Below are positions 1 through 64,000 of a stretch of DNA of 64,000 bases, one piece after another. The translations under genes and the position numbers were made by a program. The stretch is taken from contig NZ_JACHCQ010000014.1 in the NCBI RefSeq assembly GCF_014205835.1, forward strand, positions 1 to 64,000, given 5' to 3'. The notes under the pieces are model-generated. The model was not told the origin of the DNA. It made no database searches and saw nothing but the letters and a program-made list of their open reading frames with translations. This DNA is from Pedobacter sp. AK013 (lineage in GTDB: Bacteria > Bacteroidota > Bacteroidia > Sphingobacteriales > Sphingobacteriaceae). Each line of letters opens with the position of its first letter. The stretch's first letter is position 1.

Positions 1-77
1 TGTTTATTCGCATAAATCATAATTAGCTATTTACAAAGCTAATTCTGTTACCGAATTACTAAACCTTTACAATTGCG

Positions 78-159
78 AGGAACGAAGCAATCTTATCCTT
101 TTATTTCTTAAAAATGGGTTCTCATCATTTTGCTACAGCATTAAGATTGCTTCGTTCCT
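78..159. repeat. Inverted repeat, 18-bp arms
   Basis: The arms at 78-95 and 142-159 are exact reverse complements (AGGAACGAAGCAATCTTA) around a 46-nt spacer. It lies downstream of serS, which reads leftward. The arm sequence GGAACGAAGCAATCTT recurs near 1540 and 24975, so this is one copy of a dispersed intergenic palindrome family that may also act as a terminator. Confidence 0.7.
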
Positions 160-182
160 AAGCGATAACGATTTATCGAAGG

Positions 183-1454
183 TTAATCAATTATATCAAA
201 TCCGGTATACTTCACTAAAGCTTCCGGAATTTTAATTCCATTTTCGGTTTGGTAGTTTTCTAAAATCGATGCTACAATACGCGGTAAAGCTAATGCACTT
301 CCGTTTAATGAGTGTGCAAGCTGTGCCTTACCTTCTTTTCCTTTAAAACGTAGTTTCAAACGGTTACTCTGGTACGTTTCGAAATTTGAAACAGAAGAAA
401 CTTCTAACCAGCGCTCTTGTGCAGCACTCCAAACCTCCATATCATAAGTCATGGCTGAGGTAAAGCCCATATCGCCACCACATAAGCGCAACACGCGGTA
501 ATGTAATCCTAGTTCCTGCAAAAGGGATTGCACATATTGGCTCATCTCTTCTAAAGTTTCGTAAGATTGATCAGGATGTGTAATCTGAACCACCTCAACC
601 TTATCAAACTGATGTAGGCGGTTTAAACCACGTACATGGGCACCATATGACCCCGCTTCTCTACGGAAACAAGGGGTATAAGCCGTATTTTTAATAGGAA
701 GATCCTCTTCTTTAATAATTACATCGCGGTATAAATTGGTTACCGGAACTTCGGCTGTTGGGATTAAATATAAATCATCAACAGTTGAATGATACATCTG
801 TCCTTCTTTATCAGGTAACTGGCCTGTACCAAAACCAGAAGCCGCATTAACCAAATGAGGCACTTGCATTTCCTTATAACCCGCTGCAGTAGCATGATCT
901 AAAAAGAAATTGATCAGCGCTCGTTGTAACCTCGCGCCTTTTCCTTTATATACCGGAAAACCAGCACCGGTAATTTTTACGCCCAGTTCGAAATCGATAA
1001 TATCATATTTTGCAGCTAGCTCCCAATGCGGTAACGCTTTGCTTGGTAATTGAGCAGGCTCTCCATATGTTAAAACAATCTCGTTTTCTTCTGCAGTAGA
1101 TCCAGGTTTTACCAAATGATAAGGCAGATTAGGTAATTGAACAACTAAATTGTGTTGAGCGGCTTCCAGCTCATTCAATTTATCACTCAGATTTTTAATA
1201 TTTTCTTTATGAGAAGCTGTTTGCGCCTTAATTGCTTCGGCTTCTTCTTTTTTACCTGTACGCATTAAATCGCCAATCTGTTTGGCAGCTGCATTAGCCT
1301 CAGCAGAAATATTATCCAAGGAAGTTTGAGTGGAACGGCGGTCTTCATCAATTTTAATGATTTCATCTACCAGTTCTGGTTGTTTAAAATTACGGATACT
1401 TAAACGTTCTAAAACTTTCTCTCTATTTTCGCGGATATAGTTAACTTGCAGCAT
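183..1454 (-). CDS. serS: Seryl-tRNA synthetase
   Basis: Class II aminoacyl-tRNA synthetase that charges tRNA-Ser in the cytoplasm. At 423 residues the length is normal for the family. The N-terminal 100 residues form the charged, Lys/Glu-rich helical arm that grips the tRNA extra arm. The catalytic core shows the TAEVPVTN segment (about 233-240), motif 2 FRREAGSYG (263-271) and a motif 3 region LNGSALALPR near the C-terminus. The ATG at 1454 gives the canonical MLQVNYIREN start. It stands alone on the minus strand, divergent from rsmI, with a TAnnTTTG promoter element just upstream. Identification is secure. Confidence 0.97.
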   Translation of the reverse strand: MLQVNYIRENREKVLERLSIRNFKQPELVDEIIKIDEDRRSTQTSLDNISAEANAAAKQIGDLMRTGKKEEAEAIKAQTASHKENIKNLSDKLNELEAAQHNLVVQLPNLPYHLVKPGSTAEENEIVLTYGEPAQLPSKALPHWELAAKYDIIDFELGVKITGAGFPVYKGKGARLQRALINFFLDHATAAGYKEMQVPHLVNAASGFGTGQLPDKEGQMYHSTVDDLYLIPTAEVPVTNLYRDVIIKEEDLPIKNTAYTPCFRREAGSYGAHVRGLNRLHQFDKVEVVQITHPDQSYETLEEMSQYVQSLLQELGLHYRVLRLCGGDMGFTSAMTYDMEVWSAAQERWLEVSSVSNFETYQSNRLKLRFKGKEGKAQLAHSLNGSALALPRIVASILENYQTENGIKIPEALVKYTGFDIID

Positions 1455-1470
1455 TATTTAATTTTTTAAG

Positions 1471-1478
1471 CAAAGATA
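1471..1478 (-). promoter_or_regulatory. Putative serS promoter -7 element
   Basis: On the minus strand this reads TATCTTTG, an exact match to the Bacteroidota TAnnTTTG -7 box, and it ends 16 nt before the serS ATG. A TTCG, one mismatch from the -33 TTTG, lies 18 nt further upstream. Position and match support a promoter with a short leader; no transcript data are available. Confidence 0.5.
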
Positions 1479-1489
1479 ATAATTAAGTC

Positions 1490-1557
1490 GTCATTGCGAA
1501 CGCAGTGCGGCAATCTCTCAACAAAAAGATTGCTTCGTCGTTCCTCCTCGCAATAAC
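1490..1557. repeat. Dispersed inverted repeat between serS and rsmI
   Basis: The ends GTCATTGCGA (1490-1499) and TCGCAATAAC (1548-1557) are near-perfect inverted copies. The interior carries CGGCAATCT and AGATTGC pairs. It is the same repeat family as at 78-159 and 24953-25079. The element overlaps the region where rsmI should have its promoter. Confidence 0.65.
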
Positions 1558-1572
1558 AGATATTTGGAAAAT

Positions 1573-2286
1573 ATGGATGGTAAACTATTTCTCGTACCAA
1601 CACCTATAGGCAATTTAGAGGATATGACCTTTAGGGCAATCCGTATACTAAAAGAATGCGATCTGATCCTCGCTGAAGATACCCGTACCAGTGCCCCGAT
1701 GCTCAAACATTTTGGCATTGATAAAAGAGTTTTCTCACACCATCAGCACAATGAACATAAGGCAACTTCAGAAATTATCAAGTTTTTAAACGAAGGACAA
1801 AAAATTGCCCTGATATCTGATGCTGGAACACCTGCTATTTCTGATCCGGGTTTTTTCCTGGTACGCGAAGCCATTAAAAACGATGTCGCTGTAGAATGTT
1901 TGCCCGGTGCAACGGCTTTTGTACCTGCACTGGTTAATTCAGGTTTGCCTGCCGATGCATTTTGTTTCGAAGGTTTTTTACCAGTTAAAAAAGGCAGACA
2001 AACAAAGTTCAAAAAATTGGCCGAAGAAGACCGCACCATCATACTTTATGAAAGTCCGCACCGTTTATTAAAAACTTTGGAAGAGTTTGCACAATATTTG
2101 GGGGCCGATAGGCAGGCATCTGTAAGTAGAGAACTAACTAAAATGTTCGAAGAAACTGTTCGCGGAACTTTGGTAGAAATAAAATCACATTTTGAAAACA
2201 ATACTTTAAAAGGAGAATTTGTAATTTGCATAGCGGGGAAACCCAATGTTAAAAGCAAAAACAAATATGAAGATGCCGAAGAGTAG
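1573..2286 (+). CDS. rsmI: 16S rRNA (cytidine1402-2'-O)-methyltransferase
   Basis: SAM-dependent tetrapyrrole-methylase-fold enzyme that 2'-O-methylates C1402 in the decoding centre of 16S rRNA. Visible family motifs are LFLVPTPIGNLEDMTFRA at the N-terminus, the AEDTRTS segment, and the SAM-binding stretch ALISDAGTPAISDPG near residues 77-91. At about 237 residues it lacks the C-terminal extension of E. coli RsmI, which is common in Bacteroidota. The reading frame is open from a TTG at 1564, but the ATG at 1573 puts the conserved block at the usual distance from the start, so I chose it. It is followed 39 bp later by the SHOCT protein. Confidence 0.93.
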   Translation: MDGKLFLVPTPIGNLEDMTFRAIRILKECDLILAEDTRTSAPMLKHFGIDKRVFSHHQHNEHKATSEIIKFLNEGQKIALISDAGTPAISDPGFFLVREAIKNDVAVECLPGATAFVPALVNSGLPADAFCFEGFLPVKKGRQTKFKKLAEEDRTIILYESPHRLLKTLEEFAQYLGADRQASVSRELTKMFEETVRGTLVEIKSHFENNTLKGEFVICIAGKPNVKSKNKYEDAEE

Positions 2287-2325
2287 CATCAAAAACGTAA
2301 CCAACACAACAATTTTAAAAATATT

Positions 2326-2979
2326 ATGATTAGCATAGATAGATTTCTGAGTGACGAACAAGACCCAAAAGCGGTTGAAAAAGTTATTGGAAAATTAAAC
2401 GACCTTTTAACCACAGGCGAAGAACTTTTATATTTAGCCGTACAGAAAAAACCAGCAGTAAACTTGTTACCAGATAGCATCGCCATTTCGAACAAGCGTA
2501 TTTTTTATTGCGAGCCAGGTAATTTAGGCTTAACCATGAACTTTAAAGACATTTCGTGGAAAAGCATTAAAGAGGTTTCATTTAAAGAAGAATTTTTTGG
2601 TTCTAAATTTATCTGTGTACCACAACATGGCGAAAATATCGTAACCGAATTTATTCCAAAAGTACAAGCGCGTAAATTGCATCAGGCTGCAAATCAGCAA
2701 TTAGAAGAGTATAAGGAAATGCTCCGTCAGCAAAAACTGGAAGAAAACCGCGCAACGGCATCTCCCATAAATTTAAATGCACAGCCCCTTGCTGAAATTC
2801 CTGCTTACGAACCAACTCCTGAGCCAGTACAACCTGTTATTCAAATAGCTGAAGTGGTAGATGAGCCGGAAGACGAAACCACATTAAAATTACGCAAGCT
2901 TAAAACGCTGTACGATAAACACCTGATTACACAGGAAGAATACGAAGCCAAGAAAGCAAATATTTTGGATAGTTTGTAG
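2326..2979 (+). CDS. PH-like domain and SHOCT domain protein
   Basis: A 217-residue cytoplasmic protein with no signal peptide or membrane segment. Residues about 20-115 resemble a bacterial PH-like fold (alternating strands; ISNKRIFYCEPG; KSIKEVSFKEEFFGSKF). A helical Gln/Glu stretch follows (about 120-140), then a Pro/Glu-rich linker, and the C-terminal 30 residues (LRKLKTLYDKHLITQEEYE) match the SHOCT pattern of short C-terminal helical domains. The PH-like plus SHOCT combination is known from many bacteria, but the function is not. It may be co-transcribed with rsmI. Confidence 0.7.
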   Translation: MISIDRFLSDEQDPKAVEKVIGKLNDLLTTGEELLYLAVQKKPAVNLLPDSIAISNKRIFYCEPGNLGLTMNFKDISWKSIKEVSFKEEFFGSKFICVPQHGENIVTEFIPKVQARKLHQAANQQLEEYKEMLRQQKLEENRATASPINLNAQPLAEIPAYEPTPEPVQPVIQIAEVVDEPEDETTLKLRKLKTLYDKHLITQEEYEAKKANILDSL

Positions 2980-2987
2980 GCAAGATA

Positions 2988-3067
2988 CGTCACCCTGAAT
3001 TTATTTCAGGGTCTTAATTCAACCTAAAAAACAGCATTTGAGATGCTGAAATAAATTCAGCATGACG
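2988..3067. repeat. Paired-hairpin intergenic repeat
   Basis: Two hairpins in tandem: CCCTGAA/TTTCAGGG at the left and ATGCTGAA/TTCAGCAT at the right. The outer ends are CGTCACCCTGA and TCAGCATGACG. The whole element sits between the SHOCT gene and lnt. It belongs to the dispersed GTCA-nnn-GA family in this window and could serve as a terminator. Confidence 0.65.
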
Positions 3068-3081
3068 ACCTTGACACCTAA

Positions 3082-4710
3082 ATGAACAAGAAACAAACCT
3101 ACCTCCTCGCCCTCTTAAGTGCATTTTTACTTTGGCTAGCCTGGCCACCAATGCCTTTTACCACACCTTTGTTGTTAATTGGTTTGGTACCGTTATTCAT
3201 TGCGCTTGATTCCATTTCGGGTAATGCCGAAAAAAAACAGGGAAAAAGAATTTTCCTGACTGCTGGTTTAACTTTTCTAGTCTGGAATACGGCATCAATT
3301 TATTGGGTATACAATGCTATAAGTGCTTATAATGGCCCGGCAGTTGCCCTCCCAGTTTCTTTAATTCCTTATGGATTGGGTGCACTTTTAATGACCTTTG
3401 CTTTTTGGTTATACTACAGGTTAAGTAAATATGTAAATAAAAAGATCGCGTACCTTGGGTTAATTGCCTTTTATATCGCTTTAGAATATCTGCAGCAAAC
3501 CTGGGATTTGGCCTTCCCTTGGATGACATTAGGTAATGGTTTAGCAGGAATGCATCAGTTGGCGCAATGGTATGATTATACAGGTGTTTACGGAGGTTCG
3601 TTGTGGATTTTAGTGAGTAATATCCTGGCTTTTGAAGCTTATAAGAAATTAAAATCAGAAACAGGTTATTTAAGGTTTAGAACCACAGGAACCTGGGCTT
3701 TGGTGGTAATTATCCCCATCGGCATTTCATTAACCAAATACTTTACAGCAGAACAAAAAGGCACACCAAGTAATGTAGTAGTAGTTCAACCCAATATCGA
3801 TCCCTATCAAAAGCTAGAAAATATTCCACCAGCTGAGCAGATTAAAATATTAACACACTTATCCGATTCGATTGGGCAAACCAACACCGAATATTTTATC
3901 TGGCCCGAAACGGCCATACCAAATTATGCTGATGAAGATAGGATCAGAAGCAATAACGATTTCATCACCCTGCAAAGCTTTTTATCAAAGTATAAAAACG
4001 GGACATTGATCACAGGTATAGAAAGTATTAAAATTTATCAGGATAAAAAAACAATCACCTCAAAATTTGATAATCAGCGGGGTATTTATCTTGATAATTT
4101 TAACACAGCCATGCAGGTAGAAAATTCTGCAAACGTTCAGTTTTACCATAAATCCAAATTGGTTCCTGGAGTAGAAAAAATGCCCTTCCCAAAAGTATTT
4201 TCATTTTTAGATGGTGTTTTTGCTCAATTAGGCGGAACTGTTGGCGGATGGGGTTGGCAAGATAAACCAAGTGTGCTTTATGCGCAAAGCGGTATTGGGG
4301 TTGCTCCTGTGGTTTGTTATGAAAGTTTATGGGGCGATTGGATTGGCGAGCAGGTTAAAGATGGTGCTCAATTTATCGCTATTATTACCAACGATGGCTG
4401 GTGGGGTAATACCTCTGGTAAAGACCAGCATATGATGTACGCCAAACTGAGAGCAATTGAAACCCATCGCGATGTGGCCCGCTCGGCCAATACCGGAATT
4501 TCTTGCTTCATTAACCAACGCGGAGATGTAACACAAAAAACCAAATGGTGGACCAGAACTGCAATTAAAGCAAACATTAATTTAAATGATGAAATTACCT
4601 TTTATGTCAAAAGCGGTGATATTATTGCAAAATTCTTTAGTCTTACAGCCATTCTTTTAGCTTTGATCATTCCATATAGAAAATGGATCAGGAAACCAGG
4701 CCATGCTTAA
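3082..4710 (+). CDS. lnt: Apolipoprotein N-acyltransferase
   Basis: Inner-membrane enzyme that adds the third acyl chain to the N-terminal cysteine of lipoproteins. At 542 residues it is a normal length. Six or so hydrophobic helices come first (about 5-215), then a nitrilase-like periplasmic domain, and a final membrane helix near 515-535. The catalytic triad can be read: Glu276 in WPETAIPNY, Lys357 in YHKSKLVPG and Cys412 in VVCYESLWG. The stop overlaps the dinB-family start by 8 bp, and lspA follows directly, giving a lipoprotein-maturation operon. The many lipoproteins in this window are its expected substrates. Confidence 0.96.
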   Translation: MNKKQTYLLALLSAFLLWLAWPPMPFTTPLLLIGLVPLFIALDSISGNAEKKQGKRIFLTAGLTFLVWNTASIYWVYNAISAYNGPAVALPVSLIPYGLGALLMTFAFWLYYRLSKYVNKKIAYLGLIAFYIALEYLQQTWDLAFPWMTLGNGLAGMHQLAQWYDYTGVYGGSLWILVSNILAFEAYKKLKSETGYLRFRTTGTWALVVIIPIGISLTKYFTAEQKGTPSNVVVVQPNIDPYQKLENIPPAEQIKILTHLSDSIGQTNTEYFIWPETAIPNYADEDRIRSNNDFITLQSFLSKYKNGTLITGIESIKIYQDKKTITSKFDNQRGIYLDNFNTAMQVENSANVQFYHKSKLVPGVEKMPFPKVFSFLDGVFAQLGGTVGGWGWQDKPSVLYAQSGIGVAPVVCYESLWGDWIGEQVKDGAQFIAIITNDGWWGNTSGKDQHMMYAKLRAIETHRDVARSANTGISCFINQRGDVTQKTKWWTRTAIKANINLNDEITFYVKSGDIIAKFFSLTAILLALIIPYRKWIRKPGHA

Positions 4711-5164
4711 ACAACAATACGATTTCATTTTATCATCCAGAAATACCCTATTAACTTACATCGGGAGCATTTCTGAACAGGATTTCTTAACCAACAACAG
4801 TTCGTTCAGCAGAAGATCTATCAGAAATTTATTGGTTCACATTTGCCAAACCTATTGTGCCTGGATTGGCGAAAGGGCTTTAAACATTAAACAGGAGTTT
4901 TTACCTTTCGAAAATTACCAGAACTTACACGACTGCCAAACTTATTTTAACCAGGTAAATGAATATATTGATTTATTTATCAAAAAATTTAAAGGAAATG
5001 AGCTGCAGGAAATGGAGTTGAACAGGAATGGAGAGATTTTAACAGTTAACCCATTAAAGTTGTTTACCCATGTTATTACCCACGAATTTCATCACAAAGG
5101 GCAAATCATGTCGTTAAGCAGGCATTTAGGTTACACACCGGTTGATGCCGATATTATCAGATAA
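4703..5164 (+). CDS. DinB-like (DinB/YfiT) metal-binding protein
   Basis: A 153-residue all-helical protein of the DinB/YfiT four-helix-bundle family. The three metal-ligand histidines of the family are plausible: one in LLVHICQTYCAWIGE (about 46), and two in THEFHHKGQ near residue 130. Family members include thiol-dependent transferases and damage-inducible proteins; the reaction of this member is unknown. The ATG overlaps the lnt stop by 8 bp and lspA begins 5 bp after its stop, so it is translated with both. Why a DinB protein sits between two lipoprotein-processing genes is not clear. Confidence 0.85.
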   Translation: MLKQQYDFILSSRNTLLTYIGSISEQDFLTNNSSFSRRSIRNLLVHICQTYCAWIGERALNIKQEFLPFENYQNLHDCQTYFNQVNEYIDLFIKKFKGNELQEMELNRNGEILTVNPLKLFTHVITHEFHHKGQIMSLSRHLGYTPVDADIIR

Positions 5165-5169
5165 AAATT

Positions 5170-5703
5170 ATGCAAAACATAAAAAACCTCCGCTGGTCGG
5201 TATTGCTCTTGTTACTAGCCTTAAATTTTGGCTGCGATCAGATTTCTAAAAAAATTGCACGTACTGAGATTAGCGATTACGAACACATCAGTATCATAAA
5301 AGATCGCTTCACCTTAACCAGGGTAGAAAATACTGGTGCATTTTTAAGTTTAGGCGATCAGATGCCATATTTTTTCAGGTTAATCATTTTAACAGGTTTG
5401 CCGCTACTATTTTTGTGTTACGGCCTATATTACCTCTTCGCTAAAAAGAATCTCCCTGTTACCATGCAGGTTGCCCTGTGTTTCTTAATAGGTGGTGGTA
5501 TCGGGAACCTTTATGATAGGATTATATATGGATCGGTTACCGATTTTATGCACATGGACTTTTATATTTTCCAAACGGGAGTTTTTAATTTTGCTGATAT
5601 TTCCATCATGATCGGAATAGGGATCTTGCTTTTTCAATCCATTAAAAGCAATGCTACAAAACAGCATATAGATCAGGAGCAGTTAGACCATAATGCTGAT
5701 TAA
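5170..5703 (+). CDS. lspA: Lipoprotein signal peptidase II
   Basis: Membrane aspartyl protease that removes the signal peptide from prolipoproteins. Four hydrophobic helices are visible. The two catalytic aspartates are Asp116 in NLYDRI and Asp143 in FNFADIS, and the conserved VENTGAFLSLG block is near residues 52-62. At 177 residues it is slightly longer than E. coli LspA because of a polar tail. It is the last gene of the lnt-dinB-lspA group and, with lnt, covers two of the three lipoprotein maturation steps; lgt is not in this window. Confidence 0.96.
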   Translation: MQNIKNLRWSVLLLLLALNFGCDQISKKIARTEISDYEHISIIKDRFTLTRVENTGAFLSLGDQMPYFFRLIILTGLPLLFLCYGLYYLFAKKNLPVTMQVALCFLIGGGIGNLYDRIIYGSVTDFMHMDFYIFQTGVFNFADISIMIGIGILLFQSIKSNATKQHIDQEQLDHNAD

Positions 5704-5811
5704 AAATACAAAATTAACGTATTAAACATACGTATTTGTGTTTTTTATATTATATTTAATGATGTAATACTCAGTTACAGCAAATTACGATCTAAACTAA
5801 AAACCTAAACT

Positions 5812-6579
5812 ATGAAAAACCTATTTAAAAAGACTATGCTGATTGCATTGCTCTCAGTAGTGGTAATCTCCTGCTCGAAGAAAAATGAGATACCAGCAGA
5901 TCAGGAAAAAGAAACCGTTCAAAATCAAAAAGTTCTTGCTTACATCAAAAATCTTGGATTTTCTGATGCGCAGATTGTAGAAAGTGGAGATAATTATGTC
6001 GTGGATGGCGATATCGTATTCAGCAAAAATATGGAAGTTCCTGCCGATAATGGAAAACCGATTACCGAACAGTATTATAATGGAAATATTGTAACCAACA
6101 GTACTAACATCCGCGTTAAAATCGACCCGTCTATAACCAGTATGACCAGTGAAATTAATTCTGCTATTAACCAATGGAATACAGTACCGAACTCGAAACT
6201 CAAATTTGTAATCACAACCGGTACGGTATATGATATCCTGATTAAGGTTGATAATACCATTGGAAGTTCTACATGCGGACAGGCATACCTATCAACCTCA
6301 AACGGTAAGGCTGGTAATACGGTTTGGATTAATCAGAACCTGATTCAAAACAATTCTTTTGCACAACGTACGAGAACCATCACTCATGAATTTGGGCATA
6401 CCATTTCATTTAAACACACCAACCAATCTACAACCATTAATGTTCCAGGGGTTGGCGGAACCGATGCACTATCATTAATGAATGGTGGACAATGTGGAAG
6501 TGGGGTGCTACTGTTTTATCAGCAAAAGATAAACAGGCTACCGCAGTATTGTACCCTTTATAATTTAAAAATCAGATAA
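5812..6579 (+). CDS. M57-family metalloprotease lipoprotein, probably frameshifted at the C-terminus
   Basis: Secreted lipoprotein protease of the Peptidase_M57 (dual-action HEIGH) type. The signal peptide ends at the lipobox VVISCSKK. The zinc site is HEFGHTISFKH, with His192, Glu193, His196 and His202; the glycine usual at position 8 of the motif is Ser199. The Met-turn region SLMNGGQCGSG follows. After the G-run at 6502-6505 the frame gives an unrelated tail, but shifting one base restores GATVLSAKDKQ...ALYPL with a stop at 6561-6563, the normal family ending and similar to the end of the 11892 protease. One G was probably lost. The annotated frame runs on to 6579. Either a real lesion or a sequencing error. 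Confidence 0.75.
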   Translation: MKNLFKKTMLIALLSVVVISCSKKNEIPADQEKETVQNQKVLAYIKNLGFSDAQIVESGDNYVVDGDIVFSKNMEVPADNGKPITEQYYNGNIVTNSTNIRVKIDPSITSMTSEINSAINQWNTVPNSKLKFVITTGTVYDILIKVDNTIGSSTCGQAYLSTSNGKAGNTVWINQNLIQNNSFAQRTRTITHEFGHTISFKHTNQSTTINVPGVGGTDALSLMNGGQCGSGVLLFYQQKINRLPQYCTLYNLKIR

Positions 6580-6606
6580 ATAACCTCAAAAGATCGTAAA
6601 TGCAAT

Positions 6607-6638
6607 AGAAGCTGTTTCTCTGAAGCAGCTTCTTTTTT
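6607..6638 (+). terminator. Intrinsic terminator after the M57 gene
   Basis: AGAAGCTG (6607-6614) pairs with CAGCTTCT (6626-6633) over an 11-nt loop, followed by a run of Ts to 6638. A standard rho-independent shape about 30-45 bp beyond the protease stop codon. Confidence 0.7.
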
Positions 6639-6753
6639 GAAATAATATTTGAAAATGATTTTAACACAAGGATTTCTTAACAAAGAATTGCCACCTTTAA
6701 ACAAACATATTTTTATCTTTAGGTGTTAAACAATCTAAAAATAAAATCCAATC

Positions 6754-7170
6754 ATGAAAAGAAATGCAACGGCCGTATGGCAAGGTTCAATTAAAGAAGG
6801 TAACGGTAACATCACAACCCAGAGTACCACTTTAAATCATACTCAATATTCTTTTAATTCCCGCTTTGCAGAAGGTGTTGGTACTAATCCAGAAGAATTA
6901 ATTGCTGCTGCACACGCAGGCTGTTTTACCATGAAATTATCTGCTAACTTAACTGAGGCAGGATTTACAGCTGATAAATTGGAAACTAAATGCGAAATCA
7001 ACCTTGATCCATCTAAAGGTGAAATTGTAGAATCGCATTTAACCTTAACTGCTTCTGTGCCTGATTTAACGCAGGAAAAGTTCGATGAGCTGGTAGCTGA
7101 TGCAGAAAAAAACTGCCCGATATCTAAATTATTAAACACTACCATTACGGTTGATGCTACTTTAGTATAA
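6754..7170 (+). CDS. OsmC-family peroxiredoxin
   Basis: A 138-residue cytoplasmic protein of the OsmC/Ohr superfamily, which reduces organic hydroperoxides. The first catalytic cysteine lies in AAHAGCFTMKLS (about residue 57) and the second in AEKNCPISKLL (about residue 122), the spacing expected of OsmC. The N-terminal block SRFAEGVGTNPEELIAA matches the OsmC subfamily more than Ohr. Start at ATG 6754. A possible -7 box TATCTTTA (6714-6721) lies upstream. It faces nadE, and a perfect 26-bp palindrome separates the two. Confidence 0.92.
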   Translation: MKRNATAVWQGSIKEGNGNITTQSTTLNHTQYSFNSRFAEGVGTNPEELIAAAHAGCFTMKLSANLTEAGFTADKLETKCEINLDPSKGEIVESHLTLTASVPDLTQEKFDELVADAEKNCPISKLLNTTITVDATLV

Positions 7171-7174
7171 AGCA

Positions 7175-7240
7175 CTGTCATGCTGAGGCACGAAGCATCT
7201 GCCCAATAGCCTGTAGATGCTTCGTGCCTCAGCATGACAG
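7175..7240. repeat. Perfect 26-bp inverted repeat, likely bidirectional terminator
   Basis: Arms 7175-7200 and 7215-7240 are exact reverse complements over 26 bp with a 14-nt loop, ends CTGTCATGCTGA / TCAGCATGACAG. It begins 5 bp after the OsmC stop and is followed by a T-run (cagttttt). It belongs to the dispersed GTCA-nnn-GA family and sits between convergent genes, so a terminator role is plausible. Confidence 0.8.
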
Positions 7241-7324
7241 CAGTTTTTAGTTGCCCTTGCGTAATCGGCCGTTCACAATTTAAACGATTAACCGCTTAAC
7301 CAGTCAACCAACAATCAAACCAAC

Positions 7325-8965
7325 CTAAGCCATATACTTCCCTACAATCGGCATTCTTCTTCCCATACCAAATGCTTTTGGCGATACCCTTAAAATAGGT
7401 GGTGTTTGATAACGTTTAAATTCTGCAATATTTACCATTTTTAGAACCCGCAGTACCAATGCTTCATCAAAACCCTGAGCAATGATGGCTTTCGAGCCCT
7501 GTTTCTTTTCAATGTGCTGATATAATATTTTATCCAGAATTTCATATTCAGGTAACGAATCTGAATCTTTTTGGTCGGGCCTTAACTCTGCTGATGGTGG
7601 TTTAACAATAGTATTGATCGGGATAATTTCCCTTTCTTTATTAATGTACCTCGCCAACTCAAAAACCTGCATTTTATACACATCGCCAATTACACCAATA
7701 GCACCACACATATCGCCATACAGTGTGCCATACCCCACGGCGCATTCGCTTTTATTAGAAGTATTCAACAAAATATAGCCAAACTTATTACTCATAGCCA
7801 TATTAATAATACCACGGATACGGGCCTGGATATTTTCTTCAGTAAGGTTAAAAGGTAAGCCTTTAAAAGCTGGGGCCAATATATGATCAAAAGCTTCTGC
7901 AACCTCTTTAATCGGCACAATTTCATGCATGCAACCAATATTGTTAACCAAATCTAAAGCATCCTGAACAGAGTGATCAGAAGAGAATTTAGAAGGCATC
8001 AAAACGGCCATAACATTCTCTGGGCCTAATGCACGGCAAGCTAAGGCACAAACCACAGCTGAATCAATTCCGCCAGACAGCCCTAAAACGGCTTTACCAA
8101 AACCAGATTTCCTAAAATAGTCTTTTATCCCTAAAATCAAAGCATCATGAATCTGTTCAATATCTGTTAATCTCTCAGATTGGGGATATTTATTTCGCAC
8201 ATTTTCAACCTCTTCCAGGTCAAAAACCTGAAGATCTTCTTCAAAATACTTCATTTCTGCCTTCATGGTTCCATCAGCATCGAAAACCAAAGAACCGCCA
8301 TCAAAAATAATTTCTGTCTGTGCGCCAACCTGGTTTACATAAAATACGGGTAGGTTATACTTTTTTGCATTATCGGCCAATACTTTTATACGTTCATCAT
8401 CGTGGGTATAGGAGAAAGGAGATGCTGCAATATTAATCATTATATCGGGCTGCTGCTTAATCAGCTCATCCATTGGATTTGACACATATAGCGGATTATC
8501 ATTAATATTCCATAGGTCTTCGCAAATGGTTAAAGCAATTTTTTTACCCTTAAAATCGATACAGTTAAATCGTGTGGCAGGTTCGAAATAGCGATATTCA
8601 TCAAACACATCATAAGTTGGCAACAGTGCTTTTTTAACCACAGCCTTAACTTTTCCTTCTTCAATAAAATAGGCTGCATTGAATAGGTCTTTTCCCTGCA
8701 AAACTTCATTTTTAATCGGCAAGCCAACAATACAAGCAATATCTTTACAATGTTTGGCTATTTCCTGAGCAGCAGTTTCGCACAATGCGATAAACTCATC
8801 GAACTCCAAAAAATCTCTTGGCGGGTAACCACAGATAGCCAGTTCAGCAAAAACAACCAAATCAGCTCCTTTATCTTTCGCCAATTGAATATTTTCGGCT
8901 ATTTTTTTAGTATTGGCCTCAAAGTTTCCGATATGGTAATTAAGTTGTGCTAGTGCTATTTTCAT
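7325..8965 (-). CDS. nadE: Glutamine-dependent NAD+ synthetase
   Basis: Last step of NAD synthesis: amidation of deamido-NAD using glutamine. The N-terminal half (1-260) is a nitrilase-type glutaminase with Glu in FAELAICGYPP and Cys in LTICEDLW. The C-terminal half is the ATP-dependent synthetase with the PP-loop LGLSGGIDSAV near residue 295 and a typical tail PILRVSPKAFG. At 546 residues it is the two-domain form. Start at ATG 8965. Just upstream is a run of TATCAAGTAG-like repeats (8969-9003). In other Bacteroidota nadE is found near gldB, as here. Confidence 0.95.
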   Translation of the reverse strand: MKIALAQLNYHIGNFEANTKKIAENIQLAKDKGADLVVFAELAICGYPPRDFLEFDEFIALCETAAQEIAKHCKDIACIVGLPIKNEVLQGKDLFNAAYFIEEGKVKAVVKKALLPTYDVFDEYRYFEPATRFNCIDFKGKKIALTICEDLWNINDNPLYVSNPMDELIKQQPDIMINIAASPFSYTHDDERIKVLADNAKKYNLPVFYVNQVGAQTEIIFDGGSLVFDADGTMKAEMKYFEEDLQVFDLEEVENVRNKYPQSERLTDIEQIHDALILGIKDYFRKSGFGKAVLGLSGGIDSAVVCALACRALGPENVMAVLMPSKFSSDHSVQDALDLVNNIGCMHEIVPIKEVAEAFDHILAPAFKGLPFNLTEENIQARIRGIINMAMSNKFGYILLNTSNKSECAVGYGTLYGDMCGAIGVIGDVYKMQVFELARYINKEREIIPINTIVKPPSAELRPDQKDSDSLPEYEILDKILYQHIEKKQGSKAIIAQGFDEALVLRVLKMVNIAEFKRYQTPPILRVSPKAFGMGRRMPIVGKYMA

Positions 8966-9014
8966 GTTTAATGTATCAAGTAGTGAGTATCAAGTATCAA
9001 GACAAATATCCCGA

Positions 9015-9689
9015 TTAAAAGAATACGCCGAAATTAAGCGCTAAATAATGATTTCTAACATCTCTGGCTTTATCTGTTACGATATTGGTGAAACCATTAT
9101 TAAAAGTTAAACCGGCAACAATACTGGTATTACCTGAAATATCAAATTCGCCACCACCACCGATAATTAATCCGGCACGATAAAATTTAATGTTATCAGA
9201 TACATTTAAATTATCGCCAACAACTGTTCCTCCTGTTACAGCGTCCTGTTTAGCGCTGATGTTGATTGAATTTGATAATCCAAACTGGCCATACCAGCGT
9301 TTTCCATCAGTCTTTACCGTTTTTAGCTTAATGGTTAAAGGTAAGTCTACATATTGTAGTTTATATTTTAAATCGTAAGCTTTTGGTGTTGTACTGCCAC
9401 TGCTTGCGTAATAAGGTAAAACATTTGCCTCCGTACTTTTACCATTAATTGAGGTGATGGTTAGTGCAGTAGAAAAACTATAATTCGGAGCAAAATTAAA
9501 ATCACCAATTAATCCATAAGAAAAACCCAAAGCTACTCCGTCTGTTTTCCCCTGCTCGGGTTTAATCCAACCAAATGTTGGTGTAGCCGTTAAACCTAAC
9601 CTAAAGCCGTAACTGGTTAAAGGAGAATTTTGCGCCCATGCGCCAATACTTAAAAGAGACAAAATTAAAATGGTCGATATTCTTTTCAT
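9015..9689 (-). CDS. PorT-like outer-membrane beta-barrel protein
   Basis: Predicted outer-membrane barrel of 224 residues. The signal peptide MKRISTILILSLLSIGAWAQ is followed by alternating amphipathic strands and ends in an aromatic residue (LNFGVFF), as the BAM complex expects. The longer frame to 9746 would add 19 residues ahead of the signal peptide and overlap gldB, so the ATG at 9689 is the start. The pattern suits the outer-membrane protein beta-barrel family that includes PorT, but a specific role cannot be read. Its start codon is only 30 bp from that of the divergent gldB. Confidence 0.75.
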   Translation of the reverse strand: MKRISTILILSLLSIGAWAQNSPLTSYGFRLGLTATPTFGWIKPEQGKTDGVALGFSYGLIGDFNFAPNYSFSTALTITSINGKSTEANVLPYYASSGSTTPKAYDLKYKLQYVDLPLTIKLKTVKTDGKRWYGQFGLSNSINISAKQDAVTGGTVVGDNLNVSDNIKFYRAGLIIGGGGEFDISGNTSIVAGLTFNNGFTNIVTDKARDVRNHYLALNFGVFF

Positions 9690-9705
9690 GCTATAGGTGT
9701 TTATA

Positions 9706-9713
9706 TATATTTG
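9706..9713 (+). promoter_or_regulatory. Putative gldB promoter -7 element
   Basis: TATATTTG matches the Bacteroidota TAnnTTTG box exactly and lies 6 bp before the gldB ATG at 9720. Transcription would start at or next to the ATG, giving a leaderless or nearly leaderless mRNA. The -33 region would fall in the start of the divergent gene. Confidence 0.4.
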
Positions 9714-9719
9714 TTGTAC

Positions 9720-10754
9720 ATGATTTATAACGTAAAACACTGGCAAATTTATCTAATTTTTCTTTTTGCCATCACATTTATTTCCTGCAAGCAAAGCAAC
9801 AGGCCTGATGTAAGTAACATACAGATAAACATTAAAATAGAAAGATTTGATAACGAGCTATTTGCCGGAAAAAATAAAGATGTTATTGCCGTAGATAAAC
9901 AACTTGCTTCGAAGTATGGCATGTTCTATGACGATTTTATCCACCGGATTTTAGACAGTAAATATTCAAGCACCGAATCGTTAACCAATTTATACCACGA
10001 TCAGGCCTATACCGATCTAAGTAAAGAAGTAGATAGCGTTTTTCCAAACTTAAAAGTACAGGAAGAGGGATTAAACGAGACTTTTAAATACATTAAATAC
10101 TATTATCCAAAAGCTAAAATTCCAAAATTTATTTCTTTTGCATCAGGTTTTGCTTACCAAATGCCAGTGGGCGATAGTTATTTGGGTATTGGCTTGGATA
10201 TGTTCCTTGGCAAAGACAGTAAATTTTACAGGGCTATTGTGCAAAGTGTACCCTTATACCTCTCGAGAAGATTTACGCCTGAATATATTGTGCCGCGTGT
10301 GGCCGAAACATATGCCCACGAGGAACTTTTTGCTGAGCCTGATGATAATAGAACCCTGTTATCTAAAATGATTTTCCAGGGAAAGATTTTATATTTTCTA
10401 GATCAGGTATTGCCCGAAAACATAGCCGATTCTACCAAAATTGGATACACTCAGCAACAATTGGATTGGGCGCAAAATTTTGAAGGTGATATTTGGGCAT
10501 ATTTTTTGGAGAACAATTATTTATATGAAACCGATTACCAAAAGATCCAGGTATTTTTATCAGAAGGACCTTTTACCCCTGGTTTAGGCGAAAATAGAGA
10601 TTCGGCACCAAAATTGGGTGTATGGACAGGCTGGCAAATTGTAAGGAAATATATGAAAGCACACCCTGATGTTACTTTACAACAGTTAATGGCAGATAAT
10701 GACGCACAGCGGATTTTAAATCAATCGAAGTATAAACCGAAACAACGGAAATAG
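9720..10754 (+). CDS. gldB: Gliding motility lipoprotein GldB
   Basis: Lipoprotein associated with gliding motility and the type IX secretion machinery in Bacteroidota. The signal peptide ends in a lipobox with Cys23 (FISC). Family landmarks are IKIERFDNELF, YGMFYDDFIHRIL, the block SYLGIGLDMFLGKDSKFY, and the C-terminal GPFTPGLGENRDSAPKLGVWTGW. The frame opens at a TTG (9711), but ATG 9720 places the hydrophobic core correctly. The F. johnsoniae partner gldC is not adjacent; a patatin gene follows instead. Whether this strain glides cannot be told, since gldB is also kept in non-gliding species. Confidence 0.88.
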   Translation: MIYNVKHWQIYLIFLFAITFISCKQSNRPDVSNIQINIKIERFDNELFAGKNKDVIAVDKQLASKYGMFYDDFIHRILDSKYSSTESLTNLYHDQAYTDLSKEVDSVFPNLKVQEEGLNETFKYIKYYYPKAKIPKFISFASGFAYQMPVGDSYLGIGLDMFLGKDSKFYRAIVQSVPLYLSRRFTPEYIVPRVAETYAHEELFAEPDDNRTLLSKMIFQGKILYFLDQVLPENIADSTKIGYTQQQLDWAQNFEGDIWAYFLENNYLYETDYQKIQVFLSEGPFTPGLGENRDSAPKLGVWTGWQIVRKYMKAHPDVTLQQLMADNDAQRILNQSKYKPKQRK

Positions 10755-10807
10755 TTTGCCGTTGCCAGTTAACCGATTAATCAGTTTAAACAATTAACCT
10801 CAAAAAA

Positions 10808-11578
10808 ATGAAAGTTGGCATTGTATTATCAGGCGGAGGTATTAGGGGAATAGCGCATTTAGGCGTTTTAAAAGCCTTTAGCAATTTGGGCATTACCTTT
10901 AGTCATATTAGCGGTACCAGCGCAGGTGCAATAGCGGGAGCCTTTTTTGCAGCAGGCATAGATCCGGAAGAGGGATTAAATATTTTCTTAAAAACAAAAC
11001 TTTGGCGCTTTGTGAGACCGGCTGTAGGCTCATTAGGTTTAATTAATATAGAAAACACAGCTTTAATTTTAAAGGAATACTTTCCTGACGATACCATTGA
11101 GAAGCTTAAAATTCCACTAACCATTGCCGCAGTAAATTTTAGTGAAGGCCGATTGGTTTATTTTACAAAGGGACCACTTATTAGGGCCATTCATGCCTCT
11201 AGTTGTATACCTGGCATTTTTAAACCCATTATGATTGATGGTCAGATGTATGTGGATGGCGGCATTTTAAATAATTTCCCGGTTGAACCTTTAATGGATG
11301 ACTGCGATTTCATTATAGGCTCTTCCTGTAACCATCTTAAGCCCGTTGATAAAATTACAGGTATTACCAATTTAATGGGCCGTGCAGGCATAATGTCTAT
11401 CAACCACGACATGGAAAGAAAAGCTAAATTCTGTAATGTATTAATAGAACCAAAAGGTTTAGGAGCCATTAGTACATTCGACATGAAACGTGCAGAAGAT
11501 ATTTATTGGCTGGCACACGAAGAAGCGCTAATTACAATTAAAAACAGTCCTACAATTTCTGAATTAATTACCAAATAA
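10808..11578 (+). CDS. Patatin-like phospholipase
   Basis: Cytoplasmic or membrane-associated lipid acyl hydrolase of the RssA/patatin group, 256 residues with no signal peptide. The oxyanion-hole glycines are in LSGGGIRGIAH (about 7-17), the nucleophile Ser38 in GTSAG, and the catalytic Asp150 in VDGGILNN, so the Ser-Asp dyad is complete. It starts 53 bp after gldB on the same strand and may share its transcript. Substrate unknown. Confidence 0.9.
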   Translation: MKVGIVLSGGGIRGIAHLGVLKAFSNLGITFSHISGTSAGAIAGAFFAAGIDPEEGLNIFLKTKLWRFVRPAVGSLGLINIENTALILKEYFPDDTIEKLKIPLTIAAVNFSEGRLVYFTKGPLIRAIHASSCIPGIFKPIMIDGQMYVDGGILNNFPVEPLMDDCDFIIGSSCNHLKPVDKITGITNLMGRAGIMSINHDMERKAKFCNVLIEPKGLGAISTFDMKRAEDIYWLAHEEALITIKNSPTISELITK

Positions 11579-11891
11579 GGTTAATCCAAATATCATCTTC
11601 GTTCAAATTGTAATATTAAGAATACATATATATAATTTTATTAGATATTAAAAAGAGTGTAAATAATACACTCATGCAATAAAAATATTACATTTCTCTT
11701 GGCAGTAACATATTAATATTTTACTTTAGGATTATACTTCACATATGTGGAGGAAAATAACCTAAATGTCTATCTATGTTTTTCAACCTAATTATTCTTT
11801 TCCAAAGAAGAAGAATTCCTGTGTTCACAATTTTCTAACCTGATTTCCAGCCAAAAACAGATCATTATTTTTTACCTAAAAAACCTAAAAC
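11579..11891. other. Intergenic region, 313 bp
   Basis: AT-rich non-coding stretch. It holds a weak hairpin (GAGTGTA 11655-11661 with TACACTC 11667-11673) that could end patatin transcription. The rest presumably carries the promoter of the astacin-like gene; I see no clear TAnnTTTG box and no open frame with coding character. Confidence 0.5.
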
Positions 11892-12686
11892 ATGAAATTT
11901 TTAAAATTAAATAAAACCTTATTAACAGCCCTTGTGCTAACTACAGTATTATACGCCTGTAAAAAAGAAAGACCAACAGAAACTGCAGATTTAGAAAAAC
12001 CAGAAATAGCTGCTGTTAATCCGCTTGGTAATATTCAGATCTGTACAGAAAGATCTTTAGATGGTACTACCCCAAGAGGTGCCGTTCTAAAATCCACAAA
12101 ATGGACTCCTGGAACTACAATTAAAGTAAGTTTAAATGGAAGCACTTCGGCCATCAGAACCAAAGTGATCCAGTATGCCAGAGAATGGGAACAATACGCT
12201 AACATTAAATTCAATTTTGTAACAAACGATAATACCGCTAAAATCAGGGTAAGTTTCGTAAGCGGAGACGGATCTTGGTCTTACATTGGAAAATCTACGC
12301 CGAGCACTGGCGCTACCATGAACTTTGGTTGGTTAACCGCAAGTACAGCAGATTCGGAGTATAGCCGTGTGGTAATACACGAATTTGGTCACGCTTTGGG
12401 TATGATCCATGAACATCAGCACCCTTTGGTTGCTATTCCTTGGGATAAACCAGCCGTTTACGCTTATTACGCAGCTGCTCCAAATTACTGGACACAGGCA
12501 GATGTTGACAATAATATATTTGCAAAATACAGTACTACCCAAACCAATTATAGCGCTTATGATAAATATTCGATCATGCACTATTCGGTTCCAAATGAAT
12601 TAACCATTGGTGATTACGAAGTGGGATGGAATACCGTATTATCTCCTACTGATAAGACATTTATCGCCTCAGTATATCCATTTTAG
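11892..12686 (+). CDS. Astacin-like (M12A) metalloprotease lipoprotein
   Basis: Predicted exported zinc protease of 264 residues. The signal peptide ends at the lipobox LYACKKE, so it is likely a lipoprotein. The zinc motif HEFGHALGMIHEH (His163, Glu164, His167, His173) is complete, with the extra Glu of astacins, and the Met-turn SIMHY follows about 45 residues later with its zinc-binding Tyr. The C-terminal LSPTDKTFIASVYPF closes the domain. It is followed by a strong terminator-like hairpin and then a beta-barrel gene. It is a distant relative of the damaged M57 protease at 5812. Confidence 0.87.
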   Translation: MKFLKLNKTLLTALVLTTVLYACKKERPTETADLEKPEIAAVNPLGNIQICTERSLDGTTPRGAVLKSTKWTPGTTIKVSLNGSTSAIRTKVIQYAREWEQYANIKFNFVTNDNTAKIRVSFVSGDGSWSYIGKSTPSTGATMNFGWLTASTADSEYSRVVIHEFGHALGMIHEHQHPLVAIPWDKPAVYAYYAAAPNYWTQADVDNNIFAKYSTTQTNYSAYDKYSIMHYSVPNELTIGDYEVGWNTVLSPTDKTFIASVYPF

Positions 12687-12700
12687 AAAATAAATAATTA

Positions 12701-12729
12701 CACATAGTGGTATAATTGGCCACTATGTG
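12701..12729 (+). terminator. Hairpin terminator after the astacin-like gene
   Basis: CACATAGTGG (12701-12710) pairs exactly with CCACTATGTG (12720-12729) across a 9-nt loop, followed by a T-rich tTATTTTACT. It lies 14 bp after the stop codon. Confidence 0.65.
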
Positions 12730-12759
12730 TATTTTACTGCTATAAAATAAAAAATAGAT

Positions 12760-13677
12760 ATGCGCATCGCTTTACGGATTCCATTTGTCAAACAATTTTT
12801 AGCCTGCCTAACCCTTGTTCTATCCTGTAAAGTCGCATGCGCTCAAGATAGCCCATACAAGTGGAACGTAAAGCCTTATATTAGTCTCCAGCAATCTAAA
12901 TTTGATTGGTCTATTGCAGGCAATGCAGCCGGAGCTAATCCAAATATATTATCAGAATTAATCTGGAAAAATCTTAAAGGACCTGGTTTTGGATTAGATA
13001 TCAAATACAACATTACCAATCGATTCAGTATTAAAGCCACCAATCAATATAGCAGCATAACCAAGGGCGAAGCGGAGGATACCGATTATGCAGAAGATAA
13101 CCGACAAAGTGCTTTTTATTTTGATCTGCTCAACGCAAATAAAGGTTACTTATACGATGCCAGTTTACAGCTCAGTTATCAACTTCTAAAATTTGGAGAA
13201 TTTAACATCAATCCTATTGTTGGCCTGTCATATAATCAGCAAAAATTCCACCTATTAGAAAGTGCAAATAACCTGGATAGTAAAGGCTTAAACTCTACAT
13301 ATGAAGCAAGATATAAAGGCTTCGACTTTGGAACAGAACTTGTTCTTAAAACACAGAAATTTAGTATCGGCGCTACAGTTTTAGGCGGTTTTTATAATTA
13401 TTCTGCAAAAGCTAACTGGAATTTAATCCCTAATTTTGCAAAACCGGTAAGTTTTACACATAAAGCAAACTCCTTTTCACTAAGTGGCGATATTAACCTG
13501 GCTGTGCCATTAAACAAGAGTTTACGGGTAGAGGTTGACTATAAAATCAATAACATCAACACTTATTCGGGCGTAGATAAAGCGTTTTTTGTTAACAAAC
13601 CAACCGAAGAAACCCAATTTAACGGCGCAAATTTTAGAAAAAATGCAATATTATTGGGTTTAAACTTCAGCTTCTAA
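12760..13677 (+). CDS. Outer-membrane beta-barrel protein, possibly omptin-like
   Basis: A 305-residue exported protein with a signal peptide ending at VACAQDS, then about ten amphipathic strand pairs and a C-terminal phenylalanine (LGLNFSF), the signature of an outer-membrane barrel. The early segment SELIWKNL with the preceding FDWSIAGN resembles barrels of the omptin/Pom type, but I cannot confirm the catalytic Asp/His residues, so a protease role is only a possibility. It comes after a terminator hairpin and is probably transcribed separately from the astacin-like gene. Confidence 0.6.
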   Translation: MRIALRIPFVKQFLACLTLVLSCKVACAQDSPYKWNVKPYISLQQSKFDWSIAGNAAGANPNILSELIWKNLKGPGFGLDIKYNITNRFSIKATNQYSSITKGEAEDTDYAEDNRQSAFYFDLLNANKGYLYDASLQLSYQLLKFGEFNINPIVGLSYNQQKFHLLESANNLDSKGLNSTYEARYKGFDFGTELVLKTQKFSIGATVLGGFYNYSAKANWNLIPNFAKPVSFTHKANSFSLSGDINLAVPLNKSLRVEVDYKINNINTYSGVDKAFFVNKPTEETQFNGANFRKNAILLGLNFSF

Positions 13678-13724
13678 GATTAGTTTTACACTGTTCAGAG
13701 GTCTCGTGTGTAACAGGGACCATA

Positions 13725-14444
13725 CTAATTAGTTTTTAAGGCCACCAAACGTTCACCCTCCAATACCGGAATTGTTTTGCACAGATTTAGCTGCAAACAG
13801 AAAACAACATCTTCCTCTATATTCAATTGAGCCAAGCGATGGCTATGCGATGATTTGTGAAGGTATTTCCTCAGATCTGCTTTAGCTAAAGCATATAAAT
13901 CTTCAGCAGCAACACTGGAATCATCAAAATGTTCGAAATTTTGGCGGAGATTAGTTACCACCGCACCTGCAAAAAGGGTATCCTCTAAATTGAACTGATC
14001 TTTCCAGCCTGCACAAAGCAAAAGCACATTTTTATCCTGGCTTTTCAAATAACTGCAAAGTGAGTCTAAGTTCAGGAAAGATCCAATTACAACCTGGTAG
14101 GCCCTTTTCTGTGCCAAATGCAAAGCTTTAGTTCCATTTGTAGTAGTTAAAACAACCGTTTTTCCATTTACCTTTTCGCGGGTATAAGAGAATGGCGAAT
14201 TGCCAAAATCATAACCTGCTACCACCTCTCCATTTCTTTCTGCTGCCAATAAAAATCCGCTATCACGATAGTTTAAGCAATCTTCTACATTAGCCACAGG
14301 GATGATTGCTTCAGCACCATTATCTATCCCGTAGGTAATAGATGAAGTGGCTCTTAAAATATCAATAACCACCACAATACTCTGCTCTATATCGTATAAA
14401 TCGATCAAAGCCGGAGTTAAACATACTTCTATTTTTTTTGACAT
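13725..14444 (-). CDS. comB: 2-phosphosulfolactate phosphatase
   Basis: ComB-family phosphatase that converts 2-phosphosulfolactate to sulfolactate. Visible landmarks are VVVIDILRATSSITYGIDNGA at the N-terminus, AERNGEVVAGYDFGNSP and LTTTNGTKAL in the middle, and a 239-residue length normal for ComB. In methanogens it makes coenzyme M and in Bacillus spores it makes sulfolactate. No comA or other pathway gene is nearby. In Bacteroidota a link to sulfonate metabolism is likely, but the product is not shown here. It lies downstream of gcvT, separated by a perfect hairpin. Confidence 0.9.
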   Translation of the reverse strand: MSKKIEVCLTPALIDLYDIEQSIVVVIDILRATSSITYGIDNGAEAIIPVANVEDCLNYRDSGFLLAAERNGEVVAGYDFGNSPFSYTREKVNGKTVVLTTTNGTKALHLAQKRAYQVVIGSFLNLDSLCSYLKSQDKNVLLLCAGWKDQFNLEDTLFAGAVVTNLRQNFEHFDDSSVAAEDLYALAKADLRKYLHKSSHSHRLAQLNIEEDVVFCLQLNLCKTIPVLEGERLVALKTN

Positions 14445-14458
14445 TTGGGGAGTATTAA

Positions 14459-14514
14459 AGTATCAAGTAGTTAGTAGCAAGACAAATTCATCTTGCTACT
14501 AACTACTTGATACT
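14459..14514. repeat. Perfect 24-bp inverted repeat between gcvT and comB
   Basis: Arms 14459-14482 and 14491-14514 are exact reverse complements (starting AGTATCAAGTAGTTAG) with an 8-nt loop. It lies between the gcvT stop and the comB start, both read on the minus strand. A degenerate relative, TATCAAGTAGTGAGTATCAAG, occurs at 8969-8989 before nadE. It could end gcvT transcription. Confidence 0.75.
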
Positions 14515-14520
14515 CTTTAA

Positions 14521-15600
14521 CTATTTATAAAAAGGAAACTTAACCACCTTGGCTTTAATTGGCGTATTGCGGATTAAAATAAAAACTTCAGTTCCTTCTT
14601 TAGCGAAATCTTTTGCAACGTAGCCCATACCTATTGCTTTTTGCAAAGAAGGTGCCTGGGTACCAGAGGTTACTTTACCGATAATATTTCCTTCGGCATC
14701 AGCAATTTCATAATCATGGCGCGGAATACCACGATCGATCATCTCGAAACCAATCAATTTCTTTTGAATACCCGCTTCTTTTTGTGCTAACAAAGCTTCT
14801 GAGTTGGTAAAAGATTTAGAAAATTTAGTAATCCAACCTAAACCGGCTTCAATTGGCGAAGTTGTATCATCAATATCATTTCCGTATAAACAGAAACCCA
14901 TTTCTAAACGTAAAGTATCACGCGCACCTAGGCCAATTGGCTTAATATTATACGGCGCACCAGCTTCAAAAATGGCATCCCAGATCTGATCAGCATATTG
15001 GTTTTCGAAATAAATCTCAAAGCCACCTGCACCGGTATAACCTGTTGCAGAAATAACTACGTTATTAACGCCAGCAAAAGTCCCTTTAACGAAAGTGTAA
15101 TATTCCATTGATGCTAAATCAACATCAGTTAAGCTTTGTAAAGCATCTGCCGCTTTGGGCCCTTGAATAGCCAAAAGAGAAGTTTGATCAGAAATATTGT
15201 GCATTTCAACAGCTTTCGAATTGAATTGTTGAATCCAGTTCCAATCTTTTTCGATGTTAGAGGCATTTACCACTAACATATAGGTTTTATCATCTATTTT
15301 GTAAACCAATAGATCATCAACAATACCACCGTCTTTGTTTGGCAGGCAAGAATACTGAACTTTTCCATCGTATAATTTAGAAGCGTCGTTACTGGTTACA
15401 CGTTGAATAAGATCTAATGCGTTTTCACCTTTAAGAATAAACTCGCCCATGTGGCTTACATCAAAAACACCTACACCGTTACGAACAGTTGCATGTTCGG
15501 CATTAATACCTTCGTAAGTAACAGGCATATTGTAACCTGCAAATGGAACCATTTTAGCGCCTAAAGCGATATGTTTTTCTGTTAATGCGGTGTTTTTCAT
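14521..15600 (-). CDS. gcvT: Glycine cleavage system aminomethyltransferase (T protein)
   Basis: Tetrahydrofolate-dependent aminomethyltransferase that takes the methylene group from the lipoyl H protein during glycine breakdown. At 359 residues it is a normal bacterial GcvT. Landmarks are [23 protein letters not shown], the folate-binding region [11 protein letters not shown], the [12 protein letters not shown] motif, and the C-terminal [12 protein letters not shown]. The other subunits are not in this window, as is usual in Bacteroidota where they are scattered. A TAGTTTTG box lies 84 bp upstream. Confidence 0.96.
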
Positions 15601-15683
15601 CCGTAAATTTATTTTTTTTGATAATGAAGCAATTACAATTTAAAGTCTTAGATATGACGATTTCATTCTTATTCTTCGTGGGG

Positions 15684-15691
15684 CAAAACTA
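15684..15691 (-). promoter_or_regulatory. Putative gcvT promoter -7 element
   Basis: Reads TAGTTTTG on the minus strand, an exact TAnnTTTG match about 84 nt before the gcvT ATG. No well-spaced -33 TTTG is visible, so this is weak. It would leave a leader of about 75 nt. Confidence 0.3.
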
Positions 15692-16189
15692 CTAAGAAAA
15701 AGACAAAATTTTGAGGTTAATTTTAAGGAGTTTTTTAGACTGAAATCAGTTTTAACTAAGGCATCACAGCCTGCGGAAATCTTGATTTTAGGTCTTATTT
15801 AATTACATAAAAATCAACGTGAAAGACAACAAATTATACCCCTGCCATTTTAAGTTTCGGACAATTCGGATACAGGCGAAGGAAGGAAATACTGATTTGG
15901 AGCGCACTGCCTGTATTAAACAATAAGCTTCATCCCGTTTTCCGCTTTTACGCTTCGCTTCCTCGTACCTCGTTGCTGCAGGGTAATGCTTCAACCGGGG
16001 CTAATAGGCAAAGACAGCATTTCATTTTTTGAGATTGCAGGCTGCACAAATCCCTTGTTTCTAAACCCGTATTGGAGCGGACACGGAGTGCAACGGAGTA
16101 AAGCATAAAGCGGGACCAAACCACGCCAAGAACCACTACCTATTCCTTTCCAAATAATAAACATACCAATCACTAGAAAAAATCGCAAA

Positions 16190-16560
16190 TAATTGCCCTT
16201 CGACTACGCTACCATTGACGTTATTTGGTAACTCATTAATATTTAACACATTACATTAACCCCTGCATTTCCGCCCAGCTGGGCCATAGCACAGCATCTC
16301 CGTTTCACTTAAACCCGGCCTAACAAATTTTTCGGACTGCACTGCCCAAGCCAACCTAGTAGCTTCGAAAGAAAACGGCAAAGCCCTCATGAATGCAGCT
16401 GAAAGCCACAAAAACAAATGAATAAATTTTCAGCCGGTGTTTTATTAATGGTTTTCTATTGCTTTCATTTGTATTAATGAGCTCGGCAATGCCTCGGTTT
16501 TGTTTCTTTTTGACACCAAAAAGAAAGAAGCCTGTCCGGCTAGGACTAATAAAACACCCC
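16190..16560 (-). repeat. Long dispersed repeat, copy 1
   Basis: Read on the minus strand, 16196-16345 aligns with 21279-21430 on the plus strand at roughly 80-85% identity by eye. Shared blocks are CAGTCCGAAAAATTTGTTAG, AAGTGAAACGGAGATGC, GGCGGAAATGCAGG and AACGTCAATGGTAGC. Beyond that, a CTTTCTTTTTGG...AAAAAGAAACAAAA palindromic block (about 16497-16530) and a CCGGCTGAA block are also shared. No coding potential. Confidence 0.7.
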
Positions 16561-16744
16561 GTCCTGCGGACACCCCTCTGAAAGAGGGGAATTACATATC
16601 CCAAAAGACCAATAATTAAATGTCATTTATATCGATTTTTATACAATAAATTACCCCTCAGGGTGATGTCTCTTTGCGATTCATTCCTTAACTTAATGAT
16701 ATTGGGATAACGCTTCAATCGGGGATAATGGCTTGCGGGCTAGC

Positions 16745-16785
16745 GTTGACAACTTTCATTCTTGATGCCTATTAAAGTTGTCAAC
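16745..16785. terminator. Hairpin downstream of the GT4 gene
   Basis: GTTGACAACTTT (16745-16756) and AAAGTTGTCAAC (16774-16785) are exact reverse complements with a 17-nt loop, 14 bp after the end of the minus-strand glycosyltransferase. It has no clear T-run, so it may stabilise the 3' end or terminate weakly. Confidence 0.5.
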
Positions 16786-16798
16786 TCAATAAATTCAC

Positions 16799-18001
16799 CT
16801 ACGCGCTCACCAATTCTTCGTAAATCTTTAACATTTTACTGGAGATTAAATGTACACCATGATCATTTTCGACTGTCTTGCGAGCATTCTCTCCTATTTC
16901 TACCCAACGTTTAGGATTAATGATACATTGTAAAATAGACCGGTAAAATTCATCTGCAGAATCGGCAATTAAAATATCATGTCCGTGCCTGCAATTGATT
17001 CCCTCTGCCGCCGTAGTGGTTGCAATAATGCATTTTTTCATGGCCATACCTTCAATAATTTTTACGCGCATTCCGGTGCCAGAAATTAATGGCACAATCA
17101 TTATTGCTTTAGAATTCATAAATTCTACGGCATCAAAAACTTCTCCCTCTACAATCAGGTTTTCAGAATCGTACTCGAAGAAATGTTTCTGCATATTTTT
17201 TCCGGCGATATAAAATCGGAGATCTTTATTCAGCTTTTCGATATCAGGCCAGATATCATCCAAAAACCATTCTAATCCCTCCTGATTTGGCCGCCAGTCC
17301 ATTGCACCCAAATGAAAAAGTGTAGGAAAACTGGTTTTGGTTTTATCTACCTTATATTTTTCCAGATCGATGGCAACAGGAAAAACCGACATTGGAATTT
17401 CGCAGCCAAACATTAATATGCTTTGGCGGTCGGGCTCACTAATGGCAAAAATATGGTGGAAACGGTTAATCTGATCGGTTTCATATGCTTTAAGCCGCTG
17501 GGCTAAAAAAGCTAAATACTTACGCCGAATGAGAAACTTTTCTGAATGAGAAAGACGTTCCCAAAGGGTAAATTCTATATTATGTGCCCGGTAAATCAGC
17601 TTGGCATTGCTGTTTGCCTTAACCACATCCAGATAAGGAACAACAAAAAGCCCCTCAAATTGAATAATATCGAACGCATTTTCTCGTAAGAGATTTTCTA
17701 ACTGTCGGGCAGCATCTTCGCTATAATACCTGGAAACATTGTACGATTCGTTGGTGAAAATATTAAAAAATGCCGACCATATATTTACGTCGGTATCTAA
17801 ATCGCAGGTATGGTATTTTATCTGTTCAAAAATAGGATCGTAGACGTCTTCCATATCGATCCGCCCTTTGGTTGGGTTAAGGCTAAACAAAGTAATATCT
17901 GCACCAAGTTGCAGCAAACCTTTTATGGTATTATAAACCACGATAGGATAACCACTATTTGGCGGAAAGGGAACCCGCTTAGTAATCAACAGTATTTTCA
18001 C
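16799..18001 (-). CDS. Glycosyltransferase family 4 protein
   Basis: A 400-residue GT-B-fold glycosyltransferase. The N-terminal half begins KILLITKRVPFPPNSGYP, a donor-independent acceptor domain typical of GT4. The C-terminal Rossmann half has the sugar-nucleotide site with ISGTGMRVKIIEGMAMKK and EGINCRHGHDIL, including the E-x7-E-like region. It has no signal peptide and would act on the inner face of the membrane on surface glycans. It sits alone with rnhB 21 bp upstream on the same strand, so it may be transcribed with it. Acceptor and sugar are unknown. Confidence 0.87.
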   Translation of the reverse strand: MKILLITKRVPFPPNSGYPIVVYNTIKGLLQLGADITLFSLNPTKGRIDMEDVYDPIFEQIKYHTCDLDTDVNIWSAFFNIFTNESYNVSRYYSEDAARQLENLLRENAFDIIQFEGLFVVPYLDVVKANSNAKLIYRAHNIEFTLWERLSHSEKFLIRRKYLAFLAQRLKAYETDQINRFHHIFAISEPDRQSILMFGCEIPMSVFPVAIDLEKYKVDKTKTSFPTLFHLGAMDWRPNQEGLEWFLDDIWPDIEKLNKDLRFYIAGKNMQKHFFEYDSENLIVEGEVFDAVEFMNSKAIMIVPLISGTGMRVKIIEGMAMKKCIIATTTAAEGINCRHGHDILIADSADEFYRSILQCIINPKRWVEIGENARKTVENDHGVHLISSKMLKIYEELVSA

Positions 18002-18022
18002 AATGTTGTAAAATACGAAATT

Positions 18023-18631
18023 TTAGGTGCTTTTTGAAAACAGTTCTAATTGGGGATCGCTCACATTAAAAGTTTTGCGATGAAAAGGCGATAGCCCGAT
18101 TTCAACTACAGCTTTACGGTGTGCAATTGTTGGGTATCCTTTATTCTGTTGCCAATTGTAGTGTGGATAATCGACGTGTAAGTTAGTCATATATTCATCT
18201 CGATGGGTTTTGGCCAATATAGAAGCCGCAGCAATATTTAAATATTTACCATCGCCCTTAACAATACAGCTGTGTGGAATTTGCGGATAGGTTTTGAAAC
18301 GGTTGCCATCAATCACCAGGTATTGTGGCTGAGTCTGCAATTTTTCGATTGCTCTATGCATGGCCAGAAATGATGCATTTAGAATATTAATGCGATCGAT
18401 TTCTTCATGATCACAAGAGGCTACTGCCCAAGCGAGAGCCTCCCGCTCAATAATTGGCCTCAACAAGGCCCTTTGTTCATGCGACAGTTGTTTGGAGTCA
18501 TTTAAACCTTCTAGTACAAAACCTTTTGGCAATATTACTGCCGCGGCAAAAACAGGCCCCGCGAGGCAACCTCTTCCAGCTTCATCACACCCGGCCTCTA
18601 ATAATTCTTCCTGATAGCAGTTTAACAACAT
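18023..18631 (-). CDS. rnhB: Ribonuclease HII
   Basis: Endonuclease that cleaves the RNA strand of RNA-DNA hybrids and single ribonucleotides in DNA. The 202-residue protein has the family's [17 protein letters not shown] block (Asp17, Glu18) near the N-terminus, the third acidic residue in VIDGNRF (about 108), and AKTHRDEYM (about 140) with the fourth. All four metal-binding residues appear present. It is followed 21 bp downstream by the GT4 gene. The ATG at 18631 gives a normal start. Confidence 0.95.
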
Positions 18632-18670
18632 GTTGCAAATTTACTGAAATAGAGATAGTAGGGAAATTAT

Positions 18671-18701
18671 TTTGTTCAACATCTTTTAAACATTAATTTT
18701 A
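18671..18701 (+). promoter_or_regulatory. Promoter of the 18719 gene
   Basis: TTTG at 18671-18674 and TAATTTTA at 18694-18701 are separated by 19 bp, close to the Bacteroidota -33/-7 consensus TTTG-N19-TAnnTTTG with one mismatch at the end. The ATG follows 17 bp later. Confidence 0.5.
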
Positions 18702-18718
18702 AGAATAAAGGACTTGTA

Positions 18719-19408
18719 ATGCATAGAATTAAATTAACTCTTATCTTTTGCCTGTTTTGCCTCTTTGGTTTCGCTCAGCAGAAAAAAAAAGGTAAAATAC
18801 CATCTCCTCCGTTGGCTCCCCCATCAGCTGCAGATTACGACGTCTTAGAAAAAAGAATGGCTTGTTTGTATCGAAATAAATATCAACCTGCGGAGCGGTT
18901 AAAATTTTTTCCATTTAACCAATACAAGAAGGTAATGTTGATTTCTTTTGAGCCTCCAGATATAAGTGCGGATATTATGATCACTGATAACATCGAAGCA
19001 AAAGTTAAAGCACCTTTTAAAGCAGAAGTTCATCAACCCCTATTGGCAAAACATCAGAAATTAGATCCCGCAAGGTTAAAAGAAAAAAAGATTTTATCAG
19101 CTTTAGAACTAAACAAACTGACCAATGTGCTGTATAATTTTGGTTCTACCTCTACCGAGCCTTATAAAGGCTTACTTTTACCAGCAGATGAAGGATATCG
19201 TTGTTATAACCCAAGAAATGCGATTGTGTTTTTAAATGAAAAGGGAATTATAGGCGAATATATTGAGATCTGTTTTGAGTGTCACCGAAACGAAGTAAGC
19301 TCGGAGGAGATTAAGATGGGAGAATTTTGTAATGAAAAGTACAAGCTGATAAAAGAATACTTTTATGCCAGGGGAATTAAGTACGGAACAGGCAAAAATG
19401 TCGATTAA
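18719..19408 (+). CDS. Secreted protein of unknown function
   Basis: I do not recognise the family. The 229-residue product has a signal peptide (IKLTLIFCLFCLFGFAQ) followed by a Lys/Pro-rich linker, then a single mixed alpha/beta region. Four cysteines outside the signal peptide, two of them in the ICFECHRNE segment near residue 184, may form disulfides or bind metal. It is likely periplasmic. A good promoter precedes it, and the TfoX-domain gene starts 9 bp after its stop, so the two are probably co-transcribed. Confidence 0.6.
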   Translation: MHRIKLTLIFCLFCLFGFAQQKKKGKIPSPPLAPPSAADYDVLEKRMACLYRNKYQPAERLKFFPFNQYKKVMLISFEPPDISADIMITDNIEAKVKAPFKAEVHQPLLAKHQKLDPARLKEKKILSALELNKLTNVLYNFGSTSTEPYKGLLLPADEGYRCYNPRNAIVFLNEKGIIGEYIEICFECHRNEVSSEEIKMGEFCNEKYKLIKEYFYARGIKYGTGKNVD

Positions 19409-19417
19409 TTTTAGACT

Positions 19418-19756
19418 ATGAAATATAACGAAACCTTAGCCCTTCGCGTTGCCGAACGTTTAATGCATATACAAGATATAGAGGAAAAAGAAATGTTCAG
19501 CGGGCTTGTTTTTATGGTTAATGGTAAGATGTGCCTTGGTGTTTCCAAAAATAGCATGATGGTAAGGCTCGATCCCAATACTTTAGAAAATTTATCCGAT
19601 AAAGATGGCTGGCAACAGATGGTTATGGGTGGCAGACCAATGAAGGGTTATATCTCGGTATCAGAAGATGTTTTAGGCCGAAACGATGAGCTCGATTTTT
19701 GGGTTAACCTCGCCCTGGCCTTTAACCCCTTTGCCAAGGCATCTAAAAAGAAATAA
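19418..19756 (+). CDS. TfoX/Sxy N-terminal domain protein
   Basis: A 112-residue cytoplasmic protein made up only of the TfoX N-terminal domain: MFSGLVFMVNGKMCLGV near residue 28 and a C-terminal helix WVNLALAFNPFA. In gamma-proteobacteria TfoX/Sxy activates competence with CRP, but those proteins also have a C-terminal domain that is missing here. The single-domain form is common in Bacteroidota and its role is unknown. It follows the secreted-protein gene by 9 bp. Confidence 0.85.
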   Translation: MKYNETLALRVAERLMHIQDIEEKEMFSGLVFMVNGKMCLGVSKNSMMVRLDPNTLENLSDKDGWQQMVMGGRPMKGYISVSEDVLGRNDELDFWVNLALAFNPFAKASKKK

Positions 19757-19813
19757 TCAGAAACACAATCTATTGCCCCACTCCTCATTCAAAAACTAGC
19801 AAGAGCCATATTT

Positions 19814-19842
19814 TTTGATTAATTTTATATTGACTAATCAAA
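19814..19842 (+). promoter_or_regulatory. Operator-like inverted repeat before the 19847 gene
   Basis: TTTGATTA (19814-19821) and TAATCAAA (19835-19842) form an 8-bp dyad with a 13-bp spacer, ending 4 bp before the ATG. The size and place suit a regulator-binding site or a leader hairpin; no regulator is identified. Confidence 0.3.
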
Positions 19843-19846
19843 TATT

Positions 19847-20476
19847 ATGAAAAAACAGGCTTTTATAGCGGTATTTCTACTATGTATTTCATTTACCATT
19901 CTTGCTCAGGTTAAAAGAAGCAGTACATCAACAGAAACTAAAGAAAATACACAGCAATTAAGAACTCAGGCACCGGAAGGGCATTATTGCGATTATTGTA
20001 AACTAAATTATCCCGAATCGCACTTCCCTTGCATCATGAAATCCATTAAAGGTAAACTAGATGTAACTACTGGCGAAGTAAGTTTTTTGGCCGGGCAACC
20101 TATTGGCGGAATTGTAGTAAAAGGTGGTAAAAACCCCGGAGACAACACCATTACATTAATAACCAACCAAAATGGGGAAATAGAGTTTAACAATGCGAGT
20201 GCAGGGAATTATAAATTTATCATTTTAGTACCATCTACCAATCCTAAATCGCGGGTAGCGGGATCACCAATCGGTGGAATAGTTGTTAAAGGCGGTAAAA
20301 ATCCTGGTGGAAATTTAATCACATTAATTACAAACGAAAATGGTGAAATAGAGCTGAATAACCTGCCTGTGGGCACGTATAAATTCACCGCAATGGGAGC
20401 ATCCGCAACGGAGAAAACTAATCCGTTATACAAATCAAGTTATTCTGAAAAGGTAAATCCTTTATATAAAAACTAA
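19847..20476 (+). CDS. Secreted protein with two tandem beta-sandwich-like modules
   Basis: A 209-residue exported protein. The signal peptide ends at FTILAQV. A short Cys-containing patch (HYCDYCKLNYPESHFPC) follows. Two modules of about 40 residues then repeat almost word for word: PIGGIVVKGGKNPG...NGEIEFNNASAGNYKF and PIGGIVVKGGKNPG...NGEIELNNLPVGTYKF. The NGEIE-N-LP-G-YKF ending recalls carboxypeptidase-regulatory/Cna-B-type folds. The C-terminus has a short repeated NPLYKS/NPLYKN motif. I know no named family; an envelope structural or adhesion role is a guess. It is preceded by an operator-like dyad. Confidence 0.65.
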   Translation: MKKQAFIAVFLLCISFTILAQVKRSSTSTETKENTQQLRTQAPEGHYCDYCKLNYPESHFPCIMKSIKGKLDVTTGEVSFLAGQPIGGIVVKGGKNPGDNTITLITNQNGEIEFNNASAGNYKFIILVPSTNPKSRVAGSPIGGIVVKGGKNPGGNLITLITNENGEIELNNLPVGTYKFTAMGASATEKTNPLYKSSYSEKVNPLYKN

Positions 20477-20572
20477 AATCGTTAAATTTACGCTACCTTC
20501 CATTTTTGGCACTATTATGGAATCTTTCAAGTCTGTGCATCTTTAAATTGTTACACATTTAAAACACACATT

Positions 20573-21103
20573 ATGAAACGTTTAAATTTAATATTGAGCC
20601 TGGCATTTCTTTCGCTCGGATTTCAATCTTTTGCCCAAACCAATAAAGAAACTACAGTGAAAATTGTAGCGGATAAAAACTATACTTTTGTTGCCAACTC
20701 AGCTGTACCAATGTCAAACAATGATGTTAACAGGGTACTAGCAATGATGCCAGGCGGCCAGGGAGGCTCTACAATAAACCTAACAGGATCGCAATATGAT
20801 GTAAAGGTTACCAAAGATAGTATTGTTGCTTATCTACCTTATTTTGGAAGGTCTTTTTCTGCCCCGATGGATCCGACACAAGGGGGGATTAAGTTTACCT
20901 CAAAAGATTTCACGTATACGGAATCGAAGAATAAAAAAGGATTGTACACCATCCAGATTAATACAAAGGATGTAAAAAGAGAAAACTATCGGTTTACCAT
21001 CAATATCTCTACCAATGGTTATGCATCTTTGACGGCTAGCAGTGTAAATAAACAACCCATTATTTTTAACGGTTATTTAGATGAGCCGAAGAAACAAGAT
21101 TAA
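20573..21103 (+). CDS. DUF4251 domain protein
   Basis: A 176-residue exported protein of the DUF4251 family, which is restricted largely to Bacteroidota. The signal peptide ends at FQSFAQT. The body has the family's KIVADKNYTFVANSA start, the YDVKVTKDSIVAYLPYFGRSF centre and FTYTESKNKKGLYTI. It is predicted to be a periplasmic beta-rich domain of unknown function. It follows the tandem-module gene by about 95 bp, and its own promoter was not found. Confidence 0.85.
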   Translation: MKRLNLILSLAFLSLGFQSFAQTNKETTVKIVADKNYTFVANSAVPMSNNDVNRVLAMMPGGQGGSTINLTGSQYDVKVTKDSIVAYLPYFGRSFSAPMDPTQGGIKFTSKDFTYTESKNKKGLYTIQINTKDVKRENYRFTINISTNGYASLTASSVNKQPIIFNGYLDEPKKQD

Positions 21104-21149
21104 AATTTGTCATCCTAAGGGATAATTTATTTTATAAAAATCAATATGA

Positions 21150-21430
21150 GTGACGTTTTTCACTCTACGGCGCAGTCATGCCTCGGCTCGCCGCCGCCGA
21201 ACGGCTCTTTCTTTTTGGCATTAAAAAGAAACAAAAAATGCCGGCTGAATTTTTTTTTTCAAAGCCAGTGTCACGGCTAGAACAATGCAGTCCGAAAAAT
21301 TTGTTAGGCCGGGCTTAAGTGAAACGGAGATGCCGTGCTGTGGCCTAGCGGGGCGGAAATGCAGGCACCGAGATAATACATTAAACATTAATGAGTTACT
21401 AAGTAACGTCAATGGTAGCCTGTCGAAGGA
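21150..21430 (+). repeat. Long dispersed repeat, copy 2
   Basis: This 387-bp gap between the DUF4251 gene and the glutaminyl cyclase gene has no coding sequence. It holds the plus-strand copy of the repeat found inverted at 16190-16560, with the same order of blocks: CTTTCTTTTTGG-AAAAAGAAAC, CCGGCTGAA, CAGTCCGAAAAATTTGTTAG, AAGTGAAACGGAGATGC, GGCGGAAATGCAGG, AACGTCAATGGTAGC. It ends in a TCGACAGGCTCA-type palindromic tail near 21460. Confidence 0.7.
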
Positions 21431-21490
21431 CCTGTTTAAATTTATATTAAGGCATTTCGACAGGCTCAATCTGACATATCAATAATTAAA

Positions 21491-22573
21491 TTATTTCTTC
21501 ACCAGCTCGATCTGAAAAATGTGTGGCCATTTCTTGCCAGCTACAAAAAGCCTTTTACCTGCCTTATCGTAAGCAATGCCGTTTAGCACATTATTGGCTT
21601 TTTCATCTTCGGTTTTAAAATAATCGGCGGGTAATAATCCTGATAAATCGATCTTACTTTCTACAGCACCTGTTTCCGGGTTGATGATCAGGATTTCATT
21701 TGTTGTATATACATTGGCATAAATTTTACCATCAATAATTTCAAGTTCATTCAGGTTTTGAATTGGGCTTTTATTATCAAAAACATCAATCGAACCAATT
21801 TTTTGATAGGTATCTTTATTCAGAAAAAAGATCGTATTCGAACCATCGGTATTCAATACCTTCTCTCCATCAAAAGCCAAGCCCCAGCCTTCTCTACCGG
21901 TGGTATAAGAAAACTCAGATAATTTCTTGAAAGTTGCCTTATCATAAACAAAACCTACTTTTTCGCGATAAGTTAACTGAATAATCTTGTTTCCGATCAC
22001 AGTTATACCCTCTCCGAAATACTGTTTATCTAAATCTGCTTTCTGAAGGACTTTCCCTGTTGACGGATCTACTTTCCGCAAGCTCGAATGGCCGTAATCG
22101 CCAGCACTTTCGTAGAAAAAGCCATCGTGATATTCTAAACCCTCTACATACGAAGAAGTATCGTGGGGTAAACTTTTAATCACTTTATAAGTATATTCAG
22201 TGGGTGCCTGAGCCGCTAACACATTGATATTTGAAGTGATATCTTCTGATTTTCCTTCACCAAATATTTTAGCAGTTAACAGGTGGTTACCTAATTTTAA
22301 CCCCCCGGTTTTAAGTTTAAGAGCCGAAGTATCGGTTTTTGAAGCAACTTTGACGGTATCGATCAAATACACTACAGAATCTACTTTCTGTTCAGCGCCA
22401 AACTGCACTTTAACATCAAATTCGTTTCCCGATGGCACATTAAGACCAGTCATTGGGGAAAGAAAGCTACGATAAGTTGTAGTAGAACTGTCTTTACAAG
22501 AACTAACTAATGCAAGCGCAATTCCGATAAATATGAAATTTTTAATGGGGTTAATCTTCAGGCCAAAACGCAT
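21491..22573 (-). CDS. Glutaminyl-peptide cyclotransferase (bacterial/plant type)
   Basis: Exported glutamine cyclotransferase of the five-bladed propeller type that forms N-terminal pyroglutamate. The 360-residue protein has a lipobox (LVSSCKD), an N-terminal Ig-like region (to about 115) and a propeller with YVEGLEYHDGFFYESAGDYG, the FGEGITVIGNKIIQLTYRE block and the EGWGLAFDG repeat, all typical. N-terminal glutamine is common behind Sec signal sites in Bacteroidota, so many exported proteins are possible substrates. Its start overlaps the yraN stop by 23 bp, so the two are translated together. Confidence 0.9.
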   Translation of the reverse strand: MRFGLKINPIKNFIFIGIALALVSSCKDSSTTTYRSFLSPMTGLNVPSGNEFDVKVQFGAEQKVDSVVYLIDTVKVASKTDTSALKLKTGGLKLGNHLLTAKIFGEGKSEDITSNINVLAAQAPTEYTYKVIKSLPHDTSSYVEGLEYHDGFFYESAGDYGHSSLRKVDPSTGKVLQKADLDKQYFGEGITVIGNKIIQLTYREKVGFVYDKATFKKLSEFSYTTGREGWGLAFDGEKVLNTDGSNTIFFLNKDTYQKIGSIDVFDNKSPIQNLNELEIIDGKIYANVYTTNEILIINPETGAVESKIDLSGLLPADYFKTEDEKANNVLNGIAYDKAGKRLFVAGKKWPHIFQIELVKK

Positions 22574-22916
22574 CTTCTATATGGTTTAAATTATAATCTT
22601 TATTTTTTGTAAATGTAATGGCAATAATATCAAAACGGATATCATTTTGATGGTTCATTATTTCAATATAGGCATTAGCTGCCAATTCCATCTGATTTTG
22701 TTTTGCTTTGTGCACAAATTCTTCTGGTTCTCCAAAAGCAATGGAACTACGGGATTTAACTTCTACAAAAACTATAATGCCGTTTTTATAAACAATTAAA
22801 TCTACCTCAGCCTTACCATGCGTCCAGTTTTCATCTAAAACCTCGTATCCCTTATCTTCTAAATACTGTTTGGCTATTCGTTCACCTTCCCTACCTAACT
22901 CATTGTGAAGCGCCAT
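22551..22916 (-). CDS. YraN-family (UPF0102) endonuclease-like protein
   Basis: A 121-residue protein of the UPF0102/YraN family, which has a restriction-endonuclease-like fold. The core is visible: LGREGERIAKQYLEDKGY, then EVDLIVYKNGIIVFVEVKSR, with the catalytic-site-like Asp-x(n)-Glu-x-Lys (EVK). Function is unproven; members are proposed to act on nucleic acids. Its stop lies 23 bp inside the glutaminyl cyclase frame, and dnaG is 43 bp upstream, giving a dnaG-yraN-cyclase run. Confidence 0.88.
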   Translation of the reverse strand: MALHNELGREGERIAKQYLEDKGYEVLDENWTHGKAEVDLIVYKNGIIVFVEVKSRSSIAFGEPEEFVHKAKQNQMELAANAYIEIMNHQNDIRFDIIAITFTKNKDYNLNHIEDAFWPED

Positions 22917-22959
22917 ATATGATTAATATTTTCATGTTAGTTCTTTGAGTGAAGTTAAT

Positions 22960-24939
22960 TTACTTAACAATCACAGAACCTAAAAACTTAGAAATTTCCC
23001 TTTCAACTCCTTTAATTACCCCATAACGTTGCATTAAAATCATTTGATTATCCTCGTTCTTTTCCTCTTTAATTTCTTTCAACAAGTTCATCAGTATCTT
23101 TTCGACTTTCCGTTTTTTAAGGTGGAAAATCCCCCCTAAAATAGTCGCTTTTAAATTCATTGATTCATCTTTAACGTAGATAAGATGTTTATTTAGCCAG
23201 TTTTCGCTTAACGCATATTCTGAGGTGGAAAGTGTAATGGCCAAATCGGCAATATCTCTGTCCTCATGTTTAACAAAGTGATTTGAGGTAGGCAATCTGC
23301 CGTTATCGATCTCTGATTTATAATAGTCGATAATTCTTTTGCAAAGTGGGTCATCAAATTCTACATCGCTCAGGTTCTGCATAATAAAAGAGCCAATGTA
23401 CATATCGTCAATTTTATCCCAGTTTACAAACTCGTGCCCAAAGGCCAATAATAAACGTACAATTTCTTTTTCCTGATGCTCATTTTCTTCTACAGGCGCT
23501 TCATTACCCATTGGCCCTGCGCTGTCATCCCATAAATCATCTGGCGGGCCAAGCGGCTCGGGCGGACCTGAAGAGTACGATTTCGCACCTGGCGAAGGGT
23601 TTGCCCTTTGGTTATTATCAAAGCTTTTTTTAAGCTTTGCCGAACGCATTTTATTTAATTCACTCAGTAAAATGTGCTCATCAATTTCGAGCAGGCTACT
23701 GCACTCTCTGATAAAAACTGAAGCCTTAATCGGATCAGGAATTTTAGCAATACTCTCTACAATATCTCTGATAATGCCTGCTCTTTTGATCGGATCATTG
23801 CCTGCATCTTTAAGCAATACATTCGCCTTGTATAAAATAAAGTCTTTTCTGTTTTGTTCCAGGTAAGTTTTAAATGCTCCTGCGCCCACGTGGTGCATAT
23901 AAGAATCAGGATCATGACCATCAGGAAAGGAAACGATTTTCACATTCAGGCCCTCTTCCAAGATCATATCCAAACCACGGAGCGAAGCTTTAATACCTGC
24001 AGCGTCGCCATCAAATAGAATGGTAATATTCTGGGTAAAACGCCCGATCAGTTTAATCTGCTCTACGGTTAACGAAGTACCTGAAGAGGCTACTACATTT
24101 TCTATACCGGCCTGGTGCACCGAAAGCACATCTGCATAACCTTCGGCTAAGTAACAGTTATCTAAATCGCGGATCGCTTTTTTGGCATGGAATAAACCAT
24201 ATAGGACATTCGACTTGTGGTAAATTTCACTTTCAGGCGAGTTTACGTACTTCGGAACATTTTTATCGGTTTTTAGCGTTCTACCGCCAAAACCAATAAT
24301 CCTACCGGTAAAGTTATGGATCGGGAACATTACCCGACCGCGGAAACGATCGTAAATTTTATTGTTATCGTTTTTGATCGATAATCCAGTGGCTTCTAGA
24401 AATTCTAATTTATGCCCGGCGTTAATTGCGCTTTGCGTCATCGCATCCCACACATCTGGAGAATAACCCACCTCGAATTTCTTTAGGATATCTTCTCTAA
24501 AACCACGTTCTTTAAAATAGCTAAGACCTATGCCTCTACCCTCTTCTGTTTCCCAAAGCTGTTTTACAAAAAATGTAGCAGCATATTGCGAAACTACGTA
24601 AAGGCTTTCTTTAGCACTTTGCGCCTCTGCATCCTGTGGGCTGAGTTCGGTTTCCTCAACTTCAATATTGTATTTATTGGCTAAAAATTTAAGTGCTTCG
24701 GGATATGAATATTTTTCATGATCCATAATAAACCGCACTGAATCGCCCCCTTTACCGCAGCCAAAACATTTGTAAATGCCCTTGGTTACGGATACATGAA
24801 AGGAAGGTGTTTTTTCGCCATGGAAAGGACAATTGCCAATTAAACTGGTTCCGCGTTTTTTTAAGTGCACAAAATCCCCAACTACCTCCTCAATACGGGC
24901 GGTATCCATTATCTTATCTATCGTTTCGCGGTTTATCAT
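22960..24939 (-). CDS. dnaG: DNA primase
   Basis: Synthesises RNA primers for replication. The 659-residue protein has all three parts: a CHC2 zinc finger (Cys37, His40, Cys58, Cys61), the TOPRIM core with LAEGYADVLS (about 265) and ILFDGDAAG (about 310), and a C-terminal helicase-binding region. Between about 445 and 485 there is a low-complexity Pro/Gly/Ser linker (PPEPLGPPDD). It opens a minus-strand run with yraN and the cyclotransferase. A dispersed repeat lies just upstream of its start. Confidence 0.97.
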   Translation of the reverse strand: MINRETIDKIMDTARIEEVVGDFVHLKKRGTSLIGNCPFHGEKTPSFHVSVTKGIYKCFGCGKGGDSVRFIMDHEKYSYPEALKFLANKYNIEVEETELSPQDAEAQSAKESLYVVSQYAATFFVKQLWETEEGRGIGLSYFKERGFREDILKKFEVGYSPDVWDAMTQSAINAGHKLEFLEATGLSIKNDNNKIYDRFRGRVMFPIHNFTGRIIGFGGRTLKTDKNVPKYVNSPESEIYHKSNVLYGLFHAKKAIRDLDNCYLAEGYADVLSVHQAGIENVVASSGTSLTVEQIKLIGRFTQNITILFDGDAAGIKASLRGLDMILEEGLNVKIVSFPDGHDPDSYMHHVGAGAFKTYLEQNRKDFILYKANVLLKDAGNDPIKRAGIIRDIVESIAKIPDPIKASVFIRECSSLLEIDEHILLSELNKMRSAKLKKSFDNNQRANPSPGAKSYSSGPPEPLGPPDDLWDDSAGPMGNEAPVEENEHQEKEIVRLLLAFGHEFVNWDKIDDMYIGSFIMQNLSDVEFDDPLCKRIIDYYKSEIDNGRLPTSNHFVKHEDRDIADLAITLSTSEYALSENWLNKHLIYVKDESMNLKATILGGIFHLKKRKVEKILMNLLKEIKEEKNEDNQMILMQRYGVIKGVEREISKFLGSVIVK

Positions 24940-24952
24940 ACTTGTTATTGTC

Positions 24953-25079
24953 CGTCATTGCGAGGAGGCACGACGAAGCAATCTTTTTTGCTATTGTTTA
25001 TTTTCAACCTATTATGCATGATTGGAAAGATTGCTCCACTCCATCACTCAGCAGCCTTTCCTTCAGTTCGCAATGACGA
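24953..25079. repeat. Dispersed inverted repeat upstream of dnaG
   Basis: The ends CGTCATTGCGA (24953-24963) and TCGCAATGACGA (25068-25079) are inverted copies. The interior carries GAAGCAATCTT (24974-24984) and AAAGATTGCT (25027-25036). It is the same family as at 78-159 and 1490-1557 but with a longer centre, and it fills the gap between dnaG and the SGNH hydrolase gene. Confidence 0.65.
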
Positions 25080-25085
25080 GCCTAC

Positions 25086-25745
25086 TTACTTCACTAAAGG
25101 TAATAACTGATCGGCTACCAATTTATTACCAGTTTCGTTCAAGTGTACTCTATCAACGGTTAAAATACCTTTTTCTTTATCTTCTGGATTATTTTTCTCC
25201 TCATATTCGGCAAAAATTTTCCTTAAATCGCATACGGGAAGATTATTTTTTGTAGCTAATGTTCTAATCCCTTCAGCATATTTATTCAAATCAGCATCCA
25301 ACTCATTGGTGCCGTCTTTTTTCTCGCCAACAACCGATGGGGTAACCAATACCACCTTACTGCCCACACCTTGTATTTTATTAATCAAGGCCTGGTAAAA
25401 CTTTAAATATTTATCATAATCGGTTCCGGTATGAGAAGATTGTTTATGCCATACATCGTTAATGCCCACATAAATCACCACTAGATCTGGTTTCTTATTC
25501 AGCACGTCGTCTTCTAAACGCAGGTATAAATCATAAACCTTGTTGCCGCCTATCCCAGCACCTATTACATCATATTTAGTAGAATCGAGCGATTTTTTGA
25601 TCAGGGTTACATATCCGTTTTTTGAAACGCCCTGTTGGGTAATCGAATCGCCGAAGAAGATAATCCGTTTTGGTTTAAATGTCATTGATGTTAATGCAAT
25701 TAAGCAAAAGCTTAGTAAAATACTCGTTTTTATTAATTTGTTCAT
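25086..25745 (-). CDS. SGNH/GDSL hydrolase
   Basis: Exported esterase-type hydrolase of 219 residues. The signal peptide (LLSFCLIALTSMTF) is followed by block I FFGDSITQQG (nucleophile Ser34), block II with GIGGNKVYDL, block III YVGINDVWH and block V DRVHLNETG, so the SGNH set is complete. The order and length match the acyl-hydrolase subfamily that acts on esters of polysaccharides or lipids; the substrate is not clear. The serine hydrolase gene lies 18 bp upstream on the same strand, so they may share a transcript. Confidence 0.9.
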   Translation of the reverse strand: MNKLIKTSILLSFCLIALTSMTFKPKRIIFFGDSITQQGVSKNGYVTLIKKSLDSTKYDVIGAGIGGNKVYDLYLRLEDDVLNKKPDLVVIYVGINDVWHKQSSHTGTDYDKYLKFYQALINKIQGVGSKVVLVTPSVVGEKKDGTNELDADLNKYAEGIRTLATKNNLPVCDLRKIFAEYEEKNNPEDKEKGILTVDRVHLNETGNKLVADQLLPLVK

Positions 25746-25763
25746 CTTGTATAATTGGTTAGG

Positions 25764-27332
25764 TTATTTTTTATCTGCCTTTTTAAAATCAAGATCCTGA
25801 AAATCGAAACTAAAATCGGTTAACGGCGAAATCGCACTGATTTTAAATCCATCAGCTAAAGCATTATTATCTAAATTAAAATTAACAAAAGCATCGGCAT
25901 CCAAACTTCTATCATACCATTTTACAATAAAGGTATTTCCTTTGTAGTAAGTCATGTCTCCTTTTAATTTTGGTGCATTCTTAGCCTGAAAATGCATCTT
26001 GCCGTTCACCTCGCTAATGGTTACATCGCCAAACCAGGCATCGTGGAAAGTACCATAATAATTTTTAGCATCTGGCTTAGTCACTGCTAATTTTTCTTGG
26101 GTTGCAATATCGTTCCAAACTTTGCTTATCATTTCATCGGCTTGTTTTTCGTTCCTGATCCTGTTATCATTATAGGTTTTAATCCGATCCTGTCCTTTAA
26201 TTCCGAGATAACCATCTTTGATCGAATTGGTAATGGCATTAAAAGCAGCGCCAGACTGCTGGTTGGTTAATACAATAATACCCAATTTCATTTCGGGAAG
26301 AATAGTTACCTGCGTTACGATTCCGGATAGACCGCCCGTATGCGTAGCCTGAAAATTGCCGTTTACATTACTCAAAAACCAACCTAATCCATAACTACTA
26401 AAAGCCGCCGGATTACCACCTGCAATAATGGTCTGTGGGGTCCAAAGTTCTCTTGCTACAGCAGGGCTGAATAATTTCTTTTCTAATGCTTCTCCATATT
26501 TCCCACCATTGATCATCGTCATTACCCATTTACTCATATCGGTTACATTCGAGTAAATCCCGCCAGCCGCGTTGGCAATCTCTCCAAAGCTTAAACCTAC
26601 CGGAAGCAGTTTCCCTTGGTAAGGTGCATGGCCATCAATTACATTCGATTTGTCTTTTAAGCGGTACCATGAAGCTGCCGTTTTCGTCATGCCCAGTGGT
26701 TTAATAATCCTGCTTTCTATAAAATCTTCATAGGTTATACCTGAAACTCTTGCCACTACATCACCAGCAACAATATACATCAGGTTATCGTAGTCGTACT
26801 TGGTACGGAAAGACGAAACTGGCTTCAAATAGCGGAGATTATGGATCAGTTGCTTTTTATCAACGGTCGAAGAATCTGGCCAGATCATTAAATCACCAGC
26901 CCCTAAACCTAAACCACTGCGGTGCGTGAGCAGATCGCGGATAGTAAATTCGCTGGTTACATAGGCATCGTACATTTTAAACTCTGGAATTACATCAGTA
27001 ACTTTAGTATCCCAGGTAATTTTCTTTTCATCAACCAGCATGCCCAAAGCAGCGGCTGTAAAAGCTTTTGTATTTGAAGCCACGCCAAAAAGGGTATTCT
27101 CATCAACCTTTTTATTTGTTTTGATGGAACTTACGCCATAACCTTTTAAATGGATAATTTTTCCGTCTTTGATTACAGAAACTGCAATACCAGGAACGTT
27201 AAAGGTGCTTAATGTTTTTTCTACAACGCTGTCAATCTGTTTTGAAGTGAGTACCTGAGCACGTAAATTAATGCCCAACAACAATAATAAAACAAATGAT
27301 ATTTTAAATTTCAACGAAGAAAAGAGTTGCAT
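25764..27332 (-). CDS. Serine hydrolase, class C beta-lactamase family
   Basis: Exported 522-residue hydrolase with a class C beta-lactamase/esterase domain and a C-terminal extension. The signal peptide ends about LRAQV. The nucleophile motif S-x-x-K is SNTK (Ser86, Lys89), and Tyr-x-Asn appears in KYDYDNLMYI. The GLSGIVTQ segment, after HTG, stands for the third motif. The last 110 residues look like a DUF3471-type beta domain. Family members are D-amino peptidases, esterases or beta-lactamase-like enzymes; this one's substrate is unknown. The SGNH gene follows 18 bp downstream. Confidence 0.88.
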   Translation of the reverse strand: MQLFSSLKFKISFVLLLLLGINLRAQVLTSKQIDSVVEKTLSTFNVPGIAVSVIKDGKIIHLKGYGVSSIKTNKKVDENTLFGVASNTKAFTAAALGMLVDEKKITWDTKVTDVIPEFKMYDAYVTSEFTIRDLLTHRSGLGLGAGDLMIWPDSSTVDKKQLIHNLRYLKPVSSFRTKYDYDNLMYIVAGDVVARVSGITYEDFIESRIIKPLGMTKTAASWYRLKDKSNVIDGHAPYQGKLLPVGLSFGEIANAAGGIYSNVTDMSKWVMTMINGGKYGEALEKKLFSPAVARELWTPQTIIAGGNPAAFSSYGLGWFLSNVNGNFQATHTGGLSGIVTQVTILPEMKLGIIVLTNQQSGAAFNAITNSIKDGYLGIKGQDRIKTYNDNRIRNEKQADEMISKVWNDIATQEKLAVTKPDAKNYYGTFHDAWFGDVTISEVNGKMHFQAKNAPKLKGDMTYYKGNTFIVKWYDRSLDADAFVNFNLDNNALADGFKISAISPLTDFSFDFQDLDFKKADKK

Positions 27333-27391
27333 GTTTATCGGTTTAAATAATCGTTTAAAGATAATAAATCTTTTAGGCGATAGTCAAATCC

Positions 27392-28333
27392 TTATTTGCC
27401 CTTTTCGAGTTTATAATCTTTATGTATGATTAAAAAACTTGCCCTTTCTTCTTTTTTGAAAGGATAATCCCAGTTACCCTGATAAGTAATTTTGGTTGGC
27501 AATTTATCTTCCCCGAAATAACCCATTTCTATATTCATCTGCACATCAAAATCAAATAGCATATTGCTGTACTTCATATCAACATAACGGCCAAGAATAT
27601 TGAAATTCCGTTTATCGAAAATGGTAACCAGTTCTTTTATCATGATGCCATCTTTTGTCCAGCTACTTAAATCAGGCTTAACTGAAACCTTGAAACGATA
27701 AACCGGAATAGAATCGAGATAAGTACCACTGGTGAAGCCATAATCATAATATTGGCGCATATTGGCTGAAAATATTTCAGTTTTACTACCAATAAAAGGC
27801 ACTTTCACCGGACGGCCAGGATTAAATATTAATGTTTTAAGTTTGTCTTTATAACTTTCGTTTGTTCCGCCCTTTCCATCAGGCTTGGGTGCATTGGGTA
27901 CAAAATCAGTACTATAAGCGTTCATAAAAATGTAATCGAACATTTCTACTGTATAAAGCTGATATTTTCCATTTTTCTTATAAATTTTCCCCGTATCCTG
28001 TTTTACCAAATACTCCATTTTATAAGGACCACTATTATTGTGGCGGATTTTACGGTAAATTTTCCCATCAACTTTGTTTTTTTTATCGTAACTGTAAATC
28101 CTGTTTTCGGCAATAAAAGTATAACGTTTCATATCCCTGAACGACTGATAAAAGGAAGTATCGTACATCACCTTTCTGATAAATGTTTCTACATTCAACT
28201 TTTCGGCCTTAATATTTACTGCCGAATCGAGCGTAATGGTTTTAACTGTATCAGGATTAAAACGGTTGATTTCCTGTGCAAAACCTTTATAGAAGAGCGA
28301 CGTAAACAGTATATAGAAAAATATTTTTTTCAT
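27392..28333 (-). CDS. Secreted protein of unknown function
   Basis: I do not recognise a named family with certainty. The ATG at 28333 gives a clean signal peptide (KKIFFYILFTSLFYKGFAQE); the frame is open further upstream to 28417, but that would add 28 residues ahead of it. The 313-residue mature-type protein is rich in beta structure, Tyr, Lys and Asp, and ends with DFDVQMNIEMGYFGEDKLPTK and similar strands. The layout recalls Bacteroidota periplasmic proteins with a lipoprotein-carrier-like fold, but this is a guess. It is followed by the serine hydrolase on the same strand. Confidence 0.65.
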   Translation of the reverse strand: MKKIFFYILFTSLFYKGFAQEINRFNPDTVKTITLDSAVNIKAEKLNVETFIRKVMYDTSFYQSFRDMKRYTFIAENRIYSYDKKNKVDGKIYRKIRHNNSGPYKMEYLVKQDTGKIYKKNGKYQLYTVEMFDYIFMNAYSTDFVPNAPKPDGKGGTNESYKDKLKTLIFNPGRPVKVPFIGSKTEIFSANMRQYYDYGFTSGTYLDSIPVYRFKVSVKPDLSSWTKDGIMIKELVTIFDKRNFNILGRYVDMKYSNMLFDFDVQMNIEMGYFGEDKLPTKITYQGNWDYPFKKEERASFLIIHKDYKLEKGK

Positions 28334-28440
28334 GGAAGGTAAATGTAAAAGGTAAAATGAAAGAAGAATGATGGGGAATGTGTTACGGAAGATGGGAAAT
28401 TTAACTCCTTCATCCATTCCACATCCTCCATTTTACATCT

Positions 28441-29625
28441 TTAGTTTCCCAGTTGTTTTAAAGCAATGTAAGCCATTAACCCTGTTGATATTTTCAAAGC
28501 ATCTTCATCAATATCAAATTTTGGTGTATGAACAGAATATTGTGTGTCTTTTGCTGCGTTCCCAGTACCTAAACGATAAAAACAGGCATCTGTTACCTGA
28601 GAGTAGAAAGAAAAATCTTCAGCGGCCATCCAGATATCTAAATCAACCACATTTTCTTTACCCAAAAACTCTTCAGCGAAGGTTCTTGCATTTGCCGTTA
28701 GTTTTTCTTCGTTAATTAGAAACGGATAACCTCTATGGATATCAAAATCACAGCTTCCGCCCATGCTTTCGGCAATACCTTCTGCCATTTTTTTCATGCG
28801 TTTGTGCGCTTCGTCTCTCCAGTTTTCATCTAAGGTTCTAAATGTACCTTCAATTTTCACCTCGTTCGGGATAATATTGGTTGCACCATTCGCAGTCACT
28901 TTACCAAAAGACAGAACCGATGGAATACGTGGATCTGCATTGCGACTTACAATCTGTTGCAATGCAATAATGATATGTGAAGCGATTAAAACGGGATCGA
29001 TATTTTGATGCGGTTGGGCACCATGGCCGCCCTTTCCGGTTACGGTAACATAAAGTTCGTCTGTCGAGGCCATATAAATACCCAAACGAAAACCTACTTT
29101 ACCGGCATCAATTAATGGCATTACATGCTGGCCAACAATATGATGCGGTTTTGGATTTTCGAGTACACCTTCTTTGATCATAATGCTCGCTCCACCTGGC
29201 AGAAGTTCTTCAGCAGGCTGAAAAATCAATTTAATGGTCCCGCCGAAATCATCTTTCATTTGATTTAGGATATGTGCTGTTCCTAAAAGCGATGAAGTAT
29301 GCACATCATGTCCGCAGGCATGCATTACGCCATGATTTTTGGAACGATAGGGTTTGTCGTTTGCTTCGTGAATAGGTAAAGCATCCATATCGGCACGTAA
29401 GGCAATAACTTTATCAGATGGTTGGTTGCCCTTAATTAAACCTACCACACCTGTATTGGCACAGTCGGTATATTCAATTCCCCATTTTTTTAATTTATCC
29501 TTAATGAACAATGAAGTTTCGAATTCTTTGAAAGATAATTCAGGATTGGCATGGATATGTTGACGATAGCCTACAACATCATTAAAAATATTATTGGCTA
29601 ATTCTTGGATTTTATTTTTGATCAT
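28441..29625 (-). CDS. M20-family amidohydrolase
   Basis: A 394-residue cytoplasmic metallo-amidohydrolase of the IAA-amino-acid hydrolase/N-acyl amino-acid amidohydrolase group. Metal and active-site motifs are readable: ALRADMDALPIHE, HACGHDVHTS, FQPAEELLPGG and a late HTPKFDID. The dimerisation domain occupies about 180-300. It likely releases an amino acid from an N-acyl conjugate; the substrate is unknown. Its start overlaps the upstream SPOR gene by 14 bp, so the two are co-transcribed. Confidence 0.92.
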   Translation of the reverse strand: MIKNKIQELANNIFNDVVGYRQHIHANPELSFKEFETSLFIKDKLKKWGIEYTDCANTGVVGLIKGNQPSDKVIALRADMDALPIHEANDKPYRSKNHGVMHACGHDVHTSSLLGTAHILNQMKDDFGGTIKLIFQPAEELLPGGASIMIKEGVLENPKPHHIVGQHVMPLIDAGKVGFRLGIYMASTDELYVTVTGKGGHGAQPHQNIDPVLIASHIIIALQQIVSRNADPRIPSVLSFGKVTANGATNIIPNEVKIEGTFRTLDENWRDEAHKRMKKMAEGIAESMGGSCDFDIHRGYPFLINEEKLTANARTFAEEFLGKENVVDLDIWMAAEDFSFYSQVTDACFYRLGTGNAAKDTQYSVHTPKFDIDEDALKISTGLMAYIALKQLGN

Positions 29626-30055
29626 TACTTGTTGTGGTATCTAAATTTGGTGCATTAATTTTCTCCCTAAAAATAAACAATGTAGGGAAGTTTGGTCTGA
29701 GTTCGTTGATGAGGCGTTGTGCTTCTAAACGTGTTCTAAAATCGCCAACGCGAACGTAATAGTTGGGTTCTTTATAAACGAGATAAGTATTTAATTTAGG
29801 ATAAAGACCTTTAAACCTGGCCTGTTCACTAAAAACTTCGCGCCGATCTGAGCCATAAAAAATCTGCACCCGGTAACCATAGGCCGAAACAATCGGTTTA
29901 CCAGGTTTTATCTCGCCAGAAGTTTTATAAACCTGCAACCGTTTGGCAATTAAACTATCAATTAAAGGATCTTTTATAACGGTTACCTCTCCTTTTTGCG
30001 CAAAAGCATTGGAAAAAAGGAACAAACAGCATATAAAAGTTAGTATTGTTTTCAT
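29612..30055 (-). CDS. SPOR-domain protein
   Basis: A 147-residue exported protein with a C-terminal SPOR domain, which binds denuded glycan strands of peptidoglycan, often at the septum. The signal peptide is KTILTFICCLFLFSNAFAQ, so the ATG at 30055 is the start; a frame to 30073 is open but adds residues ahead of it. The SPOR core is YRVQIFYGSDRREVFSEQ, then YYVRVGDFRTRLEAQRL. The stop overlaps the M20 start by 14 bp. A role in cell-wall binding is inferred from the domain. Confidence 0.87.
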   Translation of the reverse strand: MKTILTFICCLFLFSNAFAQKGEVTVIKDPLIDSLIAKRLQVYKTSGEIKPGKPIVSAYGYRVQIFYGSDRREVFSEQARFKGLYPKLNTYLVYKEPNYYVRVGDFRTRLEAQRLINELRPNFPTLFIFREKINAPNLDTTTSNDQK

Positions 30056-30498
30056 GTGTACAAACCCCTGCATTTAGTGAGCAGATGAATAAAATATCAT
30101 CTCATTTCTTCTTAACAACAAGAATGCCGAAATCGTTACAAAAATCGGCATTCTTTATGGGTTAAGCAAATAGTTTAGTATGTAGGTATTTAATACGATC
30201 GCCATGCTGAATTTATTTTACAAGTAGAAGTCATGTTTTCAATTGTCCTGTAGCTACTATGTGGTTAGCATCTTTCTGCAAAATTGACCCTGAACTAAAT
30301 TCAGGGTGACGACATGGAATATTAAAACAACACAGACTATTCCTTGGCAAACACCTATCTCGTAAGATTATTTTTTTAGCCACTATTTAATTTCATACTT
30401 TCATTATCTGCGGATGTTAAGACTCAAGAATGTCAATATAAAAACCCAGGCTCCTTTTTGAAACCTGGGTTTTAAGAATTATTTCCAGCAAGTTATGA
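30056..30498. other. Intergenic region with hairpins and a decayed repeat
   Basis: No gene is visible over about 440 bp. It contains a stem at 30120-30155 (AAGAATGCCGA/TCGGCATTCTT), then a degraded copy of the dispersed palindrome family (GCCATGCTGAATTTATTT at 30201-30218 and CCCTGAACTAAATTCAGGG-TGACGAC at 30288-30313), then the terminator of the PEGA gene. Confidence 0.6.
30441..30473 (-). terminator. Terminator after the PEGA gene
   Basis: AAAACCCAGG (30441-30450) and CCTGGGTTTT (30464-30473) pair exactly over a 13-nt loop. On the minus strand the hairpin runs into a T-run, 26 bp after the stop of the PEGA-domain gene. Confidence 0.7.
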
Positions 30499-30876
30499 TT
30501 AATTCGCCTTCTTAGGTTCTAACGTAAATTCGTAAACTTTTGGATCATATTTCATCATTGCTCCTGTAGCGACATCAACAATAAAACCTGGAATAAACAA
30601 GAAATTTACGACAGATACGGCATTAAATGTGGATTGGGGCTGAAATGTTTTGGTTTCATAGCCATCAAGCTTCAAACTGATGGTTTGTCCGGTAAATCCC
30701 TTTTTTAGTGGTACAGCCATCGGTGTAACACCTGTTTTAACACCATCTACTTCGATAGTAGCGGCAGGAGGATTGGAATTGATCTGAACGGTTTGTTTTG
30801 TACCTGTAAAAATAGTGGCGCAGCTTGATAGCAGCAGTGTCGCTGAAACAGCGGCAATGTTAAAAATTCTTTTCAT
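30499..30876 (-). CDS. PEGA-domain lipoprotein
   Basis: A 125-residue lipoprotein. The signal peptide with the lipobox LLSSCATIF requires the ATG at 30876; an open frame continues to 30990 but adds an unlikely 38-residue leader. The mature part is one PEGA domain: VQINSNPPAATIEVDG, TPMAVPLKKG and QTISLKLDGYETK, followed by a hydrophobic stretch VVNFLFIPGFIVDVATGAMM near the end. PEGA domains are beta-rich surface modules often found next to membrane proteins. It has no operon partner in the window. Confidence 0.88.
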   Translation of the reverse strand: MKRIFNIAAVSATLLLSSCATIFTGTKQTVQINSNPPAATIEVDGVKTGVTPMAVPLKKGFTGQTISLKLDGYETKTFQPQSTFNAVSVVNFLFIPGFIVDVATGAMMKYDPKVYEFTLEPKKAN

Positions 30877-31041
30877 TTGTGTGTGTGTGTTTCCTACTCT
30901 TATGGCCTTTCGGTTACGCCCCGTTTTTGATGGTTGCTGGACTCCATTTTTAAGTTTATTAGTCATTAAGAAATTGCCTACCAATTTCAAATTGACTGTC
31001 CATAAATATAACTGTTAATTTGAGAATTAAAAATTTAGTTA

Positions 31042-31070
31042 CAAAAAAAGCCTCAACAAATGTTGAGGCT
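31042..31070 (-). terminator. secA terminator
   Basis: AAGCCTCAAC (31047-31056) and GTTGAGGCTT (31061-31070) form a 10-bp stem with a 4-nt loop. On the minus strand it is followed by a T-run (31042-31048 as As). The stem lies 24 bp after the secA stop and is a textbook intrinsic terminator. Confidence 0.85.
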
Positions 31071-31093
31071 TAGTAAAGCATTATATATCTTGA

Positions 31094-34000
31094 TTATAAA
31101 TTAGCACCGTGGCAGTTTTTGTACTTTTTGCCGCTACCGCATGGGCAGGGTTCGTTTCTGCCAACAGTTGCTTCCTTACGGATTGGCTGTTGTGGAACGG
31201 CCTCACGCGTATCGCCAAACTCAATACCTGGTTCTTCTCTGCCAAACTCTTGTTTAGTAGTTTGCAATTTTGGCTGTTTTACCGGAGCTGGCGCTTCCCT
31301 TACCTGATCTGGCTCTTGCTGAACCGGGATACCGCCTTTATATAAGAAACTTACTACTTCTTTATTTACTGCATTAAGCATGTTTTTAAACAAGTTAAAA
31401 GCTTCCATTTTATAAATTACCAACGGATCTTTCTGCTCGTAAACCGCATTTTGTACCGATTGTTTCAAATCGTCCATTTCGCGTAAATGCTCTTTCCAGC
31501 TATCATCTATCAAAGCTAAAACAATAGTTTTTTCGAATGAACGAACTACTTCTTTTCCTTTATTATCGATTGCTTTCTTTAAATCAACTGCTACCTGGAT
31601 ACCACGGATACCATCGGTAAACGGAACCACAATCTGTTCGATGTGCTCGCCACGTTCCTGGTAAACCTGTGTTAAAACGGGCAATGATTGCTGAATAATC
31701 GCTTCAGATTTACGTGCATAAAATGCTTCTGCTTCTTCAAATAACCTTTCAGTTAACTGAGGGATACTGGTTGAAGAAAATTCTTTTTCTGTAATATCCG
31801 TATCTAAAGAGAAGTTTTTAATTACTTCCAGTTTGAAACCATCGTAATTTCCTTCTTGTTTATATTCGCTTACGATATCTTCAGCAACATCGAAAACCAT
31901 ATTGTTCATATCTACATCTAAACGTTCGCCAAATAAAGCGTTTTTACGTTTAGCATAAATTACGGTACGTTGTGAGTTCATCACATCATCGTACTCCAAT
32001 AAACGTTTACGGATACCAAAGTTGTTTTCTTCTACTTTCTTCTGTGCACGCTCGATAGATTTGGTAATCATGGAGTGCTGGATCACTTCACCGTCTTCGA
32101 TACCCATACGCACCATGATACCAGAGATACGCTCTGAACCAAATAAACGCATTAAGTTATCTTCCAATGAAACAAAGAACTGTGAAGAACCTGGATCACC
32201 CTGACGACCAGCACGACCACGCAACTGCCTGTCTACACGACGGGATTCGTGACGCTCAGTACCTACGATAGCTAAACCACCAGCTTCTTTAACACCTGCA
32301 CCTAATTTAATATCGGTACCACGACCAGCCATGTTGGTTGCAATGGTTACGGTTCCTGCCTGACCAGCTTCGGCAACAATATCTGCCTCTTTCTGGTGCA
32401 TTTTCGCATTTAATACATTGTGTTTAATACCACGGAGTTTAAGCATACGGCTTAACAACTCTGAAATCTCTACAGAAGTGGTACCCACCAATACCGGACG
32501 GCCAGCTTTCGGCTCCAATTGCCCTGTTTCAGGGTTAACAGCAGGAATCAAACCACCTTTGGCATCTAATTTAGGTACGGGTCTGCCAGTTTGATCATAT
32601 TTAATAACTGGTTTTCCATCTTTCTGTTTTACGTTGCCCTCTTTATCGGTTTCGTACTCAGTCTCGTAATGAGAATATGGGAAAACCAGGTATTGTATCT
32701 CTGCTGCAACGGCATTATATTTTTCACGAACTGTACGATAAACGTAATCCTGCTCGTCAATCCTCGAAATATTTCTGTTGGTAGGAATTTCAACTACATC
32801 TAATTTATAGATCGACCAAAACTCGCCAGCTTCTGTTGTTGCTGTACCCGTCATACCGCAAAGTTTGTGGTACATACGGAAATAGTTCTGTAAAGTTACA
32901 GTTGCATAAGTTTGGGTAGCATCTTCAACCTTTACATTTTCTTTAGCCTCAATGGCCTGATGTAAACCATCAGAGTAACGGCGACCATCCATAATACGGC
33001 CTGTTTGCTCATCAACAATTTTAATCTTTCCTTCATCAATGATGTACTCTACATCAATTTCGAATAAGGTATAAGCTTTTAATAATTGGTTAACCGAGTG
33101 GATACGTTCTGCTTTAACAGAATAATCGCGCATTAAAGCGTCTTTTTGAATCACCTTTTCTTCTAAAGGCAGATCTGATTTCTCTAATTCTGCTACTTCG
33201 GTACCAACATCTGGCAATACGAAGAAATGCGGATCTTCGCCTGATTGGGTAATCAATTCGATACCTTTTTCAGTCAATTCAACCTGGTTATTTTTCTCAT
33301 CGATATAGAAATACAGTTCTGAATCTACCTTTGGCATATTCTTAGATTGATCTGCCATATAGTGGTTTTCGGTTTTTAATAACAAACCACGTACACCACT
33401 TTCACTTAAAAACTTAATTAAAGCTTTATTTTTTGGCAAACCACGGTAAGCGCGTAATAAGGCTAAGCCACCTTCACCTTCTTCAGTTCCACTATTACCT
33501 GCATTGATTAATTTCTTTGCTTCGTTTAATGCTTGTGTTACATAAGCTTTCTGTGCATTTACTAAACGTTCGATACGTGGTTTTAATTCATAAAACTCAT
33601 GTTCATCACCACGTGGAATTGGCCCAGAAATAATCAAAGGCGTACGGGCATCATCAATCAAAACAGAATCGACCTCATCTACCATTGCAAAATGCAGCTT
33701 GCGTTGTACCAATTGATCAGGTGTCTGCGACATATTGTCACGCAGGTAATCAAATCCGAACTCATTATTGGTTCCGTAAGTAATATCTGCGGCATAAGCT
33801 TTTCTTCTTTCTTCAGAGTTCGGCTCGTGTTTATCAATACAATCAACAGTTAAGCCATGAAACTCGAATAATGGACCATTCCATTCACTATCACGACGAG
33901 CCAGGTAATCATTCACCGTAACGATATGTACACCTTGTCCGGCCAATGCATTTAAATAAGCCGGCAATGTACTTACCAGGGTTTTACCCTCACCGGTTGC

Positions 34001-34570
34001 CATTTCGGCAATTTTACCACTGTGCAATACAATACCACCAATCAACTGTACATCGTAATGTACCATATTCCAAGCCACTTCTGTTCCGGCAGCATCCCAT
34101 TTATTGGCCCATTGCGCCTTATCGCCAACAATTTTAACGTTGTTTTTTCTTGCGGCGTAATCTCTATCAAACTGGGTCGCGGTAACCTCTAAATAATCGT
34201 TTTCGCTTAAACGGCGTGAAGTTTCTTTAATTACAGCAAATGCTTCAGGAAGGATTTCCAAAAGTACTTTTTCCAATTCTGTATCGCGGTCTTTACCTAA
34301 GGCATCAACCTGATCATAAATCGCTGTTTTTTGGTGAAGATCTAAATCTTCGCTCTCTGCTTCAGCCTTTAGTGCTGAAATTTTCTCATCAATAGCGGTT
34401 AAAAAACTAGAAATCTTGTCTTTAAATTCTGTGGTCTTACCACGTAACTCATCGTTGCTAAGCGCAGATAGTTTACTGTAGTGTTCGTTAATTTTAACAA
34501 CCAATGGCTGAATAGCCTTTATATCTCTTTCTGATTTACTTCCGAAAATCTTCGCTAAAAATCCTAACAT
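31094..34570 (-). CDS. secA: Preprotein translocase ATPase SecA
   Basis: ATPase that pushes unfolded preproteins through SecYEG. At 1158 residues it is far longer than E. coli SecA (901). The Walker A motif is GEGKT (about 193-197) and the DEVD box is at 298-301. Two stretches, about 340-420 and 626-690, look like insertions; the second has repeated charged/Pro segments ([15 protein letters not shown]). The SEC-C zinc motif [13 protein letters not shown] is at the C-terminus. Such insertions are known in Bacteroidota SecA. It is a monocistronic unit ended by a strong terminator. Confidence 0.97.
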
Positions 34571-34708
34571 TATAATATTTTAAATCGTATTTATTATTAA
34601 AAAATGGTGTGTTACAACAACCAAGCCATTGTCTTTCTTAAGTCAGTTTGGCAGTTGTTGATATAAATGGGGCATAAAATCTTCTAAAAAGATCTTTCCG
34701 AAAAAAAT

Positions 34709-35008
34709 TTAGGGACTGTTGTTCTTCGGTTTTTTCCTGATGGTTAAATCAGCAATCACCTGATTTACACTCACATATTTTGCAACTTTTAATGGGGCTT
34801 GGGTTCCGATTAAAGCTAAAGTGGTGTATGATAATAAATAAGGGTTACGGTCTTCGTTTAGTTGGACCGAGGCTTTGCCACTTGCATTAACGCTAATATT
34901 ATGCTCATTGCAATATTCGTTTAATATCCTTAGCCCTTCAACGCGTTCGGCTTTTGCCAAATGTGTTAAGCTAAAAAATACAAGCGATATGGTAACGAGG
35001 TGTTTCAT
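34709..35008 (-). CDS. Small secreted protein of unknown function
   Basis: A 99-residue exported protein I cannot assign. The ATG at 35008 gives the signal peptide MKHLVTISLVFFSLTHLAKA; the open frame reaches 35077, but the extra 23 residues are not signal-like. The mature part of about 80 residues is mixed helix/strand (EGLRILNEYCNEHNISVNAS) and ends in a basic tail. It is located between secA and a Smr-domain gene, with no sign of operon linkage. Coding potential is supported mainly by the signal peptide. Confidence 0.5.
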   Translation of the reverse strand: MKHLVTISLVFFSLTHLAKAERVEGLRILNEYCNEHNISVNASGKASVQLNEDRNPYLLSYTTLALIGTQAPLKVAKYVSVNQVIADLTIRKKPKNNSP

Positions 35009-35084
35009 GAATTGCGGCAAAGCTAGTTTTAATCTTTTATAAAAAGAAATTACTTCATTGCAAAAAGCATACCTCAATCTTCCT

Positions 35085-35151
35085 GTCGTTCTGAACGTAG
35101 TGAAGAATGTTTAATTCATTGGACAGATTCTGAAACAAGTTCAGAATGACG
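35085..35151. repeat. Dispersed inverted repeat (GTTCTGAAC type)
   Basis: The ends GTCGTTCTGAAC (35085-35096) and GTTCAGAATGAC (35139-35150) are near-perfect inverted copies; the inner part is more diverged. A member of the same GTCA-nnn-GA family as the other palindromes, here between the small secreted gene and the Smr gene. Confidence 0.6.
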
Positions 35152-35184
35152 GATCGCATGCAAAAGACTCTCCGACATTATCCA

Positions 35185-36138
35185 TTATTTAAAAACTACT
35201 TCTGTAGCCCCATAGCCAAACTTTTCTTTTCTGGCATCCATATATGTTTTTACATTTGGGTTTTTACTGATCAGTTTATGAATTTTATCCCGCAAAGTAC
35301 CGTTACCCGAGCCGTGGATAAAAACGATTTTATCAAAATGATGCACAACCGCGGCATCCATTGCAGTTTGAAAATGATTAATCTGTATCTGCAACATTTC
35401 ATCAGCTTCTAAAAAATGATGGTCATCTCTTAGTTTTTCGATGTGCAGATCAATTTCTTTTTGTGGCGCTTCAACTGTTTTTTTCTCTTCAGTCGATCTG
35501 AAAAAACTTTCCTTCAACTTCTGTGGATCGATGGTTACCGGAACAAGATCATCCAAGCGGATCAACCAACCTTTATTTTTTAATTGAGGCAACTCCTTTT
35601 GCTCGGTACTAAAATCTTTTGCCCTAAACTTTTTACGGATTACCAATGGATCGATAGGTTTCACATCAGCTTTACTAAACACTAAAACCTGAAAATTAAA
35701 TTCTGGCCAAAGATCAAGATCTGCCAAGGAAGCAGAATAAACCAAAGTGGAGCCATAAGATTCAATTATCCCATAAAAAGCACCCGCATACTTTTCTTTA
35801 CGTTCGGTGGTTAAGCTTATCAATAGAATATTTGACGAATGGTTTTGGAGGTGAAAATGCACCACATTACCCGCCTTATCATCGGTAGCCACAGCTATAT
35901 AAATACCGTTTTCGATTTTGTTAATACTGGGAATATTTACTTGAATGGTTTTTGGTGCATCCAGCTCTTCGGTTACCACACCATGGCCATGTACAGAAGT
36001 TAAATTACTTACCGCAACAGGTATTTCGAAACCATCTTCATCGGTAACACCCAAAGTTTGATTGTCGATAATTTTGGTTACGTAACCTTCACGCTTTTCA
36101 TCAACAAAACGTACAAAATCTCCTAGTTTAAATTTCAT
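35185..36138 (-). CDS. DUF2027 and Smr-domain protein
   Basis: A 317-residue cytoplasmic protein. The N-terminal 60 residues form a small SH3-like region (KLGDFVRFVDEKREGYV), the middle (about 70-195) matches DUF2027 of Bacteroidota, and the C-terminal 90 residues form a Smr domain: IDLHIEKLRDDH, HFDKIVFIHGSGNGTLRDKI and EKFGYGATEV. Smr domains are nicking or RNA-cleaving endonucleases, also found in MutS2, where the HGxGxG loop is key. Its target is unknown. It precedes rsgA in the direction opposite to transcription, with about 110 bp between. Confidence 0.88.
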   Translation of the reverse strand: MKFKLGDFVRFVDEKREGYVTKIIDNQTLGVTDEDGFEIPVAVSNLTSVHGHGVVTEELDAPKTIQVNIPSINKIENGIYIAVATDDKAGNVVHFHLQNHSSNILLISLTTERKEKYAGAFYGIIESYGSTLVYSASLADLDLWPEFNFQVLVFSKADVKPIDPLVIRKKFRAKDFSTEQKELPQLKNKGWLIRLDDLVPVTIDPQKLKESFFRSTEEKKTVEAPQKEIDLHIEKLRDDHHFLEADEMLQIQINHFQTAMDAAVVHHFDKIVFIHGSGNGTLRDKIHKLISKNPNVKTYMDARKEKFGYGATEVVFK

Positions 36139-36245
36139 TTCTATATTTTTTTAACCACCAAGACACAAAGATTTTTAAGCAGTTTGAATTAAAATACCTT
36201 AGATGAAGCTATTTACCTCCTTTGGTCTTTGGCCTTTCAGCTTTT

Positions 36246-37166
36246 TTAATGCCTTGTATCGTTTCCGTGGTAAATGCTCAGGTAACTTTCATATCTCGAA
36301 ACTGCAATTTCACCATCATTTACGGCTTCAATAACGGCACAGCCCGGTTCGTTAATATGCCTGCAATTATTAAAGCGGCAATTGTGCGAGATTTTAAAGA
36401 TTTCTCTAAAAAAATGCCCCAATTCTTCTTTTTCGATGTCTATTACACCAAGTTCCCTGATACCAGGAGAATCTACAATAAAACCGCCTTGTGGTAGTTC
36501 AAACATTTCAGCAAAAGTGGTGGTATGCTGCCCCTTATCGCTCCAATCCGACACCTCTCCTGTTCTTAAATCACGATCGGGCATTAAAGCATTGATCAAA
36601 CTTGATTTCCCTACTCCCGAATGTCCGGAAATTAATGTAATCTTATCAGTAATCAACTCCTGGATAACAGGAATGTTAATACCTTTTAAAGCTGAAACTT
36701 CATAACAGGCATAGTCGATATTTTCGTAAATATCTTTAAACTCCTGAAGAATTTCTAATCCCTGCTTACTAAACAGATCAAGTTTATTAAATACCAATAC
36801 AGCAGGCACATCATAAGCTTCGGCAGTAACCAAAAAACGATCGATAAAACCCAAAGAAGTACGAGGTGAAGCGAGTGTAACCACCAGCATGGCCATATCC
36901 AAATTAGCAGCCAATATTTGCGCCTGCTTACTCAGGTTGATTGATTTGCGAATGATGTAGTTTTTACGGGGCAACATTTCGTGTATCAAACCCTGGTTAC
37001 TGTCCCGTTCCAGATCAAACTTCACTCTGTCGCCAACCGCAATCGGATTGGTGGTTTTAAGTCCTTTAATCCGAAATTTCCCTACAATACGACAGTCATA
37101 GCGTTCGCCATTATCGGCCAAAACACTATACCAGCTCCCTGTAGATTTAATAACTAATCCCTGCAT
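36246..37166 (-). CDS. rsgA: Ribosome small-subunit GTPase A
   Basis: Circularly permuted GTPase that checks late 30S ribosome assembly. The 306-residue protein has an OB-fold (about 1-70), then G-motifs in the permuted order G4 FNKLD, G1 GHSGVGKSSL and G3 DSPGIRELG, then the zinc-binding tail CRFNNCRHINEPGC with its Cys-Cys-His-Cys set. All expected elements are present. It is transcribed leftward from the fumC promoter region and shares a 200-bp divergent spacer with fumC. Confidence 0.96.
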   Translation of the reverse strand: MQGLVIKSTGSWYSVLADNGERYDCRIVGKFRIKGLKTTNPIAVGDRVKFDLERDSNQGLIHEMLPRKNYIIRKSINLSKQAQILAANLDMAMLVVTLASPRTSLGFIDRFLVTAEAYDVPAVLVFNKLDLFSKQGLEILQEFKDIYENIDYACYEVSALKGINIPVIQELITDKITLISGHSGVGKSSLINALMPDRDLRTGEVSDWSDKGQHTTTFAEMFELPQGGFIVDSPGIRELGVIDIEKEELGHFFREIFKISHNCRFNNCRHINEPGCAVIEAVNDGEIAVSRYESYLSIYHGNDTRH

Positions 37167-37334
37167 ATTTGCGGTAAAGGTATGAATATGATTCCATTGG
37201 TAGAAGCGGCTAACCAGGATAAAAGTTTGTATATTAATGATGAAGAATAAAAAAGAATAGAGACATTTCGGCGATATATTTTCTTATCCACTAAATATCT
37301 TACATAAATCCAACGCTTTAAAAGGCAAAAAACC

Positions 37335-37342
37335 TAAATTTG
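37335..37342 (+). promoter_or_regulatory. Putative fumC promoter -7 element
   Basis: TAAATTTG matches TAnnTTTG exactly and lies 24 bp before the fumC ATG at 37367. No clear -33 TTTG at the right spacing. It also argues against starting fumC at 37340, because the -7 box would fall inside the coding region. Confidence 0.4.
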
Positions 37343-37366
37343 CGACAACAAAAAATCAAAAATATA

Positions 37367-38764
37367 ATGAGTTTCAGAATAGAACACGATACCATGGGCG
37401 AGGTGCAGGTACCAGCCGACAAATACTGGGGTGCACAAACCGAACGCTCACGCAATAACTTCAAAATCGGACCAGAAGGTTCAATGCCAAAAGAAATTAT
37501 CCACGCTTTTGGATATCTGAAAAAAGCAGCTGCCCTTGCTAATACCGAACTGGGTGTATTATCAGCAGAAAAAGCAGCTTTAATTGCTAAAGCTTGTGAT
37601 GAAATTATTGCAGGACAGCTAGATGATCAATTTCCTTTGGTAATCTGGCAAACTGGTTCGGGTACACAAAGCAACATGAATGGTAACGAGGTAATTGCAA
37701 ATCGTGCTCATGTCATTAACGGCGGTTCATTAGCTGACGATAAAAAAGTACTTCACCCTAATGATGATGTAAATAAATCACAGTCATCAAACGATACTTA
37801 CCCAACTGCAATGCACATTGCAGCCTATAAACTCACTGTAGAAAATACCATTCCTGGCTTAACCCATTTAAGAAACGCTTTGGCTAAAAAGGCCGAAGAA
37901 TTTGCAGGCATTACCAAAACCGGCCGTACCCATTTTATGGATGCTACGCCACTTACTTTAGGCCAGGAATTTTCAGGTTATGTACAACAGATTGACAACA
38001 GCATTAGGGCAATCAAAAATGCTTTGGTAATGGTTGCCGAACTGGCTTTGGGCGGTACCGCCGTTGGTACGGGCTTAAATACACCAAAAGGATATGATGT
38101 TTTGGTGGCTAAAAAAATTGCCGATTTAACCGGCTTGCCTTTTGTTACTGCCCCAAATAAATTTGAGGCTTTAGCAGCGCACGATGCAATGGTAGAGCTT
38201 TCTGGTGCATTAAAACGTACTGCAGTTGCCTTAATGAAAGTGGCTAACGATGTAAGAATGTTAAGTTCTGGTCCCCGTTGTGGCATTGGCGAAATTGTGA
38301 TCCCCGATAACGAACCTGGATCTTCTATTATGCCAGGAAAGGTTAATCCTACGCAACCAGAGGCTTTAACAATGGTTTGTGCACAGGTAATTGGTAACGA
38401 TGTAGCCGTTTCAGTAGGCGGAATGTCAGGTCATTTTGAACTGAATGTATTTAAACCCCTTATTGCCGCTAATGTTTTGCAGTCGGCCCGTTTACTTGGC
38501 GATGCCTGCGTTTCTTTCACCGATAAATGTGCGGAAGGAATTACCGCCAACTTGCCAGAAATTGAGAAACATTTACAAAATTCTTTGATGTTGGTTACTG
38601 CATTAAACCCACACGTAGGTTACGAAAACGCAGCAAAAATTGCTAAAAAAGCCCATAAAGAAAATAAAACCTTAAAAGCAGCAGCTGTAGAATTGGGATT
38701 ATTAACCGCCGAGCAGTTTGATGAGTGGGTACGCCCCGAAGATATGGTTGGCAGCCTGAAATAA
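37367..38764 (+). CDS. fumC: Class II fumarate hydratase
   Basis: Reversible hydration of fumarate to malate in the TCA cycle. The frame is open from about 37340, but ATG 37367 gives the canonical start [19 protein letters not shown] and 465 residues. Landmarks are [12 protein letters not shown], the [14 protein letters not shown] block, [12 protein letters not shown] and the fumarase signature [11 protein letters not shown], where the mobile active-site loop lies. A 16-bp perfect hairpin follows. Its neighbours on the plus strand are two micro-ORFs and a lipoprotein gene of Bacteroidota type. Confidence 0.97.
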
Positions 38765-38773
38765 GCCAACAAT

Positions 38774-38807
38774 TTAACCGCTAAGTTGCTGGCAACTTAG
38801 CGGTTAA
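38774..38807 (+). terminator. Strong hairpin after fumC
   Basis: TTAACCGCTAAGTTGC (38774-38789) and GCAACTTAGCGGTTAA (38792-38807) are exact reverse complements, with a 2-nt loop that must open to form. It starts 9 bp after the fumC stop, so fumC and the next genes are probably separate transcripts or attenuated. Confidence 0.7.
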
Positions 38808-38871
38808 TATAATACCACTTATAAGTGAGGTTCAAATCAAAATATTAAATAAACAATAGACCATAGACCAT

Positions 38872-39048
38872 ATGGAACCAATAATTGCTACAATGATCAG
38901 CATGATATCTATCATTGCCCCTTGCATCGTACTTGGAGCTTGCTGTTATTTTTTAGCAAAAAAAGTAGTTATTGAGGCCATTTTAATGACCATTGGGTCA
39001 GGAATGGGATTAATTATTCACTTATTTTACCTTTTGATCCCTATTTAA
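38872..39048 (+). CDS. Small membrane protein, 58 residues
   Basis: An ATG at 38872 opens a 58-residue frame with stop TAA at 39046-39048. The protein is almost entirely hydrophobic: MEPIIATMISMISIIAP, then ACCYFLAKKVVIEAIL, then GLIIHLFYLLIPI, which fits two membrane helices joined by a short basic loop. It has no similarity I recognise. The next small frame begins 14 bp later, and the lipoprotein and nuclease genes follow without gaps, so I take it as a real member of that cluster. Micro-proteins are easily missed by annotation. Confidence 0.5.
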   Translation: MEPIIATMISMISIIAPCIVLGACCYFLAKKVVIEAILMTIGSGMGLIIHLFYLLIPI

Positions 39049-39062
39049 CGAACTATAAGGGT

Positions 39063-39230
39063 ATGTCCTACAGCAATATTTCAAAATATTATACTGTAGT
39101 TGGTATTTTCAACCTCATTTCCAGCCTATGCTTTGCCATTGGTTTTTCAATATTGATCATTAATACCGTTAAAAAGAATAAGACCGTTAAGGAACAGTTC
39201 CCTAAAAGCAACGATTATAACCATGAGTAA
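39063..39230 (+). CDS. Small membrane protein, 55 residues
   Basis: ATG 39063 opens a 55-residue frame ending at TAA 39228-39230. It has one hydrophobic segment (YYTVVGIFNLISSLCFAIG, then FSILIINTV) and a charged tail KKNKTVKEQFPKSNDYNHE, so a single-pass or hairpin membrane protein is likely. Its stop overlaps the lipoprotein start by 8 bp (ATGAGTAA), a clear sign of translational coupling and the best evidence that the frame is real. Unknown function. Confidence 0.5.
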   Translation: MSYSNISKYYTVVGIFNLISSLCFAIGFSILIINTVKKNKTVKEQFPKSNDYNHE

Positions 39231-39738
39231 ACCGCAATTAGGATTAAGGTTTTGTTACATTCTCCTTTTTACATTATCCATTTTACAACTGGCGTGTAGT
39301 CCGCGACCTAATATTCAGGGTAAAGGTGAAGATTTTATGCAAGGGGTTTGGAATGAAGATTCTATTGCTTTTAGTAATAAATTGAGCAACTACACACAAC
39401 ACCATTTCAAGTTTACCTGCGATTCGGTTTATATTGATATGGTTACCCATAGCAAAGTAAATTTTTACGAAGACTCTTGTTATAACAATGGCATCTGGAA
39501 AGAATATGCCAAAGGTGTTTATGCCGTTAAAGGTGATACTTTATTTATAGGCGCCACCTTTACACATGCTAACTATAAACAAAAAATATCGGGATGTTAC
39601 CGCATTGGCAGGTACGACAAGAACTTCCTGATCAAAAAAAAATCTGCAGATTCGTTATTTTTGGAAAGTTTGAGCGATCAGCGTGAAATTAAGCTAACAC
39701 TTAAAGAAAAAATTACCTGCGTACAAAAAGAATTATAA
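39223..39738 (+). CDS. Conserved lipoprotein of the fumC cluster
   Basis: A 171-residue lipoprotein; the lipobox LQLACSPRP is at about 22-30. The mature part is beta-rich (KFTCDSVYIDMVTHSKVNF, GVYAVKGDTLFIGATF, GCYRIGRYDKNFLI). Such small lipoproteins beside fumC in Bacteroidota are sometimes mislabelled fumarate hydratase, but this protein has no such domain. The start overlaps the micro-ORF by 8 bp, and the S1/P1 nuclease gene begins just after its stop, so a four-gene transcript is likely. Function not known. Confidence 0.75.
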   Translation: MSKPQLGLRFCYILLFTLSILQLACSPRPNIQGKGEDFMQGVWNEDSIAFSNKLSNYTQHHFKFTCDSVYIDMVTHSKVNFYEDSCYNNGIWKEYAKGVYAVKGDTLFIGATFTHANYKQKISGCYRIGRYDKNFLIKKKSADSLFLESLSDQREIKLTLKEKITCVQKEL

Positions 39739-39739
39739 A

Positions 39740-40546
39740 ATGATTTTAACATCAATTAAAAAGAAATTAACCTCTGCTTTAGCCATTGGTTTTTTAGCCT
39801 ATTTACCTATTCAGGCAGGTGCATGGGGCACCATTGGTCATCGTGTAGTTGGCGAAATTGCCGATAGTTATTTAAAGACTAAAACACGCAAGGCTATTCA
39901 AAGTATTTTAGGTTACGAAACTTTGGCCATGAGTGCCAACTGGGGCGATTTTATTAAATCGGATTCCACTTATAACTATATGTATAACTGGCACTTTGTT
40001 AATCTTCCGGCTGGATTAGATAAAAATGGGGTATATCAATTTTTGGACACTGAAAAAACACCAAATCTTTACAATAAAATCCCTGATTTAATCGCTATTT
40101 TAAAGAAAACAAGCAGTACTGCGACCGAAAAAAAACTAGCCTTGCGCATGTTGGTTCACCTGGCAGGCGATTTGTGCCAGCCTATGCATGTTGCCCGTAA
40201 GGATGATTTGGGCGGCAACCGCATTTCGGTATTATGGTTCAATGAAAAATCGAATATCCACAGGGTTTGGGATGAACAGCTCATCGAATATCAGCAGTTA
40301 AGTTATACAGAATATGCGAAGGCAATCAATCATCCTTCTGCCATTCAGTTGTATAACTGGCAAAACACAGGCCTTAAAGATTGTATTTACGAATCGTATG
40401 GCATTTGCAATAAAATTTACGAAAACACCAAACCAGACGCTAAATTAAGCTACCGCTATAATTTTGACTGGGTAGATACCCTTAACGAACAGTTATTAAA
40501 AGGTGGCGTACGTTTAGCCAAAATGTTAAACGATATCTACGGATAA
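39740..40546 (+). CDS. S1/P1-type nuclease
   Basis: Predicted secreted, zinc-dependent single-strand nuclease and 3'-nucleotidase, 268 residues. The N-terminus GAWGTIGHRVVGEIA carries the mature-end Trp and His ligands after the signal peptide. Further ligands are in WGDFIKSD, YNWHFVN, HLAGDLCQPMHV and the DDLGGN loop, so the trinuclear zinc site looks intact. It begins one base after the lipoprotein stop. A periplasmic or extracellular role in scavenging nucleotides is likely. A hairpin terminator follows. Confidence 0.92.
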   Translation: MILTSIKKKLTSALAIGFLAYLPIQAGAWGTIGHRVVGEIADSYLKTKTRKAIQSILGYETLAMSANWGDFIKSDSTYNYMYNWHFVNLPAGLDKNGVYQFLDTEKTPNLYNKIPDLIAILKKTSSTATEKKLALRMLVHLAGDLCQPMHVARKDDLGGNRISVLWFNEKSNIHRVWDEQLIEYQQLSYTEYAKAINHPSAIQLYNWQNTGLKDCIYESYGICNKIYENTKPDAKLSYRYNFDWVDTLNEQLLKGGVRLAKMLNDIYG

Positions 40547-40564
40547 CATTTCCAAACATTTTAG

Positions 40565-40600
40565 ATGCTCCAACGCTAACCAGCTTGGGGCATTTTTTTT
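40565..40600 (+). terminator. Terminator after the nuclease gene
   Basis: ATGCTCCAA (40565-40573) pairs with TTGGGGCAT (40585-40593), with one G-U, over an 11-nt loop, then a T-run to 40600. It is 18 bp after the stop codon. Confidence 0.75.
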
Positions 40601-40667
40601 AAGTATCGTAGCAATTCAACTATGGCATTCGTTTTACCGGATATAAACTAAAACCAATTATAAACCG

Positions 40668-41108
40668 ATGAAAAAATTACTACTTATCTTATCCCTATGC
40701 CTAGCATTTGCCTGTAAAAAGAAAGAAATTGTTGCAATTGACGATATTACAAGTTACAGCTGGCCCTTGCAATCGGCAACTGTTAGCCCTGTTTTAACGG
40801 TAGATGGAAAATCGAGCAGTAATTTCATGACACTTTCAGGTCTTAGTGCCTGTTTAAACAACAATTACGCACTAAGTTTTTCGGCAAACGGATCTTATGC
40901 TTTCACCTCAACAGGTCCATTATGCGACATGTTTTCCTCTCAAAATGCCAAATGGACAAAAATGGGGAATGAAATCACGTTAAACAATGGTTTCGGCAAT
41001 ACAGAAACTATAAATTTAAGCGGGACAAATATCATTCAAAAATATACTTTTGAGAAAGAAGGAAAAACCTACACCGTTACTTATATATTTACAGCAAAAT
41101 CTAAATAA
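40668..41108 (+). CDS. Lipocalin-like lipoprotein
   Basis: A 146-residue lipoprotein with a signal peptide and lipobox LAFACKKKE. The body is beta-strand-rich with alternating hydrophobics and short loops (YALSFSANGSYAFTS, AKWTKMGNEITLNNG, YTVTYIFTAK), which suits a lipocalin-like beta-barrel of the kind common in Bacteroidota. A ligand cannot be named. The phosphatase frame begins 2 bp after the stop, so the two are probably co-transcribed. Confidence 0.65.
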   Translation: MKKLLLILSLCLAFACKKKEIVAIDDITSYSWPLQSATVSPVLTVDGKSSSNFMTLSGLSACLNNNYALSFSANGSYAFTSTGPLCDMFSSQNAKWTKMGNEITLNNGFGNTETINLSGTNIIQKYTFEKEGKTYTVTYIFTAKSK

Positions 41109-41110
41109 TA

Positions 41111-41545
41111 TTGAAAATTTTAATGGTTTGCCTCGGTAACATCTGCCGTTCGCCTTTAGCCGAAGGCATTATGCGCCAACTGGCAGATAAACAGAACTTA
41201 AACTGGGAAATTGCTTCGGCAGGAACGGGTAACTGGCATATTGGGAAAGCACCCGACCATAGGAGCATTGCTGCGGCTAAAGCCCTCGGTTACGATATCA
41301 GCAAACAACGGGCACAACAATTTAACCACTCTATGTTTGCCAAATACGACCTGATTTTGGTGATGGACAGGAATAATTTAGCTCATCTTAAAAACCTTGC
41401 TAAAAGCGAGGAAGAACGAAAAAAGGTTAAACTTTTTCTTGATAACGACGAAGTTACAGACCCATATTGGGATAATGCACTGTTTAGCCCGGTTTGTAAA
41501 CAGATTGAAGAAAGATGTATGGAAATTATCAAACAACTTTCTTAA
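41111..41545 (+). CDS. Low-molecular-weight protein-tyrosine phosphatase
   Basis: Cytoplasmic phosphatase of 144 residues. The P-loop VCLGNICRSPLAEG has Cys7 and Arg13 of the CX5R motif, and the general acid is in the TDPYW segment near residue 117. The frame can begin only at TTG 41111 (a stop codon lies just upstream) or at the ATG at 41123, which would drop the conserved KIL strand. I chose TTG; it gives the canonical MKILMVCLGN start. It likely dephosphorylates tyrosine kinases of capsule export or related proteins. It sits 2 bp after the lipoprotein gene. Confidence 0.9.
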   Translation: MKILMVCLGNICRSPLAEGIMRQLADKQNLNWEIASAGTGNWHIGKAPDHRSIAAAKALGYDISKQRAQQFNHSMFAKYDLILVMDRNNLAHLKNLAKSEEERKKVKLFLDNDEVTDPYWDNALFSPVCKQIEERCMEIIKQLS

Positions 41546-41585
41546 ATTTAAAGTTCAATATTCATCACTAACCAAGTTAACAAAA

Positions 41586-42353
41586 ATGAAAAAGTACCTG
41601 TCCCTATGTTTATTAATTGCCTCCGTTTTTTTATTCCAAAGTTATACTGCCGCTAAGAAATCAGCAAAGGTTTTAGTTTTTTCCAAAACCAAAGGTTTTA
41701 GGCACAACTCTATTGAAACCGGAAAAGAAGTTATCCAAAAATTAGGCACCGAGCATCATTTTGAAGTAGATACCACCGAAAATGCCGATCTGTTTACAGA
41801 AGATAACCTTAAAAAGTATGCCGCTGTTATTTTTCTAAATACAACAGGCGATGTTTTAGACAATAAACAACAGGTAGCTTTCGAGAGATATATCCAGGCT
41901 GGTGGAGGTTATGTAGGCATACATGCTGCAACCGATACCGAATACGATTGGCCTTGGTATGGTAAATTGGCTGGCGCTTATTTCATCAGTCATCCAGCTG
42001 TTCAGGAGGCTAAATTTATTGTTAAAGATAAAAAACATCCAGCTACTAAATTCCTCACTGATTCGATATGGATGAGAAAGGATGAACTATATAACTTTAA
42101 GGATATCAATCCAGATATTAAAGTGCTAATCACGCTAGACGAGAAATCGTATACAGGCGGTAAAAATGGCGATTTCCATCCTTTTAGCTGGTACCACAAT
42201 TTTGATGGAGGAAGAGCTTTCTACACTTGTATGGGCCATACTAAAGAAGGCTGGGCAGATGATAAATTTCAGAATCATTTATGGGGAGGGATCGAATATG
42301 CCATGGGCAGCCAAAAGAAATTAGATTACAGCAAAGCGCATTCAAAATTATAA
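41586..42353 (+). CDS. ThuA-domain protein
   Basis: Exported protein of 255 residues with the ThuA (trehalose utilisation) fold. The signal peptide (KKYLSLCLLIASVFLFQSYTAA) fixes the ATG at 41586; an open frame upstream overlaps the phosphatase and is not real. The domain has KVLVFSKTKGFRHNSIE, GGGYVGIHAATDTEYDW and DGGRAFYTCMGHTKEGW. ThuA proteins are class I glutaminase-like folds with proposed roles in sugar metabolism; the reaction is not known. A bidirectional hairpin follows, before the convergent LTxxQ gene. Confidence 0.87.
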   Translation: MKKYLSLCLLIASVFLFQSYTAAKKSAKVLVFSKTKGFRHNSIETGKEVIQKLGTEHHFEVDTTENADLFTEDNLKKYAAVIFLNTTGDVLDNKQQVAFERYIQAGGGYVGIHAATDTEYDWPWYGKLAGAYFISHPAVQEAKFIVKDKKHPATKFLTDSIWMRKDELYNFKDINPDIKVLITLDEKSYTGGKNGDFHPFSWYHNFDGGRAFYTCMGHTKEGWADDKFQNHLWGGIEYAMGSQKKLDYSKAHSKL

Positions 42354-42357
42354 GATT

Positions 42358-42400
42358 AAGGTTGAGCTTACTGGAATTATTAGCCAGCTAGCTCAACCTT
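42358..42400. terminator. Bidirectional terminator
   Basis: AAGGTTGAGCT (42358-42368) pairs exactly with AGCTCAACCTT (42390-42400) across a 21-nt loop. It lies between the convergent ThuA and LTxxQ genes, which end at 42353 and 42411. Confidence 0.65.
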
Positions 42401-42410
42401 TAATTCATGT

Positions 42411-42818
42411 CTAATAAAACAACTGCGAAAGTACATTGCTTGCACTAGGTGCTGCAGGTTTTAAAGAAGTAAACTTTGCCAATTGTGCAACAGTTAAAGC
42501 GGTTCCAAGTTTCGATTTCAACCCAGAAAACAATTTACCAAATTTGCTTTGATAAGCAGCAGGGTCTGTTTTTTGAGTAGCCATAATTGTTGCTTTCTGC
42601 ACCAAAAAATCTTTCACAATTGTAGTTACGGTTGGTTTTTGAGCCGGAGTTAAACTTAGGGAAGGAGTAAGTTTACCAATAATGCCCGAGGTTAAACTTG
42701 CCGCATCGAAACCAGTGCTTGCTGCTGCAGCAGATCCAACTTTACTTAAAAGACTTTGTGCATTAGATGCAAAGTTCAGGCCTAATATGAAGGCAGATAA
42801 AATCAATACTTTTTTCAT
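42411..42818 (-). CDS. Exported helical protein with LTxxQ-like motifs
   Basis: A 135-residue exported protein. The signal peptide KKVLILSAFILGLNFASNAQ fixes the ATG at 42818. The mature part is helical and Ala/Ser/Lys-rich. Two LTxxQ motifs are visible (LTPAQ, then LTVAQ), spaced about 50 residues apart, as in periplasmic Spy/CpxP-type chaperones. This is motif evidence only; overall identity to CpxP is probably low. It stands alone, convergent with ThuA. Confidence 0.6.
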   Translation of the reverse strand: MKKVLILSAFILGLNFASNAQSLLSKVGSAAAASTGFDAASLTSGIIGKLTPSLSLTPAQKPTVTTIVKDFLVQKATIMATQKTDPAAYQSKFGKLFSGLKSKLGTALTVAQLAKFTSLKPAAPSASNVLSQLFY

Positions 42819-42876
42819 TTCAATAGTTATATATTTAACTAAGGTAAACAATTTACACCTTTTGGGAATGAATATT

Positions 42877-43554
42877 TTATGAAGTTTTGACTTTTTTCAG
42901 GTTAGCCAAATAAATATAATTCAGCATACAGAAAGAAGCTACAGCCCCAAAAGTATGCCATAAAAAGTGCGTACCTATTGCAAACACATCCCATTTATCG
43001 GCAATACGGAAAGTTAGTGCGAATATGAAAGCAATTAGGGCAAAGCCAACCCATTTGCCGTTTTTCCACTCAGTTTTGATTAAATAGCCAAATACTGGAA
43101 ATAAAACCAGTGCGGCCATAAAAGCATAATTGATATTAATGAAAATCTGAAAATCGCCATTGCTAAAAAGCTTTCGGACATAAAATTGAAAGAAAGCATA
43201 TACTGCTACAATTAAAACAGCAAAGTACCATCTGGTTAGTTTAGAAAGAAAATAGACACCGGCCGAAAGGCACAGCAGCATAATCGGCATCCAATCCATC
43301 ATGATAAAGATTGGCCAACGTCTTAGCCCATGGTAGGTAGTCCCTCCTATTCCGCCTATATAAAGTAAAACTAATGCAATGGTTAAAAAGCTGTGTTGCT
43401 TAAAATTTCCCCAGATTTTTATTGTCCAATACACGGCAATAGCCAAGAAAAAGCAACTTGTGATGGCATTAAATGGCTCTGGAAAAAGTTGGCTAAGATT
43501 GGTTTCTGTATATATTGTACCCCCATCTGGAGGCGTCTGGATAAAAGCGCTCAT
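42877..43554 (-). CDS. CREST-type membrane hydrolase, alkaline-ceramidase-like
   Basis: A 225-residue integral membrane protein with about seven helices and no signal peptide. Features of the CREST superfamily (alkaline ceramidase, PAQR-like) are seen: EPFNAITSCFF near the start (Glu, Asn and Ser), TTYHGLRRWPIFIMMDWMP with His and Asp in helices 3-4, and GTHFLWHTFGA with two His near the end. If the zinc site is intact, it would hydrolyse an amide bond in a sphingolipid or related lipid. Sphingobacteriaceae make sphingolipids, which fits. The exact substrate is inferred. Confidence 0.7.
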   Translation of the reverse strand: MSAFIQTPPDGGTIYTETNLSQLFPEPFNAITSCFFLAIAVYWTIKIWGNFKQHSFLTIALVLLYIGGIGGTTYHGLRRWPIFIMMDWMPIMLLCLSAGVYFLSKLTRWYFAVLIVAVYAFFQFYVRKLFSNGDFQIFININYAFMAALVLFPVFGYLIKTEWKNGKWVGFALIAFIFALTFRIADKWDVFAIGTHFLWHTFGAVASFCMLNYIYLANLKKVKTS

Positions 43555-43717
43555 GTTTAATTAACGTATACTGAAACTAAATGTTTGATAGATCTATGCA
43601 ACGATCAAGATGTAAAAATAATTTAATGTTTATATCTCCAGGAGATTAAATATTAGTTAACGCTTACTTTACCAATGGGAATTATTTGTACTTTAGTTTT
43701 ATCTAAGCTATACTATT

Positions 43718-45172
43718 ATGAAACAGTTATTGATTCTTTTTTTACTTCTTTCGTCGGCTATTTATGCCCAAACACCTCCTCAACCTTATGGTGCATTACC
43801 ATCAAACAGGCAGTTGGCCTGGCATGATATCGAGGTTTATGGTTTAATCCATTTTACACCAACTACTTTCGAAAATAAAGAGTGGGGTTATGGTGATGCT
43901 GACCCAAAAACATTCAACCCGACAGATTTTAATGCTGAGCAGATTGTTAAAGCCGCTAAAGCAGGAGGTTTAAGAGGTATTATTTTGGTAGCTAAACATC
44001 ATGACGGTTTTGCCCTGTGGCCAACTAAAACTACTGAATATAATATCAGTAAAAGTCCGTTCAGAGGGGGAAAGGGAAATTTAGTTAAAGAAGTAGAACA
44101 GGCTGTACGTAAAAACGGTTTAAAATTTGGCGTTTATTGCTCGCCATGGGACAGGAACAATCCGCTTTATGGAACAGATAAATATCTTTCCATTTACCAG
44201 GCGCAGCTAAAAGAGCTTTACAGCAATTTCGGTGAACTTTTTATGAGCTGGCATGATGGCGCTAACGGTGGCGATGGCTATTATGGTGGCGCTAAAGAAA
44301 AACGCGCTATAGATAACACCACCTATTACGATTGGAACAATACCTGGGCAATTACGCGTAAAATGCAACCAATGGCCAATATTTTTAGCGATATCGGTTT
44401 AGATATCCGCTGGGTAGGGAATGAGGATGGGCATGCTGCGCCAACCTCTTGGGCAACCTTCACTCCGATGGCACCGGATGGAAAAAGTGTAGCAGTGCCC
44501 GGGCAGGCAAATTACCCACAAAGCCCCGAAGGAATTAGAAATGGTAAATTCTGGATGCCGGCAGAATGCGATGTTCCGCTAAGAAAAGGATGGTTCTATC
44601 ATGCTAACGAAAAACCAAAAACCCCAGAAACCTTATTCGATCTGTATTTAAAAAGTGTTGGCCGTGGTGCAGGCTTAGATCTTGGTTTAGCACCCGATAC
44701 CCGTGGACAATTGCATGAAGATGATGTTGCTGCGCTGAAAACTTTTGGCGACATGGTTAAACATACTTTTGAGAATAACCTGGCCAAAAATGCATCAATC
44801 AAAGCAAGCAATAGTAGAGGCAAAAAGTATGATGTTACTGCGCTGCTTGATGGAAAAAGGGAGAGTTACTGGGCTACTCAGGATGATATCCATCAGGCAA
44901 GTTTAGAACTAGATTTAAAAGGAGCTAAAACCTTTGATATCATTAGCCTACAAGAGTACATTCCTTTAGGACAGCGAATAGAGGCTTATACTATTGAAAT
45001 ATCTGAAAACAATGCCTGGAGAAAAGTTTACGATGGCACAAGTATCGGTGCAAAACGTTTAATAAAACTCGACAATCCGGTTACTGCAAACAAGATAAAA
45101 ATCAACATCATTAAATCTCCTGTGTGCATTACTTTGAGTGAAATTGGATTATACAAGAAAGCGGGCAATTAA
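43718..45172 (+). CDS. Alpha-L-fucosidase, GH29
   Basis: Exported glycoside hydrolase of 484 residues that releases L-fucose. The signal peptide ends near SSAIYAQ. The catalytic TIM barrel has WHDIEVYGLIHF, HHDGFALWPTKTTEYN and the nucleophile region LFMSWHDGANG (Asp in HDG). The last 110 residues look like a discoidin/F5-8C-type carbohydrate-binding module (LDGKRESYWATQDD). It stands alone with no PUL markers (SusC/D) near. Its stop almost touches the convergent rhomboid gene. Confidence 0.93.
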   Translation: MKQLLILFLLLSSAIYAQTPPQPYGALPSNRQLAWHDIEVYGLIHFTPTTFENKEWGYGDADPKTFNPTDFNAEQIVKAAKAGGLRGIILVAKHHDGFALWPTKTTEYNISKSPFRGGKGNLVKEVEQAVRKNGLKFGVYCSPWDRNNPLYGTDKYLSIYQAQLKELYSNFGELFMSWHDGANGGDGYYGGAKEKRAIDNTTYYDWNNTWAITRKMQPMANIFSDIGLDIRWVGNEDGHAAPTSWATFTPMAPDGKSVAVPGQANYPQSPEGIRNGKFWMPAECDVPLRKGWFYHANEKPKTPETLFDLYLKSVGRGAGLDLGLAPDTRGQLHEDDVAALKTFGDMVKHTFENNLAKNASIKASNSRGKKYDVTALLDGKRESYWATQDDIHQASLELDLKGAKTFDIISLQEYIPLGQRIEAYTIEISENNAWRKVYDGTSIGAKRLIKLDNPVTANKIKINIIKSPVCITLSEIGLYKKAGN

Positions 45173-45173
45173 C

Positions 45174-46700
45174 TTACTCCGGTTTATAAAGAATTTCGAA
45201 AACCTTTGCCAATGCATTAGAAGTTTCTTTACTGTAACGATAGGTGCTATCGGCCTTAATGTCTCTGTACATTAACATTACGGCCCTGTGTGATGCCTTA
45301 CTCAGCTTTATTTTTTCAGCACGTTCTTTAGCATCTTCAGGCTTTAAATTTAAGGCCTGCATTTGCTTAATTACGACCAGGTTCCTTTCCATGGGGATAA
45401 TACCATCTGCTTTGATGGAAGCGAGCTTGATATCTTTAGGCAAAGAGATTTTTAAATTCATAATGCTGTTGAGTGAGCCCAGGTTACCATTAAAAGTATC
45501 GCTTAATTTGCGGTATTCTTCTGTTCCATACTTAGGATTAAAGTAAATTATCCCACTAAAAAACATCAGGAATAAAAGCATTGAAACGGCATACCTTGTC
45601 CAGGTTTTAACTTCAAATGTTTTGTCCCATTTATAATTAAGGAGGTAAGCAAAAATAAATCCCGATACAAAACCGCCTATGTGTGCTGCATTATCTACCC
45701 TTTTGCCAAAAGCACCGTTCATCAGTACCAGTAAGGAAACAATCAATGTACTTACCAACAATGCTTTAGTGGCCTTCGGTTCGAAAGTTTTGGTAAGTAG
45801 AAGTGCAATAAAAGCACCATATAAGCCCATAATGGCTCCTGATGCCCCCATCATTACCCCTTCCTGGTGAAAAATCAAACTCAACAGCCCTCCACAAATA
45901 CCACTAACCAAATAAATAAACAGGTATTTTTTCCAGCCCAGTTTATTCTCTATCATTAAACCAAGGTAAATCAGCGCATACATATTAAAAAATAAATGCG
46001 ACTTAGATCCGTGAATAAACTGATAGGTAATTAATCGCCAATATTCGCCCCCCAGTACAAGATTACGCTGATTAACCCCAAAATTTAACGCTATTTTTTT
46101 TAGCTCTTCTATAAAATCAGGATCATAACTACTTCCATTTCTTACAAACTGATACCTCAGGTACACTATCGAGAAAAGAATAAGTGTTATATAATAAAAG
46201 ATATTTAGAAGCACCAAAATTGGCGTTACCGTATAGCCTTTTTGAGGAAAAAACAAGAACAACACATTCTTGATCTTGTTTTTCGTTGCTAAGGGCGCTT
46301 TCTCAAAATACCGATCATCCTGAGTTGCGACAAATTGATGAAACTTAAGTAAACTTTCTTCCCAAATATCTTTGAGATGAAACTCTACATATTCAAACTC
46401 ATGAAAAAACTTCTCAAGGTTTGCATCATTTTTGCCATAATCATTGAAAAACATCTGGATACCTACACACTCACTTTTTACTACAGCGAAATTTCCATGG
46501 ATACGGATAGATATTTCCTCACTATAGGATTGGAAAGATATTGGTGTGTACGCAATTAGTCCGCTTTCTGACACATGGCTAAGGCTCCAGCCCAGATTTT
46601 CGATAGCCTGCCTGGCTACAATTAAATATTTATCTGCCGGAAAATCGGCCAAAGGAATAAACTTTTCAATTTTAGGTGAGTAACCCCAACTGATTAACAT
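45174..46700 (-). CDS. Rhomboid-family intramembrane serine protease
   Basis: A 508-residue membrane protein. The N-terminal 140 residues are soluble and unassigned. Then comes a seven-helix rhomboid core with HLFFNMYALIYLG, the catalytic Ser in GASGAIMGLYGA and the catalytic His in DNAAHIGGFVSG, so the Ser-His dyad is present. A soluble tail of about 100 residues follows. It cleaves single-pass membrane segments; the targets are unknown. It lies 6 bp downstream of the methyltransferase gene, likely in one transcript. Confidence 0.9.
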   Translation of the reverse strand: MLISWGYSPKIEKFIPLADFPADKYLIVARQAIENLGWSLSHVSESGLIAYTPISFQSYSEEISIRIHGNFAVVKSECVGIQMFFNDYGKNDANLEKFFHEFEYVEFHLKDIWEESLLKFHQFVATQDDRYFEKAPLATKNKIKNVLFLFFPQKGYTVTPILVLLNIFYYITLILFSIVYLRYQFVRNGSSYDPDFIEELKKIALNFGVNQRNLVLGGEYWRLITYQFIHGSKSHLFFNMYALIYLGLMIENKLGWKKYLFIYLVSGICGGLLSLIFHQEGVMMGASGAIMGLYGAFIALLLTKTFEPKATKALLVSTLIVSLLVLMNGAFGKRVDNAAHIGGFVSGFIFAYLLNYKWDKTFEVKTWTRYAVSMLLFLMFFSGIIYFNPKYGTEEYRKLSDTFNGNLGSLNSIMNLKISLPKDIKLASIKADGIIPMERNLVVIKQMQALNLKPEDAKERAEKIKLSKASHRAVMLMYRDIKADSTYRYSKETSNALAKVFEILYKPE

Positions 46701-46706
46701 AGCGCG

Positions 46707-47456
46707 TTATATTTTTTTCGCTACTAAGATAATATAAGGTGATAGATTTTTACTTTCGAATGGAATAATCTTTGTAAATACTTTTCCAGTCAGCCAAACT
46801 GCCTTTTTAAATAGGCGAACGCCTGCAGATTTTTGGCTTTCATTTTCTAGCCATATACTAAAACGGCCAAAATAACCAGATTTTACTTCTTTAAGTCCGG
46901 CTTGTTCACAAATCGATTTTAACAGTTCTGGATCCATGCTATCGATATTGTGTTTATCGTAATTTTCTCTATCGAAATTCTTTTGGAACCAACCATTTAC
47001 CGCCTTAAAATTTGGTAGCGTGACAAACAAGGTACCGCCCGGTTTTACAAAAGCAATGTGGCGGTTAATAATATCGGTAGTATCGTTAAAATGCTCAATT
47101 AAACCGCAGCTTAGCACAAGATCATACTGCTTTTCGGGTATGTAATTAAAAAGATCGGTTTCGATAATGTGAATATCCTTTTCGGTTAAGCCGTTCTTTA
47201 CCAAAAGCTCGTTTACAACCGGTGGATGAACAAAATAATCGAGAAGAGTAACATCAAGCTGAAAATATTTTTTCAGGAACACAGCATAATAACCAGGGAA
47301 GCCGCCCAATTCTATAGCGGTTTTAACATTATCCTTCTGAATAACATCTGCCAGTTGCTGATGAAATAAATAATTGGAAGGTAACTGAACCGCTAGCCCT
47401 TTTTTACTTTCCCAATAATTTACCCAAAAAGCCCTGTCGGTTAATAAATTTGCCAT
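46707..47456 (-). CDS. Class I SAM-dependent methyltransferase
   Basis: A 249-residue cytoplasmic methyltransferase. The SAM site is read in KTAIELGGFPGYYAVFLKKY, followed by YDLVLSCGLIEHFNDT and FVKPGGTLFVTLPN, all typical of Methyltransf_11/23. The motif I is EIGGxPG-like (ELGGFPG), slightly unusual. The C-terminal SIWLENES region may bind the acceptor. It leads the pair with the rhomboid gene, 6 bp apart. Substrate unknown. Confidence 0.85.
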   Translation of the reverse strand: MANLLTDRAFWVNYWESKKGLAVQLPSNYLFHQQLADVIQKDNVKTAIELGGFPGYYAVFLKKYFQLDVTLLDYFVHPPVVNELLVKNGLTEKDIHIIETDLFNYIPEKQYDLVLSCGLIEHFNDTTDIINRHIAFVKPGGTLFVTLPNFKAVNGWFQKNFDRENYDKHNIDSMDPELLKSICEQAGLKEVKSGYFGRFSIWLENESQKSAGVRLFKKAVWLTGKVFTKIIPFESKNLSPYIILVAKKI

Positions 47457-47576
47457 GTTTTAAATAATTCCAACCTCAAAGAAACGGAAAAAATGGTTAA
47501 CTGCCTAAAATGGTTAATTGTTTAAACCATGAAATCACTCAAAGCATAAGTTGTCAAAATCATATCTTAAAATTTT

Positions 47577-47662
47577 ATCGTCATTTCGACCGCAGTGGAG
47601 AAATCTTTTAAACTTGCTGAAAAGATTTCTCCATTTCGTTCCACTTCAGTCGAAATGACGAT
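47577..47662. repeat. Dispersed inverted repeat (GTCATTTCGA type)
   Basis: The ends ATCGTCATTTCGAC and GTCGAAATGACGAT are exact inverted copies, with inner pairs GTGGAGAAATCTTTT/AAAAGATTTCTCCA. It lies between the tricorn-type protease stop and the methyltransferase start. Largest and best preserved of the GTCA-nnn-GA family here. Confidence 0.75.
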
Positions 47663-47705
47663 TTTGGGGGCTCAATTACCCGATTTAAACAATAACTGAT
47701 TAACC

Positions 47706-50700
47706 CTATTTAAGGTCCTTCAAAATCTCAGCCACTGCTTTTTCGAGTTGAGGATCTTTATTTGCCAGGCGGTCTTCAAAAGTATTTTTAACGAAGATGT
47801 CTGGCTTAACACCCTCCTTTTCAATATTCTTGCCATCCATAGTATAACAACCCCATGATGGCAGACGATAAGAAGAACCATCAACCAAACCTTTAGCCGA
47901 AGTAAAAATAATCCATCGATAGGTTTCTGTACCAATAATCTTACCCAGTTTTAATTGCTTAAAACCAGCGGCCGTCATTTCAGCATCACTTAGAGATTGC
48001 TCGTTAATCAGCAATACAATCGGTTTCGCTGCAGGGCCAAAATTACCTTGTGGGGCCATTTTACCACCACGGTATTTCCATTGTAAATACGGACGCTGAG
48101 AAAGGAATTTTAATACATCATCGTGCACATTTCCTCCGGTATTGTAACGCAGATCGAGAATAATAGCTTCCTTATTTTCTTCTTGTGCAACCATATCTAA
48201 AAGGAAAGTTTCCAACTCGCCACCACCCATATTTTTCATATAAGAATAAGCTATACGGTTGTTGCTCCATTTATCTACATTTTTATGGTTTTGGCTAATC
48301 CACTCATCGTAAAGGTTTCCGCGCAAAGTACCAGAACTTTCAGGATGTACATTTACATAAACATCTTTTCCATTGCGTTTAAAGGTTAAAGTGATTTCTT
48401 TATCTAGTGATGGTTTACTAAAATAATAATCGCGGTCTATTTTCTCATCTACTTTAACACCATTTACTTCAGTTAAAATATCTCCTGCCAAAATATTTGT
48501 CCCGGTGTGTGCAGCATTACTTTTAGCGGCAATACGTTCAACTTTTAAAGGGTTTTCATTATCGAAGATAATCCCCGTTTCATTAGTGATGTAAGTAAGG
48601 TTTTTACGTTCCTCTGCCCCTGAGCTATTAAAGCCCATGTGAGAAGAATTCAGTTCGCCCAGCATATCATTCAATAAAATCCTAAGATCACTCCGGTTAT
48701 TTACATAAGGCAGATAAGCCGCATAACGTGTTCTCATTTTATCCCAATCTACGCCATGAAATTTTTCATCGTAAAAATTTTCATCCAAACCTACCCAAGT
48801 TTCGTAAAACATCTGATTAAACTCGGCATTCAGGTTTCTGGTAAATTTATAACCATGGTCTACCCGATCAAGTTTATTCCCTTCTAAGGTATATTTGTTG
48901 ATTACACCTCTCGATAAAACGAAAAATTTATCCCCGGCCGAAATAATGGAGTAATCACCCCCATCGGCAACTTTTTCAGTTTTATTGGCTTCAAAAGGTT
49001 CTATGACGGTGCGATAAAGACCAAATGCACCACCTTCATGGTTAGATGAATAATAAACATAGGTTTTATCGCCCTTAGCATAAGCATCTGTTCCGTACTG
49101 GCCACCAAACGAAGGGCCAACCAATTCTATTCTATCAAGGATATCTTGAGTATTAATGATAATTACGTTAGCGGGCTTAGGTGTAGGTTTAACTTCTGTT
49201 TTCTTTTTAGCCGTATCGGTTTTTGCTTTTTTATCATTTTTATTTTCAGGTGCAGGCTTAACATCGGTTGGTGCGGGCTTGCTTTCTTTAAACAGATCGT
49301 CGAACTTATCTGAACGGTAGGGTTCATCGTAATCGTTCAACGCCATTCGATAAATGTGCGCGTTCGACATTCCGGTTGGATAAGATGGTTTGGTACGAGC
49401 ACTGGTAAAGAAAATATATTTCCCATCTGGCGACCAAGCCGGACCAGTTTCGGTAACACCTGTATTGGTTAAGTTAATGGTTTTATTGTTTTTAATGTGA
49501 TGCACCATAATATCCTGCTCGAAATTCCGGTAAACAGTGAAAAGCACATATTCGTCATTTGGCGAAAAACTTGGTGCCGAGCTTTGTATAGCCCAAAACT
49601 CGTCAGTCACTAAAGTTTTGGCTTCAAAAGTTTTAAGGTCCATCAGTTTAAGTTCGTTTCTACCACTCAAATACACAGCCATTGTTTTGGTTTTATTTAA
49701 AGTAATATCCCGTACGTTTGCCTTCTCCTTAGTGAGCTGTTTTATTGAGCCCTTACCATCGCCGGTAATGGTAAACCAGTTTTGATATCCGTTAGCTGTT
49801 TGACTAAACAGGATGGTTTTGTTATCAGCCAACCATTTACATTCTAGTGCCCTTTCTCCACTATTGGTAATCTTACGGATAAATTTCCCGTCGGCATCGC
49901 TTACAAATACCTCTCCGCGCGAGATAAATGCCATCTTTTTACCATCAGTAGAAACATCGAACGCCGAAATATTGCCTCGCACATCGTACTCTTGTTCTTT
50001 ACTCAATACTTGATTCCGTGAAGTACTAATATTGATTTTCTCGGTTTTCTTAGAAGCTACATCGTAGGTGTACAATTGATAATCTTTCTCAAACACAACC
50101 GTAGTTCCATTGGCCGAAACAAAAGGGCGTTTAATGGAAGTATCAAAATTGGTCAGGCTTGTTTTCTTGCCACCTATAAAAGTGTAGAGATTGTATTCTT
50201 CATTGCCTTCATCCGATACGAAAAAGATATTTCCTTTTTGATCAATACTTGTCCAAAAATCTTTCCCGATGTAATCGGTATAGCGTTTATAGCTTTTCGA
50301 TTTTGGATTGTACGACTGGATATCGGGATTATAGGCTCCTTTGTAATGTTTACGGTTTGTAAAGCGATAACTCTCCCATGTATCATTAAAAAACAGTTCT
50401 CCATTTGGTGATTCGGCAATGTGGTGCGTAGTGTTGAAATAATTATCGAATAAACGAACAGCCGTACCACCGTTTACGCTTACCTTATAACTCGAAAAAG
50501 AATTGTACCGACCAGATGTAAAATAAATTGTTTTCGAATCCCAACTCCAGTTGTCTACTTCATCAGCAGCATCGTTAAAAGTTAATTGTTTAATGTCGCC
50601 ACCTGTTAGCGGCATAACATAAACATCATAATTACCAAATTGATTAGACGAAAAAGCCATCCATTTTCCATCGGGAGATATTTTCGGATTAATTTCTTCA

Positions 50701-50900
50701 CCTTGCATGGCTGTAACTCTCGAAGCTACACCTCCTTTTACAGGTACTTTCCAGATATCGCCATCATAGCTAAATACTATTGTTTGTGCATCTGGCGTTA
50801 AAGCAGGGTATGCCGCAAAATAAGTTTGGCTGTAGGCCAAGGAATAAATGGGTAACAAAAAAGCTAATGTTGCTAACGATTTCAACAGGGATTTGATCAT
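47706..50900 (-). CDS. Tricorn-like S41 peptidase
   Basis: Exported 1064-residue protease of the tricorn type. A signal peptide (ATLAFLLPIYSLAYSQ) is followed by two WD40/PD40-like propellers (about 25-560) with repeated SPDGKWMAFSS-type blades. A Lys/Pro-rich linker (TDTAKKKTEVKPTPKPAN) follows. Then come a second domain, a PDZ domain (about 790-860) and the S41 domain with nucleophile Ser971 in NEQSLSDAE. Tricorn proteins degrade peptides; in Bacteroidota they are exported and the substrates are unknown. Normal length for the family. Confidence 0.92.
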   Translation of the reverse strand: MIKSLLKSLATLAFLLPIYSLAYSQTYFAAYPALTPDAQTIVFSYDGDIWKVPVKGGVASRVTAMQGEEINPKISPDGKWMAFSSNQFGNYDVYVMPLTGGDIKQLTFNDAADEVDNWSWDSKTIYFTSGRYNSFSSYKVSVNGGTAVRLFDNYFNTTHHIAESPNGELFFNDTWESYRFTNRKHYKGAYNPDIQSYNPKSKSYKRYTDYIGKDFWTSIDQKGNIFFVSDEGNEEYNLYTFIGGKKTSLTNFDTSIKRPFVSANGTTVVFEKDYQLYTYDVASKKTEKINISTSRNQVLSKEQEYDVRGNISAFDVSTDGKKMAFISRGEVFVSDADGKFIRKITNSGERALECKWLADNKTILFSQTANGYQNWFTITGDGKGSIKQLTKEKANVRDITLNKTKTMAVYLSGRNELKLMDLKTFEAKTLVTDEFWAIQSSAPSFSPNDEYVLFTVYRNFEQDIMVHHIKNNKTINLTNTGVTETGPAWSPDGKYIFFTSARTKPSYPTGMSNAHIYRMALNDYDEPYRSDKFDDLFKESKPAPTDVKPAPENKNDKKAKTDTAKKKTEVKPTPKPANVIIINTQDILDRIELVGPSFGGQYGTDAYAKGDKTYVYYSSNHEGGAFGLYRTVIEPFEANKTEKVADGGDYSIISAGDKFFVLSRGVINKYTLEGNKLDRVDHGYKFTRNLNAEFNQMFYETWVGLDENFYDEKFHGVDWDKMRTRYAAYLPYVNNRSDLRILLNDMLGELNSSHMGFNSSGAEERKNLTYITNETGIIFDNENPLKVERIAAKSNAAHTGTNILAGDILTEVNGVKVDEKIDRDYYFSKPSLDKEITLTFKRNGKDVYVNVHPESSGTLRGNLYDEWISQNHKNVDKWSNNRIAYSYMKNMGGGELETFLLDMVAQEENKEAIILDLRYNTGGNVHDDVLKFLSQRPYLQWKYRGGKMAPQGNFGPAAKPIVLLINEQSLSDAEMTAAGFKQLKLGKIIGTETYRWIIFTSAKGLVDGSSYRLPSWGCYTMDGKNIEKEGVKPDIFVKNTFEDRLANKDPQLEKAVAEILKDLK

Positions 50901-50974
50901 GATTTATTTTGTTTGGCTTTTGATGCCTCAAAATACGCAACAGATTTTATATTCGTAAACAATAAAATGTATTT

Positions 50975-52255
50975 TTGATTGATTTGAAAGTAGTACACCT
51001 AAATACCTACGATGGAAATGGCGGAGCAGGACGTGCCTGTTTGCGCTTAAGTGACGCATTAAACGCTAGTGGAATCGATTCGAAAGTATTGGTTTACTAT
51101 AAATTTGGTCAAAATCCTAAGATTGAAACCTTTAGCAAATCTCCTTTGCAGAAAGCAAAAGCCATTTATAACATCTTATCAGAAAGATATTTTGCCAAAT
51201 GGCTCAGTAAATCTGTAAAAACACCATTTAGCTTGCATTGGTTTGGCCGTTCGGTTATAAACCATCCAGATGTTAAAAATGCCGATATTATCCATCTGCA
51301 TTGGGTAAACCATGGCTTCTTAAACCCCAAGTTTTTAGCACAGCTTGATGAACTGGAAAAACCGATTGTGTGGACTTTTCACGATAGCAATGCTTTTACT
51401 GGAGGCTGTCATGTGCGCTATGGATGCGAAAATTTTCACCAACAATGTGGCAATTGCCCGATTTTGAAAATCAGCGGTAAAAATGATATTTCTCACAAAA
51501 CCTGGTTACGCAAGCAGAAAGCTTACACGAAATTAAATTTCCATATTGTGGCGCCTAGCAAATGGATGGCGGCTTCGGTAAAGTTCAGCAGTTTGTTGGG
51601 CACGCGAAAAACTACAGTTATCCCGAATACAATAGAAACGAAAATTTTCAAACCCTACGTTAAATCAGAAGCTAAGAAAATCCTGAAGATTAATCCAGAT
51701 AAATTTGTGTTGATGAGCGGATTTATGCCTTCAAAAAACGACAAGCATAAAGGAACGCCCTATTTAATCGAAGCACTAGAAATTTTGTCGCGTAGGGCAG
51801 GAATACAGAAAGAAAATATTGAGCTGGTTATTTTTGGAAATAAGGAAAATACCGAAATGCCTGAATTTCCCTTTAAAACCACTTTTCTCGGGACCATTAA
51901 TAAGGACGACCATTTGGCAAAATGTTATTCTGCCGCCGATGCTTTTATTACTCCCTCTCTTGAAGATAACCTGCCCAATACCGTGATGGAAAGTTTATCA
52001 TGCGCTACCCCTGTTGTTGCTTTTACCACTGGCGGGATTCCGGATATGGTTAAACACATGCAAAACGGCTATCTGGCCGAATATCAGAACGCTGAAGATT
52101 TGGCAAACGGTATAGAGTGGCTTTACCATCGTCCAAATAAAGAAGAGATCCAAAAAGCAGCCAGATTAAGTATTTTAACAGATTTCTCTGAAGAAGTAAT
52201 TGCTGCAGAACATATCGATCTTTATGAAACGCTGATTGATTTACAACCGAAATAA
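50975..52255 (+). CDS. Glycosyltransferase family 4 protein
   Basis: A 426-residue GT-B glycosyltransferase. The start is TTG: the frame has no ATG before the conserved KVVHLNTYDGNGGAGRA, and TTG codons at 50975 and 50984 both fit. The domain shows ADIIHLHWVNHGFLN, PIVWTFHDSNAFTGGC and the C-terminal SLEDNLPNTVMESLSC, with the E-x7-E sugar-nucleotide motif. It probably builds an exopolysaccharide or O-antigen. It is followed, after a 120-bp gap, by a nuclease and then a GT2 enzyme. Confidence 0.9.
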   Translation: MIDLKVVHLNTYDGNGGAGRACLRLSDALNASGIDSKVLVYYKFGQNPKIETFSKSPLQKAKAIYNILSERYFAKWLSKSVKTPFSLHWFGRSVINHPDVKNADIIHLHWVNHGFLNPKFLAQLDELEKPIVWTFHDSNAFTGGCHVRYGCENFHQQCGNCPILKISGKNDISHKTWLRKQKAYTKLNFHIVAPSKWMAASVKFSSLLGTRKTTVIPNTIETKIFKPYVKSEAKKILKINPDKFVLMSGFMPSKNDKHKGTPYLIEALEILSRRAGIQKENIELVIFGNKENTEMPEFPFKTTFLGTINKDDHLAKCYSAADAFITPSLEDNLPNTVMESLSCATPVVAFTTGGIPDMVKHMQNGYLAEYQNAEDLANGIEWLYHRPNKEEIQKAARLSILTDFSEEVIAAEHIDLYETLIDLQPK

Positions 52256-52377
52256 TTTCAATATCTTAATAAAATTTACAGTTCTATTTACGATTCAATT
52301 GGTAAAATCTCATTTTCTTTTCTACAAATAAAAATTTGGTCAATCTTTATTAAATTTATACCGATTGAAACTGTTTA

Positions 52378-53523
52378 ATGGAACGCATCACAAATTATTC
52401 TGAAAGTATTAAGGCATTAAAATCGGCTATTTTATCGAGCCGATATAAAGCTGCTACTTTAGTAAATAAAGAACTTTTGCTGTTATATTTTACAGTTGGT
52501 AAATTTATTTCTGAGAAGACTAAGAAAGAGAAATGGGGGGCAAAAGTTATTGATAACCTTTCTACCGATTTACAGACCGAACTACCTGGTTTACGGGGAT
52601 TCTCAGCTACAGGCATAAAGAGAATGAGGTTCTTTTTCGAGTCGTGGGAAGAATATTTCCTCACCAAGCCATCCATAAAGGGACAATCATCCATCATTGA
52701 TATTGAAGAAATTGCATTTAGACCAACACTGTTGGACCAAATCCAAAATACTGATAATGAATCATTTAAAATCAGGCCAACACTGTTGAACCAAATTGAA
52801 AATCATTTTTTTAAATTAAGCTTTTCACATCATATAGAGCTAATCCAAGCTACTGAAACTTTAGAGGAAAAAATATACTACATCAAAAAAACGGCAACAG
52901 AATTCTGGAGTTTAGCTACTTTAAAATATCAACTCAAAAACAAATCTTTTAGCAATTCGGGTAGTTTACCTAATAACTTTTTAAAAACGATTTCTAACGA
53001 AGAGATAAGGAATAAAACGCTCCTATCTTTCAAAGATGAATACCTGCTGGATTTTATTAATATAGAAGATAATGATGAGCAGGATGAACGGGTTTTAGAA
53101 AGTGGAATAGTACAGAATATTAAAAAATTTTTAATGTCGTTAGGAACCGATTTTGCCTTTATTAGCAATCAATATAGATTGATTGTTGAAGACGAAGAAT
53201 ATTTTTTAGACCTTTTGTTTTTTAACCGCCGTTTACAATGTCTGGTTGTTTTCGAACTAAAAACCGGAAAATTCAAACCTGAGTATTTAGGCAAAATGAA
53301 TTTCTATTTATCTGCCCTTGACGAATATGTTAAACAATCACACGAGCAGCCGTCAATAGGCATCATACTTTGCAAGGAAAAGAAAAACAAAATTGTAGAA
53401 TTTTCATTCCGCGATTTTAACAAAGCAATGGGTGTTTCCACCTACAAAACCAGTACAACATTACCTAAAGCATTTAAAGGTTTAATCCCAGATGCCGAAA
53501 CCTTTAAAAAATTAATGGATTAA
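52378..53523 (+). CDS. PDDEXK nuclease, DUF1016/YhcG family
   Basis: A 381-residue DUF1016 (YhcG) nuclease. The N-terminal helical region has the family's WGAKVIDNLSTDL and LPGLRGFSATGIKRMRFF segments. The C-terminal nuclease core has Asp278 in EYFLDLLFFN and Glu293/Lys295 in VVFELKTGKF, an intact PD-(D/E)xK site. Residues about 114-140 contain two copies of an 18-residue unit (RPTLLDQIQN/RPTLLNQIEN) from a 54-bp tandem duplication. It is sandwiched between glycosyltransferases. Members are linked with mobile and restriction-type islands; a defence role is not shown. Confidence 0.87.
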   Translation: MERITNYSESIKALKSAILSSRYKAATLVNKELLLLYFTVGKFISEKTKKEKWGAKVIDNLSTDLQTELPGLRGFSATGIKRMRFFFESWEEYFLTKPSIKGQSSIIDIEEIAFRPTLLDQIQNTDNESFKIRPTLLNQIENHFFKLSFSHHIELIQATETLEEKIYYIKKTATEFWSLATLKYQLKNKSFSNSGSLPNNFLKTISNEEIRNKTLLSFKDEYLLDFINIEDNDEQDERVLESGIVQNIKKFLMSLGTDFAFISNQYRLIVEDEEYFLDLLFFNRRLQCLVVFELKTGKFKPEYLGKMNFYLSALDEYVKQSHEQPSIGIILCKEKKNKIVEFSFRDFNKAMGVSTYKTSTTLPKAFKGLIPDAETFKKLMD

Positions 53524-53526
53524 CCC

Positions 53527-54273
53527 ATGCCCAAATTAACCGTCATTACCATCGTATACAATAATGTTCGCGATATCGAACGTACCATCCATTCTATTCT
53601 TAATCAAACCTATAAAAAAATTGAATATATTGTAATAGACGGCGCATCTACTGATGGGACTTTGCAAGTTGTGCAACGCTATAAGGAACAGATTACAAAA
53701 ATTGTATCAGAACCTGATAAAGGCATTTATGATGCCATGAACAAAGGTTTAGCGCTCGCTACGGGCGATTATGTTTTATTTATGAATTCAGGCGATGAGA
53801 TTTATGATAACCACACTGTAGAAGATGTTTTCGCTACAGCTCCTGGTGCCGACATTTATTACGGAGAAACTGAAATGTACAATGACAATTGGGAAAATTT
53901 AGGCCGAAGAAGGCACGAAGCGCCAGAAGAATTCGACTGGACGAGTTTTAAATATGGTATGAACATTAGCCACCAGGCCATTTATATCCGCCGCAGTATT
54001 ATTACGCCATACGATTTAACCTATAAGTACAGTTCAGATATTGATTGGATTATTAAAGCTGCAAAAAAAGCCTCAAATATTGTTAATGTTCACCGTTACG
54101 TAGCCAAATACCTGGTTGGTGGCATGAGCAAGAAAAAACACCGCGAAAGCTTAAAAGAACGGTTTAAAATATTTACGAAATATTATGGTTTGATCCCCAA
54201 TATTTTTAATCACATCGTTATTGCAGGTAACCTGATCTTGTATTTTGTTAAGCACCGCAGGACAAATGATTAG
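53527..54273 (+). CDS. Glycosyltransferase family 2 protein
   Basis: A 248-residue GT-A enzyme of family 2. The N-terminal nucleotide-sugar fold has TVITIVYNNVRDIERTI, VIDGASTDGTLQV and the SEPDKGIYDAMNKGL block typical of WcaA/PssE-like enzymes that add sugars to polysaccharide repeat units. The NSGDE motif supplies the metal-binding Asp. The C-terminal tail contains a basic amphipathic stretch (SKKKHRESLKERFKIF). It starts 3 bp after the nuclease stop and ends 3 bp before the next gene, so the three are one transcript. Confidence 0.92.
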   Translation: MPKLTVITIVYNNVRDIERTIHSILNQTYKKIEYIVIDGASTDGTLQVVQRYKEQITKIVSEPDKGIYDAMNKGLALATGDYVLFMNSGDEIYDNHTVEDVFATAPGADIYYGETEMYNDNWENLGRRRHEAPEEFDWTSFKYGMNISHQAIYIRRSIITPYDLTYKYSSDIDWIIKAAKKASNIVNVHRYVAKYLVGGMSKKKHRESLKERFKIFTKYYGLIPNIFNHIVIAGNLILYFVKHRRTND

Positions 54274-54276
54274 GTT

Positions 54277-54966
54277 ATGAATGAAGAAATTAACGAACTA
54301 CTCTCTATTTATAAGCAGGAAAAGGAACTCATTGAATCCCTAATCGAAAGCGATAAGATAGACAATGATTATAAGGCGATCTATCTGAATTCTAAAATCC
54401 TGGTTAACATCCAGCGCCAGATTAGATTAATTGAATCTCTACTCGATCCTCACGCTCAGGAAAAAGAGCAATTGAAACGAACAATTGATTTTTACGTTAA
54501 TAGAGGCGGGTTTCAGAAAGATAACGACTACCAAAAACACATACTAGAACAAATTGACCAAAAACTTGACCAATTAAACAGCTATAAACCTGCCTACTTT
54601 GACGATGGACAAGAGTTTGATGATGCTATTTTTGATTTAGCAGAACAAAGGATTAAAGGTTTTATATTCAACTTGAAAAAAGAAGAAAAACTATTCTTAC
54701 TGTTTGAACGTAACGAGAAAGAAATCCTATTGTCAATTACAAATGTTAAACGGCTCAAAAAAAAATACATATTAGATAAAACGACCAGAAATGCACTTAA
54801 ATTTATTGGTTTTAAAGAGGAAAAACACATTGATTCATTTGTTTTTAACTATAACTTAGACCATTTTAAAGACGCTATTTTTATTAAAACTATAGTGAGC
54901 AGAGTTATTTTTGATGCATTTCATTTTCAAAATTTAGACAATAAAACAACTATTGAGTTCTTTTAG
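54277..54966 (+). CDS. Charged helical protein of unknown function
   Basis: I do not recognise this 229-residue protein. It has no signal peptide or membrane helix. The N-terminal 125 residues are highly charged, Lys/Glu/Gln-rich and predicted helical coiled coil (LSIYKQEKELIESLIES, HILEQIDQKLDQLN). The rest is a mixed domain with LFERNEKEILLSIT and a KKKYILDKTTRNALKF segment. Codon use is more AT-rich than that of its neighbours. It begins 3 bp after the GT2 stop. It could be a chaperone, an adaptor or an accessory gene brought with the nuclease. Confidence 0.6.
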   Translation: MNEEINELLSIYKQEKELIESLIESDKIDNDYKAIYLNSKILVNIQRQIRLIESLLDPHAQEKEQLKRTIDFYVNRGGFQKDNDYQKHILEQIDQKLDQLNSYKPAYFDDGQEFDDAIFDLAEQRIKGFIFNLKKEEKLFLLFERNEKEILLSITNVKRLKKKYILDKTTRNALKFIGFKEEKHIDSFVFNYNLDHFKDAIFIKTIVSRVIFDAFHFQNLDNKTTIEFF

Positions 54967-55040
54967 TAATCTCAAATTTCTAAAAACAATAATTTTCCCC
55001 AACTGTCTTTAATATATCACCTATTAAAAATTTAAAGATT

Positions 55041-55601
55041 ATGGGACAATTAAGTAACCGCACTATTGCTGTACTTTCAGAAAGCGGATTTGAAGAAGTA
55101 GAATTAACCGAGCCAGTTAAACGGTTAAAAGAAGAGGGCGCAACCGTTCACATTATCTCCTCAAAAAGCGGAAAAATAAAAGCCTGGGATCACGATCACT
55201 GGTCGATAGAAGTTGATGTAGATAAAACCATTTCGGAAGCAAATGCGGATGATTATAATGGATTACTTTTACCAGGTGGCATAATAAATCCAGATCAGTT
55301 ACGTATTAACGAAGATGCATTGGTTTTTGTAAAATCATTTTTTGCCGACGGGAAACCTGTTGCCGCCATTTGCCACGGTCCACAAACGTTGATTAATGCC
55401 GATGTAGTACAGGGCAGAAAGTTAACTTCAGTAAAAAACATTTCGCAGGATTTAATTAATGCCGGAGCCATCTGGTCAGATGAGGAAGTGGTGGTAGACC
55501 AAGGCTTGGTTACCAGCCGTACACCAGAAGATTTACCAGCTTTTAACGATAAAATTGTAGAGGAATTTGCCGAAGGTGTTCATGAAGGGCAGCACGCCTA
55601 A
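55041..55601 (+). CDS. DJ-1/PfpI-family protein
   Basis: A 186-residue class I glutaminase-like protein of the YhbO/PfpI type. The catalytic Cys111 and His112 are in AAICHGPQT, and the nucleophile-elbow Glu is in ESGFEEVEL (about 14-22). LLLPGG (about 75-80) matches the family. Members are protein deglycases or small chaperones for stress survival; the activity here is inferred. It starts 75 bp after the coiled-coil gene and is closed by an excellent bidirectional terminator. Confidence 0.92.
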   Translation: MGQLSNRTIAVLSESGFEEVELTEPVKRLKEEGATVHIISSKSGKIKAWDHDHWSIEVDVDKTISEANADDYNGLLLPGGIINPDQLRINEDALVFVKSFFADGKPVAAICHGPQTLINADVVQGRKLTSVKNISQDLINAGAIWSDEEVVVDQGLVTSRTPEDLPAFNDKIVEEFAEGVHEGQHA

Positions 55602-55631
55602 AAACTTTCGACGCTCTTTCTAGATTCACTC

Positions 55632-55662
55632 AAAAAAGGTAGGCAATTTGCCTACCTTTTTT
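55632..55662. terminator. Strong bidirectional terminator
   Basis: AAAAAAGGTAGGC (55632-55644) and GCCTACCTTTTTT (55650-55662) form a 13-bp perfect stem with a 5-nt loop and A/T runs on both sides, so it works from either strand. It ends the DJ-1 gene. Confidence 0.85.
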
Positions 55663-55680
55663 ATTTTAGTCCTTTTTGTG

Positions 55681-55752
55681 CCGTCAGATGTTACCATCTG
55701 ACGGATAAATTTATTTTGATTATTTTTAGTGTCGGATGGTGACATCCAACAC
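55681..55752. repeat. Two adjacent hairpins of the dispersed-repeat type
   Basis: CCGTCAGATG/CATCTGACGG (55681-55704) is a perfect 10-bp hairpin with a 4-nt loop. GTGTCGGATG/CATCCAACAC (55729-55752) is the same shape with one mismatch. They share the GATG-nnnn-CATC core, so one is a decayed copy of the other. Confidence 0.6.
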
Positions 55753-55755
55753 CAC

Positions 55756-56799
55756 TTATAGCTTAACCTGCCTAATAATATTTTTGATATTCAATTCAAT
55801 AATATCCGTCATGGTTTTGCACTGTAGATAATTTGTATCCTTAAAATAATCGCTCATACCCTGCTTTAGCAAAGCGATATTTTCGGGTGTAGTTAATTCT
55901 TCTTTGTTCGAAACATCACGAAGATCGGTTAAGCGGTGACGCTCGCTCCTTACGCGATGTACAATTGACGACCGTTCCTCCTGCTGATATTGCAGTACAG
56001 TTTTCTCCGTTAACTGCTCCATGCTCATTTTCACATAAGGCAAATTCTCTTTAAAAAACTGAGGTAGATAAACTTTTAAATTGCCTTCGTAAAACTGTTG
56101 ATCAAAATCTATAGCCCGGATACGAAACTGGATATCATCAAAATCGGGCGTAATCTGTACCACAAAATTATAGGCACGCATATCCCCCAAAAGCATAATC
56201 AAACAGCGTTCATTAAACTTCACAAACTCTTTTGCTATACGGGTAGGGTTAAATTCTGGTGTATATAACTGTCCTTTTGTAAAAACATCACCCGGGATCC
56301 CTGCAATGTGTTCTTCTACCAGGGTATCGCCATCTACCAGGTAATTTACCTGATTTGGTGAAAGGATTTCTTCCATTTCTAAACCGTAAATTCGAGAGGC
56401 ATCCGCTTTTTTAATGTAGAAGTAATCGTAAACATCGTTTAAGCGGTTTACAATACGGACGCGAAAGGGGTGGGTATTTCCGAAGGTGCAGTATTCTATT
56501 TTATCGATGTACTTATGTTCAACAATGCGCAAGTTACCTGATGCTTTAAGATTTGCATAAATTTCCTTTAAACCTTCGTGTAAGGGCCCGATTAAATCCT
56601 GTGCATAAATAGGACCTTCCCAAAGCGAATCTTTACCAAACTTATCCATTAGTGGGAAAGCCTCGTTAAACTGCATTAAATCATTATAACCAATGGGTAA
56701 TTTCGCTTCACGCTGATAGGTGCGCAAATATTTCTGCAAAGCAGGTGTAACCGGAAAAATCGGCTTCTTTTTTGAAATTTTTACATCATTGTTTTCCAT
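55756..56799 (-). CDS. Kinase-fold-like protein of unknown function
   Basis: A 347-residue cytoplasmic protein I cannot name. The order of motifs follows a kinase or aminoglycoside-phosphotransferase fold: a Lys in the strand DYFYIKK (about 130), Glu in RIYGLEMEEIL (about 141-144), a hinge-like LVEEHIAG (160-167), a catalytic-loop-like LLGDMRAYNFV (204-212; Asp206, Asn211) and a DFG-like AIDFDQ (229-234). There is no P-loop of eukaryotic type. It could phosphorylate a protein or small molecule or be a pseudokinase. It is isolated on the minus strand. Confidence 0.6.
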   Translation of the reverse strand: MENNDVKISKKKPIFPVTPALQKYLRTYQREAKLPIGYNDLMQFNEAFPLMDKFGKDSLWEGPIYAQDLIGPLHEGLKEIYANLKASGNLRIVEHKYIDKIEYCTFGNTHPFRVRIVNRLNDVYDYFYIKKADASRIYGLEMEEILSPNQVNYLVDGDTLVEEHIAGIPGDVFTKGQLYTPEFNPTRIAKEFVKFNERCLIMLLGDMRAYNFVVQITPDFDDIQFRIRAIDFDQQFYEGNLKVYLPQFFKENLPYVKMSMEQLTEKTVLQYQQEERSSIVHRVRSERHRLTDLRDVSNKEELTTPENIALLKQGMSDYFKDTNYLQCKTMTDIIELNIKNIIRQVKL

Positions 56800-57252
56800 G
56801 CAGAGGCAATGTACTATTTTATGGAAATATGTCTAAATCTTTTACCACAAACATACAGATTGTAAGCATTAGCCTATAAAATGATATGCTTTTTTTAAGG
56901 TTTAGGGGAAACAATCTGTGCCAACAAAGTTTAAACATATTTTTTAGAAAAGCAAAACCTGCCATCTATAGTAACGTTAGCCCCGCCACATACTCATACG
57001 CCTGCAGGCATTACACACTGGCCGGTATCCGCTATGTGGGGTTTAGACTGTTGGATACATTGCACAGCTGTGAGTTAACTAAACCCGGTAGCAGCGAACA
57101 CGAGGTAATAGTTCATTGCCAAAGTAAAGCGGATAACGGGACTTTCGGGACCGATTGACACTAAACCCTGATTTTCAAAATCTCAAAAAGGAATTTAGGA
57201 CACCACATCCGAGACTTGAGACCCTAGTTCACCCGGTATTCTCCTGTAGCTA
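56800..57252. other. Intergenic region with dispersed-repeat remnants
   Basis: About 450 bp between the kinase-like gene and the serine hydrolase gene. A 90-codon plus-strand frame at 56886-57158 is not convincing as a gene: it is Cys/His-rich with no family match and consists of repeat sequence. TAAACCCGGTAGCAGCGAAC...AAAGCGGATAACGGGAC (57080-57141) resembles TAAACCCG...AAAGCATAAAGCGGGAC at 16060-16115. Confidence 0.55.
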
Positions 57253-58443
57253 TTAACCTTTCGGATAACTAAACGGCAATCCAGCCAGATACCGGCTGAT
57301 TTTCCGGTATGGATAATTCCCCGCACCATGATCGGCAAATTGCACAATAATGGTATTTGTTTTCGGATCTACATACAACCTTTGGCCAAGCATACCCTCT
57401 GCCGCATAATCGCCTTTATCACCTGCCTGCGGAATCCACCAAAGGTAATGATGTGCTGATTTTTGCCAGCCTTTTGCTGATGCTGGAATTTCGTTACCAA
57501 TATTGGTGGATTGATTTACCCAGTTTTCAGGAACAACCTGATTTCCATTGTACCTGCCCTTATTTAAATAAAGGCGACCAATTTTAGCTAAATCTATTGC
57601 CGTTACCTGAAAACGGCTGGCGGTATTTGTTAAACCATTTACCTGGTCTAAGCCCCAAGTCGAATTATATTCGGCTCCGATCTGCTTCCATACATGGGCC
57701 TCGAAATATTTGGCCACCGATTTGCCGCTTGCCTTTTTTAAGACCCAGCCCAATAAAATCGGGTCAATGCTTTTATACACCCAAACCGTACCAGGTTTGT
57801 TAACCAATTTTACTTTCATCAATTGGGCAGCCATATCATCAGTATAATAATATTTGGCTTCGTCAGAAAAAAAAGCTTTTATAATCCCGCCCAACGCATC
57901 CTGAAACTCGAGTCCCGATTTCATATCCAACAGGTTTTTTAATGTAATCTGCCCGAAAGCGGGATTCGATTTTAATTCAGGGATATATCTTGTTACCTTA
58001 TCATTCAGACTTTTAATACTACCATCGGCCAATGCCTGGCCAATCATAATAGAAATCATACTCTTTGCTCCCGAAAATATGGTACATAAAGTGCTATCGC
58101 TATAACCTTTATCATATCTTTCGTACAGCACACTATCATTCCTGATCACGATAAAAGCATTGATCTGCCCGTTTTTCAAGTAAGTCTTTAATGGAATCAA
58201 TCGGTTATTCCCATCCTGTACCTGCAAGGTATCTAAACCATTGCGTGGTTTTGCTGCCCTGACAAAATGAAAGGCCGAATCGCTTTTATGCGAAATTTCC
58301 TGCGGAAAAATTTTATAGGTTTCGGCGTTTGGTGTTCTATATTTTAATACATTCAACAAATATGGTTTCCAAAGAAATAATGCGAATAGCGATAAAAAAA
58401 AAGAATAAATCAGGATTAAAAGTATTTTTTTGAAGATTTTCAT
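57253..58443 (-). CDS. Membrane-anchored serine hydrolase, class C beta-lactamase family
   Basis: A 396-residue beta-lactamase-fold hydrolase with an N-terminal membrane anchor (KILLILIYSFFLSLFALFLW). The active-site motif S-x-x-K is SGAK (Ser124, Lys127). The Tyr motif is YKS rather than Y-x-N (VWVYKSIDP), and the late motif is HGAG in VQFADHGAGNYP. Such changes are common in esterase or peptidase members, so antibiotic resistance should not be inferred. It is followed, on the same strand, by nothing closer than the kinase-like gene. Confidence 0.87.
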   Translation of the reverse strand: MKIFKKILLILIYSFFLSLFALFLWKPYLLNVLKYRTPNAETYKIFPQEISHKSDSAFHFVRAAKPRNGLDTLQVQDGNNRLIPLKTYLKNGQINAFIVIRNDSVLYERYDKGYSDSTLCTIFSGAKSMISIMIGQALADGSIKSLNDKVTRYIPELKSNPAFGQITLKNLLDMKSGLEFQDALGGIIKAFFSDEAKYYYTDDMAAQLMKVKLVNKPGTVWVYKSIDPILLGWVLKKASGKSVAKYFEAHVWKQIGAEYNSTWGLDQVNGLTNTASRFQVTAIDLAKIGRLYLNKGRYNGNQVVPENWVNQSTNIGNEIPASAKGWQKSAHHYLWWIPQAGDKGDYAAEGMLGQRLYVDPKTNTIIVQFADHGAGNYPYRKISRYLAGLPFSYPKG

Positions 58444-58483
58444 GGATAAGCGTTATAACAACAAATATAAAATATTTGGGAAA

Positions 58484-59398
58484 TTATGCCTGCTTTCGAG
58501 ATTCATTTGTAGCAAAAAGAAGTTGATGTTTAGGTTTGTGCTTCCACCTCCTATGGCTCCATAGCCAATATTCGGGTTGTGCATTAATTATTTCTTCCAA
58601 AAAACGGGTATGTAGTTCAGTAATTTCGAACCCTGCTGTTTCAGCCGGATTTAAACAAAGCGGCACGCAATCAACATCATAAAAACCTCGTTTCAATACA
58701 TTTACTTTAAAATAAAATATAGGCTGATTAGTGCGCTTCGCAATTTTTTCAATTCCTAGTTGTACAGAACTGGCCTGATGCATAAAACTTGTCCAATAAT
58801 GCGATTCATCTTTGGAGGGTGCCTGGTCATTTCCGAAACTAAATATACTTGGTTTATCCTTACTCGCCTGCAAAGCCCGCACAGTTTGCCGCATAGCAAT
58901 TAACTTATTACCAAATTTACTTCGTACTTTTTTAAACCAACTATCAAATGTAGCATTGCTTAAGGGTTTGTAAATTGGATAATGATCTGCAGAAAAGTTA
59001 AGTCCAATACCCAAAGTGCCCCACTCCCAGTTACCATAATGTGCTGAACAGATCAACACGCTCTGGCCGCGATCTAAATATTCCTGAACCTGTTCTTTAT
59101 TTTTAAAAATAAAACGCTTTTCTATTTCTTTTTTTGAGATGCTGCTCATCTTAACGATTTCGAATATCAATGACGCCAGGTAGCGGTAGTAACGTTTTTC
59201 GATGACCACGATTTCTTCCAACGTTTTATGGGGTAACGCATTCAATAAATTTTCCCTCACCACTTTCCGACGGTAGCCGAAAACAAAATAAAGCAGCAGA
59301 TAAGCTCCATCGGCCAAAATGTATAAAACAGACAGTGGAAACAGAGATAATACGCTTAAAAAAAATATTCCCAAATAGGAAATCCCCTTTTTTATCAT
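58484..59398 (-). CDS. LpxL/HtrB-family acyltransferase, copy 1
   Basis: A 304-residue inner-membrane acyltransferase that adds secondary acyl chains to lipid A or a similar lipid. The N-terminal helix SYLGIFFLSVLSLFPLSVLY anchors it. The catalytic H-x4-E motif is SAHYGNWEWG (His, Glu), and the FSFGNDQAPSKDES loop follows. It is clearly paralogous to the next gene upstream (59484-60410), well over half identical by eye. Start at ATG 59398. The two genes lie 85 bp apart and look like a tandem duplication. Confidence 0.9.
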   Translation of the reverse strand: MIKKGISYLGIFFLSVLSLFPLSVLYILADGAYLLLYFVFGYRRKVVRENLLNALPHKTLEEIVVIEKRYYRYLASLIFEIVKMSSISKKEIEKRFIFKNKEQVQEYLDRGQSVLICSAHYGNWEWGTLGIGLNFSADHYPIYKPLSNATFDSWFKKVRSKFGNKLIAMRQTVRALQASKDKPSIFSFGNDQAPSKDESHYWTSFMHQASSVQLGIEKIAKRTNQPIFYFKVNVLKRGFYDVDCVPLCLNPAETAGFEITELHTRFLEEIINAQPEYWLWSHRRWKHKPKHQLLFATNESRKQA

Positions 59399-59483
59399 AT
59401 ATAAGTAGTTGAAACGCTAAATTAAAAAGCAATTCAACAAATTATGCCACAAAAATGTTAGGTTTTAATTTCAGATAAATAGA

Positions 59484-60410
59484 TTATACCATAGCATCCA
59501 AGATGTTCTGATCTTTAAATATCGTTTCAACACGTTTTGGTGGGCGTTTGTATTTCCACCTACGGTGACTCCACAACCAATAAGCAGGTGCCTCTTTGAT
59601 CATGTCTTCCAAGAAATGGGTATGCTGTTCGGTAATCTCAAATTCAGCGGTTTTTGCTGGGTTTAAGCAGATCGGAACACAATCTACCTCGTAATAACCC
59701 CTTTTTATAGTGTTAATTTTGAGGTAAAAAACTGGACGGTTGGTTTTTTTCGCAATCTTTTCTACCCCCAATTGAATTGAAGATTCCTGGTTTAAAAACG
59801 TTGTCCAATAGGTCGAATCCTCTTTTGATGGCGCCTGGTCACTTCCGAAAGTAAACATAGTAGCTTCATTCTTGGTGGCTTGTATGGCCCTTAAGGTTTG
59901 GCGCATAGATACCATATGGTTACCAAACCTACTCCTCATATCCAGAAACCAATTGTCAAAAGCATCGCTGCTCAACGGCTTGTAAATCGGGTAATGTTTG
60001 CCGGAAAAGTTTAAACCAATAGCCATACACACCCATTCGTAATTGCCATAATGTGATGAGCAGAAAAGTACACTTTCATTATTTTTAAGATAGGCTTCTA
60101 CCAGATCGGTATTTTTAAACTTTACCCTTTTGTTTAATTCCTTTTTAGAAATGCTTTTCATCTTGATCACTTCAATAAAAAGTGAAGACAAAAATTTATA
60201 AAAACGCTTTTCTATATCATTAATTTCTGAAGTACTTTTTTCGGGAAATGAATTAATCAGGTTTTCCTTAACTACTTTTCTACGGTAGCCGAAAACGTAA
60301 AATATTAACACATAAAAAGCATCTGCCAATCTGTATAAAATAAATAGCGGTAATAGAGAGAGCACATTTAATAAAAATATACCCACCTTGGATAACCCTT
60401 TATTAATCAT
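59484..60410 (-). CDS. LpxL/HtrB-family acyltransferase, copy 2
   Basis: A 308-residue paralogue of the neighbouring acyltransferase. The ATG at 60410 gives MINKGLSKVGIFLLNVLSL, matching the start of copy 1; the open frame to 60443 adds 11 non-conserved residues. The H-x4-E motif is SSHYGNYEWV and the FTFGSDQAPSKEDS loop matches copy 1. Copies differ at positions around the acyl pocket, so they may use different chains. Its substrate could be lipid A or an aminolipid. Confidence 0.9.
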   Translation of the reverse strand: MINKGLSKVGIFLLNVLSLLPLFILYRLADAFYVLIFYVFGYRRKVVKENLINSFPEKSTSEINDIEKRFYKFLSSLFIEVIKMKSISKKELNKRVKFKNTDLVEAYLKNNESVLFCSSHYGNYEWVCMAIGLNFSGKHYPIYKPLSSDAFDNWFLDMRSRFGNHMVSMRQTLRAIQATKNEATMFTFGSDQAPSKEDSTYWTTFLNQESSIQLGVEKIAKKTNRPVFYLKINTIKRGYYEVDCVPICLNPAKTAEFEITEQHTHFLEDMIKEAPAYWLWSHRRWKYKRPPKRVETIFKDQNILDAMV

Positions 60411-60818
60411 GATTGGGACGATTAGTTTGCTTTTAAAATACAAAATTAAAAGTCATAAGAACATCAACTGCCATACAAATGTTATTTTTTTATTCCTGCA
60501 GGTTTTATGAAGAATTTATGACAAAATTACTTTAGCGGTTAACAATTCATTTTAGCCTACAACTAGTTATCTGAAGGATTTTCCTAGTACGTATGCTTCA
60601 TTAAGCCATTTTAAACCTTGGTTTTGGGTAGTTTTTAACAATCTATATATAGACAGGTTTTACACCACAATACTGCAATACACTTTTCTTTAATTGATTA
60701 ACGCTCAGTCGGCAAAAAAACAATCGATAATACCAGGGTGGCTGAAAATAAAAAAGCCCCGATTTTAATCGAGGCTTTAGCAACATATATTTTATGTCCC
60801 CTTTTAGGGATATTGGGG
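60411..60818. other. Intergenic region upstream of the acyltransferases
   Basis: About 400 bp with no gene. It presumably contains the acyltransferase promoter at its left end, then an AT-rich stretch, then the typA terminator (60753-60778). I saw no structured RNA or repeat. Confidence 0.5.
60753..60778 (-). terminator. typA terminator
   Basis: AAAGCCCCGATT (60753-60764) pairs with AATCGAGGCTTT (60767-60778) with one mismatch and a 2-nt loop (opening to 4 or more), then a T-run on the minus strand from the A-run at 60746-60755. It lies about 40 bp after the typA stop. Confidence 0.7.
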
Positions 60819-62624
60819 TTAAGCGAATTGCTTTCCTTTAACTTTACGTTCTTGCTCAGTTAAGAAGATTTTGCGTAAACGCATGCTTACCGGAGTAACT
60901 TCGATGTACTCATCTGCCTGGATATACTCCATAGCCTCTTCTAACGAAAATTTAATTGCCGGTGCAATACGGGTGTTATCATCAGTACCTGATGCACGCA
61001 TGTTAGTTAAAGCTTTACCTTTTACGATATTGATTACCAAGTCGTTATCACGGATATGCTCTCCTAAAATTTGTCCTTCGTAAATATCAACTCCCGGATC
61101 TACAAAGAAACGACCTCTATCCTGTAATTTATCAATAGAATATGCAGTGGTGGTACCTTTATCCATCGAAATTAATACGCCATTTAAACGGCCAGGGATC
61201 GTACCTTTCCAAGGTTCGTAAGCTTTGAAACGGTGTGCCATAATTGCCTCACCAGCAGTAGCTGTTAAAACGTTATTACGTAAACCGATGATCCCACGAG
61301 ATGGAATTTCAAATTCTAAGTGTTGTAAATCACCTTTTGGTTCCATAATCAATAACTCGCCTTTACGTTGCGTTACCAATTCGATTACTTTACCAGAAAC
61401 TTCTGCAGGTACATCTACAATCAAAGTTTCAATTGGCTCATGTTTTTTACCATCGATTTCTTTGACAATAACTTGTGGCTGACCCACTTGCAATTCATAA
61501 CCTTCACGACGCATCGTTTCGATTAATACTGATAAGTGAAGAATACCACGGCCATATACCAACCATGAATCTGCACCTTGGGTTTCAACAACTTTCAACG
61601 CCAGGTTTTTCTCCATTTCTTTTATCAAACGGTCTTTGATACGTTGAGAAGTTACCAATTTACCTTCTTTACCGAAGAAAGGAGAGTTATTAATGGTAAA
61701 CAACATGTTCATTGTTGGCTCATCAATGCTAATTACTGGTAATTGCTCTGGTGCTTCAAAATCAGCAATAGTATCACCAATTTCAAAACCATCAATACCT
61801 ACAACCGCACAAATATCGCCAGAACTTACTTCAGTAGCTTTTACTTTACCTAAACCTTCGAAAGTATAAAGTTCTTTTACTCTTGATTTAACAATTTTGC
61901 CATCGCGTTTAATTAAAGTAACCGGTTGGTTTTCTTTAATTGTACCACGGTGAACACGACCAATTGCAATACGACCTACGAAAGAAGAATAATCTAATGA
62001 GGTAATCTGCATTTGTAAAGTACCTTCGTTTATTGGTGCAGCAGGAATATTTTCTACCACCGCATCTAACAAAGCAAAAATATCAGTTGTTGGTTTTTGC
62101 CAGTCAGTACTCATCCATCCTTGTTTAGATGAACCGTAAATTACAGGGAAATCCAATTGCTCTTCAGTAGCTTCAAGGTTAAAGAACAATTCGAAAATCT
62201 GCTCGTAAACCTCTTCAGGGCGGCAGTTTTCTTTATCTACTTTGTTTACCACCACAATTGGCTTTAAACCCAGTGCCAAAGCTTTTTGCGTTACGAAACG
62301 TGTTTGAGGCATTGCACCTTCAAAAGCATCGCAAAGTAAAAGTACACCATCGGCCATTTTCAAAACACGCTCTACCTCACCGCCAAAATCCGCGTGACCA
62401 GGTGTATCGATAATGTTAATTTTTACGTCTTTGTATTGAACAGATACGTTTTTAGATACAATCGTGATACCACGCTCACGCTCTAAGTCGTTGTTATCCA
62501 ATATCAACTCTCCTGTTTGTTCGTTGTCACGAAAAATAGAACAAGAGTGTAAAATCTTATCAACCAACGTGGTTTTACCGTGGTCAACGTGTGCTATAAT
62601 AGCTATATTTCTAATCTTTTGCAT
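60819..62624 (-). CDS. typA: Translational GTPase TypA/BipA
   Basis: Ribosome-binding GTPase of 601 residues, related to EF-G and active in ribosome assembly and stress growth. G1 is AHVDHGKTT, G3 is DTPGHADFGGE and G4 is NKVDKE. The EF-G-like domains follow and the C-terminal region shows the TypA-specific GDLQHLEFEIPSRG and MSMRLRK-type end (VTPVSMRLRKIFL). Length and order are normal. It stands alone with a terminator and a 230-bp upstream gap. Confidence 0.97.
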   Translation of the reverse strand: MQKIRNIAIIAHVDHGKTTLVDKILHSCSIFRDNEQTGELILDNNDLERERGITIVSKNVSVQYKDVKINIIDTPGHADFGGEVERVLKMADGVLLLCDAFEGAMPQTRFVTQKALALGLKPIVVVNKVDKENCRPEEVYEQIFELFFNLEATEEQLDFPVIYGSSKQGWMSTDWQKPTTDIFALLDAVVENIPAAPINEGTLQMQITSLDYSSFVGRIAIGRVHRGTIKENQPVTLIKRDGKIVKSRVKELYTFEGLGKVKATEVSSGDICAVVGIDGFEIGDTIADFEAPEQLPVISIDEPTMNMLFTINNSPFFGKEGKLVTSQRIKDRLIKEMEKNLALKVVETQGADSWLVYGRGILHLSVLIETMRREGYELQVGQPQVIVKEIDGKKHEPIETLIVDVPAEVSGKVIELVTQRKGELLIMEPKGDLQHLEFEIPSRGIIGLRNNVLTATAGEAIMAHRFKAYEPWKGTIPGRLNGVLISMDKGTTTAYSIDKLQDRGRFFVDPGVDIYEGQILGEHIRDNDLVINIVKGKALTNMRASGTDDNTRIAPAIKFSLEEAMEYIQADEYIEVTPVSMRLRKIFLTEQERKVKGKQFA

Positions 62625-62853
62625 AAAATGCGCCTCAAATTTGGCGCAAAGATAGTGTTTTGAAATGGATTTTCTACTATATCTGTTACTATTTAATACG
62701 ATGATAATGTTGTAATTATCTCATTTTTAAATAGAAAAGCAGCGCGCTTTATTGTGCAATCAAATAATAGGTTTGAACAAGATGTATAAAAAAGAAAACA
62801 TAATCTTTAACTTAGTCGCAATAATGCCAACCCATTCCCTATTTTAAAACCTA

Positions 62854-63210
62854 ATGAAAATTGAATCTCACACCTTGAACAATACCAATATTGCAGAAAT
62901 TATTTCAGAAGAAATAATCATTAATAATGCAGCAGATGGATTGGATTTACTAGGGAACCTATACTACCAGGGATTTGATAAAATCATGATCCATGAACAT
63001 AATATTACACCCGATTTCTTTGACCTTAAAAATGGAATGGCAGGAGAAATTCTCCAAAAATTTTCAAATTACCGGATAAGCCTTGCAATTATTGGCGATT
63101 TTAGTGCATATCAAAGCAAAAGCATTAAAGATTTTATTTACGAAAGCAATAAGGGCAAACACATCAATTTTTTAAATTCAACAGCCGAAGCGCTAACAAA
63201 GCAAGGGTGA
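62854..63210 (+). CDS. DUF4180 domain protein
   Basis: A 118-residue cytoplasmic protein of the DUF4180 family. The family blocks are visible: NIAEIISEEIIINNAADGLDLLGN, FDKIMIHEHNITPDFFDLKNG and the RISLAIIGDFSAYQSKSIKDFIYES C-terminal part. The function is unknown, and the fold resembles STAS/SpoIIAA-like folds by the alternation of strands and helices; this is inference. It stands alone and is convergent with the VOC gene, 6 bp away. Confidence 0.85.
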   Translation: MKIESHTLNNTNIAEIISEEIIINNAADGLDLLGNLYYQGFDKIMIHEHNITPDFFDLKNGMAGEILQKFSNYRISLAIIGDFSAYQSKSIKDFIYESNKGKHINFLNSTAEALTKQG

Positions 63211-63216
63211 TGAAAT

Positions 63217-63663
63217 TTATATGTTTAACCAATCCTGATAAGAAATCACCCCTAAATCAGGTTTAGCCTCGCCATCCAAAATAGCAATAAATTCCAACGC
63301 ATGCCCATCGGGGTCATTAAAATAAATGGCTAAAGCGGGCATCCAGGCGAAAACCATAGGTTCGTGATCACCACTTTTGAGAAAATTATAAGGCTTGAGG
63401 TTATTGGCTTCAAGAAACGGGATCGATTTATTCAGCACATCATCCACATCGCACCGGAAGGCAAAATGCCTGATGTCGATTTCATCTTTTGGTTTTTCCC
63501 AAATACCCAGCATGGCTTCCTGGGGCTTTCCGATCCAGAAAAATACAATCCTGCGTTCTTCTTCATAATGGCATTGTGTTAAACCTAAAACATTACTGTA
63601 AAAATCTATTGATCTTTCTAAATCTGCTACATAGATATGTGTTTCAAATAGTCCCTTTATCAT
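63217..63663 (-). CDS. VOC-family protein (glyoxalase/dioxygenase superfamily)
   Basis: A 148-residue vicinal-oxygen-chelate fold protein with two beta-alpha-beta-beta-beta modules. Landmarks are ETHIYVADLERSIDFYSNVLGL (His8 as a first metal ligand), IRHFAFRCDVDD and IYFNDPDGHALEFIAIL with a Glu ligand. It could be a glyoxalase, dioxygenase or antibiotic-binding type; the ligand pattern alone does not decide. Start at ATG 63663. Convergent with the DUF4180 gene. Confidence 0.88.
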   Translation of the reverse strand: MIKGLFETHIYVADLERSIDFYSNVLGLTQCHYEEERRIVFFWIGKPQEAMLGIWEKPKDEIDIRHFAFRCDVDDVLNKSIPFLEANNLKPYNFLKSGDHEPMVFAWMPALAIYFNDPDGHALEFIAILDGEAKPDLGVISYQDWLNI

Positions 63664-63794
63664 ATTGTGAAATTAGAGATAAGTTACTGCCTCAAAAAAT
63701 CATATTTTTCGATATAGCTATCAATAAAATTTATTTAAGCCTTTGGGTTACCAAAACACCAGTGTTGTATTAAAGGTAAAATAACCAGGGCAGT

Positions 63795-64000
63795 ATGAAT
63801 AACCGGTTTTTAAAATATACAGGCAGATTTTGTATTATTCTTATCCTATTGATCGGAATTTATTTTGTCACAGCATTTTGCGCCTCAAGAATAACGGTAA
63901 ACCCTAACCCTACAAACCCTAAAGAAATTGCGATTTACATTATGACGAATGGTGTACACACGGATATTGTAGTGCCTACAGTTACCGCGCAGATAGACTG
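63795..64000 (+). CDS. DUF2459-family protein, N-terminal part
   Basis: The window ends inside this gene. The ATG at 63795 opens a frame with one N-terminal membrane helix (FCIILILLIGIYFVTAFCA) and then IAIYIMTNGVHTDIVVP, the motif of the DUF2459/TIGR02117 family, with the conserved NGVHTD near residue 54. Function unknown. About 68 residues are seen, of perhaps 220. Confidence 0.75.
   Translation, partial: MNNRFLKYTGRFCIILILLIGIYFVTAFCASRITVNPNPTNPKEIAIYIMTNGVHTDIVVPTVTAQID

Follow-up and report, generated by a model that had tools for sequence, protein, structure and literature searches.

REP/BIME sequences, and REPINs with RAYT, are palindromic, non-coding and present in many copies. In the DNA described here they are the landing site, distinct from the element that has inserted into them. 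ISPpu9, ISPpu10, ISPa11 and ISPsy8 have been reported as insertion sequences specific to REP sequences; unlike the units described below, miniature derivatives with structured cargo are not mentioned in the abstract of that source (PMC1525189). IS621, of the IS110 family, uses a bridge RNA and inserts into a REP at a CT dinucleotide core (PMC11208160). For IS1111, which uses a seekRNA, transposition of cargo placed between the IS ends has been reported (PMC11187229). These are the known systems closest to the repeats analysed here.

As in IS621/IS110, the full relatives of these repeats have a DEDD recombinase and a long non-coding left end, insertion is into a REP at a dinucleotide (the CT of IS621 is AG on the opposite strand) and leader segments of the relatives show short matches to the left target (PMC11208160). 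In contrast with IS621/IS110, the elements described here lack the recombinase and the leader, their targets are Pedobacter REPs, there is an 8-bp subterminal inverted repeat and no right guide was found in the leaders, the best match being 4-5 nt. Subterminal inverted repeats and specific targets are shared with IS1111, but in the relatives the non-coding region lies 5' of the gene, whereas in IS1111 it is usually downstream (PMC11187229). Thus, of the features that mark the IS1111 group (a downstream non-coding region and subterminal inverted repeats of 7-17 bp), the repeat is present in the relative from genome G107 but the non-coding region is upstream. Taken together, the data suggest that the repeats are very probably non-autonomous IS110-family elements, inserted by the recombinase and guide RNA of a full element and carrying a separate structured cargo.

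Results

All coordinates are those of the window, the 64-kb stretch of DNA that was analysed (NZ_JACHCQ010000014.1, positions 1-64,000); genomes are labelled G and loci L. The longest among the inverted repeats listed for the window is the pair 16208-16375 / 21252-21419, whose arms are 82% complementary over 168 nt. The two copies also have in common an outer block (16498-16528 / 21206-21236, 90% over 31 nt) and an additional arm (16618-16666 / 21110-21158, 84% over 49 nt). A sequence-only reading had described a non-coding repeat in opposite orientations, and the arms and outer block confirm that it is real. The blocks it had seen are parts of larger units, the full extents being 16209-16656 (448 bp) and 21120-21418 (299 bp). 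The only ORFs that overlap either unit are short (no more than 82 aa), in agreement with that reading, and the ORF list contains no recombinase frame belonging to either. This indicates that the unit in the window is a derivative and not an autonomous IS110 member. Both repeats are members of one Pedobacter mobile family.

Each unit splits a REP palindrome in two (GTCATCCTGAG^C..GTCGAAGGA). Copy 1 (16209-16656, minus strand) runs from the left end GGGTAATTTATTGTATAAAAATCGATAT.. through the cargo to the right end ..ATAACGTCAATGGTAG. It is one of five full copies, and its boundaries come from the alignment and the sequence. Sequence and alignment place the left half of the REP that it splits (GACATCACCCTGAG) at 16657-16670 and the right half (CGTAGTCGAAGGGC) at 16195-16208, both on the minus strand; a REP of this subtype occurs intact in L042. 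Copy 2 (21120-21418, plus strand) is diverged and is without internal segments of copy 1. It is delimited by the alignment and by orthologous empty and filled sites. The left half of its REP (TTTGTCATCCTAAG) is at 21106-21119, and 21419-21477 holds the right half, an AT-rich spacer and the partner REP, which is inverted (from the sequence and orthologous loci); both stretches are given on the plus strand. The REP pair is uninterrupted at this site in four relatives (L099 and L101, with diverged versions in L105 and L136). The element is present there in the window and in L130, and L108 has the same left end with a different cargo. There is an AG dinucleotide at both junctions, which is indistinguishable from a 2-bp duplication; at copy 2 the junction reads AAG instead of GAG. 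The window elements are site-specific, in a single orientation and without a long target duplication. The sequences themselves show both the unit boundaries and the uninterrupted REP at the site orthologous to that of copy 2.

The inverted arms could in principle allow the two copies to recombine and flip the 5-kb segment between them, as the sequence-only reading had suggested. However, no inversion was seen: in all 19 loci (from 18 genomes) where both outer genes are present, the genes keep the same order and orientation, although none of these loci has the left end at both sites and none carries both copies. The two copies in the window occupy different REPs. We see almost no chance that the pair is an invertible switch. 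If the copies are two independent insertions, as we propose, this would account for the inverted layout, and the arrangement would be incidental.

In the genome itself the matches listed number 43 for the copy at 21 kb and 34 for the one at 16 kb, and five of the 34 are approximately full length. The five full copies are 91-98% identical, yet they lie in REPs of differing sequence. Using a left-end pattern of 27 nt with up to 3 mismatches, we found the left end in 26 of 79 Pedobacter genomes, with up to 55 per genome; the reversed pattern gave 0. A left-end profile scan of the window and L091-L145 (944 kb) gave four copies, two of them in the window. There is a short AT palindrome (TTTAT-NNN-ATAAA) within the left end. 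A weak left-end-like stretch is present in L169.

A right end lies no more than 600 bp away for 64 of the 95 distinct left ends that were read, although the three shortest pairings (83-99 nt between the ends) may have arisen by chance and a single right end in L176 is counted for two left ends. GTCAT, allowing 1 mismatch, is in the 18-nt left flank of 60 of the 64 units as against 18% at random places, and exact GTCAT is in 45/64 as against 1.7%. GAG is at the left junction in 55/64 and C continues on the right in 52/64; these flank features are all outside the search pattern. A TAG at the unit end (60/64) is largely by construction, as the right-end pattern itself contains GGTAG, and the REP-like right half (54/64) was scored with a loose pattern and without a control. 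The left and right inner motifs are matched in 32 units and crossed in 8, with 24 falling into neither class. Ends of this kind also bound quite different cargo, namely REP-type hairpins.

Sequence comparison shows both this target class across the genome and IS110-type elements with like ends. Two other Pedobacter genomes, G107 and G083, supply such transposons. The one in G107, of 1554 bp, has the left end, a leader, a recombinase frame and the right end, but it is decayed and the frame contains stop codons. In G083 there is a left half in the REP GTCATCCTGAG^ and a right half before CGGAGTCGAAG, located at two contig ends and each with an open frame; the two halves are probably one element. 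G092 has two copies limited to the left end and the leader, both of them at contig ends. No intact full IS110-type element with these ends was found in one piece among G107, G083 and G092. The N-terminal half from G083, which is the half that was scanned for PF01548, scores 39.2 bits (cut-off 29), and a relative in G056 scores 52.8 bits for PF01548 and 43.9 bits for PF02371 (the DEDD recombinase domains). The non-coding stretch before the chosen start codon is 233 nt in G083 and 230 nt in G056, and the stretch after the stop codon is 27 nt and 52 nt, respectively. Each of the three G056 IS110 copies starts immediately at a right end like those of the window elements, and their own right end (TGTCATTGATAG) is also of the kind seen in the window elements; the third copy has no REP half after it. 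The 8-bp subterminal inverted repeat of the G107 element (TGACGTTA/TAACGTCA) is more typical of IS1111 than of the IS110 group.

A cognate recombinase with these ends was not found in the 84 contigs of the genome itself, which has one IS110, without these ends. There were no matches there to the G107 element DNA and, with an E-value limit of 1e-40, none to the protein from G056. None of the 29 IS110 loci examined has an IS110 that owns these ends, and in two of the 29 the IS110 is nested inside such a unit. L147 and L156 were considered as autonomous elements with an IS110 gene between the ends, and were rejected when reading showed another IS110 inserted in the unit. The transposase frame of L244, which we take to be IS66, looks nested in the same way. 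In a pairwise comparison from which L293 was left out, the IS110 copies of G067, G073, G056 (two types), G087 and G042 were without these ends.

The leaders of the relatives were compared with their own left targets. The G092 leader segment AAGCTGAG is identical to its left target flank over 8 nt, which was equalled in 6 and 2 of 1000 letter shuffles for the two copies. The matches of 7 nt in G083 (TCCTGAG; 58 of 1000 shuffles) and G056 (ATGGTAG; 87 of 1000) are individually weak, and the G107 leader, cut at 205 nt for this comparison, gives 5 nt (539 of 1000). The difference between the G092 and G083 leaders falls inside a single aligned block. ATGGTAG is also present in the G107 and G083 leaders, and equals their own right end as well as the G056 target.

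The cargo is a separate, structured repeat. Its core in copy 2 (21241-21356, plus strand) belongs to the alignment of the model, R1, and scores 108.3 bits (E 1e-25). The core in copy 1 (16271-16385, minus strand), in which the outer-stem arm is interrupted by a further module, is outside that alignment and scores 88.2 bits (E 1.2e-20). A second hairpin is located in copy 2 at 21206-21236 (plus strand; TTTCTTTTTG-GCAT-..AAAAAGAAA), where the loop could pair with ATGC just 5' of the core stem, and in copy 1 at 16498-16528 (minus strand), where a possible loop partner is further downstream; both were paired by eye and are outside the 35 copies counted below. The profile gave 113 hits to the cargo, 76 of them distinct and with full coverage, and 58 of these make up alignment A1. 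Of those left out, 16 have an additional module within the 5' arm (copy 1 of the window is one of them), L084 is truncated and L132:13587 is a near-duplicate.

There is a covarying helix in the cargo, which was named by eye and then tested on the same sequences. A mutual-information ranking without preset structure has 17-57, 9-79 and 13-75 among its top five pairs; 9-79 and 13-75 are within the named helix, 17-57 extends it and the other two of the five are outside it. The pairing of the cargo loop with a strand also covaries, as counted over 35 copies with the hairpin recognised by pattern. In 17 further copies the loop was recognised in 11, with at least 3 bases pairing in 10/11 and 4 bases in only 2/11, so the 4-bp criterion fares worse there than in the 35. 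Upstream of the core, misalignment made a covariation scan uninterpretable. RNAalifold predicted no pair in the cargo, copy 1 has an RNA folding z-score of -0.88 and Rfam gave no match to the element at the gathering score (the best permissive match scored 20 bits, with E 0.47 and a threshold of 50). The suggestion in the sequence-only reading that the repeat is a structured RNA is supported for the cargo only, and only as nucleic-acid structure. Readings of the cargo as a group II intron, attC or omega-RNA were considered on the basis of characteristic motifs only and dropped. The cargo is also found without these ends and, across the family, occurs in 8 of 25 genera; G006 and G007 have the cargo with a left-end count of 0.

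Discussion

The uninterrupted orthologous sites, the exact insertion and the IS110-type elements with like ends support the non-autonomous mobile element that was one of the original suggestions. In the proposed mechanism, cargo would sit between IS110-type left and right ends in place of the recombinase gene and the leader (guide-RNA) region, and the recombinase and guide (bridge or seek) RNA of a full element would recognise the ends. Insertion would then be at GAG^C within a REP, always in the same orientation and with no long duplication of the target. We infer that an IS110-type enzyme moved the window copies in trans, that an RNA guides the insertion and that AG is the crossover core.

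Fixed orientation and the absence of a target duplication also fit IS200/IS605, and the elements could instead be moved via single-stranded DNA by a REP-associated tyrosine transposase (Y1, IS200-like or RAYT). The AT palindrome in the left end would suit such an enzyme, and Y1 genes are present in 26/26 genomes with the left end but in only 21/53 without it, a stricter co-occurrence than that of IS110 (19/26 and 16/53). However, REPs themselves would account for this association, and the full relatives that bear these ends encode an IS110 DEDD recombinase. The Y1 loci covered were 2 in the genome itself and 29 others scanned by pattern, and in none of these 31 is a Y1 transposase inside an element with these ends; about 60 further Y1 matches lie outside this set. 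Both own-genome loci are without such ends, and a left end is present in just one of the other 29 (L230), approximately 1.2 kb from the Y1 frame and with other frames between. We consider this explanation unlikely.

It is very unlikely that a selfish or functional structured RNA spreads by itself and that the conserved ends are parts of it. The covariation of the cargo helix and of the loop-to-strand pairing, and a cargo more widespread than the ends, would be expected of such an RNA, but like ends flank REP-type hairpins or a recombinase, and the cargo is present in G006 and G007, where no left end was counted. Less likely still is homologous recombination or gene conversion between REPs in place of transposition. 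Most copies are indeed flanked by REP-like sequence. However, the REP families that received the insertions differ in sequence (GTCATCCTGAG, GTCATTTCGAG), which leaves only short stretches in common, and the ends have a counterpart in IS110.

Our literature search found no report that joins IS110, bridge RNA and non-autonomous elements, although IS110, non-autonomous and MITE do occur together, as do Pedobacter and IS110 or repetitive extragenic palindromic. For Pedobacter genomes in general, we tentatively raise the possibility that many non-autonomous elements are moved in trans into REPs by RNA-guided IS110 recombinases, and that their cargo is a structured RNA not described so far, spread family-wide, with a pseudoknot and possibly a cellular role. 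If true, this would be nature's parallel to the delivery of cargo by bridge RNA. Recombinases of that kind are under study as tools for programmable insertion, and natural non-autonomous users, whose left ends number in the dozens in some genomes, would reveal what the system accepts in trans as ends, as targets and as cargo. The cargo itself is a candidate for a new structured RNA family.

The repeats and their insertion sites

The sequence-only reading had described a non-coding repeat present in opposite orientations, and this inverted pair is real. The arms are 168 nt long and 82% complementary, with two more arms in common, and the pair is the longest among the inverted repeats listed for the window. 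Copy 1 is a 448 bp unit at 16209-16656 (minus strand) and copy 2, a diverged member that is shorter internally, is a 299 bp unit at 21120-21418 (plus strand). In the strain's own genome (6.07 Mb, 84 contigs), matches of about 470 bp at 91-98% identity give five copies: one in C14 (the window contig), two in C3 and one each in C5 and C27. Beyond these five, copies have blocks alone in common. A second non-coding repeat (..CCCCGGTTGAAGCATTACCCTGCAGCAACGAGG..) at 15923-16012 (minus strand) adjoins copy 1 and is present too in the orthologous gap of two fetched loci, L102 and L108. The window also holds a match to the DUF805 RNA of Rfam (RF03081; 73.6 bits; 30887-30952, minus strand) and a 120 nt direct repeat (72%) at 20098-20385, within a 209-aa secreted-type ORF.

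Alignment of the copies with their flanks shows sharp edges, the copies being alike inside and unlike outside. To the left of each unit (left end, cargo and right end) stands one half of a REP palindrome, GTCAT.CTGAG, and to its right the other half, C(G.A|CT)GTCGAAGG. The half pairs are CCC/GGG in copy 1 and the C5 copy and TCC/GGA in one C3 copy and copy 2; the other C3 copy and the C27 copy have two REP halves without a full match to each other. Such variation among copies that are near-identical inside is what insertion of the unit into REPs already in place would produce. An uninterrupted REP of copy 1's subtype is seen at locus L042. At three loci of the strain's own genome (L044, L049 and L053), some interrupted REP pairs apparently lie within a larger unit that has inverted TATCATA-like motifs on either side, and seem to be enclosed by a further miniature element.

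Fifty loci, nearly all from Pedobacter, were gathered via the protein of 16799-18001, and 19 of them, two being of one species, yielded the gap between the two genes that border copy 2. The REP pair is uninterrupted in L099 and L101 (GTCATCsTGAG^CCTGTCGAAGGACC, where ^ marks the insertion point) and is uninterrupted and diverged in L105 and L136. L130 carries the element exactly at ^, L108 has an identical left end with a different cargo, and L106 and L107, from one species, have a remnant bearing the right end. The other 12 loci have different palindromes or short unrelated gaps. Copy 1's REP is absent around copy 1 in relatives with a gap of <700 bp, so this site is informative only via the paralogous REP.

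The left end is present in 26 of 79 Pedobacter genomes, and its pattern read backwards gave no match in the 79. We examined 95 distinct left ends, allowing up to 4 mismatches. A right end was found within 600 bp in 64 and further away in 5; the pattern used found none in 26, some of which run up to the end of a contig, are nested or have their right end in degraded form. The 64 units have a GTCAT-like sequence on the left in 60 cases, GAG in 55 and then C in 52, none of which was part of the search pattern. This indicates that the units insert at GAG^C and in a single orientation. Both junctions show AG, a 2 bp shared core being indistinguishable from a 2 bp duplication.

IS110-type elements with matching ends

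The genome G056 has three copies of an IS110 (DEDD recombinase family) with a 471-codon frame. A right end of the window-unit kind lies directly at the start of all three; the element terminates in TGTCATTGATAG, a right end of the same kind, and the REP right half then follows in two of the three. A left end of the window-unit kind lies upstream in both copies examined further out. The protein has matches in 8 of 145 Pedobacter genomes (E 1e-40), among them G107, where an element has the window-unit left end (GAG^GGTTAATTTATTTCATAAAAATCAATAT..TGACGTTA) and right end (AATAACGTCAATGGTAG) and, between them, a recombinase frame interrupted by stops. The DNA of this element has matches in 4 of the 145 genomes (E 1e-12): G107 itself, G083, G092 and G024. 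In G083 the element is seen as a left and a right half, each at a different contig end, with GTCATCCTGAG^ and CGGAGTCGAAG as the target, and the half frames are both open. In G092 the left end and leader (the non-coding part upstream of the recombinase gene) occur twice, 97% identical, and no recombinase was seen with either, both being at contig ends. G024 has a 119 nt remnant. Contig breaks that fall within these copies hint at more than one copy, although they are no proof of it. Other IS110 elements are nested inside such units at L147 (382-codon frame) and L156 (343-codon frame). The single IS110 recombinase found in the strain's own genome (C48:5775-6185, L088; 364-codon frame) is without unit ends.

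Two papers describe a non-coding leader RNA of the IS110 family that pairs with target and donor, and REPs as the insertion target of IS621 (PMC11208160, PMC11187229). When the leaders are aligned, one block is CCTG-AAG-CTGAG for G092 and CCTG-TTC-CTGAG for G083, and the left targets are AAGCTGAG and ATCCTGAG, respectively. Leader and target both read ATGGTAG in G056, and the G107 block (AATCTGAG) is one base off its own target. The observed match was reached by 6/1000 and 2/1000 letter shuffles for the two G092 copies, which have one common leader, by 58/1000 for G083, 87/1000 for G056 and 539/1000 for G107. A leader matches another element's target over 4-6 nt, with two exceptions. The G107 target is identical to that of G092 and is matched by the G092 leader too, and the leaders of G107 and G083 share a 7 nt stretch with the G056 target, that of their own right end. 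No right guide was found. These few independent cases are suggestive of leader segments that may act as guides to the left target.

Structure of the cargo

A non-coding repeat makes up a large part of the interior of both copies and is also found in tandem or in clusters in G006, G007 and L132, within single intergenic regions (L091-L095, from G006 and G007, and L132). The left-end pattern search found no left end in G006 or G007, though the cargo is present. With R1, a model of the cargo core, 61 of the 201 genomes gave matches (E 0.001), and these represent 8 of the 25 genera of the family, although the E-values are rough and many matches outside the strain's own genus are weak. Among 58 copies, 95.2% of cells in the named helix are paired and 7 pairs change on both sides, a covariation reached by none of 500 shuffles. 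The hairpin ahead of this helix has a loop that pairs, over at least 4 bases in 22 of the 35 copies counted, with the strand before the helix; of the 20 distinct combinations, 11 pair, against a shuffled mean of 3.8 and maximum of 8 (2000 shuffles). In cargo copies examined later this pairing is mostly of 3 bases. Two results count against a structured RNA: RNAalifold gave no pairs for the cargo, and the RNA folding z-score of copy 1 is -0.88; copy 2 folded as DNA gave -3.55. The folded form may be that of either strand, as RNA or single-stranded DNA.

Nature of the repeats

IS110 genes are present in 19 of 26 genomes with the left end and 16 of 53 without, and genes for Y1 (REP-associated tyrosine transposases, IS200-like or RAYT) in 26 of 26 and 21 of 53. 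By this hand count, which ignores the kinship of the genomes, the left end is less strongly associated with IS110 than with Y1 genes. REPs depend on Y1 genes, and this may explain the Y1 association. No description of miniature IS110-type elements in REPs with a structured cargo was found in the literature searched. In summary, the repeats are mobile DNA, and ordinary in that sense: they are very probably miniature IS110-type elements that sit in REPs and carry a structured cargo, and the inverted layout of copy 1 and copy 2, which the sequence-only reading suggested could let the segment between them invert, is incidental.
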